Shown: positions 1 to 30,976 of the stretch, in pieces | How the letters are laid out: each line of letters begins with the position of its first letter | How positions within the stretch are numbered: the first letter of the stretch is position 1 | Source: a virus | DNA: 30,976 bases | Strand: one strand, 5' to 3' | Virus record (IMG/VR): IMGVR_UViG_3300005664_000038 | Span: 1-30,976 of that record | The notes under the pieces: model-generated | The model's input: only the letters and a program-made list of their open reading frames with translations | The model's database searches: none | What the model was told of the DNA's origin: nothing | Translations under genes and position numbers: made by a program

Positions 1-33
1 AGCAGGAAGTGGGCTAAACACAAACTCGGTTAA
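1..33 (+). CDS. Possible C-terminal end of an upstream gene (partial)
   Basis: Frame 1 is open from the window edge to a TAA at 31-33 and reads SRKWAKHKLG, a basic tail that looks like an ordinary protein end. Only ten codons are visible, so this is a guess based on the density of coding DNA. No function can be given. Confidence 0.25.
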   Translation, partial: SRKWAKHKLG

Positions 34-95
34 AGATAGTTATTAATTAGTCTGATGAGTTAAAACCTCATGAAAGAGGGGTATAATGTCTAAAC

Positions 96-302
96 ATGAA
101 TAAACAAAGAAGAAAAGAAAGAATTAGAGTAACTGAGTGTGGAGCTTGTAGAAATGAGATTCCTATCGCTGATGAACCAGTTACTTTCAAGAGGTACCAT
201 TATAGACTGCAGGTAACAAGAATGACGGAAGGTTATCCTTGTACAGCTTGTGGTCATGTCATACCAGCAAAGGAGGAAAGATGTTATTACATAAACCAGT
301 AA
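96..302 (+). CDS. Small zinc-ribbon-like protein, unknown function
   Basis: This encodes a 68-residue protein with a very basic N-terminus (MNKQRRKERIR). It has two Cys pairs, CGAC near residues 15-18 and CTAC near 49-52, spaced as in a four-Cys zinc ribbon or zinc knuckle. Small proteins of this shape are common in phages and usually bind nucleic acid or a host protein, but nothing here fixes a role. No Shine-Dalgarno sequence precedes the ATG. Its 3' end overlaps the next gene by 22 nt, so the two are probably translated from one message. A zinc-binding role is inferred from the Cys spacing only. Confidence 0.6.
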   Translation: MNKQRRKERIRVTECGACRNEIPIADEPVTFKRYHYRLQVTRMTEGYPCTACGHVIPAKEERCYYINQ

Positions 303-562
303 TGATTATTTGGGAGGATATAGTTGATCTTCCCAGCGGTTGGCTTGAGTTGGATGAAGCCCTTGATCACGAGTATATACAGAATGCTGTATCCTATACG
401 GTTAGACAGTATGGTACTTTGATTGACGAGACAGAAGATTACATCCTTATTGCCGGGGCTGTATTTGAAGATAAATCACAGTTGTCCCACGTTTCCAGAA
501 TACCAAGAGGTGTTGTTAAGAAGATTGTGTATTTGGAAGAAAAAAGTTTAGAAAAGACTTGA
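281..562 (+). CDS. Small acidic protein of unknown function
   Basis: The ATG at 281 is preferred over one at 239. AGGAGG lies at 271-276, four bases before it, a rare strong Shine-Dalgarno in this window. The upstream extension also lies wholly inside the preceding zinc-ribbon gene. The 93-residue product begins MLLHKPVMIIWEDI, is rich in acidic residues in the middle and ends in a charged helix (KKIVYLEEKSLEKT). I do not recognise the family. The contrast between this SD and the SD-less genes elsewhere suggests this pair belongs to a differently regulated, possibly early or middle, transcription unit. Confidence 0.6.
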   Translation: MLLHKPVMIIWEDIVDLPSGWLELDEALDHEYIQNAVSYTVRQYGTLIDETEDYILIAGAVFEDKSQLSHVSRIPRGVVKKIVYLEEKSLEKT

Positions 563-588
563 CTTGTAATTAACTTTAGTTATATTTG
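559..588 (+). promoter_or_regulatory. Bacteroidota-type promoter P1 upstream of the tRNA array
   Basis: TTG at 559-561 is followed after 19 nt by TATATTTG at 581-588, which fits the Bacteroidota primary-sigma consensus of TTG plus TAnnTTTG at about -33 and -7. The predicted start of transcription is near A593. It would drive the structured leader at 593-720 and, on read-through, the first tRNA block. Confidence 0.65.
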
Positions 589-592
589 CACC

Positions 593-720
593 ATGAAGCA
601 TTTACGCCCCTCACTACAACAACAGTATCTCAGTTTAGAGACTGGTAGGGGTGTAATCAATTAGGAATATAGTGTTTTTTCATATTGGTTTTTGGCCCCG
701 CCTGATAAGCGGGGTTTTTT
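593..720 (+). ncRNA. Structured leader or small RNA between promoter P1 and its terminator
   Basis: The predicted transcript starts at P1 and ends at an intrinsic terminator. A nine-pair stem (one G-T) joins TACGCCCCT at 603-611 with AGGGGTGTA at 647-655. Inside it a second stem joins CAG and TCTC with GAGA and CTG around 622-644. A 23-codon frame (593-664, beginning MKHLRPSLQQ) starts exactly at the predicted first base. The unit could be a free small RNA, or a leader controlling read-through into the tRNAs. The two cannot be told apart from sequence. Confidence 0.4.
696..720 (+). terminator. Intrinsic terminator before the first tRNA
   Basis: CCCCGC at 696-701 pairs with GCGGGG at 709-714 around a 7-nt loop, followed directly by six T. 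It stands 7 nt before tRNA-Pro, so it either ends the leader RNA or gates expression of the array. Confidence 0.85.
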
Positions 721-727
721 ATTTTAT

Positions 728-803
728 AGCGAATTACGGAAGTCAGGTTTTTCCGGCAGGCTTTGGGAGCTTGAACGCACTGGTTCGAATCCAGTATTCG
801 CTA
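728..803 (+). tRNA. tRNA-Pro (TGG)
   Basis: The seven-pair acceptor AGCGAAT/ATTCGCT is complete. The D-arm CGGA/TCCG, anticodon stem CAGGC/GCTTG with loop TTTGGGA, and T-arm ACTGG/CCAGT with loop TTCGAAT are all present. The discriminator is A, followed by CT, and no CCA is encoded. U34 could read all four Pro codons by wobble. Confidence 0.93.
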
Positions 804-805
804 CT

Positions 806-877
806 GTCAGTATGGTGTAACGGTTAGCACCTAGGGTTTTGGTCCCTGTAGTTACAGTTCGAATCTGTATACTGATA
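806..877 (+). tRNA. tRNA-Gln (TTG)
   Basis: The acceptor GTCAGTA/TACTGAT has one G-T pair at 1-72. The D-arm is GTG/CAC, the anticodon loop TTTTGGT sits on TAGGG/CCCTG, and the T-arm TACAG/CTGTA has loop TTCGAAT. It begins only two bases after tRNA-Pro. The discriminator A is followed by C. Confidence 0.92.
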
Positions 878-879
878 CT

Positions 880-954
880 GTGCTTGTAGCTTAGACAGGT
901 CTAAAGCAAGGGGTTGTGGTTCCCTGATCACGAGTTCAAATCTCGTCAAGCACC
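880..954 (+). tRNA. tRNA-His (GTG)
   Basis: The acceptor GTGCTTG/CAAGCAC, D-arm GCTT/AAGC, anticodon loop TTGTGGT on AGGGG/TCCCT, and T-arm ACGAG/CTCGT with loop TTCAAAT are intact. Position 73 is C, as in bacterial tRNA-His. The base at -1 is T, so the G-1 needed by HisRS is not encoded in the usual place and may have to be added or replaced. Confidence 0.92.
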
Positions 955-957
955 TAT

Positions 958-1028
958 CTTCTCGTAGCTTAATGAAGAGCGATAGAATACGAATCTATCA
1001 GGTAAGGGCTCGTACCCCTTCGAGAAGT
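958..1028 (+). tRNA. tRNA-Arg (ACG), divergent
   Basis: The acceptor CTTCTCG/CGAGAAG, D stem GCTT/GAGC, anticodon stem ATAGA/TCTAT with loop ATACGAA, and T stem AAGGG/CCCTT all pair. The D-loop AATGAA lacks the GG pair and the T-loop is CTCGTAC instead of TTCRANY, so the elbow contact should be weak. The discriminator is T. A34 would need deamination to inosine by host TadA to read CGU, CGC and CGA. Confidence 0.8.
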
Positions 1029-1033
1029 CTAAT

Positions 1034-1109
1034 GCCTGTGTGGTCAAATTGGAAAAGGCGCCTGACTTAGGATCAGGAGATTTTGCAGGTTCGAGGCCTG
1101 CCACAGGTA
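1034..1109 (+). tRNA. tRNA-Leu (TAG), short variable arm
   Basis: The acceptor GCCTGTG/CACAGGT, anticodon loop CTTAGGA on CCTGA/TCAGG, and T-arm GCAGG/CCTGC with loop TTCGAGG are clear. The variable region is only about 7 nt, far shorter than the long arm normal for bacterial tRNA-Leu and seen in the next gene. Confidence 0.88.
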
Positions 1110-1113
1110 CTTT

Positions 1114-1202
1114 GTCCCTATGGTGAAATTGGCAGTACACGTCAGACTTAAAATCTGAAGCGAAGTAATAGTAGCGTGAAGGTTCGAAGCCTTCTGGGGA
1201 CA
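1114..1202 (+). tRNA. tRNA-Leu (TAA)
   Basis: The acceptor GTCCCTA/TGGGGAC, anticodon loop CTTAAAA on TCAGA/TCTGA, a long variable arm of about 19 nt, and T-arm GAAGG/CCTTC with loop TTCGAAG make a class II tRNA of 89 nt. The discriminator A is followed by CA. Confidence 0.93.
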
Positions 1203-1208
1203 CAACAA

Positions 1209-1294
1209 GGAGGGTTGGTAGAGATGGATTATTGCACCAGTCTTGAAAACTGGAGGCCGTAACTGGTCCGTGAGTTCGAATCTCACACCCTCTT
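1209..1294 (+). tRNA. tRNA-Ser (TGA)
   Basis: The acceptor GGAGGGT/ACCCTCT has a G-T first pair. The anticodon loop CTTGAAA sits on CCAGT/ACTGG, a long variable arm follows, and the T-arm GTGAG/CTCAC has loop TTCGAAT. The discriminator is T rather than the G usual for bacterial tRNA-Ser. Confidence 0.9.
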
Positions 1295-1300
1295 CTACAA

Positions 1301-1385
1301 AGAGAGTTGGCAGAGTCAGGTTTATTGCAACAGGTTGCTAACTTGTAGGTCTAACGATCCAAGGGTTCGAATCCCTTACTCTCTT
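1301..1385 (+). tRNA. tRNA-Ser (GCT)
   Basis: The acceptor AGAGAGT/ACTCTCT, anticodon loop TTGCTAA on ACAGG/CTTGT, a long variable arm, and T-arm AAGGG/CCCTT with loop TTCGAAT are present. The discriminator is T, like the neighbouring tRNA-Ser, and is followed by C. Confidence 0.9.
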
Positions 1386-1388
1386 CTT

Positions 1389-1462
1389 CTCCCTCAACGC
1401 CCAGGGCTGGTTGGACGCACTGTAAATGCGAACCACATGTAGTTCGAGTCTACTCTGGGGGA
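1389..1462 (+). tRNA. tRNA-Tyr (GTA), degenerate
   Basis: The anticodon loop CTGTAAA on CGCA/TGCG and the T-arm GTAG/CTAC with loop TTCGAGT identify a GTA tRNA. The acceptor pairs for only about five positions (CTCCC/GGGGG) and the next two positions mismatch. The D stem CAAC/GTTG follows after a shortened connector. There is no long variable arm, unlike usual bacterial tRNA-Tyr. It may be weak or inactive. Confidence 0.65.
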
Positions 1463-1485
1463 CTTAAAAAAAGTTTAAATAAAAT

Positions 1486-1516
1486 TTGGAAGTTTCAAAC
1501 AAGCTTCCTACATTTG
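1486..1516 (+). promoter_or_regulatory. Bacteroidota-type promoter P2 before tRNA-Glu
   Basis: TTG at 1486-1488 and TACATTTG at 1509-1516 are 20 nt apart. The predicted start is near A1521, the first base of a 23-codon frame (1521-1592, beginning MITSDKNIEA) that runs into tRNA-Glu. The site would restart transcription after the nine-tRNA block. Confidence 0.65.
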
Positions 1517-1562
1517 CTTCATGATTACTTCAGACAAGAACATTGAGGCTGAGGAGCGTAAT

Positions 1563-1635
1563 GCTCCAGAGGCCAAACAGGTTGAGGCGTAGCCCTTTCA
1601 AGGCTAAGGAACGAGTTCGAGTCTCGTCTGGAGTA
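1563..1635 (+). tRNA. tRNA-Glu (TTC)
   Basis: The acceptor GCTCCAG/CTGGAGT, D stem GCC/GGC with GG in the loop, anticodon loop CTTTCAA on TAGCC/GGCTA, and T-arm ACGAG/CTCGT with loop TTCGAGT are intact. Position 8 is A instead of the near-universal T. The discriminator A is followed by CA. Confidence 0.92.
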
Positions 1636-1663
1636 CAAACTTAAATTAGAAAATGAAAAAGAA

Positions 1664-1692
1664 TTGGTTTAATATAATTATCACTACGTTTG
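1664..1692 (+). promoter_or_regulatory. Probable promoter P3 before the second leader unit
   Basis: TTG at 1664-1666 and TACGTTTG at 1685-1692 are 18 nt apart, slightly shorter than the other promoters here. Transcription would start near 1697 and meet the hairpins and terminator at 1725-1818 before tRNA-Ala. Confidence 0.45.
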
Positions 1693-1696
1693 CCAG

Positions 1697-1818
1697 AGAT
1701 TGTGGCAGAGTGGGGACATTATGTGGGAACCAAGCTTAGACTTTACTTTACTTATTATAGTTTAAAATTGAAGTGTGAAAAGTAAGCTAGGTTCCTCAAA
1801 AGGGAACCTTTCTTATTT
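1697..1818 (+). ncRNA. Structured leader with two competing hairpins before tRNA-Ala
   Basis: GGAACC with adjacent AGCTTA near 1726-1738 can pair with TAAGCT and GGTTCC near 1783-1795. The same GGTTCC arm can instead pair with GGAACC at 1803-1808 to form the terminator. The two folds exclude each other, the classic layout of an attenuator. No product is encoded. A 24-codon frame (1653-1727) overlaps it but is not convincing. Confidence 0.4.
1789..1818 (+). terminator. Intrinsic terminator before tRNA-Ala
   Basis: AGGTTCC at 1789-1795 pairs with GGAACCT at 1803-1809 around a 7-nt loop and is followed by TTCTTATTT. The T tract is interrupted, so termination may be partial, allowing read-through into tRNA-Ala, Asp and Asn. 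Confidence 0.65.
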
Positions 1819-1820
1819 AT

Positions 1821-1890
1821 GGGCTTGATGTCAACGGCAGACCAACTCCTTTGCAAGGAGATTGATTGGGTTCGATTCCCACATAGTCCA
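1821..1890 (+). tRNA. tRNA-Ala (TGC), partly mispaired
   Basis: The anticodon loop TTTGCAA on CTCC/GGAG and T-loop TTCGATT on TGGG/CCCA identify it. The acceptor GGGCTTG/ATAGTCC has the G3-T70 pair that marks tRNA-Ala for AlaRS, but pairs 6-67 and 7-66 mismatch. Position 8 is A. The discriminator A is as expected for Ala. Confidence 0.78.
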
Positions 1891-1895
1891 CATAC

Positions 1896-1968
1896 GTGTC
1901 GTTAGGGGAGCGGAGTCCCTGCCTGCCTGTCACGCAGGAGATCATGGGTTCAAATCCCATACGATGCG
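1896..1968 (+). tRNA. tRNA-Asp (GTC)
   Basis: The acceptor GTGTCGT/ACGATGC, D stem GGGG/TCCC, anticodon loop CTGTCAC on CCTGC/GCAGG, and T-arm ATGGG/CCCAT with loop TTCAAAT are all present. The discriminator is G, the AspRS identity base. Confidence 0.93.
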
Positions 1969-1973
1969 CTTAA

Positions 1974-2045
1974 GGGTTGTTAGCCTAGAGGTCAGGCAGC
2001 ACACTGTTAATGTGCCCTACAGTTGTTCGATTCAACTACGACCCT
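1974..2045 (+). tRNA. tRNA-Asn (GTT)
   Basis: The acceptor GGGTTGT/ACGACCC, D stem GCC/GGC, anticodon loop CTGTTAA on GCACA/TGTGC, and T-arm AGTTG/CAACT with loop TTCGATT are intact. The discriminator is T rather than the usual G of bacterial tRNA-Asn. Confidence 0.92.
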
Positions 2046-2047
2046 CT

Positions 2048-2086
2048 CAGTATCCAAATATTAAATTTTATTTGGATACTGTTTTT
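2048..2086 (+). terminator. Strong intrinsic terminator after tRNA-Asn
   Basis: A 13-pair stem joins CAGTATCCAAATA at 2048-2060 with its exact complement at 2069-2081, followed by TTTTT. It closes the Ala-Asp-Asn block. Its 3' arm also supplies the -33 TTG of the next promoter. Confidence 0.9.
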
Positions 2087-2102
2087 GAAAGCAGTACCTT
2101 TG
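2072..2102 (+). promoter_or_regulatory. Promoter for the HNH gene, overlapping the terminator
   Basis: TTG at 2072-2074, inside the terminator stem, lies 20 nt before TACCTTTG at 2095-2102. The predicted start is near G2106, the first base of the GTG chosen for the HNH gene, so the message would be leaderless. Confidence 0.55.
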
Positions 2103-2105
2103 TTC

Positions 2106-2462
2106 GTGCCTTCAAAAAATAAAGAAATCGTAAAGAAGCACAGAGATGCTTGGTACGTTAAGAACAAAGAAAAACAAATAGCTAGACAGCTAGAAAGAAG
2201 AAGGGAACTACAAGAATGGTTCTGGAAGTATAAAAGAACCTTAAATTGTACTGATTGTACTGTTTCATTTCTAGATTGTCCTGAGATCTGTGACTTCCAC
2301 CACATTGATCCATCTGCCAAAAAAGATGTAGTAGGTCAATTGATAGGAAGTAGTAAAGAAGCAGTCCTTAGAGAAATAGAAAAGTGTGTTCCCTTGTGTG
2401 CTAATTGCCATAGGAAGAGACACAAAGATTTATATAAATACGCAGGTCCTCATGAGGCGTGA
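2106..2462 (+). CDS. HNH homing-type endonuclease inside the tRNA array
   Basis: This is a free-standing HNH nuclease of about 118 residues. It has a basic helical N-terminus (PSKNKEIVKKHRDAWYVKN), then CTDC (48-51), DFHH (63-66) and CANCHRKRH (98-106), which are the two zinc-binding Cys pairs and the HNH catalytic core. Small phage enzymes of this family nick or cut DNA and often spread as homing elements; here the likely target is tRNA-flanking DNA. The frame has no ATG after the terminator. The GTG at 2106 gives the usual short start V/M-P-S-K and coincides with the predicted transcript start. The last seven codons and the TGA lie inside tRNA-Trp, a 21-nt overlap. The start is inferred; the family call is firm. 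Confidence 0.85.
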   Translation: MPSKNKEIVKKHRDAWYVKNKEKQIARQLERRRELQEWFWKYKRTLNCTDCTVSFLDCPEICDFHHIDPSAKKDVVGQLIGSSKEAVLREIEKCVPLCANCHRKRHKDLYKYAGPHEA

Positions 2463-2512
2463 TAAGCAGTCTCCAAAACTGTGATTTAGAGGTTCAACTC
2501 CTTTGGCCTGTG
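2442..2512 (+). tRNA. tRNA-Trp (CCA)
   Basis: The acceptor GCAGGTC/GGCCTGT has G-T pairs at 1-72 and 6-67. The anticodon loop CTCCAAA sits on GCAGT/ACTGT and the T-arm AGAGG/CCTTT has loop TTCAACT. The discriminator is G, the TrpRS identity base. The D stem is only TCA/TGA and position 8 is C. Its first 21 bases are also the end of the HNH gene. Confidence 0.85.
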
Positions 2513-2518
2513 CACAAT

Positions 2519-2591
2519 TCCTCGGTGGCTCAGTGGCTACAGCAGCAGTTTTGTAAACTGCCATTCGTCAGTTCGACTCTGACTCGGGGAT
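2519..2591 (+). tRNA. tRNA-Thr (TGT)
   Basis: The acceptor TCCTCGG/TCGGGGA, D stem GCT/AGC, anticodon loop TTTGTAA on GCAGT/ACTGC, and T-arm GTCAG/CTGAC with loop TTCGACT are intact. The discriminator is T and is followed by C. Confidence 0.93.
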
Positions 2592-2605
2592 CTTAAAAGT
2601 AAAAT

Positions 2606-2998
2606 ATGGCAGAATTAAAGTTAAAGAAGCCTAAGGAAACTGATAGTATCGTTGAGTTCTTCTCAATGCTGCTCAATTCAAGCACCCAGGCCCACATCTT
2701 TCACTTCCAAACTAAGTCCTATGCAGCACATGCAGCATTAGGGAGTTACTACGAAGAAGTAGTGGGGTTGGCTGATGAATTAATAGAAGCTTATCAAGGT
2801 AAGTATGGCATAGTAACAGGGTACTCCAGCTACGCCATGAAAGACCTTAAAGACACTGAAAGTGCTATTGAATTCCTGAATAGTGTACACACTAAGGCGG
2901 AATCAATAGCATTCTCAGATTCAGATCTCAAGAACAAAGTAGATGAGATTAAGTCCCTGATCAAGACTACTCTCTACAAACTCAAGAATCTGAAGTAA
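2606..2998 (+). CDS. DUF5856-like helical protein within the tRNA array
   Basis: This 130-residue, almost entirely alpha-helical protein resembles the phage family DUF5856. The hallmark is a stretch near residues 29-65 with HxFHFQTKSYAAH, a GxYYEE segment and EAYQGKYG, carrying His and acidic residues arranged somewhat like a small ferritin or Dps four-helix protein. The biochemical role of the family is not known to me. The start follows tRNA-Thr by 14 nt with an A-rich leader and no Shine-Dalgarno. The TAA at 2996-2998 ends exactly where tRNA-Arg(TCT) begins, so RNase P cleavage would leave a message ending at its stop codon. No tRNA-related motif is visible. Family recognition is from memory. 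Confidence 0.75.
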   Translation: MAELKLKKPKETDSIVEFFSMLLNSSTQAHIFHFQTKSYAAHAALGSYYEEVVGLADELIEAYQGKYGIVTGYSSYAMKDLKDTESAIEFLNSVHTKAESIAFSDSDLKNKVDEIKSLIKTTLYKLKNLK

Positions 2999-3069
2999 CT
3001 CTCTGTCGTTCAATGGAAGGACGTCAGTCTTCTAAGCTGACTATGCTAGTTCGAATCTAGCCGGGGAGA
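2999..3069 (+). tRNA. tRNA-Arg (TCT)
   Basis: The acceptor CTCTCTG/CGGGGAG, D stem GTTC/GGAC, anticodon loop CTTCTAA on TCAGT/GCTGA, and T-arm GCTAG/CTAGC with loop TTCGAAT are present. The first base directly follows the stop codon of the DUF5856-like gene. It reads AGA, a codon used heavily in the flanking phage genes. Confidence 0.92.
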
Positions 3070-3079
3070 CAGAGAACAT

Positions 3080-3151
3080 CGACCCTTGGCGCAATGGAGG
3101 CGCGTCTCGCTCATAACGAGAAGGACAGCAGATCGGTACTGCTAGGGTCAA
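3080..3151 (+). tRNA. tRNA-Met (CAT), initiator-like
   Basis: The acceptor CGACCCT/AGGGTCA pairs at six positions but has C1 opposite A72, the mismatch that marks bacterial initiator tRNA. The D stem is GCGC/GCGC, the anticodon loop CTCATAA sits on TCTCG/CGAGA, and the T stem AGCAG/CTGCT carries loop ATCGGTA, with A instead of T at 54. Against an initiator role, the anticodon stem lacks the three consecutive G-C pairs and 11-24 is C-G. Confidence 0.85.
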
Positions 3152-3203
3152 CAAAGGAAAGAAAGATATGGAATCAGACAAGAAAGACTACGATAAGATT
3201 TAT

Positions 3204-3276
3204 TCTGTCGTAGCTCAATTGGTGGAGCCCTCGCCTTTTAAGCGAGAGGATGTGGGATCGTGGCCCACCGGCAGAA
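3204..3276 (+). tRNA. tRNA-Lys (TTT), altered T-loop
   Basis: The acceptor TCTGTCG/CGGCAGA, D stem GCTC/GAGC, anticodon loop CTTTTAA on CTCGC/GCGAG and T stem GTGGG/CCCAC are all paired. The T-loop is ATCGTGG rather than TTCRANY, exchanging T54 and A58 for A and T. The discriminator is A. Confidence 0.9.
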
Positions 3277-3281
3277 CTTAA

Positions 3282-3355
3282 GCTGAAGTAATTCAAGTGG
3301 TACAGAACCCTCTCTGATAAGGAGGTATGTGGTGGTTCAAATCCATCCTTCAGCA
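3282..3355 (+). tRNA. tRNA-Ile (GAT)
   Basis: The acceptor GCTGAAG/CTTCAGC, a D stem TTC/GAA, anticodon loop CTGATAA on CCTCT/GGAGG, and T-arm GGTGG/CCATC with loop TTCAAAT are present. The discriminator is A. It reads AUU and AUC but not AUA. Confidence 0.92.
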
Positions 3356-3361
3356 CTAAAT

Positions 3362-3435
3362 GGCGGGATAGAGAAGTGGTCTATCTCATGACTCTCATAA
3401 GGTCAAAATCCTAGGTTCGAATCCTAGTCCCGCTA
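3362..3435 (+). tRNA. tRNA with CAT anticodon (elongator Met or Ile2)
   Basis: The acceptor GGCGGGA/TCCCGCT, D stem GAGA/TCTC, anticodon loop CTCATAA on TGACT/GGTCA, and T-arm CTAGG/CCTAG with loop TTCGAAT are intact. Sequence alone does not settle whether C34 stays as Met or is changed to lysidine by TilS to read AUA as Ile. The discriminator A is followed by one C and then the ATG of the next gene. Confidence 0.92.
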
Positions 3436-3436
3436 C

Positions 3437-3796
3437 ATGAAGAATACTTGTCAAAAAGGGAATATTATTGAAGCAAAAATACTTTCTCGATTTGTGGAAA
3501 AAGATTACCTAACCTTTATACCTTTTGGTGAAGGTCATAAATGCGATCTTGTTTTTATTAGCAAGGAAGGTGACTTAAAAAGAGTACAGGTTAAGAAATC
3601 AAGAGAAACCAAATCAGGTTCTTTTACGATTAACTTATACTCAAATGGTGGAGGGTATAATAAGATAAAGTATACTAAAAGTGATATTGATTACTTTGGA
3701 ACAGAGCACGGTGGAAGATACTACCTTATTCCTATAGAAGACGTTGAGGGTAAAACTGTAGTTTCTATTAGACCGGGTAGTAAGTACGAATTTTAG
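3437..3796 (+). CDS. PD-(D/E)XK homing-type endonuclease inside the tRNA array
   Basis: This 119-residue protein has the core of the PD-(D/E)XK fold: a helix with E12, then a strand with D37 (CDLVF), then the Q-V-K triad at 51-53. Small enzymes with this layout include homing endonucleases such as I-Ssp6803I, which sits in an intron of a tRNA-fMet gene. Here the gene is free-standing. The start codon lies one base after the discriminator of the CAT tRNA. The last base of its TAG is the first base of tRNA-Phe. RNase Z and RNase P cuts would therefore leave a message with a one-base leader and an incomplete stop codon. The fold is inferred from motif order; the DNA target is unknown. Confidence 0.75.
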   Translation: MKNTCQKGNIIEAKILSRFVEKDYLTFIPFGEGHKCDLVFISKEGDLKRVQVKKSRETKSGSFTINLYSNGGGYNKIKYTKSDIDYFGTEHGGRYYLIPIEDVEGKTVVSIRPGSKYEF

Positions 3797-3868
3797 GACT
3801 TTAAGCTAATCTAGTGAAAGCATTCGCCTGAAGAGCGAGGGAGCTTGGAGCGTAACCAAGAGAGTCCA
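3796..3868 (+). tRNA. tRNA-Phe (GAA), altered D- and T-loops
   Basis: The acceptor GGACTTT/AGAGTCC, D stem GCT/AGC, anticodon loop CTGAAGA on TTCGC/GCGAG and T stem CTTGG/CCAAG pair well. The T-loop is AGCGTAA instead of TTCRANY and the D-loop lacks adjacent G18 and G19. Position 8 is A. G1 is shared with the stop codon of the preceding endonuclease gene. Confidence 0.85.
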
Positions 3869-3873
3869 CATAC

Positions 3874-3944
3874 GCCCAGTTGATGTAATGGTAGCGTCCT
3901 TGCATTACAAGCAAGTGGTAGTAGTTCGATTCTATTACTGGGTA
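3874..3944 (+). tRNA. tRNA-Val (TAC)
   Basis: The acceptor GCCCAGT/ACTGGGT, anticodon loop ATTACAA on CTTGC/GCAAG, and T-arm AGTAG/CTATT with loop TTCGATT are present. The D-arm is short but has GG in its loop. The discriminator is A, as usual for Val. Confidence 0.92.
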
Positions 3945-3960
3945 CAAAGGGGAGAAACAT

Positions 3961-3994
3961 GTGCAGTAGCCCTGCTGTCTAGACAGTACTGCAC
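3961..3994 (+). other. Non-tRNA hairpin between tRNA-Val and tRNA-Gly
   Basis: GTGCAGTA at 3961-3968 pairs exactly with TACTGCAC at 3987-3994. Inside, CTGT at 3975-3978 stacks with ACAG at 3983-3986 after a 6-nt bulge. No T tract follows and no tRNA can be folded here. It fills most of the 55-nt gap and could be a processing signal or a remnant. Confidence 0.6.
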
Positions 3995-3999
3995 TCTAA

Positions 4000-4071
4000 G
4001 CAAGAGTCGTATAACGGCTATTATAGCTGGCTTCCAACCAGCGGATGAGGTTTCGATTACCTCCTCTTGCT
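4000..4071 (+). tRNA. tRNA-Gly (TCC)
   Basis: The perfect acceptor GCAAGAG/CTCTTGC, anticodon loop CTTCCAA on GCTGG/CCAGC, and T-arm GAGGT/ACCTC with loop TTCGATT are present. The D stem is all A-T (TAT/ATA). The discriminator T matches the GlyRS identity base of bacterial tRNA-Gly. Confidence 0.92.
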
Positions 4072-4075
4072 CATT

Positions 4076-4147
4076 GCCTGATTAGCCAAGTGGAAAGGTA
4101 TGGGTCTGCAAAACTCACATGCCCCTGTTCGATCCAGGGATCAGGCT
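4076..4147 (+). tRNA. tRNA-Cys (GCA)
   Basis: The acceptor GCCTGAT/ATCAGGC, D stem GCC/GGT, anticodon loop CTGCAAA on TGGGT/ACTCA, and T-arm CCCTG/CAGGG with loop TTCGATC are intact. The discriminator T is the CysRS identity base. This is the last tRNA of the array. Confidence 0.93.
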
Positions 4148-4169
4148 CAAAATAAATATTGTGTTTTAC

Positions 4170-4201
4170 TTGCTTTTTAGTTTAAACAATATTTATATTT
4201 G
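4170..4201 (+). promoter_or_regulatory. Bacteroidota-type promoter P4 of the packaging operon
   Basis: TTG at 4170-4172 and TATATTTG at 4194-4201 are 21 nt apart, and the ATG of the next gene follows at 4214. No terminator is visible before 14225, so this promoter may serve a 10-kb operon through the portal gene. Confidence 0.7.
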
Positions 4202-4213
4202 CATCCATAAACT

Positions 4214-4546
4214 ATGGAAGAGCAAATCCCCTCCCCAACATCAAGTTCAGTCGAGGACCAAATCCGTGTCCTCGATGAGCTGATGTCTGCATCTAACATT
4301 ACAGCAGCTAGCAGTTACTACCCTCCTCTAATAACAGGAATAGTAGATACAGGTGCAACCATAACTACCAGTTCTGGTACAAGTAATTACTTTACAATTA
4401 ATGGTCCTGGATTTCATAGGACAACTGTTCCTATATGGGAGCCCATATCTCCACTTTATCCCAGTGAGTGGACAGAACAGCAGTGGGCAATAGAACAAGC
4501 TAAAGAAAGCTATTCCATTTTCAGCCTCATTACATTAGTGAAATAA
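4214..4546 (+). CDS. Unknown protein, first gene of the packaging operon
   Basis: This encodes 110 residues beginning MEEQIPSPTSSS. An N-terminal acidic helix (VEDQIRVLDELM) is followed by a Ser/Thr/Gly-rich stretch (about residues 48-66) and an aromatic C-terminal part with several Trp and Pro residues. The low-complexity middle resembles structural-protein linkers. I do not recognise the family. It is the first gene after P4, with a short leader of under 15 nt and no Shine-Dalgarno, and the micro-protein gene follows after 4 nt. Confidence 0.65.
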   Translation: MEEQIPSPTSSSVEDQIRVLDELMSASNITAASSYYPPLITGIVDTGATITTSSGTSNYFTINGPGFHRTTVPIWEPISPLYPSEWTEQQWAIEQAKESYSIFSLITLVK

Positions 4547-4550
4547 CAAC

Positions 4551-4643
4551 ATGGGTGGAGTAGTAATTATTATACTCCTTTGGTTGTCAGGCTTCATATT
4601 GACAGTTTTAAAAAACAAAAGAAACAAACAAAAACACAAATGA
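4551..4643 (+). CDS. 30-residue single-TM micro-protein
   Basis: The ATG at 4551 opens a 30-codon frame. The product has one clear membrane span (VVIIILLWLSGFILTVL) followed by a strongly basic tail (KNKRNKQKHK), which predicts a cytoplasmic C-terminus. The TGA overlaps the ATG of the metallophosphoesterase gene as ATGA, a layout used repeatedly in this operon, which argues that the frame is translated. Its role is unknown; small membrane proteins of this kind include holin or lysis accessories and superinfection-exclusion factors. Confidence 0.55.
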   Translation: MGGVVIIILLWLSGFILTVLKNKRNKQKHK

Positions 4644-5617
4644 GTAAGTGGAACTTCTTACACGAATTTACTAAACAACACGAAGGAAAGTCTAAAGCTG
4701 AGATTGCAAGATTAGCAATCAAAGAATTTGAATTAGCTCTCGATCCTGAACAAGTCAGAAAAATAATCTCAAAGCAAACATGTAAATGCAGTGACTTCGA
4801 GCAGTTGGAAGAGCTGATTCCTTTAGACAAAGAAGAAACTAAACAGGACACACCAGCTCAATTCTCTACTCCAGGTATGTACTTGGTATTAGGTTGTGTT
4901 CATGTACCGGGTGAGAATAAATCAATGATTAATGGTATTTCTCAACTGGTTAAAGACCTTGGCACAAACTTACAAGGACTTGCTTTAATCGGTGATTTCC
5001 TGGATATGAATTCTCTATCTGGTCATGATGTTGGAAAATTTACCGCTATTCCCGGCTTAACATTAGGAAAAGAATATGAAGCAGGAAATAAAGTTCTTGA
5101 CCAGATCACAGAAGGATTAAACCCAAAAGCAACAAAAATCTTCATGTACGGTAATCACGAGGATAGATACAACCGTTACATGGGAGATATGCAAAAGGCG
5201 AAAGCTACTATTGCCTCACCGCAAGAAGCATTAAAGCTTGATCAAAGAGGGTTTTACACTTACACAAAATGGCAACAGGATAAGGTTACATTAGGCGCTC
5301 ACCTTGATCTTATTCACGGGGAATACTTCAATGTACATTCCGCCAAGAAGCATATTGACGTTTACAGGGGATCAGTAATGTACGTTCACACTCATCGTAT
5401 CCAAACTTACATTGAGGGGGAAGTGGGGGGATTTAATATAGGGTGGGGAGGGGAAGCTTCGTCACCACTGTTCAACTACATGCCCCGTGGTACCAAAAGT
5501 CAATGGCAAAATGGTTTTGCTATGGTAACAATAGACAATCAGGGTAATTATTACGTACAACAAATAATTCACCACAACAATAAGTTTTTCTTTAACAACA
5601 AATTTTACGGTAACTAA
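4640..5617 (+). CDS. Calcineurin-like metallophosphoesterase with N-terminal HTH-like segment
   Basis: This 325-residue protein has the five metallophosphoesterase motifs in order: LGCVH (84-88), GDFLD (118-122), GNHED (171-175), HG (226-227) and HTH (250-252). The family binds two metal ions and hydrolyses phosphoesters; phage members are thought to act on nucleic acids or nucleotides. Motif I has Cys86 where a metal-binding Asp is normal. Residues 18-45 look like a helix-turn-helix (KAEIARLAIKEF), suggesting DNA targeting. The ATG at 4640 is chosen over one at 4580 because it overlaps the preceding stop as ATGA and the longer form would read through the micro-protein gene. A G-rich tract lies at 5416-5453. 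The substrate is unknown. Confidence 0.85.
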   Translation: MSKWNFLHEFTKQHEGKSKAEIARLAIKEFELALDPEQVRKIISKQTCKCSDFEQLEELIPLDKEETKQDTPAQFSTPGMYLVLGCVHVPGENKSMINGISQLVKDLGTNLQGLALIGDFLDMNSLSGHDVGKFTAIPGLTLGKEYEAGNKVLDQITEGLNPKATKIFMYGNHEDRYNRYMGDMQKAKATIASPQEALKLDQRGFYTYTKWQQDKVTLGAHLDLIHGEYFNVHSAKKHIDVYRGSVMYVHTHRIQTYIEGEVGGFNIGWGGEASSPLFNYMPRGTKSQWQNGFAMVTIDNQGNYYVQQIIHHNNKFFFNNKFYGN

Positions 5618-5618
5618 C

Positions 5619-5858
5619 ATGACTATAACCAAAATAGTAGTTGCAATTATGCTAACAATGGCGCTGATGCAATTCACCCTATCCTTTATTCAGGTACTAT
5701 TACAACCCATTGCAGCATACGCAATACTTTACTTTGTTTTATCATGTACATTAATAAACGCTTATGAACGATCCAAGAAGAGAAAAGATCAAGGAGCTGA
5801 AGAACCAGATAATTCTAGAGCAGTCGGCTCTAGAGACAATGGTAAACAGTCTGTCTGA
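5619..5858 (+). CDS. Small membrane protein, unknown function
   Basis: This 79-residue protein has two likely membrane spans, about residues 5-28 and 33-48, and a basic hydrophilic tail (ERSKKRKDQ). The tail is encoded entirely within a 95-nt overlap with the next gene in another frame. Two short spans and a charged tail are typical of class II holins, but no lysis gene is adjacent and this is only a possibility. The start lies one base after the metallophosphoesterase stop. Confidence that it is expressed is moderate because of the long overlap. Confidence 0.55.
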   Translation: MTITKIVVAIMLTMALMQFTLSFIQVLLQPIAAYAILYFVLSCTLINAYERSKKRKDQGAEEPDNSRAVGSRDNGKQSV

Positions 5859-6075
5859 ACCAATGGAGGAAGGTCTGGACGAAGACCAAAAGAAAAGTAA
5901 AATGCAGGAATTCGGTAAAGACTTAGCTTTGAAAAGAGCTAACCTACAAGCCCTGACTGAAGAATTAAAATTAGTAAGAATGAACAAGACAGGATCTGGC
6001 TTCTTTGAATGGCATCCTCATAAAGGATTCAACAGGAGACAAGCCAGACTGTTTAAAAGAATGAATAGAAAATGA
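5764..6075 (+). CDS. Helical, charged protein of unknown function
   Basis: This encodes 103 residues that are nearly all helix-forming and highly charged, with a likely coiled coil across residues 5-80 (KELKNQIILEQSALETMVN onward). The basic C-terminus ends RRQARLFKRMNRK. The start overlaps the preceding membrane-protein gene by 95 nt and the TGA overlaps the next ATG as ATGA. No catalytic motif is visible. It could be a small structural or assembly factor of the packaging operon. Confidence 0.65.
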   Translation: MNDPRREKIKELKNQIILEQSALETMVNSLSEPMEEGLDEDQKKSKMQEFGKDLALKRANLQALTEELKLVRMNKTGSGFFEWHPHKGFNRRQARLFKRMNRK

Positions 6076-6518
6076 CAAGTATCTTTGAGCTACTAATTAA
6101 ACTCCCTACTCCTACGGATGTAGCAATTACTTGTTATAGTAAGAATAATCTATTATTCCCGCTTAAAGATGCTATCCACAACTTACAACTTACGTATTAC
6201 TGGTGGAAAGAGGCTCAGGACGAGTTAGACAAATATCGGGGAGAGGAGATAGTTGAGAAGACAGAAGATAAAATGTCATACCCTCAACCCCCTACCCTGA
6301 TTGGAGCAACAGAACAACTTAACTTCATTAAGCAACATCTGCGGGAGTTAGGCAACAACACCCAGGAGTTTCTTGATGGAGCTCCTTTACCAACAACAGT
6401 AAAGTATAAGATAGAACAGGGGTATAACAAAGTAATGGATGCCCTTTTTAACACAGACATATCATTAAAGTATAATGAAGAAATCAACAGAGAAATTGCA
6501 AGAAGAGAAAACAGTTGA
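6072..6518 (+). CDS. Unknown protein of the packaging operon
   Basis: This 148-residue, mostly helical protein begins MTSIFELLIKLPTPTD. An aromatic patch (TYYWWKEAQDELDKY, about residues 41-55) is followed by an acidic linker and helices to the end. No family is recognised. It starts within an ATGA overlap and its 3' end overlaps the next gene by 44 nt, so it is translationally linked on both sides. Confidence 0.65.
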   Translation: MTSIFELLIKLPTPTDVAITCYSKNNLLFPLKDAIHNLQLTYYWWKEAQDELDKYRGEEIVEKTEDKMSYPQPPTLIGATEQLNFIKQHLRELGNNTQEFLDGAPLPTTVKYKIEQGYNKVMDALFNTDISLKYNEEINREIARRENS

Positions 6519-7077
6519 GTCTGGATTTATGGAGGAATTAGCCAGTTCCATAATCAAGGCTTACCAAGAATCCTTTAACAACAACAATGAGAAGAATGAA
6601 ATTAAATTCATTCTAACTGTAACAACCCATAAAGTAACCACTGAAAGTGGAAACAAACACTGTGCTTATCTTCGTCTTGATAGATCTATCCGTCCAAAAG
6701 GATACAAAGAACAGATGATTGATAAAGACGGTAAGCAAGTACTTGATGATGGTTGGGAGGGAAAACTTATACATCAGGAAGCTTACGTATTCCGTAATAT
6801 TCAGGAGATGTTAAATCCTGATTCTCCCTGGAGAGAACAATTGTTCACCAACTGTATTGCACGTCTTGTAGGAGCTGGATTAGAGTATGCTGAACTGCTT
6901 AAACGTATTCAACAACAAGAGAATGCTAAGAAATTAGCTGGTTTACCTACAGACGAAGAAGAGCGTATGGCTAAACTAAACCTGGTATCAGCTAAAGAGA
7001 TGCCTAAACCACTTACTAAAGCTGATGAAGAATACAAAGAGTGGTTAGCTAAAGAAAGACAAAAAGAAGGATTATGA
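6475..7077 (+). CDS. Unknown alpha/beta protein of the packaging operon
   Basis: This 200-residue protein has a charged N-terminal helix, a central strand-rich part (IKFILTVTTHKVTTESG, CAYLRLDRSIRP), and a C-terminal helical, charged region (KEYKEWLAKERQKEGL type). I do not recognise the family. It overlaps the upstream gene by 44 nt and the next by four bases (ATGA). Its steady place in a run of small genes before the terminase suggests a head-assembly or DNA-packaging accessory role, which is inference from position only. Confidence 0.65.
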   Translation: MKKSTEKLQEEKTVESGFMEELASSIIKAYQESFNNNNEKNEIKFILTVTTHKVTTESGNKHCAYLRLDRSIRPKGYKEQMIDKDGKQVLDDGWEGKLIHQEAYVFRNIQEMLNPDSPWREQLFTNCIARLVGAGLEYAELLKRIQQQENAKKLAGLPTDEEERMAKLNLVSAKEMPKPLTKADEEYKEWLAKERQKEGL

Positions 7078-7322
7078 TAGTCCAAACAATTCACGAAATT
7101 CTAAACCCTTTCGATGTCTACGTTAAAGAACTTGGACACGGAGTAGCAATGTTTATGATTGCTGGATCTATCACTTCTAATCCCCAGTTTATGGTTAAGT
7201 TCTATCATACTGGGGATATTAGAACAGTAGATCAGAACGATATTAAGATTTACGGCAACCCAACAGCGGGGGAGAAGCTAATACCTGAAATACCGGAAGA
7301 ATGGAAAGCAAACAAAAGATAA
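7074..7322 (+). CDS. Small unknown protein
   Basis: This 82-residue protein with predicted beta strands (GVAMFMIAGSI, QFMVKFYHTGDIRTV) has a Pro/Glu-rich end (IPEIPEEW). It starts in an ATGA overlap and overlaps the next frame by 22 nt. No motif is recognised. Confidence 0.6.
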   Translation: MIVQTIHEILNPFDVYVKELGHGVAMFMIAGSITSNPQFMVKFYHTGDIRTVDQNDIKIYGNPTAGEKLIPEIPEEWKANKR

Positions 7323-7597
7323 TTTTTGAGAAAGGAGTATTCTTAAACAAGAAAGGTCAACACTCTGTTGCCTCTATCTGGGGAAGATTAGAGCGGTGTC
7401 CAAACGACCAGAAGACACACTTTTCCTACGATGGACAATTAAAGATAAGAGATTGTAGTACTGTAATTCATTTAAACTTGGATTGGTGTTCAGACCCAAG
7501 AAGATCTGGTCAAACAAGAGACGGTGTTCTCTACAAGTTAGACACTATGATTAAGTTTCTTTCAATGTACAAAAAAGCGATTGAAGAGAAAACATGA
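7301..7597 (+). CDS. Small unknown beta-rich protein
   Basis: This encodes 98 residues beginning MESKQKIIFEKGVF. The central part alternates strands with short turns and holds two Cys-containing segments (ERCPND, DWCSDPRR), but no complete metal site is evident. It overlaps its upstream neighbour by 22 nt and the next by an ATGA. Function is unknown. Confidence 0.6.
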   Translation: MESKQKIIFEKGVFLNKKGQHSVASIWGRLERCPNDQKTHFSYDGQLKIRDCSTVIHLNLDWCSDPRRSGQTRDGVLYKLDTMIKFLSMYKKAIEEKT

Positions 7598-7917
7598 TAA
7601 TTAAACCTAAATCCCTGGGTAGCTTTGTAAGAAGTCTCTCAGGGATCTTTATTACAGCAAAGAATCGTCACGGTCTTTCTCCCAAAGAATGCACTGTAAT
7701 CGCCTGCTTTCTTTCTATTCTACCAAAGCAGGACACAGTTATAGACCAAGCTGTAAAAGAACAGGTTTCTAATCTGTTGAACCAAAAGTACCAGGTTACA
7801 GTTAATTACGTCAATAAATTCAAAAAGAAGAATGTAATTACCAAGGAAGATAAAATGAATCCAGTCTTCTACAAAAACAAAATAATTATAAACTATGAGC
7901 GAGAGGATATATTGTAA
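7594..7917 (+). CDS. Small basic protein, possible winged-helix type
   Basis: This 107-residue, Lys-rich protein (MIIKPKSLGSFVRSLS start) has a pattern of helices and a terminal hairpin. The segment LLNQKYQVTVNYVNKFKKKNVI resembles the recognition helix and wing of a winged helix-turn-helix, and KNKIIINYEREDIL could be the last strand. DNA binding is plausible but unproven. It overlaps the next gene by 23 nt. Confidence 0.6.
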   Translation: MIIKPKSLGSFVRSLSGIFITAKNRHGLSPKECTVIACFLSILPKQDTVIDQAVKEQVSNLLNQKYQVTVNYVNKFKKKNVITKEDKMNPVFYKNKIIINYEREDIL

Positions 7918-8230
7918 TGATGTCTGTATCTGGGAAGTAGCTAAAGAACTTGGACTACCAGTAGCAACTGTAAAAAAGATGGTTGCTGCTCAGAGTGAAT
8001 ACACTAAAGTAGTCATGGAATCAGACAGCTTTGATTCTATTCGGTGGCCTTATCTTGGAGTCTTCAAAAGCAAACCCAAAGAGGTACAAATGATAAATCA
8101 CTTAAAAGGTATGGATCCTATACAAGCTTCTGAGTTTAAAAGGATGGTTAGAACTGGAAAGATAAGACTAAATCTTTGGGAAAAGAAAAAGAATGGAAAT
8201 AACATTGAAGACAATAAAGAAGCTAATTAA
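7895..8230 (+). CDS. Possible helix-turn-helix protein
   Basis: This encodes 111 residues. Near the start, VAKELGLPVATVKKMVAAQ has the spacing of a helix-turn-helix. It is followed by SIRWPYLGVFKSKPK, a strand-turn-strand segment of a kind I associate with small phage proteins, and a basic C-terminus. The operon lacks an obvious small terminase, so a DNA-recognition role in packaging is conceivable, but nothing shown here proves it. Confidence 0.6.
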   Translation: MSERIYCNDVCIWEVAKELGLPVATVKKMVAAQSEYTKVVMESDSFDSIRWPYLGVFKSKPKEVQMINHLKGMDPIQASEFKRMVRTGKIRLNLWEKKKNGNNIEDNKEAN

Positions 8231-8390
8231 ACAAGTAGAACCGTTTGGACTAACAGCAGCAGTGTTACAACTGGAGGGGTACGGTAAGCTAAACAAAGAT
8301 AAGTGGGTCTGGAACGAAGATACTCTTACCGACCTAAATGAAGAACAAACATTAAAACTAGTAAATGAACTAACAACATGGACAGTATAG
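8193..8390 (+). CDS. Small unknown protein
   Basis: This encodes 65 residues beginning MEITLKTIKKLIKQV, with two helices around a short hairpin. The gene overlaps the upstream frame by 38 nt and the next by 13 nt. The overlaps on both sides and the ordinary amino-acid content support translation, but no family is recognised. Confidence 0.5.
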   Translation: MEITLKTIKKLIKQVEPFGLTAAVLQLEGYGKLNKDKWVWNEDTLTDLNEEQTLKLVNELTTWTV

Positions 8391-8668
8391 AACACTCATT
8401 CAACTTTAATGATCCTCTTGAACTGACAGTAATCTTTAGAACAGAGAATAAGGACGAATTTGCAGCCAAACACTGCTATTGTTGGGAAGATGTAAGAGGA
8501 ATAGAAGAGTACCCTTATCCCGATGACTGGAAACAATACAAAGGTCCTAAGTTTTGGTTAAACCTGCATGGAGCAGAGTCTAAACTTGTGTACGGAGAAT
8601 ACCAAAACATGGCTTCTCACTGGAGAGCTTTTAGAAACAAGTATCCTTTATTTGTAGATCACGATTAA
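8378..8668 (+). CDS. Small unknown aromatic protein
   Basis: This 96-residue protein is rich in Trp, Tyr and acidic residues (YCWEDVRGIEEYPYPDDW). The beta-strand pattern near the N-terminus (LELTVIFRTEN) and the C-terminal helix suggest a compact globular domain. Function is unknown. The next gene starts one base after its stop. Confidence 0.6.
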   Translation: MDSIEHSFNFNDPLELTVIFRTENKDEFAAKHCYCWEDVRGIEEYPYPDDWKQYKGPKFWLNLHGAESKLVYGEYQNMASHWRAFRNKYPLFVDHD

Positions 8669-8669
8669 C

Positions 8670-9296
8670 ATGGAATGGCTTAAGCTTAATGAAGACGGAG
8701 AGATAGAGTTCAACTCAGAAGAAGTAAAGCTTGTTCCTGAAGTCCAAACTCTTCTTACTCTCAAATACAACAAGGGACCAAAAGATAATGATGGTAGGAA
8801 AAGATACAGAGCTTTAGCTGAATTAAAGTATCTATACCTGAACTACTCACCAAAGAGCCCTTACAAGGATTACTCTGAAGCTGAAAGAAAAGAGGAGGCA
8901 ATGAAGGATTGTAACTTTCCTGAAGGTTGGGTAGAATCACCTGAACTTAAAGCTTTAATTCCTAAGTTTGAAAGAGGGCAAAAAACTAAGTTTGTAAGAC
9001 TCCTGAACACAGCTGAGAAGTTCCTGGATAAAATGGAAGCTCATTTGAATAGTTTAGATCTAGGAGAAAGAAAAGATGATGGCACTTACATCAATAAACC
9101 AAAAGAGATAATTGATTCTCTAAAACAGCTGCCAAGTTTAGCTCAAACTCTCCAAGAACTTGAACAACAAGTTAAGATGGGCCAGATAGGTAATCCTAAA
9201 TCCAAAGGGGATCATGAACTTGGTTGGATGGCTATGGATAACGCAGTAACAAAAAATAAAACAAAAGAAGAAGATGAAGAAGGTCTACAGGATTAA
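8670..9296 (+). CDS. Packaging-linked helical protein, candidate small terminase
   Basis: This 208-residue, highly charged helical protein has a segment at about residues 51-75 (KYLYLNYSPKSPYKDYSEAER) of a type I associate with genes upstream of the large terminase in Bacteroidota and crAss-like phages. A long helical pair follows (LLNTAEKFLDKMEAHLNSL, LQELEQQVKM) and the tail is very acidic. The place two genes before TerL is where a small terminase is expected, but no DNA-binding motif is clear, so the role is a positional guess. It overlaps the next gene by 23 nt. Confidence 0.65.
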   Translation: MEWLKLNEDGEIEFNSEEVKLVPEVQTLLTLKYNKGPKDNDGRKRYRALAELKYLYLNYSPKSPYKDYSEAERKEEAMKDCNFPEGWVESPELKALIPKFERGQKTKFVRLLNTAEKFLDKMEAHLNSLDLGERKDDGTYINKPKEIIDSLKQLPSLAQTLQELEQQVKMGQIGNPKSKGDHELGWMAMDNAVTKNKTKEEDEEGLQD

Positions 9297-9456
9297 TTGT
9301 GAGTGGGATACAGATTTAACTGATATGCTCTTTGACTCAAAGGAAAAAGCTATGAAAGAGTTGGAAGCTTACGACTGGGAGAACCTGGTTGAAGATAATC
9401 TGGAGAACCTCATGAAAGATGGTTACATAACAATCGAAGAAGTAAAACTACGTTAA
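9274..9456 (+). CDS. 60-residue acidic protein upstream of TerL
   Basis: This short acidic protein (MKKVYRINCEWDTDLTD start) reads like a strand-helix-strand unit. It overlaps the preceding gene by 23 nt, and its TAA shares one base with the TerL start codon (TAATG), pointing to coupled translation. Function is unknown. Confidence 0.6.
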   Translation: MKKVYRINCEWDTDLTDMLFDSKEKAMKELEAYDWENLVEDNLENLMKDGYITIEEVKLR

Positions 9457-11594
9457 TGTCATTTGAAATACAAGACATTCCAAGGAAAGTTAGGGGGAAG
9501 TTCAACAAAGATCTTCTCCTTAACACTTTCTTTGAGCACACTGAACTATTCAGTCCTGCAGCTAATAAATTCTTAAAAGAAGGAAAGTATTGTGGAGAGG
9601 TATTCAACTCCAAGAAATACAATCTGTTTTGGGGAGAAGAAAGAGAACGTTGTATCCACGGTTACATAAACCCACAAACTAAGCTCTGGATTCCTGGTAA
9701 GTACTACCACTTCCTCAACTACAAACAGATGAAGATCATCAAAGAGGAAGATAAAGGAAAGAAATCAGCTAAGCGTATTACAGCTTTCCCCAAGTTCTGG
9801 CCAATTCACTACTTCTTCTCATGTGATTACATGTTAGCTAAGGAAGAAGGTTTGAATTTAGCTGTACTTAAACCCCGTGATACCGGTTTCTCTGAACTCC
9901 TATCTTCCTTCGGTGTTCACGAGTATACTTTCCAGAAAGAAGATCCTGTATTCTATTTCGTTGCTGTAGAAAGATACTTAAACAAAGACGGTGTACTTTC
10001 TAAAGCATGGGATCAAATCAACTTCCACAACGAGTATACTGAACGTGCTTTCAAGCATCTTCGCCAATACAAAGACCAAGACTTACACAAGCGTGCCAGC
10101 TACTTCAATGCAGAATCAGGAGTAGAGAAACGTACTGGAGGAGAAATACAAGGAGCAGTAGTAGATCACCCAAGGAAACTAAGGGGGGCCCGTGGGTACG
10201 TAAACTTTGAGGAAGGGGGGTCGTTCCCGAATTTAGTTGAAGCTTGGATGACTGCCAAAGACTTAGCAGAACAAGGTGGTGTTAAGTTCGCCATGATGTG
10301 TGTATGGGGAACTGGTGGTGAACAAGGACCAGGTATTGCCGGGCTTGAAGACATCTTTAGTAACCCAGAACAGTTTGATTGTCTTCCATTCGATAATTGT
10401 TGGGAAACAGATCTAACCATCAACCAAGATCACGGATTCTTCTTCCCTTCGTGGGCCAACATGACACGTTTCATGGACAAATGGGGCAACACCGACTTTG
10501 TTAAAGCAAAAGCATTTCGTGATGAAGAAAGGGATAGACTAGCGAAAAAGTCCCAAGTCCTCCTTGACAAACGTGTGGCGGAGCAACCTTACAGTCCATC
10601 TGAAGCTCTTATGCGTCTTAATGCCAATCCATTCCCGGTTGGACGTCTGCAAAAGCAACTCAGAATTGTTGACTCCACTCCTGAAATACAAGGTATGCTA
10701 AAAGTAGGAGATATAGATGTAGAAGACGGCAAGATCAAGTTTATCCTCAATTCAAAATTAGATCCTGTAAAGAAGTATCCTCATAAAACTGATTCAGTTT
10801 TGGAAGGAGCATTTACAATGCTGGAAGCTCCTTTAACCGATGAATATGGTAAAGTTCCTGAAAATCTTTACTACATCGTAGCTGACTGTTTTGCAGTAGA
10901 CACTGAACAAGCTACAGACTGGAATTCATTAGGCGCATACTATGTTTACAAGAAAGCAAACACACTCTTCCCTACTGAAGACGACATACTTGTAGGATGG
11001 TATGCAGGAAGACCGCCAAGAGTAAGAGATTTCCACAAAAAAGTATTTATGGCAGCTCGTTTCTACAACGCTATAGTACAAACTGAAATCAAGGGTGGAG
11101 GACAGGAACTTCTAAACTACGCCATACAACACAACCTCACAAACTACTGTGGAGAAAGACCTACTGTATTCAACCAGGATAAAGACTTTAAACGTACTTC
11201 AGGACGACAGTTCTTCGTTCGAATTGAAGAGAATACAAAACCTGAGCGAGTACAAAAGCTGGTTGACTGGCTTCTGAAAGAAAGAAATTTAAAGATAGTA
11301 GGAGATGAAACTCAATATGTTCTTAACCTTGAGAAGATATACGATAGAGCACTACTAGAGGAGTTGATAAAGTACCATCCAGATGGTAACTTTGATAGAA
11401 TTTCTTGTTTATTGGTCTTAATGACTATTCAACAAGAAGCTGAATTACAGACAATTAACGAACAACAAAAGCAGAATAGAGACCATATTTTCAACCGTCC
11501 AATCTTTTCAAACAACGGAAACAGACGCAATACTATGCTTACAGCAAGAGAAATGATGAGAATAGACGGTCCTAATAGTGATTTGATAATGTAA
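9456..11594 (+). CDS. terL: Terminase large subunit
   Basis: This 712-residue protein is the packaging motor: ATPase plus nuclease that pumps DNA through the portal and cuts it. The ATPase half shows a Walker A variant KPRDTGFSE (139-147), Walker B YVNFEE (248-253) and a coupling segment VWGTGGE (283-289). The nuclease half has the acidic residues of the RNase H-like fold: D477 and D482 (VADCFAVD), E544 (QTEIKGGG) and the late NFDRISCLLVLM motif. The Walker A lacks the classical Gly-Lys, as in some other phage terminases. Length fits the large terminases of big Bacteroidota phages. It is followed by the portal gene one base after its stop. Confidence 0.93.
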   Translation: MSFEIQDIPRKVRGKFNKDLLLNTFFEHTELFSPAANKFLKEGKYCGEVFNSKKYNLFWGEERERCIHGYINPQTKLWIPGKYYHFLNYKQMKIIKEEDKGKKSAKRITAFPKFWPIHYFFSCDYMLAKEEGLNLAVLKPRDTGFSELLSSFGVHEYTFQKEDPVFYFVAVERYLNKDGVLSKAWDQINFHNEYTERAFKHLRQYKDQDLHKRASYFNAESGVEKRTGGEIQGAVVDHPRKLRGARGYVNFEEGGSFPNLVEAWMTAKDLAEQGGVKFAMMCVWGTGGEQGPGIAGLEDIFSNPEQFDCLPFDNCWETDLTINQDHGFFFPSWANMTRFMDKWGNTDFVKAKAFRDEERDRLAKKSQVLLDKRVAEQPYSPSEALMRLNANPFPVGRLQKQLRIVDSTPEIQGMLKVGDIDVEDGKIKFILNSKLDPVKKYPHKTDSVLEGAFTMLEAPLTDEYGKVPENLYYIVADCFAVDTEQATDWNSLGAYYVYKKANTLFPTEDDILVGWYAGRPPRVRDFHKKVFMAARFYNAIVQTEIKGGGQELLNYAIQHNLTNYCGERPTVFNQDKDFKRTSGRQFFVRIEENTKPERVQKLVDWLLKERNLKIVGDETQYVLNLEKIYDRALLEELIKYHPDGNFDRISCLLVLMTIQQEAELQTINEQQKQNRDHIFNRPIFSNNGNRRNTMLTAREMMRIDGPNSDLIM

Positions 11595-11595
11595 T

Positions 11596-14001
11596 ATGGG
11601 AGAAGTAAGGACAGAAAAGAGCCGGGTACCTAAATTAAGAGTATCTGATAAAGTAAAAAGAGCCAACGACTTTGAACATACAAAGTACGTAATGGATCAT
11701 TATATTTCAGCATGTACGTTTGTTAACCATGTTGTAGACCCAAACATCAGGGATGTTCGTGTATTCTATGATGCTTACAACAACAGATTGCCGGATGAAT
11801 ACTTCCATTACGTAACCAATCCCCTCAACTCAAGTAATCAAGATTATACTAACTGGCCTGCAAGATTAAGACCTTACACCATTATTCGTCCAAATGTAGA
11901 TTTACTTGAAGGAGAATACGAGAGAAGACCTTTTGCATTTACGGTTAAGGTGCATAACGCAGATGCAGTAAACACCTATCAGGAACAAGAATACCAGCAA
12001 ATATTAGCATCACTCCAACAACAATTCATTAACTCCCTTAACCAACAGGGAGCAGAAACCGGAGTTGAAAGCCAGGAAGTAGAGTTACCAGCCAACATTA
12101 AATCTAAGTTCGCCTCTAACTACAGAGACCAAAGAGCTGAAATGGCAGAAGCTGCTTTGGACATAATCATTGACCAACAACAATTAGAAGAAAAATTTAA
12201 GAGACTGTTTCGTGATTGGTTGATTGCAGGAGAATGTTATACCTACAAAGGTGTAAGAGCTAACCAAATAGTACATGAACGTGTTTCTCCTTTAGACATC
12301 GACTACGATAAATCTCCTGACGTTGAATACATCGAGGATGCTCAATGGGCTGTAAGAAGAATTTACATGACTGGGGGAGATGTTATAGACATGTTCCACA
12401 AAGAACTTAAAGAAAGCGATATTGACGTTTTAGAAGATGAAACAGGTGTTCTTTCTCTCCGTGCTATAGGAACAGGTTTACAAACAGGTATACACAGTGA
12501 TCAGGACCTTCACCGTTCAAAAGTAATTGTTTACCATGTAGTTTGGAAGTATCTTACCAAAGTAGGTATTGTCAGCTTCATGGACGAAATGGGACAAATG
12601 CAGGAAGTAGAAGTTCCTGAAACTTACAAACCTTCTGAAGGAGAATCAGTAGAATGGTACTGGGTAAATGAAGTTTGGGAAGGTTATAGAATCAGTGATG
12701 AAATCTACCTCGGCATACAACCAGTAACAGCTCAACGTAATACAGTAACAAACCTTTCTGAATGTAAACTACCATACAACGGTAAGAGATTTTCAGATAC
12801 CCATTCTCAAAACGTATCAATCGTAGAGATGGGACTGCCTTACGAAACACTACACCGTATCCTCCACTTCAACTTAGAAAAAACGATTGCCAAAAGTAAA
12901 GGTAAGATTTTACTTATTGACCAAAACGCTATTCCAAAGAAGTTTGGTTGGGACGAAGAGAAGTTCTTCTACTGGGCTGAGTCAACAGGCTTTGCAATGG
13001 TAGATAGAAGTCAACCAGGAGTAGATAAATCCTTCAACCAATATCAATCAGTAGACCTTGGCCTCTACCAACATATCTCTTCTCTGATAGAAATTATGGA
13101 ATATGTAAAGTCAGAGTGGGATGAGTTACTTGGCATCACACGCCAGCGTAAAGGAGAATCAAAAGCCTCAGATTCTGTAAGAGGAAATCAAATGGCTATA
13201 AGCCAATCAGCCGTAATTTCAGAAAAGGTATTTTCACGCTTCGAGGAATTTGTAAGAAGTGAACTACAAGGTCTGCTGGACGTATCTAAGTTAGCTTGGA
13301 TTGACGGCTTCCAAGCTGTACATCAAGGTGATGACATGCGATCTATCATTCTACAGATAGATCCTACCCAATACGTTGAAACAGACATGGGTGTCTACAT
13401 CTCACGTTCAGCAAGAGATCTCCAAAACCTTGAAATGGTAAGACAACAGGTACAAGCTTTCGCTCAGAACGGCTCAGCTCCAAGTACAATCATAGATGTA
13501 GTACAAGCCAGATCTCTTTCTAAGCTTCGTAATATCCTAAAAGAAGCTGAACAGAAATCAATGGAAGCTAACCAAGCGATAAGTCAACAGGAGGCTGAGG
13601 CGCAAGAAAGACTTGAAATGATAAAAGGCTCTTTTGCTGAATTACAAGGTTACATTAACGAACGTTTAATGAATGCTGAGTACGACAGAAAAGAAGAGAT
13701 AGAGCATATCAAAGGAGCTTATTCTACCTACAGAAATGTGGAAGGAACAGGAGATAACGATAATAACGGTATTCCTGATGCACTTGAAGTGCGTAAACAA
13801 TTCTCTGATGAAGCAGATAAGAGAATCAATCAACAACTAACTGCTCAGAAGATAAGAATTGACGAACGTCAAAGAGAACGTGAATTGGACTTAAAAGAGA
13901 AAGAACTTAAGGTTAGAAAACAGATTGCTGATAAACAAGCAAGTGTAGCCTTAAAGAATAAAGTAGTTGGAGAAAAGTCTAAATCAAAATCTAAAAAGTA
14001 A
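11596..14001 (+). CDS. Portal protein
   Basis: This 801-residue protein directly follows TerL, the expected place and size for the portal, the dodecameric ring through which DNA passes. The core includes a segment near residues 204-245 (FRDWLIAGECYTYKG, then SPLDIDYD) of the kind found in the stem and wing region of portals. The C-terminal 150 residues are charged helices, as in portals with a long barrel. Residues 720-731, DNDNNGIPDALE, match the spacing of a calcium-binding EF-hand-like loop. The long form is typical of crAss-like and related phages. Identification rests on context, length and overall pattern. Confidence 0.88.
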   Translation: MGEVRTEKSRVPKLRVSDKVKRANDFEHTKYVMDHYISACTFVNHVVDPNIRDVRVFYDAYNNRLPDEYFHYVTNPLNSSNQDYTNWPARLRPYTIIRPNVDLLEGEYERRPFAFTVKVHNADAVNTYQEQEYQQILASLQQQFINSLNQQGAETGVESQEVELPANIKSKFASNYRDQRAEMAEAALDIIIDQQQLEEKFKRLFRDWLIAGECYTYKGVRANQIVHERVSPLDIDYDKSPDVEYIEDAQWAVRRIYMTGGDVIDMFHKELKESDIDVLEDETGVLSLRAIGTGLQTGIHSDQDLHRSKVIVYHVVWKYLTKVGIVSFMDEMGQMQEVEVPETYKPSEGESVEWYWVNEVWEGYRISDEIYLGIQPVTAQRNTVTNLSECKLPYNGKRFSDTHSQNVSIVEMGLPYETLHRILHFNLEKTIAKSKGKILLIDQNAIPKKFGWDEEKFFYWAESTGFAMVDRSQPGVDKSFNQYQSVDLGLYQHISSLIEIMEYVKSEWDELLGITRQRKGESKASDSVRGNQMAISQSAVISEKVFSRFEEFVRSELQGLLDVSKLAWIDGFQAVHQGDDMRSIILQIDPTQYVETDMGVYISRSARDLQNLEMVRQQVQAFAQNGSAPSTIIDVVQARSLSKLRNILKEAEQKSMEANQAISQQEAEAQERLEMIKGSFAELQGYINERLMNAEYDRKEEIEHIKGAYSTYRNVEGTGDNDNNGIPDALEVRKQFSDEADKRINQQLTAQKIRIDERQRERELDLKEKELKVRKQIADKQASVALKNKVVGEKSKSKSKK
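13753..13788 (+). other. EF-hand-like loop encoded in the portal C-terminus
   Basis: The twelve codons encode DNDNNGIPDALE, with acidic or Asn ligands at positions 1, 3, 5, 9 and 12 and Gly at 6, the layout of a calcium loop. It lies between two long charged helices. Confidence 0.5.
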
Positions 14002-14225
14002 TGAGTAAAGATCAAGCAGGAGACCTGGGTAACATAGTAATGGGTGTAATAACCTCAGCAGGAGTGGGGTCAGTAATGATGGAGAGCCTTGGAGTATTGG
14101 CAATGGGTGCTATAGGGGCACTTGGGGCACATTTATTTAATAAACTTCTCAAGAAAAAAGTAGATGCTCTTATCTACAAACTCAGAACCAAACTTTCTTG
14201 TAAGAAAAGTAAAGATAAAGCTTAA
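14001..14225 (+). CDS. Small membrane protein after the portal
   Basis: This encodes 74 residues. A long hydrophobic, Gly-rich region (about residues 11-46) could form one or two membrane spans, followed by a strongly basic tail (KLLKKKVDALIYKLRTK, ending KSKDKA). The ATG overlaps the portal stop by one base. Its place between portal and scaffold genes and its Gly-rich span suggest a virion or holin-like membrane protein. No family is recognised. Confidence 0.65.
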   Translation: MSKDQAGDLGNIVMGVITSAGVGSVMMESLGVLAMGAIGALGAHLFNKLLKKKVDALIYKLRTKLSCKKSKDKA

Positions 14226-14231
14226 TAAAAT

Positions 14232-14266
14232 CTAGGAATAAACCCTTAATTAGCTAGGGAATAAAC
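14232..14266 (+). repeat. Short direct repeat in the gap before the scaffold gene
   Basis: CTAGGAATAAAC at 14232-14243 recurs with one inserted G at 14254-14266, and a third CTAG follows at 14270. The pair lies just upstream of the -7 box at 14274 and could be an operator, but the sample is short. Confidence 0.35.
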
Positions 14267-14273
14267 AAGCTAG

Positions 14274-14281
14274 TATATTTG
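14274..14281 (+). promoter_or_regulatory. Probable promoter -7 box before the scaffold gene
   Basis: TATATTTG fits TAnnTTTG and lies 19 nt before the ATG. No good TTG is found about 20 nt upstream (only TTA-type matches near 14246), so it is weaker than the other sites or needs an activator. Confidence 0.45.
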
Positions 14282-14300
14282 AACAACTAAACTAAGAACA

Positions 14301-15506
14301 ATGGCAAAGAAAACAAAAGAGGAACAACCCCTTTCTTTTGACGACTTTACTGCAAGTGATGACTTCTTCTTGGAAGAGGAAGAACTTGAAGAGGAAGAAG
14401 TAGAAGAAGAGGAAGAGGAGCAGGTTGAGGAGGAGGAAGAAGAAACTCCTAAACCAAAAGCTAAAAAGAAAGAAAAATCTTCTAAAAAAGACTCTGAATC
14501 AGAAGAGGAATCTGAGGAGGAAGAGGAAGAAAAACCTAAGAAGAAATCCAAGAAAGCTGCTCCTAAAGAGAAAGAAGAGGAGCTTGAGGAAGAAGCTGAA
14601 GAGGTTGAAGAAGAGGAGCAGGAAGAGGAAGAAATAGATCCTGAAACTGCAACTAAGTTCTTTGAAGAGGTTGAAAAGATTACAGGACAGCAACTCAATG
14701 TAGACTACAAAGATGTAGATCCACTTAGTCCACAAGGAGTAGCAATGCGTGAGGCAGCTTTAAAAGAAGCTGTAGTAGATAACTTCCTGGAAGAATTATC
14801 TAACAAGTTTCCTCAAGTTTATCGTGCATTAGAGCACGCTAATAATGGAGGTAATCCTGCAGACTTATTCACCCAAACTACTGCACGGGACTACTCAAAA
14901 GTAGAATTAAAAGAAGGAGACGATACTCTTGCAAAAGAGATCCTTCGTGAATACTACAAGAGTCGTGGAGTAAAGAGTGATGAAAAGATTAACAAACTGA
15001 TTGAAGCTGATGAAGATTCAACAGGAGGTTTAATAGCTGAAGCCAAGAATGCTCTAAGTGAGTTAACTGAAGAGCAAGAAGAGGAGAAAGCAGAGATTCT
15101 GGAGAACCAGAGAAGAAAAGCTGAAGAGGAGAAGAAAAGAGACAACATCCTTGTAACAGCTATTGATGAAGTACTTGAAACAAGAAAGCTTGGAAGTTTC
15201 AAGATTGTAGACAGAGCGGAAGCAAAAGCATTCAGAGAATTTGTTCACTCAAATCTAAGACGTGCTGGAGACAAATACCAACTGGCTACAACAATTGATC
15301 CTTCAAACCTTGAGTCAATCTTACAATATCAATTCTTCCAATTCAAAAAAGGAGATTTGACTAAGATAGTACAACAAACAGCAGCGTCAAAGAACGCTGA
15401 AAAGCTCAGACTTAAAATTAAAGGAGAGCAAGGAAAAACAAAGAAAACAACAGGAGGAGGAGATAACACAAGTAAACTTTCACTCCGTAGTTTTATAAAT
15501 GATTAA
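14301..15506 (+). CDS. Acidic scaffold-like head assembly protein
   Basis: This 401-residue protein lies between portal and major capsid genes, the usual slot of the scaffold (or fused protease-scaffold). Residues about 21-118 are a low-complexity block of Glu runs broken by Lys and Ser stretches. The rest is helical, with a coiled-coil segment around 250-280 (EEQEEEKAEILENQRR) and a basic, Gly-containing end. High charge, helices and a basic C-terminus that could touch the capsid protein fit a scaffold. No protease motif is evident. The role is inferred from position and composition. Confidence 0.7.
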   Translation: MAKKTKEEQPLSFDDFTASDDFFLEEEELEEEEVEEEEEEQVEEEEEETPKPKAKKKEKSSKKDSESEEESEEEEEEKPKKKSKKAAPKEKEEELEEEAEEVEEEEQEEEEIDPETATKFFEEVEKITGQQLNVDYKDVDPLSPQGVAMREAALKEAVVDNFLEELSNKFPQVYRALEHANNGGNPADLFTQTTARDYSKVELKEGDDTLAKEILREYYKSRGVKSDEKINKLIEADEDSTGGLIAEAKNALSELTEEQEEEKAEILENQRRKAEEEKKRDNILVTAIDEVLETRKLGSFKIVDRAEAKAFREFVHSNLRRAGDKYQLATTIDPSNLESILQYQFFQFKKGDLTKIVQQTAASKNAEKLRLKIKGEQGKTKKTTGGGDNTSKLSLRSFIND

Positions 15507-15530
15507 TTAAAATAAACAATTAAATAACAA

Positions 15531-17081
15531 ATGGCAGGTAATCGCGGAAACAAATTTAGGTTTCAGGTACAGCAAGACATCTTCGATTCAAAGGCGATGT
15601 TGGATGAGCTCAACTTTTACGCACAGCGTCATGGGGAGCCAGCTGAGTTAACAATGAAACTGACTTGGCTGCTGGGTGATTCAACTAAATCATTCCCGTT
15701 AGCTATGGCTACAATGGGCGACATTGTATCAGGAGATGGTGGTTTTAAGAAAACCAACAACAAAGTAAAGGAACTTGATGACTTACAATTCACATGGCCA
15801 GTAATGAGCCGTCTGAATAAGGCTTCAGTAGTTGCTGAAACTCCAGCTTCTACAGTAGATCTTGGTAAAGGTCTTACTCCTTTCAAACTTAAGTTCACAG
15901 ACAACTGGATCAAACGGAATTACATGATTGAATCTCCTCTTGGAGTTCAGGCATACGTTCTTGGAGATCCTGTTAAAGTAGGTGAAGCTTTTGAATATAC
16001 ACTCCAGCTTAACGCTGTATCAGATCAGACTGTATGTCCTGCATCTGAAGTACAGGCATCTACACTGTGGTGTGATCTTAACACATTCAACGCTGAATCT
16101 GAATCTCGTGGTACAGAATTCAAGCGTGTAGCACCAGGTAAGTACAAGAACCAGATGGGTGTTATTCGTATGTCTCACCAGTGGGCAGGTAACTCTGCTA
16201 ACAAAGTAATGTCAATTACTATTGATCATGGTGGAAAGAGCATGAAGCTCTGGATGGACTTCGAACAATATCAGTTTGAACGTGCTTGGCTGGAAGAAGT
16301 AGAACACATGTTCTGGTATTCTCGCTACAACAGACGCGCAAATGGTGAAATTCCATTGAAGGACCTGATTACCGGTAAAGTAATTCCTACAGGAGCAGGT
16401 ATCCTTGAGCAAATCAACAACTACTCTACCTATACTCGCCTTACTTACGCATTCCTGCAAAACGTTATTGCTAACGCATTGTTTGGACAGTCTGATACAG
16501 ATGGTATGAGCATCACTCTTTACACAGGACGTGGTGGTATGCGTGAGTTCGACCGTGCAATGAAAGAATCTGGAACTATCCAGAACCTGCTTGCTCAAGG
16601 TGGAGGTAACGTAGCAAACAAATTCATCAAAGGTGATGGAAACTATGACCTTGTGTCAACTGGTTTCTTCAACGCAATGTATCACATTGATGGATACTAC
16701 ATTAAAGTGAAACACAATCCAATCTTTGACTACGGACGCAGAGCAGTTAAATCTCCTCTACACCCTGAAACAGGGTTCCCTCTGGAGTCATACAGAATGG
16801 TATTCATTGATGACGGTATGTTCGATGGAGAACCTAACTTACAATTCGTTTGTGAGAAAGGTCGTAGAATGTTACACGGTGTTGTAACAGGTCTTACTAA
16901 CGTACCACGTCAGTACAGAATTATCCAAGGAATTCAGAACCTTTCTAGTGGAGATCTTAGCTTGTTATCAAGTGATATTGATGCAGCTTCTTACCACAGA
17001 CTGGCAACTGGTGGTGTAAACCTGAGACGTGGTAACACTTCTCTACACCTGGAAATTAGTCCTACAGTAGCTGGATTCTAA
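15531..17081 (+). CDS. Major capsid protein
   Basis: This 516-residue protein follows the scaffold-like gene and begins MAGNRGNKFRFQVQQD. It has the size, mixed alpha/beta pattern and even composition of an HK97-fold capsid protein, with no linker regions, and the fold is assumed from this context. The gene uses a narrow codon choice (many CGT, GTA, GGT) compared with the small upstream genes, as expected for an abundant protein. An A-rich 24-nt leader without Shine-Dalgarno precedes the ATG. The clear order terminase, portal, scaffold, capsid supports the call. Confidence 0.85.
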   Translation: MAGNRGNKFRFQVQQDIFDSKAMLDELNFYAQRHGEPAELTMKLTWLLGDSTKSFPLAMATMGDIVSGDGGFKKTNNKVKELDDLQFTWPVMSRLNKASVVAETPASTVDLGKGLTPFKLKFTDNWIKRNYMIESPLGVQAYVLGDPVKVGEAFEYTLQLNAVSDQTVCPASEVQASTLWCDLNTFNAESESRGTEFKRVAPGKYKNQMGVIRMSHQWAGNSANKVMSITIDHGGKSMKLWMDFEQYQFERAWLEEVEHMFWYSRYNRRANGEIPLKDLITGKVIPTGAGILEQINNYSTYTRLTYAFLQNVIANALFGQSDTDGMSITLYTGRGGMREFDRAMKESGTIQNLLAQGGGNVANKFIKGDGNYDLVSTGFFNAMYHIDGYYIKVKHNPIFDYGRRAVKSPLHPETGFPLESYRMVFIDDGMFDGEPNLQFVCEKGRRMLHGVVTGLTNVPRQYRIIQGIQNLSSGDLSLLSSDIDAASYHRLATGGVNLRRGNTSLHLEISPTVAGF

Positions 17082-17083
17082 TT

Positions 17084-17389
17084 ATGGAAATGGCAAATAC
17101 TCCTGGTGGATTTAAAGGTCAATTCAGACTTGATAATCCACTGGGTTCCTTCTGGAACGATTACACCCAAAGCGGAGCTTTAGTGCTTTCCGCGCACAAT
17201 GATGGTGTAATAGGAGGAGGTGATAGAGTTAGAATTATTGCAGACGGTAATACTATTACCCTTTCAAGTAACTACACTTGGGTTAATATAGGAACCGACT
17301 CAATAAGCGCAACACTTAATGCTATAAATATTATTTACGTAGTGAAAGTTAGTGCCACAGAACTCAATTACACAGTTAAAGTTATATAA
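17084..17389 (+). CDS. Small beta-rich virion protein, possible capsid decoration
   Basis: This is a protein of 101 residues, or 99 if the second ATG at 17090 is used. It is all beta by pattern: GDRVRIIADGNTITLSSN, then YTWVNIGT, then a final strand pair ending LNYTVKVI. Small beta domains directly after the capsid gene often decorate the capsid or form head fibres. The start lies two bases after the capsid stop and a strong terminator follows, so it belongs to the capsid transcription unit. Function is inferred. Confidence 0.65.
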   Translation: MEMANTPGGFKGQFRLDNPLGSFWNDYTQSGALVLSAHNDGVIGGGDRVRIIADGNTITLSSNYTWVNIGTDSISATLNAINIIYVVKVSATELNYTVKVI

Positions 17390-17426
17390 GGCTCTTTTGT
17401 TTTAGTTCATAGTTTACGTTCGGGTC

Positions 17427-17456
17427 AGCCTGCCTAAAAAGCAGGCTTTCCTTTTT
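17427..17456 (+). terminator. Intrinsic terminator after the capsid unit
   Basis: AGCCTGC at 17427-17433 pairs with GCAGGCT at 17441-17447 around a 7-nt loop, followed by TTCCTTTTT. It closes the scaffold-capsid unit. The gap to the next gene also contains promoter P5. Confidence 0.88.
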
Positions 17457-17488
17457 ATAAACTAAATTAGCTTAATATAAACCCACTA

Positions 17489-17520
17489 TTGACTGGTATT
17501 GTATTATTAAGCTACATTTG
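17489..17520 (+). promoter_or_regulatory. Bacteroidota-type promoter P5
   Basis: TTG at 17489-17491 and TACATTTG at 17513-17520 are 21 nt apart. The predicted start lies about 30 nt before the ATG at 17554. It follows a terminator, so it begins a fresh unit through 21256. Confidence 0.7.
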
Positions 17521-17553
17521 CAGCTCAATTCAACTAATTAACTAAAACAACAA

Positions 17554-18507
17554 ATGAGTAAGAAAATCGAGGTACACCGCCACTTTAACTTGGTAGAGAT
17601 GTCCCAAACAGACCCGGAAGTTAAGGCTTGGTTAGGTCTAACCTACCGTCCTATTGGCCCCTACTTTAAAGACAAAGCAACAGCCACAGGACTTAGCTTT
17701 GAAGAACAGCGCCTCCTGTTACCAGAAGTTCTGGGACTTGAAGCAACAGACAAGGACTTCCGCAGAAAAGTAATTGAATTTTATGACAGTCTCCTAACCC
17801 CAGTCCCTAAAGACGGACTAAAGCTTGAAATTGGATTAGAAGATGATAGCCAGCCATTATCTACAAGTAACCTACCTATTCACACGTTAGACTATCTTCG
17901 TTACCGTCACTTGATTGGTCATAGAGACGTAGCTGAAAGTAAAGCTGAAGCTGAGCGTCAATTTGGAAAACGTTTCTACATTGTAGATCCGGAGAAAGAA
18001 GCAAAAGGAGCTCTGGATATTAACCAGCTGGAAGATGAAGCTACAACTATTTACATGTCTCACAAAGACAACCCTATCAAATTGGATCAGATTCTGACCA
18101 TGATGGGAGTAAATATTAACAGCTTGAAGATGGCTGATAAAGTGCTTAAGTTAAAAGAACTTTCTCAGAAGAACAAGAAACTCAACAAAATTGAGCAGGA
18201 AGAAGCATTCAAACGCTTTATTAGAACTGCCAAAGATAAAGATCTTGAGTACAAGTATCTGATTGAAGAAATGATAGGCTCTCAGTACTTGAAACGTGTA
18301 GGAAATAACATTCTTTACAGAGAATCAGGTAAACTAGTTGGAGAGAATCTGGAAGATGCAGTATTGTACTTCAAGAACCCTAAGAACTCGCGTGAACTGA
18401 ACTTGATGAAGGCTGAGTACCATACCCTGGTTAAGAAGGGAGACGAATACCTACCTAAAGATCCAGAACCGGTAACACAAAAGAAAACTGAAGAGAAAAC
18501 TGTATAA
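17554..18507 (+). CDS. Unknown helical protein, probable head or ejection component
   Basis: This 317-residue, mostly helical and charged protein begins MSKKIEVHRHFNLVEM. Its middle (about 195-235) is Lys-rich and probably coiled coil (KLKELSQKNKKLNKIEQEE), and the end is Pro/Glu/Lys-rich. I do not recognise the family. It has its own promoter and an A-rich leader, and sits between capsid and connector genes with the co-chaperonin after it, so a virion-assembly role is likely but unproven. Confidence 0.65.
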   Translation: MSKKIEVHRHFNLVEMSQTDPEVKAWLGLTYRPIGPYFKDKATATGLSFEEQRLLLPEVLGLEATDKDFRRKVIEFYDSLLTPVPKDGLKLEIGLEDDSQPLSTSNLPIHTLDYLRYRHLIGHRDVAESKAEAERQFGKRFYIVDPEKEAKGALDINQLEDEATTIYMSHKDNPIKLDQILTMMGVNINSLKMADKVLKLKELSQKNKKLNKIEQEEAFKRFIRTAKDKDLEYKYLIEEMIGSQYLKRVGNNILYRESGKLVGENLEDAVLYFKNPKNSRELNLMKAEYHTLVKKGDEYLPKDPEPVTQKKTEEKTV

Positions 18508-18532
18508 GACTAGCTGACCAGGACGTAAAACT

Positions 18533-18868
18533 ATGAAACTAGACAAATTTTTCCCAACTTTCAGAAACGTGTTATTTTGTGAAGTAACTACCCCCCAAGA
18601 GACCAAGGGGGGTATAGTACTTCCTTCAAAAGACTTATTCCTAAAGGATTATTCCTCTGAGTTTGAAAATGAAAGAGTAATCTATGATGGTTCAAAAGTC
18701 AAGATTGGAGACTATGTTGTAGCAAAGACAGGTAAGGATTGCACGGAAATACAAGTAGGAGACAAGATAGTTCTATTGCAAGGATGGAATCCACAGAAGA
18801 TAGAACTTGATGGGGAAGAATACTTTCAAGTCTCTGAACAACAAATAGTAGGGTACGAAAGAGAATAA
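18533..18868 (+). CDS. GroES-like co-chaperonin
   Basis: This 111-residue protein has the GroES (Cpn10) plan. A first strand leads to a mobile-loop segment (TTPQETKGGIVLPSK, about 19-33) that should bind GroEL. The barrel strands follow, with KIGDYVVAK and IQVGDKIVLL, matching the G-D-x-V spacing of the family. Phage versions such as T4 gp31 replace host GroES so that the host chaperonin can fold a large or unusual capsid protein, which fits the neighbourhood. A GC-rich hairpin (18589-18614) lies in the mobile-loop codons. Confidence in the family is good; the specific client is inferred. Confidence 0.82.
   Translation: MKLDKFFPTFRNVLFCEVTTPQETKGGIVLPSKDLFLKDYSSEFENERVIYDGSKVKIGDYVVAKTGKDCTEIQVGDKIVLLQGWNPQKIELDGEEYFQVSEQQIVGYERE
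18589..18614 (+). other. GC-rich hairpin within the GroES-like gene
   Basis: TACCCCCC at 18589-18596 pairs perfectly with GGGGGGTA at 18607-18614 around a 10-nt loop. There is no T tract, so it is not a terminator. In this AT-rich genome it stands out and could slow ribosomes or polymerase. Confidence 0.6.
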
Positions 18869-18870
18869 TA

Positions 18871-19956
18871 ATGAATTGCTTCCAGCTACACTTAAATGTA
18901 AATCAAAGACTTCAGGAAGTAGCTAGTTTCAAACGAGACAAGTTTAGACCTGAAGAAATAGACCTGGCTTTAAACAAAGCTATGGATCGTCTTATACTGG
19001 AAGCTGTTGACAATAACTTTCAAGGAACTCAGATTAACTTATCGCATATTACAGGATTAATTAAAAAAACAAAACCCCTTGAGGTAATAACCCCAGGGGG
19101 TTCTGATCCTGTAGCAGAAGATAACATTGATAACTCCTATTCTGTTATACCCCCCGATTTCTATTACTTGGTAGATGGTAGGGTAGAAATTGTTACAGAT
19201 CCGCTAGACTGTTCAACTGCGCCAACAGTACCTACTGCAAATTATGCAGAATGGAAAGCTATAATACCATTTCCACAACCGAACGCATCGGCCCCTTACT
19301 TCCCAAGCTTTACAATAACCTCAAGTGTTTCAGGAAGCTTGTATTCAAGTCCAACAGCTATTTCAGCAGGATTCCAGAACAGGGAAAGTCAATACGTATT
19401 AGTAAACAACATTCTTGAGAGACTAGCTCAAAGCAACAGTGTAAGAGTTTACTGGGAACGCTATAGGGACACATACTATAACAATTCCTTTATTTTTGTG
19501 AGTAATAGCAACCTTGGAACGATTAGCTTAACGGCAACCGGGGTTACAGCAACATCACAGGCCATGAGCTCAACCGTATACACAATATACAACAGAGCTT
19601 CAATACCAGCTTCCGCTGGTAAGCAGATAGTCCCTGTAAAGGTTACTAAAGAAAACCTGCTGTATTCTTCCCTCAAACAGAATTCCTTCTACGATAGCGG
19701 TAAAGATGAGGTAGTCGCAGACCAAACACTCGATTACCTGATATTTTATGGTAAAGAAAGCTTCATAATAACTAGAGCTTACATTGACTACATTAGGAAG
19801 CCAAGAACAATTAGTTTACTTTTGGGTCAGACTTGTGAATTGGCTGATTCAGTCCATAACAAAGTAGTGGATCTGGCGGTAGAAATTCTAAGACTTGATA
19901 CAAAAGATCAAGCTTACCCGCAAACAGTACAAGACACACAACTTAGAACAATTTAA
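18871..19956 (+). CDS. Head-tail connector or adaptor-like protein
   Basis: This encodes 361 residues. The N-terminal part (NVNQRLQEVASFKRDKF, then EEIDLALNKAMDRLILEAV) has the helix pattern of connector and adaptor proteins that bind below the portal, where small helices list A/L-rich repeats. A conserved-looking IPPDFYYLVDG segment follows, and the remainder is beta strands with Ser/Thr-rich linkers. The position between capsid and tail genes supports the call, but the exact subunit type is inference. A (CCCC)-(GGGGG) hairpin lies near 19072-19102. Confidence 0.6.
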   Translation: MNCFQLHLNVNQRLQEVASFKRDKFRPEEIDLALNKAMDRLILEAVDNNFQGTQINLSHITGLIKKTKPLEVITPGGSDPVAEDNIDNSYSVIPPDFYYLVDGRVEIVTDPLDCSTAPTVPTANYAEWKAIIPFPQPNASAPYFPSFTITSSVSGSLYSSPTAISAGFQNRESQYVLVNNILERLAQSNSVRVYWERYRDTYYNNSFIFVSNSNLGTISLTATGVTATSQAMSSTVYTIYNRASIPASAGKQIVPVKVTKENLLYSSLKQNSFYDSGKDEVVADQTLDYLIFYGKESFIITRAYIDYIRKPRTISLLLGQTCELADSVHNKVVDLAVEILRLDTKDQAYPQTVQDTQLRTI

Positions 19957-19978
19957 AAATTAATAACAACTAACAGAC

Positions 19979-21193
19979 ATGAGTCGTTACAGCAAAAACC
20001 TTTCAGGGTTAAATCAAAAAGTCATGGTTGGTACAGCTACGTACACTGATGACACAACATTCGCAGCTTTCGTAGCAAACGCTCCAGACGGAGAAATTGG
20101 TGTCTTCCTTGACACAGGTGCTGTACGTACTACAGCCCTCACATCAACAGTTAACAAATTCTTCATTGCACAAAAGCGTGATGGAGTAGTTAACAAAACT
20201 CCTATTCTTGATTTCAACGACATCTTTAGAAAGATTCAAGTTGATTACACAGCTCCTGTAAAGCAGGTTAGCACAATAGGATACAATGGTACATCCGGAG
20301 ACTTAGGCTTCAACTTTGCTGCAGCATCTTCTTCAAACACTCTCACCTACGGTATTACCGTTCGTGAAACAACACCTGGAAACCAACCGTTTCCTGTACA
20401 AGAAGGTTATGCTACTGTTAACAGCAGTACAGCAGATGAGTACACTGTACTAGCTTCTATCGTAAGTCAACTAAATGGAGACTATGATTACCAGCGCACA
20501 CAACCTGACCGTTTTGTAAAAGCTGAAATCATTACTAACGGTACACCTACTTACTACACTTCTACTATTGACCCAACTTTTGTAAATGGATCAAACCAAG
20601 TTACTTTTAGTGGTAACACTACTATTGCAACAGGAGCATTCATTGTATCTCGTTCAGCAGTTTACAAAGTAACTACAGGTGTAACATCAGGTACAGTAAT
20701 TACAATTGATCGTCCATACCAGGGAGCATCTGAAACAATTGACGTTTCTACAGAAACAACAGCATTCGGTACTATTACTTATACTTCTGGTACTACAGCT
20801 CTTGGAGTAAAACTTACTTCTATCGACTTTGAAACACATTTCAAGGTGGTTGGAGCAGCACTAAACTACGCAGATACTGTAACTCTGATTACAGCTTGGA
20901 AGCTTGGTTCTGGTGCAGGAACTCAAATTCGTGAATTGGAAGCTACTGAAGGTGCAATCTTCGATGGTGTTGGTAGTACATTAAACGTAGCATTCAAAGC
21001 AGACTACGGTCAACCAAGCTTGATTGCTTCTACAAGTGGTACATACCATCAAATATTCCTGGATCTTGCTCCAAAAGTATTGCCAAGTGCAGTACCTACT
21101 CAATATGAGCAGAAGCAAATTCAAAGAATCTTAATTGCAGCCCCATCATCAGGTACCCTGGAGTCTACTCTGGGAACCGTATTTGGAGTATAA
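19979..21193 (+). CDS. Abundant-type virion protein, tail tube or head accessory
   Basis: This 404-residue protein is beta-rich with Thr, Ser, Gly and Val dominating. Alternating strands (FIVSRSAVYKVTTGV, GTVITIDRPYQGA) look like a tail-tube, sheath or outer-capsid subunit. Codon choice is uniform and similar to the capsid gene, and a strong terminator follows, suggesting very high expression. It begins with an A-rich leader, no Shine-Dalgarno. Which of these subunits it is cannot be decided by eye. Confidence 0.65.
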   Translation: MSRYSKNLSGLNQKVMVGTATYTDDTTFAAFVANAPDGEIGVFLDTGAVRTTALTSTVNKFFIAQKRDGVVNKTPILDFNDIFRKIQVDYTAPVKQVSTIGYNGTSGDLGFNFAAASSSNTLTYGITVRETTPGNQPFPVQEGYATVNSSTADEYTVLASIVSQLNGDYDYQRTQPDRFVKAEIITNGTPTYYTSTIDPTFVNGSNQVTFSGNTTIATGAFIVSRSAVYKVTTGVTSGTVITIDRPYQGASETIDVSTETTAFGTITYTSGTTALGVKLTSIDFETHFKVVGAALNYADTVTLITAWKLGSGAGTQIRELEATEGAIFDGVGSTLNVAFKADYGQPSLIASTSGTYHQIFLDLAPKVLPSAVPTQYEQKQIQRILIAAPSSGTLESTLGTVFGV

Positions 21194-21212
21194 TTAAATT
21201 AACTACTAATGA

Positions 21213-21256
21213 AACCCTTGTAGTAGGACTAAGGACTATTACAAGGGTTCTTTTTT
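21213..21256 (+). terminator. Intrinsic terminator after the abundant virion gene
   Basis: AACCCTTGTA at 21213-21222 pairs with TACAAGGGTT at 21240-21249. A short loop and a run of six T after C21250 follow. It ends 7 nt before the next ATG, so the tail genes downstream may depend on read-through. Confidence 0.88.
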
Positions 21257-21263
21257 ATAATAC

Positions 21264-21971
21264 ATGGCACTAACAGCTAACTTAGTAAGAAGTACAATAA
21301 CAGCTCCCGGTACAGAAAGTACATGGACTGATGAAACAGTTTACGGAGGAGCTAATCCTGACCGTAACGAAGTGGCTCTTTATCTAACTGCTTACAAAGT
21401 AGATGAAGATTTAGTAGAAACAGCTTTGGAGGTAGAGACTTTTGATCCCGAAACTGTAACAGAATTTGTTACAACTAATGGAGAAGATGGTTATCACAAG
21501 TATTACTTTATTATAGTTGATAATTGGTTAATAGGTACTACCTATAACAAATATGACTTGGTTTGGAGTACAGCACAAAACTCATTCTACCAATACATTA
21601 ATGATAGTCCTACAGCAGGAAACGCTGTAACAAACACTAACTATTTCTCACCTGTAGCTGATCCTACAAGTCTACTACAAGACATAGGTACAAGTGAAGA
21701 ACCTCAGAATATAGTGTATCAAATCATAGGTAAAGTAGTAGATTTTCAAACCTCAATATGCTACATGAAGGCCTCAGCCAAACACGCTAAGGAAACTTGT
21801 GATGGTAATGATTGTGGTTGTGACTCAAGAATAGGAAGATTATTTCATAAGATAAGAGATCTCTTTAACTCTCTTGCGCTCAATGAAGCACAAGGACAGT
21901 TTATACAAGGGGAAAAGAACGCACGACTTGCAGAGAAATGGTGTGATGACTGCGGATGTTTAACCAGATAA
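21264..21971 (+). CDS. Tail-region protein with two Cys motifs
   Basis: This encodes 235 residues. The first 160 look beta-rich. The C-terminal part is helical with Cys residues at 179, 184 and 186 (CDGNDCGC) and 227, 230 and 232 (CDDCGC). Six Cys in a CX4CXC plus CX2CXC arrangement could bind zinc or an iron-sulfur cluster, or form disulfides outside the cell. The position before the fibre genes suggests a tail ring or neck component. Function is not established. Confidence 0.65.
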   Translation: MALTANLVRSTITAPGTESTWTDETVYGGANPDRNEVALYLTAYKVDEDLVETALEVETFDPETVTEFVTTNGEDGYHKYYFIIVDNWLIGTTYNKYDLVWSTAQNSFYQYINDSPTAGNAVTNTNYFSPVADPTSLLQDIGTSEEPQNIVYQIIGKVVDFQTSICYMKASAKHAKETCDGNDCGCDSRIGRLFHKIRDLFNSLALNEAQGQFIQGEKNARLAEKWCDDCGCLTR

Positions 21972-21981
21972 TACTCAAACC

Positions 21982-23580
21982 ATGATAGATGTAAGAGCGG
22001 AAAGCATAATATATCAGTCACAGGTTTACTATACTAATCTGGTTAACACGCTGGTAGAAAAAAAGAAGTACGGTAAGGCCCTGGATAGCTCCTGGGATAA
22101 AGCTAATACTATATCAGGTTACCTGGAAGCTCTTAACATGAGATCCAGGTTAACTGATGAAGAGGATATATTACAGATGAATTACATTCTGGAATGTCTT
22201 ATCATTCTCTGTGAGCTTAACCAGTTCCCTGTATCAGCTCCAATTACTTTCCAGTCAGCCCCAGCTGTAATAGTAGGGGAACCTGGTCCTCCAGGTGATT
22301 CCGTAACGGGGCCGCAGGGGCCCGCGGGACTGGCCACTGACTTCCAGGAATCCCTTATTACTGTTCCAATAGCAGTAGATAGTTTTGATTTAACAGATGC
22401 AAAAGGAGCAAGATGGGATTATGTTGTAATTAAAAGTACACTTGAACAACGAGCAGGAAGTATTGTAGCTTCATGGTTAGCTGACGGCTCATCTATAGAA
22501 TTCTTTGACACTTCAACTGGAGATATTAGTGGTTCAACAGCAGACTTAAGCTTTGATGTACAATTAGTAGGTAGTGACATACAACTTATTGCAACCCCAG
22601 CTTCTGGTTCATGGACAGTTATTGGAACAAGGTACTTTATTCCAAATAATGGAAATGGTTCAGGACCTGTTTCTGATGTACTTGCAGACGGAACAGTATT
22701 CATAGGGAATAGTTCTAACCAAGCACAATCAAGAACACTGAGTGGAGCGATTTCAGTAACAAATACCGGAGTAACAAGTTTCAATGCAGGACAGATTCTT
22801 GATTCGCATATAAGTGGCTCAGCTGCTATAGCATTATCTAAACTTGCTGCAGTAACAACTAACAGGTTGTTATTATCCAATGGAGCAGGACAAGTAATTG
22901 CATCGAGCGTAACAGATATTGAAGCTGGTTATTTATCAGGAGTAACTTCCCCTATTCAAACCCAACTTAACTCTAAATTAACTGACCCTATGACAACAAT
23001 AGGAGATTTGTTGATTAGGGACGGGTCAAATGCAACAGCACGATTAGGAATAGGATCAAGCAACCAGGTATTAACAGTGGTTGGTGGTGTTCCAACATGG
23101 CAAAACGTACCTGGTGGGGTAAGTGGGTTAACAACAGGGTACCTTCCAAAAGCTAGTTCTTCAACAACCTTAAGCAACAGTATTATCTCTGAAGCAACAG
23201 GTGCTATAACAATAGCAGGAACAACAGAAATACAGGGAGGATTCAGAACTGAAGCAACAGGGGCATACCTAAAGAAGAAAGTTGTTAATATTGGGGATTG
23301 GAATATGGATTCAACCATAAGCGTAACAGTTGCTCATGGGTTAGCAGACTTTAAGAAAATAAGAGCAATAGACTGTATTGTGAGAAATGACTCAGACACA
23401 ACATACGCTAATCTTCTTGCATTGGCTCCTGGTGGAAGTCAGGAACCAGGAGGGTCAGCACAGTTTATTGATTCTACAAACATAACTCTGGTAAGAAAAA
23501 CAAGTGGAACTTTTGATTCAACAAGTTTCGACTCTACTTCTTACAACAGAGGTTGGGTAACTATAACATACGAAGCATAA
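21982..23580 (+). CDS. Tail or head fibre protein with collagen-like segment
   Basis: This 532-residue protein has a helical N-terminal attachment part (1-85), an interrupted Gly-X-Y collagen-like run at about 99-116 (GEPGPPGDS, GPQGPAG), then Ser/Thr/Gly-rich repeats typical of trimeric fibres. A module with SSNQVLTVVGGVPTWQN recurs in the next gene. The last 100 residues form a separate beta domain with a likely tip role. The stop shares a base with the next start (TAATG). Fibre function is inferred from composition and repeats. Confidence 0.75.
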   Translation: MIDVRAESIIYQSQVYYTNLVNTLVEKKKYGKALDSSWDKANTISGYLEALNMRSRLTDEEDILQMNYILECLIILCELNQFPVSAPITFQSAPAVIVGEPGPPGDSVTGPQGPAGLATDFQESLITVPIAVDSFDLTDAKGARWDYVVIKSTLEQRAGSIVASWLADGSSIEFFDTSTGDISGSTADLSFDVQLVGSDIQLIATPASGSWTVIGTRYFIPNNGNGSGPVSDVLADGTVFIGNSSNQAQSRTLSGAISVTNTGVTSFNAGQILDSHISGSAAIALSKLAAVTTNRLLLSNGAGQVIASSVTDIEAGYLSGVTSPIQTQLNSKLTDPMTTIGDLLIRDGSNATARLGIGSSNQVLTVVGGVPTWQNVPGGVSGLTTGYLPKASSSTTLSNSIISEATGAITIAGTTEIQGGFRTEATGAYLKKKVVNIGDWNMDSTISVTVAHGLADFKKIRAIDCIVRNDSDTTYANLLALAPGGSQEPGGSAQFIDSTNITLVRKTSGTFDSTSFDSTSYNRGWVTITYEA

Positions 23581-26483
23581 TGGCAGGACAATTAGTAATA
23601 AGAAATGGAGCAAAACTTCTTGGTAGCTTACCTAGTGGGACAGGAGATAATATCCTTACACTGGATGCTAGTACTAAAGATGTTGGTTCTATTCCAACAA
23701 TAGACACAAGTACTTACCTGACTAACTCACTTAGTTCAGGTTATCTACTTGTTGGTAATAGCTCGAATGTAGCAACTCCAAGACAAATCACAGGACAAGT
23801 TACATTCTCAAACACTGGTGTTGCAAGTATAGCTGCAGATACGATAACAAATGCTAATATTAACACAGGAGCAGCAATAACGTACAGCAAGTTGAGTTTA
23901 ACAAACTCTATTGTAAATAACGATATTGCAACCAATGCTAATATAACCAGAACAAAGTTAGCTGCTGGAACAGCAAACAGGTTATTAGTAAATAACGGTT
24001 CAGGAGTGTTTTCTGAAGCTGCTGCTATCAATCCAAATGTTGTAGTTATAACAGACAGTAATGGAATACCTACTCATTCTTCAGTTTCAAACGTTACTCT
24101 TGGATACCTTGATGTAAGCTCTTCTGTTCAAACTCAATTGAACAATAGACTAGCATTTAGTTCAGCAATAACACCATCAAGTGGTGACATAGTTATCTAT
24201 TCTGGAGGAGTTTGGACTAATCTTGGTATAGGGTCCAACGGACAAGTTCTTACTTTGTCAGGAGGGTTACCATCATGGCAAAATGGTACTGCTAATGGTA
24301 TACCTTCAGGAGGAACAGCAGGACAATACTTAAATAAAGTAGACGGAACTAATTACAACGTACAGTGGTCTACTCTTACTTTAGATAAAGTAACTGATGT
24401 TACTGCTAGTGCAAGTGATGTGAACTTACTCACTGGCTTACAGTCAGCTGGATTAACACAAGCTGAACTTGGTTATGTAAACGGTGTAACATCGAGTATA
24501 CAAACACAACTCAACAACAAGTTGAGTAATTCGTTAGCTCAGAATGCAATATTCATAGGTAATGCCAGCAACATACCAACTCAACTAGCCGCAGGAACAG
24601 AAGGATACGTACTTACCATAACTTCCGGTACTCCTCAATGGGCAGCTCCAAGTGGGGGCGGAGGTGGTTCAGGAGGCCATACTATACAAAACTCAGGTAC
24701 TCCTTTAACACAAAGAACTAACCTGAATTTTACAGGAGCTTTACAAGCAGTTGACGACTCTGGTAATGACGCTTCAGTAGTTAGTTTAATTACTAATAGT
24801 ATAACCAACTCTTTATTTAGACAATCTGCAGCTTTATCTGTAGTTGGTAATGCTTCTAACTCAACTGCTAACGTAGCAGACATTTCAGCAGGAACTAACT
24901 ACCAAATCTTAAGAAGAAATGGTACCTCTATAGGATTCGGTTCTATTGACTTAAGCCAGGCAGATGCTGTAGGTTCAAGTGTATTAGCTGTAGGAAACGG
25001 AGGAACAGGATTAAGCTCTTTAGGAACAAGCCTGCAAAGTATAAGAGTAAATTCTGGAGCTACTGCTCTGGAGTTTTATACCCCCTCAACAACACTAACT
25101 GGAGAAGCAACGGGTACTGGGGGATCAAGTATAAGTGTAACTTTAACTAACTCTGCGGTAATAGGTAAAGTATTAACTGGTTATTCTTCAGGAGCAGGAA
25201 CTGTTGCTGCAACAGATACTATTCTACAAGCAATACAAAAGCTGGATGGTAACAACGGACTTAACTGGAAATTAACTGGAACAAGTACGCTTACAGGAGC
25301 TGCTACTATAACTTCAAACGCAAACTCTCAACACATATTTAACGGTACTTGGACAGCCACTGCTAATAACCAGTATCACATGTCATTTAGCCCGACTGTG
25401 ACCGGTAGAACAGCAGCGTCTGGTGATGTTGTGGGAGCATTAATCATAAACCCATCTATCACTTGTGGGTCTGGCTCGAATACCTCAGTACTAACTGGAT
25501 TACTAATTCAGCCAACGTTTAACGACAATTCTGCATCAGGAGTTATTCATTCGTACATCCGTTGCTTTGATGGCACAAACGTTAGATTTCAAGTAACTGA
25601 CACTAACGTCAGTATGGCTGGATCAACCACACTAAATATTACAACTGGTGTTGCTGGTCCTCAACTGTCTGCCGCATCAGCTTCTTTGCAATTAAATGCT
25701 ACATCAGCAAGTGGTAACGTTCTTATGCAGATTGCTGGTAACTCGTGGTTTGGCATACAAGCATCTAACTCAATAGGAGCAACTGTATTTCAAGTTCCAA
25801 CTACAGTTACAAGCACAGCGACTCAGCAAAGCTCCCGTAACTTTAACTGGGCTGTTAATGAATGGACAGGATCGGCTGCTCAAGTTAACTACTGGACAGC
25901 AAGAGCAACTCAAAGCACAGCAACAAATCAATTAAGTTATTGGGACCTAGCTTTTGGAACTACAGGGTCTGCCCCTTCCTTAACCAACTTACATCTTCGT
26001 ATACGGAATACAAATGGTAACGTATACATAGGAGCAGGTACAAATACTGCAGTAGACCCAACAGCTAAACTGCATTTAGGAGCAGGTACAGCAACAGCAA
26101 GTACTGCACCACTAAAATTTACTGCAGGAACAAACTTAACAACTCCTGAAGCTGGAGCTGTGGAGTTTGATGGTACAAATTACTTTGTAACTAGCTCAAG
26201 TACGAGATACACCTTAGCTAAAACTCTAACAGCTACAGCTACCTTGGATTTCCCATCAACAGCAGCTAGTTCAAGTTCTGATTTAACAATAACAGTAACA
26301 GGAGCAACATCAGGAGACGTTGTAAGTCTAGGAGTTCCTAGCGGATCAGTACCAAGTAATTGTACATTCTTCGCATTTGTTTCATCAAGTGATACTGTAA
26401 CAGTAAGATTACTGAACATGGACACTGTTTCGTCAGCAGACCCTACATCAGGCACATTTAGAGCAACAGTACTAAAATACTAA
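23580..26483 (+). CDS. Large fibre protein with repeated modules
   Basis: The ATG at 23580 (MAGQLVIRNGAK) is preferred over one at 23553 inside the previous gene because it forms a TAATG junction. The 967-residue product consists of Asn/Ser/Thr/Gly-rich repeats. It holds two further versions of the module seen upstream (GSNGQVLTLSGGLPSWQN and TEGYVLTITSGTPQWA), each preceded by a QTQLNN segment, and a Gly/Ser linker (PSGGGGGSGG). The C-terminal 350 residues look like a different, less repetitive beta region. It is probably a trimeric receptor-binding fibre shaft. The receptor is unknown. Confidence 0.75.
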   Translation: MAGQLVIRNGAKLLGSLPSGTGDNILTLDASTKDVGSIPTIDTSTYLTNSLSSGYLLVGNSSNVATPRQITGQVTFSNTGVASIAADTITNANINTGAAITYSKLSLTNSIVNNDIATNANITRTKLAAGTANRLLVNNGSGVFSEAAAINPNVVVITDSNGIPTHSSVSNVTLGYLDVSSSVQTQLNNRLAFSSAITPSSGDIVIYSGGVWTNLGIGSNGQVLTLSGGLPSWQNGTANGIPSGGTAGQYLNKVDGTNYNVQWSTLTLDKVTDVTASASDVNLLTGLQSAGLTQAELGYVNGVTSSIQTQLNNKLSNSLAQNAIFIGNASNIPTQLAAGTEGYVLTITSGTPQWAAPSGGGGGSGGHTIQNSGTPLTQRTNLNFTGALQAVDDSGNDASVVSLITNSITNSLFRQSAALSVVGNASNSTANVADISAGTNYQILRRNGTSIGFGSIDLSQADAVGSSVLAVGNGGTGLSSLGTSLQSIRVNSGATALEFYTPSTTLTGEATGTGGSSISVTLTNSAVIGKVLTGYSSGAGTVAATDTILQAIQKLDGNNGLNWKLTGTSTLTGAATITSNANSQHIFNGTWTATANNQYHMSFSPTVTGRTAASGDVVGALIINPSITCGSGSNTSVLTGLLIQPTFNDNSASGVIHSYIRCFDGTNVRFQVTDTNVSMAGSTTLNITTGVAGPQLSAASASLQLNATSASGNVLMQIAGNSWFGIQASNSIGATVFQVPTTVTSTATQQSSRNFNWAVNEWTGSAAQVNYWTARATQSTATNQLSYWDLAFGTTGSAPSLTNLHLRIRNTNGNVYIGAGTNTAVDPTAKLHLGAGTATASTAPLKFTAGTNLTTPEAGAVEFDGTNYFVTSSSTRYTLAKTLTATATLDFPSTAASSSSDLTITVTGATSGDVVSLGVPSGSVPSNCTFFAFVSSSDTVTVRLLNMDTVSSADPTSGTFRATVLKY

Positions 26484-26484
26484 A

Positions 26485-29400
26485 ATGAGTTTTTTTCATA
26501 ACATATTACATACTGCAGCAGCCTCAGGAGAGTCTGTTCTGAATAACCTTACATTTGCCAGCTCAGTTACAGAGCATACTATGCCTGACTGGGAAATTCA
26601 GGATCGCGTACAGTGTAACAACCTGGAGGCTAACGTTTTTTATGACGCTGTAACTGGCCGCCAATACAACTCAGGTTATTGCAAGCCATACAGTCCTAAA
26701 TACCAGGGTATGGGTGGTATGTATTACTACCATCCGGAACAGGGCTTTTACGATGCAATCATTGATGATACCGAAAGAGGAGGTGAGCCAGATTACCACG
26801 TAAGCCGTCAGAAGCCATACGTTGACGAAGATGGTATCATGTACACCATGCAGGAGAACATGCATGCGCAGGACAACCACATCTGGCGTTCAAATTCTGA
26901 CCTAAACGACTTTCAAAAGATATTCACGCAAGCCGATCCAGACACGGCCAGGGGAATGCCCTACCGTACCACATCAATCACTCCGGGTACAAACACTCAC
27001 ATTTGGATAATTCAGAAGCAGGTGGCTCCGGGTGACGTGTCCACGCTTGCCATGCTTAAATGGAACGGCACTACATACGATGAGGTTGTTGACATTGTTT
27101 TAAAGGGTGCTGCCGGACACAGGGTTTACGGATTTAAACCTTTTGGCAATCTCGGCCCGGATGAAAACGGAAAGTTCTGGATTTTCTTCACCGACTCAAG
27201 CTCAGAGGCAAACTATGAACTTTTTGAAATGTACACGGAGGATTTCGTTACATTCAGAAACAGGCTCAACACACATAGTTTCACAGCAGGAGCGGGTACG
27301 TTCACAATCACCACAGCGAGAGATAATGGGTATAAAGTAGCCGGGGAAGAAAGTTCAATATACAACCTCGGTGATCACTGCGAGTACGTGGAGGCCGATG
27401 GTACGCCTCACATCATGTACATGGAAGACTACCACAATGAACTGTACTACATCAAGCACAACGGTACAGCGTGGGAAAAGATACTCATTAATTCAGGTGG
27501 ACTTTTTGCCGGATATCCAATCAGTTCGTACACAGATAAGGATAACCCATACGAGATTACGTCCACTCCTGATTCGGCCACTATTCCAACATCAAACCCA
27601 ACAACGGTAACAGTAACGGTGGAAACAGGCGTTGATCGTCTCACTGAGCTTATAAACGTTGGAGGTAAGCGTGTTCAACTTGTTAAAGGAAGTAACCGTA
27701 TCGTAATGAACCTGACAAGTTATGACCCGGTTACCGGAGTAATGAGTGGGGATAGTACGGGGCTACAGGAAGGTTCTGGAACATTCTCAGGGTGGTCTGT
27801 AAGAACTGCCGGTGTGGTTGACGGGGTTACAAACCAGTTCGTATTTGTTCGGAATGAAAAACTTTATGTATGTGTTCGGGTGATTTTGCCAGACACATAC
27901 CGCAGACTATACCTTTTTGAGTCGTCAGATTTTAGAACTGCATCAATAGGAAATCCGCCTACGTTCACGTTTGTGAAGGACTTAACTCCTGGCATTACGA
28001 ACGTTGACGTTCACAAGTCGAAGTTGCCGGAGAATATCAACGAGTTTCCGGACAATGAAAACTTTGTGATCTGGTCTTGCAAGGCGGTTTATGATTCACT
28101 TTATCAGCGCACCGGCACTAACTGGTGTCTTGAATGTTCATTCGGGACTATCACGGCAACAGAAAGAACATTTGATGCTACGCCATACGCAAACCGGGCT
28201 GCCGAGCTGGCCGATATTGGATGGAGACAGGGATACAGTGTTGACGATGTTGTGGAGTCGAGTGGGTCGATCACTCAAATTACAGACATCACTGGAAACG
28301 GTAAGCATATAGTTCCATCGAACGCTGCTTGCTATAAGCAGAGTGGCGCTATAAAATCCTACGGAAGTTGCGTATTGGCATTACCTAATCCAGCTGACTT
28401 CAGGCCAGACACAGCGTTTTCTCTCATGGCCGTGATTAAAAAGATTGGCACATCACACCTTATTTCTGGCGGCCACCCGTCTGACGTTGATCAATACATG
28501 AGCATCAAAACAAAGGTTGGGGGATCGGTTAAGTACGAACACAGGACTACAGCCGGGGCGATTGATGAAGTTGACGCTTATACTCGTATCATAGGAGATG
28601 AGTACGCAATTATTTCTGTTACATCGAATGGAAAGCATTTAAGGTTTTATATCAACGGTGTTGAGTCTAACAAGTCATTCAGCGATGATGCGCCAAAATC
28701 GCTTGTAAGGTGGTTCAACTATCTGAACACAAACCTGAACAACGTATTAATTGGTGCGAGGACTTCTGGAACAACAAATGAGTACACCCCTATCGACATG
28801 AAGGAGTGGCGTTACAAGGGTAGTTTAATAAGCTACGATCAACGTACTAAACTCGAAAAAACATGGGCCGCACAGTACGGTATTACACTTGGAACATTCG
28901 GGACAGAAACAACGTATGAGCCAGAGGTTGAGACCACTGTGGCTCGCATGAGTGTTGCTCCATCAGGATCTGATTTGACTATGTACAACGATTGGGTTGT
29001 TGGTTGGAAAAACGCTCACGGATTACCTTTAGGTGAGCATTGCCTTGGTGAAGTTGTTGATTATCTTCCATTCAGATCAGCACACGATTCTCAGGCATCA
29101 TTACTTAACTTTGCGCGTCCAACGTTTGATGCTACATCATCCGGATCGCCTGCCTTTACTTCGTATCGCGGTTGGAAATCTGCTGCATCAGGCTATGTAA
29201 ACTGGCAATTCAATCCATCTATTCACAGCAGGTGGACTGCTTCAAGTTCGTTTGTAAGTGCTTACGTTATAGAAAACGCAACGGCTGGTGTTAAGAATGC
29301 GATAGGTTTGCAAATATCGACAAACATCTTCATTCGTCTTCAGCCAAGGATCGCTGGTGATACAGCACCATTGATACTTGCAGCGACTACAGGCTTGTCG

Positions 29401-29682
29401 GCAACAGGAGTAACAGACATGAGGGCATTCCTTGCTTCTTGGAGATCTGGAACGTCAAGAACAGCTCAAAGAAACTCAACCGAATTCACGGCAACATCTG
29501 CTGTTCAGGCATTGGCAAATGGGTTTGTATATGAGTGTGCGGCCAACGTTGATGGAACTGCTGTTAACTTCCTTGATGCTACTGTAGCCTTCCCAGTATA
29601 CGGGGTGAATACAATAGACGAAGATGCGATTTATACGCTTGAGCGGAATATTTTAGTAGGATTAGGAGTAACAGGCATCTAA
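26485..29682 (+). CDS. Receptor-binding or depolymerase-like tail protein
   Basis: This 1065-residue protein starts one base after the previous stop. Residues about 90-450 show repeated blocks (DEDGIMYTMQEN, ENGKFWIFFTDSS, ADGTPHIMYMED) like BNR-type beta-propellers of sialidases and polysaccharide lyases. Residues about 635-805 resemble a concanavalin/LamG lectin domain (FSLMAVIKK, HLRFYINGVE, NVLIGAR). The last 240 residues form another beta domain. The gene is richer in GC and uses more CGT, GGC, ACG and CCG codons than its neighbours, a sign of acquisition. It probably binds or cleaves capsule or cell-surface glycan; catalytic residues cannot be assigned. Confidence 0.75.
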   Translation: MSFFHNILHTAAASGESVLNNLTFASSVTEHTMPDWEIQDRVQCNNLEANVFYDAVTGRQYNSGYCKPYSPKYQGMGGMYYYHPEQGFYDAIIDDTERGGEPDYHVSRQKPYVDEDGIMYTMQENMHAQDNHIWRSNSDLNDFQKIFTQADPDTARGMPYRTTSITPGTNTHIWIIQKQVAPGDVSTLAMLKWNGTTYDEVVDIVLKGAAGHRVYGFKPFGNLGPDENGKFWIFFTDSSSEANYELFEMYTEDFVTFRNRLNTHSFTAGAGTFTITTARDNGYKVAGEESSIYNLGDHCEYVEADGTPHIMYMEDYHNELYYIKHNGTAWEKILINSGGLFAGYPISSYTDKDNPYEITSTPDSATIPTSNPTTVTVTVETGVDRLTELINVGGKRVQLVKGSNRIVMNLTSYDPVTGVMSGDSTGLQEGSGTFSGWSVRTAGVVDGVTNQFVFVRNEKLYVCVRVILPDTYRRLYLFESSDFRTASIGNPPTFTFVKDLTPGITNVDVHKSKLPENINEFPDNENFVIWSCKAVYDSLYQRTGTNWCLECSFGTITATERTFDATPYANRAAELADIGWRQGYSVDDVVESSGSITQITDITGNGKHIVPSNAACYKQSGAIKSYGSCVLALPNPADFRPDTAFSLMAVIKKIGTSHLISGGHPSDVDQYMSIKTKVGGSVKYEHRTTAGAIDEVDAYTRIIGDEYAIISVTSNGKHLRFYINGVESNKSFSDDAPKSLVRWFNYLNTNLNNVLIGARTSGTTNEYTPIDMKEWRYKGSLISYDQRTKLEKTWAAQYGITLGTFGTETTYEPEVETTVARMSVAPSGSDLTMYNDWVVGWKNAHGLPLGEHCLGEVVDYLPFRSAHDSQASLLNFARPTFDATSSGSPAFTSYRGWKSAASGYVNWQFNPSIHSRWTASSSFVSAYVIENATAGVKNAIGLQISTNIFIRLQPRIAGDTAPLILAATTGLSATGVTDMRAFLASWRSGTSRTAQRNSTEFTATSAVQALANGFVYECAANVDGTAVNFLDATVAFPVYGVNTIDEDAIYTLERNILVGLGVTGI

Positions 29683-29690
29683 AAATAAAT

Positions 29691-29721
29691 TTGGAGGTAA
29701 TAAAACTACTTATTATCTTTG
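29691..29721 (+). promoter_or_regulatory. Bacteroidota-type promoter P6
   Basis: TTG at 29691-29693 and TATCTTTG at 29714-29721 are 20 nt apart, between the receptor-binding gene and the next ATG at 29740. It starts a new unit at the 3' edge of the window. Confidence 0.65.
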
Positions 29722-29739
29722 TAAGTTAAACTAAGAAAT

Positions 29740-29982
29740 ATGGAACAAAAGATCAAATTAAAGCCAAAATTACTAAATCAATTTAACCAGATTCAAGCCC
29801 AAAAACAGCAGCTAACTAATGCTTACAATGAGTTAAATTCAAGAGAAAGTATCTTAATCGAGATTGCTCTTGAAGCTGAAAGTATAGTTGCAGAAGAAGT
29901 TGTTTCTGTAAAACTTGAAGAAGATAACTTAATTTTGGAAGTTAAAAAAGAAGAAAAAGAAGAAAAACAAGAAACAGAATAA
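29740..29982 (+). CDS. Small coiled-coil protein
   Basis: This 80-residue protein is almost wholly helical and charged. Residues 8-50 form a likely coiled coil (LLNQFNQIQAQKQQLTNAY) and the C-terminus is an acidic-basic run ending EKEEKQETE. It has its own promoter and short leader and is followed after two bases by the next gene. It could be a chaperone for the neighbouring fibre-like protein, but this is speculative. Confidence 0.65.
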   Translation: MEQKIKLKPKLLNQFNQIQAQKQQLTNAYNELNSRESILIEIALEAESIVAEEVVSVKLEEDNLILEVKKEEKEEKQETE

Positions 29983-29984
29983 TA

Positions 29985-30976
29985 ATGGAAAAAGTAATTT
30001 TTAGTGATGGTACTCCTATTGTTGATCATATCCTTACAGGAGACGACATATCGGTACCAGTAAGACCCGTACCACTCAAGAAGTGGAAAGCCAGCTTCTC
30101 ATCAGTAGGAGCATCTCCTTTTGTAAACCCGGCTAAGTTTGGTATTGTAAATAGATTAGGTACTGGGCAGACAGTAGCGCAGAGTGCTGGTAACCTTGTA
30201 ATAACTGCTGGAACAACAGCTAACGCTGAAACTATTGTTAGATCTAATATATCCTTTTCAGGATCATTTAATCTAAAATATCAAACTATACTATCGCAAA
30301 GAATTGCAAACAATAACTTCTTTGTAGAAGCTGTAGATGTTATAGGAGACAGACTACCGTTAGTTATCAATAGCACAACTTCTATTACTGTAACCTTTCC
30401 TTCAGGAACTATTCCTTTTGGGACTGAGCACATTGGACAATTCATGTACCTTGGCGCTTTCACTGGTACAGCAGGACAGATTTCAGGAAGATATGCAATT
30501 TCTGCTGTTTCTGGAGACACAGTAACTTACACTGTATCTGGTTTTCCAGCTTCAGGATCAGGAACTTGTTCAATCTTTGGGTGGAATTATTACCACGTTT
30601 TATACAGTGGTACAACAGCTACAAGTGCTTTATTTGATTGTCAACGTTATGGTTGGAATACTGGTGACACAACAGTAACAATTAACACTTCTGCTTCACC
30701 TGGTCACATGGGTATTATAACTCAGGAGGATGGATCTGTTACTTATCAAGACCAACTTGCAGCCTCTTCCACAAGCATACAAGCAACTCTTAGAGGTAGT
30801 AGAGTAATAAACGTACCAGAAGAAGAAACATTAGTCATACAACTTAGATGTACAAATGGTACTTCAGCACCTGCTACAAGCACTACATGGACTATTGGAT
30901 TCGTATCTGTAGAAGATTATGCTCCACAAACAGTATCTATTACTAATATTAAACCACAACCTTTACAAGCCACTTT
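29985..30976 (+). CDS. Beta-rich virion protein, 3' end outside the window
   Basis: The ATG at 29985 opens a frame that stays open to the window edge, at least 330 codons. It begins MEKVIFSDGTPIVDHILTG and continues with strand-rich, Thr/Ser/Gly-rich sequence (GTIPFGTEHIGQFMYLGAF, SGSGTCSIFGWNYYHVLYS). It resembles a structural beta-sandwich or fibre tip. The gene follows the coiled-coil gene with no gap for a promoter, so both come from P6. The family is not recognised and the missing C-terminus limits the call. Confidence 0.75.
   Translation, partial: MEKVIFSDGTPIVDHILTGDDISVPVRPVPLKKWKASFSSVGASPFVNPAKFGIVNRLGTGQTVAQSAGNLVITAGTTANAETIVRSNISFSGSFNLKYQTILSQRIANNNFFVEAVDVIGDRLPLVINSTTSITVTFPSGTIPFGTEHIGQFMYLGAFTGTAGQISGRYAISAVSGDTVTYTVSGFPASGSGTCSIFGWNYYHVLYSGTTATSALFDCQRYGWNTGDTTVTINTSASPGHMGIITQEDGSVTYQDQLAASSTSIQATLRGSRVINVPEEETLVIQLRCTNGTSAPATSTTWTIGFVSVEDYAPQTVSITNIKPQPLQAT

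Follow-up and report, generated by a model that had tools for sequence, protein, structure and literature searches.

A full-isotype tRNA array in a soil crAss-like phage, probably gated by attenuators that sense tRNAs

For decades there has been debate over why phages encode tRNAs. The question is raised here by a tRNA array in a soil relative of crAss phage, found in a window of 30,976 nucleotides (IMG/VR record IMGVR_UViG_3300005664_000038, positions 1 to 30,976), which denotes the whole stretch analysed. The crass major capsid and terminase occur in one genome (PF23898 3e-61; phrog_6681), and the array, at 728-4148, lies upstream of the terminase (9456), as Crassvirales tRNA arrays do. We observe 24 tRNA slots with 20 isotypes present, CAT being the sole anticodon that occurs twice (Table 1). 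ARAGORN called 20 tRNAs within these bounds, and Rfam RF00005 adds two, Phe-GAA (39.4 bits) and Ala-TGC (27.3 bits, just below the cut-off of 29 bits). Trp-CCA (~2441-2513) had only a weak tRNA-Sec match in Rfam (20.5 bits), and Tyr-GTA (~1388-1463) had no match by ARAGORN or any Rfam model. These four slots are supported because the array of L029, a 96-kb relative whose terminase is 77% identical, is collinear with that of the window, with identical anticodons at all 24 positions and in identical order. A sequence-only reading had described 24 tRNAs covering all 20 amino acids, and by the ARAGORN calls, the RF00005 extras and the L029 comparison the array is real, with every isotype present. 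That reading had also named CGG as a gap and made AUA reliant on an Ile2-type CAT tRNA, which agrees with our codon-use count; with wobble allowed, CGG (12 of 8309 codons) has no reader, nor does ATA (176) if neither CAT tRNA is of the Ile2 type.

The rarity that the same reading had ascribed to all-isotype arrays is weaker within Crassvirales, where cr111_1 (GenBank MT774387) carries 26 tRNAs at the same location, with all 20 amino acids represented, and crAss001 has 25 tRNAs for 17 amino acids (PMC6235969); the tRNA count by itself is thus ordinary, such full sets being already known in this group. The arrays of crAss001 and cr111_1 resemble that of the window in lying upstream of terminase, in their many isotypes and in the homing-type endonuclease and DpsA-like ORFs inside, and differ from it in tRNA order. 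The array in the window is not a single block, with HNH, DUF5856 and PD-(D/E)XK ORFs and two terminators inside it or at its head. Accumulation of tRNAs as a selfish or neutral process tied to homing endonucleases would fit the HNH and PD-(D/E)XK ORFs between the tRNAs and the array size among relatives, which ranges from 0 to 24 tRNAs. We consider it extremely improbable, given that the 24 anticodons and their order are kept in L029 despite the wide sequence divergence of many tRNAs (MAFFT alignments were poor for several pairs, and per-tRNA identities are rough) and that the L029 array exists with no HNH, DUF5856 / DpsA-like or PD-(D/E)XK ORF in it.

Table 1. Features of the tRNA array and its surroundings, with positions in the window.
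Feature	Position	Strand	Evidence or remark
Promoter P1, Bacteroidota-type (TTGAC ... TATATTTG at 581-588)	559..588	+	TTGACT-16-TATATT at 559-586
Leader 1 ORF MKHLRPSLQQQYLSLETGRGVIN, stop	593..664	+	codons 3-15 match all segment-1 tRNAs
Leader-1 attenuator arms E1 CGCCCCT (605-611), E2 AGGGGTG (647-653)	605..653	+	
Intrinsic terminator 1 (GGCCCCGCCTGATAAGCGGGG + T-run)	694..726	+	counterparts in L029, L011
tRNA-Pro(TGG)	728..804	+	ARAGORN
tRNA-Gln(TTG)	806..878	+	ARAGORN
tRNA-His(GTG)	880..954	+	ARAGORN
tRNA-Arg(ACG)	958..1029	+	ARAGORN
tRNA-Leu(TAG)	1034..1110	+	ARAGORN
tRNA-Leu(TAA)	1114..1203	+	ARAGORN
tRNA-Ser(TGA)	1209..1295	+	ARAGORN
tRNA-Ser(GCT)	1301..1386	+	ARAGORN
tRNA-Tyr(GTA), atypical, last of segment 1	1388..1463	+	80% identical L029 ortholog (rough value)
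Promoter P2, -7 box TACATTTG	1509..1516	+	4 nt before leader 2
Leader 2 ORF MITSDKNIEAEERNAPEAKQVEA, stop; Glu-rich	1521..1592	+	stops within tRNA-Glu
tRNA-Glu(TTC), segment 2	1563..1636	+	ARAGORN
Leader 3 ORF MKKNWFNIIITTFARDCGRVGTLCGNQA, stop	1653..1739	+	codons 2-20 match 13 segment-3 tRNAs
Leader-3 antiterminator arm E2 GGGAACCAA	1725..1733	+	copy of terminator arm E4
Intrinsic terminator 3 (AGGTTCCTCAAAAGGGAACCT + T-rich tail)	1789..1820	+	
tRNA-Ala(TGC), with G3-U70	1821..1891	+	Rfam 27.3 bits; L029 ortholog
tRNA-Asp(GTC)	1896..1969	+	ARAGORN
tRNA-Asn(GTT)	1974..2046	+	ARAGORN
HNH endonuclease ORF, between Asn and Trp tRNAs	2109..2462	+	phrog_3106 5e-22
tRNA-Trp(CCA)	2441..2513	+	weak tRNA-Sec match; L029 ortholog called by ARAGORN
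tRNA-Thr(TGT)	2519..2592	+	ARAGORN
DUF5856 / DpsA-like ORF within array	2606..2998	+	profile matches
tRNA-Arg(TCT)	2999..3070	+	ARAGORN
CAT tRNA 1, probably Ile2	3080..3152	+	ARAGORN; C4-G69/C5-G68; leader-3 ATA
ORF starting MESDKKDYDK..., overlaps into tRNA-Lys	3168..3281	+	start conserved in L029
tRNA-Lys(TTT)	3204..3277	+	ARAGORN
tRNA-Ile(GAT)	3282..3356	+	ARAGORN
CAT tRNA 2, Met type, elongator or initiator	3362..3436	+	ARAGORN
PD-(D/E)XK endonuclease-family ORF within array	3437..3796	+	PF11645 4e-15
tRNA-Phe(GAA)	3796..3868	+	RF00005, 39.4 bits
tRNA-Val(TAC)	3874..3945	+	ARAGORN
tRNA-Gly(TCC)	4000..4072	+	ARAGORN
tRNA-Cys(GCA)	4076..4148	+	ARAGORN
-7 box TATATTTG, promoter of downstream genes	4194..4201	+	box position

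Among the individual tRNAs, tRNA-Tyr and its L029 ortholog are without the long variable arm of bacterial class II tRNA-Tyr, and charging of this tRNA may be abnormal; its anticodon stem is kept in L029 via paired changes (CGCA/TGCG to CGGT/ACCG). CAT tRNA 1 is probably Ile2, a reading favoured by its C4-G69/C5-G68 pairs and by the ATA codons of leader 3, and similarity to Bacteroidota fMet, Met and Ile2 singled out no isotype for the CAT tRNAs of the window. Of the 17 isotypes that could be compared, 12 have anticodon loops identical to those of Bacteroidota tRNAs, so that nuclease-proof anticodon loops find little support. Codon-use compensation as the sole purpose is ruled out by a set that is non-redundant and covers all isotypes.

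Upon examining the DNA that precedes the tRNAs, we find that leader ORFs 1 and 3 each lie between a promoter and an intrinsic terminator and carry control codons cognate to the tRNAs behind them, and that the terminator stands before the first gene, directly adjoining the 5' side of tRNA-Pro in segment 1 and of tRNA-Ala in segment 3. All 9 segment-1 tRNAs have codons in leader 1, as do all 13 non-Met segment-3 tRNAs in leader 3, ATA and AGA included. P1 is 4 nt from the leader-1 start codon, with identical box and spacing in L029, and P2 is a promoter common to leaders 2 and 3. The leader-1 arm E2 is predicted to pair alternatively with E1 or with the terminator arm E3. Segment 2 (Glu) has a leader, enriched in Glu (p ~0.02), and no terminator; the L029 counterpart of this leader stops at the same site in tRNA-Glu. 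A further relative, L011, has a six-tRNA array and a leader in which a run of ten codons is cognate to exactly those six.

These observations suggest that the array is, very likely, a complete replacement set gated by ribosome-mediated transcription attenuators that sense the tRNAs themselves. On evidence that is all computational, the most likely mode of action is multivalent attenuation turning the phage tRNA genes on at tRNA shortage. RNA polymerase would start at P1 and make leader 1, which a ribosome would translate at once. With segment-1 tRNAs plentiful, the ribosome at the leader end would cover E2 and the terminator before tRNA-Pro would form, and if any one of the nine were scarce, a stall on its codon would block E1, so that E2 would pair with E3 and transcription would enter the array. 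Leader 3 would act likewise for the 14 segment-3 tRNAs. The model assumes tight translation-transcription coupling in Bacteroidota, with stalling presumably giving readthrough in cells and depletion during infection as the presumed trigger. The earlier suggestion that the phage is prepared to translate when host tRNAs fall short is supported and refined to an array held by attenuators; this support does not extend to host tRNA destruction.

Folding with the ribosome at successive positions gave, in silico, an antiterminator exclusive with the terminator over the cognate codons and the terminator after the end of the run, in 5 of 5 leaders, and E2 and E3/E4 covary between the window and L029 (GGGAACC/GGTTCC to GGGACC/GGTCCC). 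Taken individually, W1 (p 0.24) and L011 (p 0.50) were not above shuffles for E2:E3 pairing. In the full-length fold the terminator prevails at many stall positions, and the proposed switch must therefore be kinetic. In a set of 2627 short ORFs taken from nine related loci, such pure cognate runs are essentially confined to the leaders. The stall codons that give the antiterminator showed a leader 1/3 split of 13:1 versus 0:19 (Fisher p 2e-8), and the same test in L029 gave p 4e-7. This split bears on amino-acid sensing, in which the leaders would answer uncharged tRNA from host starvation, like those of trp, his and ilv, and the array would be merely a stress output. The leader design is identical, and a leader cannot distinguish a missing from an uncharged tRNA. 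However, the codons track the tRNA and not the amino acid, with Arg CGC in leader 1 for Arg-ACG and AGA in leader 3 for Arg-TCT, and leader 3 has both ATA (Ile2) and ATT/ATC, with both Ile tRNAs behind it; as an extra tRNA is moreover no cure for starvation, we regard amino-acid sensing as rather improbable.

When 120 other array contigs were scanned without bias, the leader-array match recurred with permutation z of 5.1 and 6.9 (4.3 and 6.1 without this clade), and the signal was confined to the reading frame, with none in the other frames. The codon-family match across all scanned units was modest (49 vs 31), and E2:E3 pairing across them was above shuffles with a Fisher p of 7e-8, which is conditional in that the 'strong' and 'weak' unit classes were defined by the codon match itself. 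For L011 the pipeline selected an incorrect ORF, and in some cases it chose a longer, nested start; the statistics were left unaltered. Clear independent cases are L393, L324, L360, L371 and L390, and a leader, a terminator and an array also occur in S-PM2, a cultured cyanophage. An IMG/VR DNA-pattern search for the leaders matched only L029 and contigs without tRNAs, and a search of genome contigs found no integrated relatives pointing to the host. Leader-terminator units were not found in crAss001, cr111_1, T5, a 194-kb crAss-like phage or a Chryseobacterium tRNA cluster, although the four phages have arrays. The absence of such leaders from many phage arrays would suit an array that is expressed constitutively, with terminators of the ordinary kind, small ORFs that bear no relation to it, and tRNAs serving codon-use compensation or general translation. 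This is very unlikely in view of a leader-array codon match that is frame-dependent and recurs elsewhere, and of a non-redundant set that spans all isotypes and not just over-used codons.

Like the attenuators of amino-acid operons (trp, his, thr and the multivalent ilvGMEDA), the gating attenuators proposed here have control codons within a short leader ORF, a terminator ahead of the first gene, and protector, antiterminator and terminator hairpins that exclude one another. They differ in being phage-borne, in regulating tRNA genes themselves, and in the breadth of a single leader, which samples between a few and ~20 isoacceptors and whose codon set matches the array behind its terminator. 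T-box riboswitches also respond in cis to tRNA charging by gating a terminator, but they bind the tRNA itself and involve no leader peptide, and the Rfam T-box covariance model had no match in the window. Phage tRNAs have been proposed as a rescue from tRNA-cutting defences, for mycobacteriophage C1 and for retron and PARIS evasion (PMC10264068, PMC11555353). Those phages are alike in a broad set consistent with the replacement of depleted host tRNAs; in the available portions of both papers the subject is which tRNAs are carried and shortage-sensing transcription control was not found, and relative to the phages described there, the anticodon loops of the window are mostly host-type. We found no earlier report in the literature of a shortage-sensing switch for phage tRNA genes.

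It is likely that, in many tRNA-array phages of separate lineages, multivalent attenuators keep the tRNA genes off, monitor the tRNA pool at the level of single codons and turn on whichever segment encodes the tRNA that is missing. Depletion, whether by host defence or by the infection itself, would be countered on demand. The leader would then be a compact sensor of the state of the tRNA pool, and its codons, mirroring the anticodons of the array, would reveal the sensed signal as a shortage of particular tRNAs. The replacement hypothesis becomes directly testable with reporters, and phages of this kind could be searched for with the leader-array match as a sequence signature.

The window, which is an entire IMG/VR record of 30,976 bases, was assigned to the crAss-like phages by its capsid (PF23898, 3e-61), and hits to PHROG families were obtained for its terminase, portal and head protein. 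ARAGORN detected 20 tRNAs, Rfam added Phe, Ala fell just below the Rfam cut-off and Trp appeared as a weak trace; tRNA-Tyr had no match in any model run (ARAGORN, Rfam). The 24 tRNAs counted in the sequence-only reading were borne out by the 96-kb phage L029, whose terminase is 77% identical to that of the window and which carries the identical 24 anticodons in the identical order. In both phages tRNA-Tyr is without a long variable arm, and its anticodon stem is kept via paired changes. Because many tRNA pairs of the two phages differ at a quarter to half of their bases (the alignments being rough), we conclude from sequence comparison that selection maintains the anticodons and gene order of the array. 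The earlier claim that the set reads nearly every sense codon also stood, since with wobble CGG is the sole codon unread, joined by ATA if there is no Ile2 tRNA.

Such completeness is ordinary in Crassvirales, where complete or near-complete arrays at the same genome place are already known. We observe 26 tRNAs for all 20 amino acids in cr111_1, with a homing endonuclease inside the array, and crAss001 has 25 tRNAs for 17 amino acids (PMC6235969). A DpsA-like gene lies inside both of these arrays and, as a DUF5856/DpsA-like gene, inside that of the window, and is absent from that of L029. Among close relatives of the window, array size ranges from 0 to 24. A 194-kb crAss-like phage (IMGVR 3300012016_000001; loci L242 and L243) has ~25 tRNAs, and its three tRNAs with anticodon CTA are possible amber suppressors. 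The Chryseobacterium indologenes AA5 chromosome holds 11 tRNAs in 1.5 kb, several with atypical sequence, and this bacterial cluster resembles the tRNA arrays of phages.

We found that one intrinsic terminator ends a few bases 5' of tRNA-Pro and that a second (terminator 3) abuts tRNA-Ala. A Bacteroidota-type promoter (P1) lies 5' of the first, its -7 box ending 4 nt before the ATG of the 23-codon leader 1, and the 28-codon leader 3, transcribed from promoter P2, precedes the second. The control codons of leader 1 (CAT TTA CGC CCC TCA CTA CAA CAA CAG TAT CTC AGT TTA) specify His, Leu-TAA, Arg-ACG, Pro, Ser-TGA, Leu-TAG, Gln, Tyr and Ser-GCT, exactly the nine tRNAs behind terminator 1 (segment 1). 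Leader 3 has codons for Lys, Asn, Trp, Phe, Ile2 (ATA), Ile, Thr, Ala, Arg-TCT (AGA), Asp, Cys, Gly and Val, the set of tRNAs behind terminator 3 (segment 3), with Met supplied by the start codon and, in L029, by an internal ATG. Both leaders are present in L029, where the sequence has changed and the codon-array match is kept. In the relative L011, with the array Pro-His-Leu-Asn-Leu-Tyr, the leader MRNTHLLNPNYLLPKV encodes just these six within ten consecutive codons. Two further ORFs of the window overlap a tRNA gene, the Glu-rich one running into tRNA-Glu and the one starting MESDKKDYDK into tRNA-Lys; a ribosome translating either ORF might, if it does not stall, keep the overlapped tRNA from folding. 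A terminator-like hairpin might also split segment 3.

Features of the window and of leaders and tRNAs elsewhere
Source	Feature	Position	Observation
Window	Leader 1	593-664	
Window	tRNA array (+)	728-4148	
Window	Two tRNA-Ser genes	1209-1386	U73 in both; G73 in L029
Window	Leader 2, Glu-rich ORF	1521-1592	Counterpart in L029
Window	Leader 3	1653-1739	
Window	tRNA-Asn	1974-2046	U73, also in L029; G73 in Bacteroidota tRNA-Asn
Window	13-bp hairpin	2048-2081	Directly 3' of tRNA-Asn, at HNH insert edge
Window	DUF5856/DpsA-like gene	2606-2998	
Window	ORF starting MESDKKDYDK	3168-3281	Runs into tRNA-Lys; counterpart in L029
L009 (related contig)	tRNA with four-base anticodon (aaat), by ARAGORN	221-315	Beside Thr and Gly tRNAs
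L209 (C. indologenes AA5)	tRNA cluster	G011:C1:737200-738700	
L393	Leader 1 of three, MKTFSQNHQWDNCEQNHFSG		5' of Trp Cys Glu Gln His Asn Asp
L393	Leader 2 of three		5' of Lys Arg Gly Thr Met Arg Ile Pro
L393	Leader 3 of three, MNNSYLYLSSLLSL...		5' of Leu Leu Ser
L390	Leader, MNVFEHEFFAAERAAAEFAAAAFEAF...		5' of Glu Ala Phe Ala Glu Glu Glu
S-PM2	tRNA array		Lys Tyr Asp Glu Ile Ser Ser Met His Gln Trp Arg Val

The leaders of the window and its relatives can fold as trp attenuators do. Arm E1, in the control region, would pair with E2, near the ORF end, or E2 would alternatively pair with E3, the first terminator arm, and E3:E4 pairing would lead to termination. E2 nearly duplicates E4, and the arms co-vary from the window to L029 (GGGAACC/GGTTCC to GGGACC/GGTCCC). 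Setting a crude ribosome footprint at each codon and computing minimum-energy folds of the remaining RNA, we obtained the antiterminator for A-site codons 2-14 in window leader 1, 2-17 in L029 leader 1, 2-13 in L011, and 2-20 in leader 3 of both the window and L029. Past those codons the antiterminator pairing weakens or vanishes and the terminator forms, the switch coinciding with the end of the cognate run in each of the five leaders. The finished terminator prevails in many full-length folds, and therefore the decision must come during transcription. We infer that in cells the leaders are translated and ribosomes stall on them. Such leaders might sense amino acids in place of tRNAs, absent and uncharged tRNA being indistinguishable to them, but the Arg and Ile codon split tracks tRNAs, not amino acids, and tRNA sensing is therefore favoured.

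Full coverage by random ORFs built from phage codon use was rare for leader 1 (p = 5e-4) and leader 3 (p = 5e-4), the L029 leaders (p = 3e-3 and 8e-5) and L011 (p = 2e-3), and among 2627 real short ORFs of nine related loci uninterrupted runs of such coverage were almost confined to these leaders. At codons where a stall would give the antiterminator, segment-1 and segment-3 codons were split 13:1 in leader 1 and 0:19 in leader 3 of the window (p = 2e-8), with a corresponding split in the L029 leaders (p = 4e-7).

Beyond these phages, we sampled 120 IMG/VR contigs with three consecutive tRNAs, selected by T-loop pattern only, and defined a unit as a terminator ≤100 nt from the first tRNA plus the longest preceding ATG ORF, codons being ignored during selection. 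Counting the window and its two relatives, 35 units were present in 29 contigs. Leader codons matched their own arrays better than permuted ones, both in coverage (0.78 vs 0.62, z = 5.1) and in the share of codons within the array set (0.46 vs 0.35, z = 7.0); the respective z values were 5.1 and 6.9 with duplicates removed and 4.3 and 6.1 without the window's clade. The match was absent when the same nucleotides of these units were read in other frames or on the opposite strand. For the 23 units whose codon match was strong, E2:E3 pairing was above shuffles (Fisher p = 7e-8). Three successive leaders occur in L393, and in L324 four ATA codons precede an array containing Ile-TAT. The cultured cyanophage S-PM2 has the leader MSNISKQIEIIMESDCRYWHIAQSLLLANKDKRM, then a strong terminator and then its tRNA array; this leader ORF is unannotated, sits opposite an annotated hypothetical gene and has a core, DCRYWHI, common to three IMG/VR contigs. 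Leader-terminator units were not found in T5, crAss001, cr111_1 or the 194-kb crAss-like phage, all of which have arrays.

Searches of open-access full texts, a body that leaves subscription papers and preprints mostly outside, were directed mostly at attenuation, leader peptides or tRNA-targeting defence, and no description of phage tRNA arrays under attenuation emerged from them. The components are of a known kind, ribosome-mediated attenuation, and their use on phage tRNA arrays is, as far as can be told, new. The natural trigger could be host tRNA-cutting defences, late-infection decay of host tRNAs, or a poor host.
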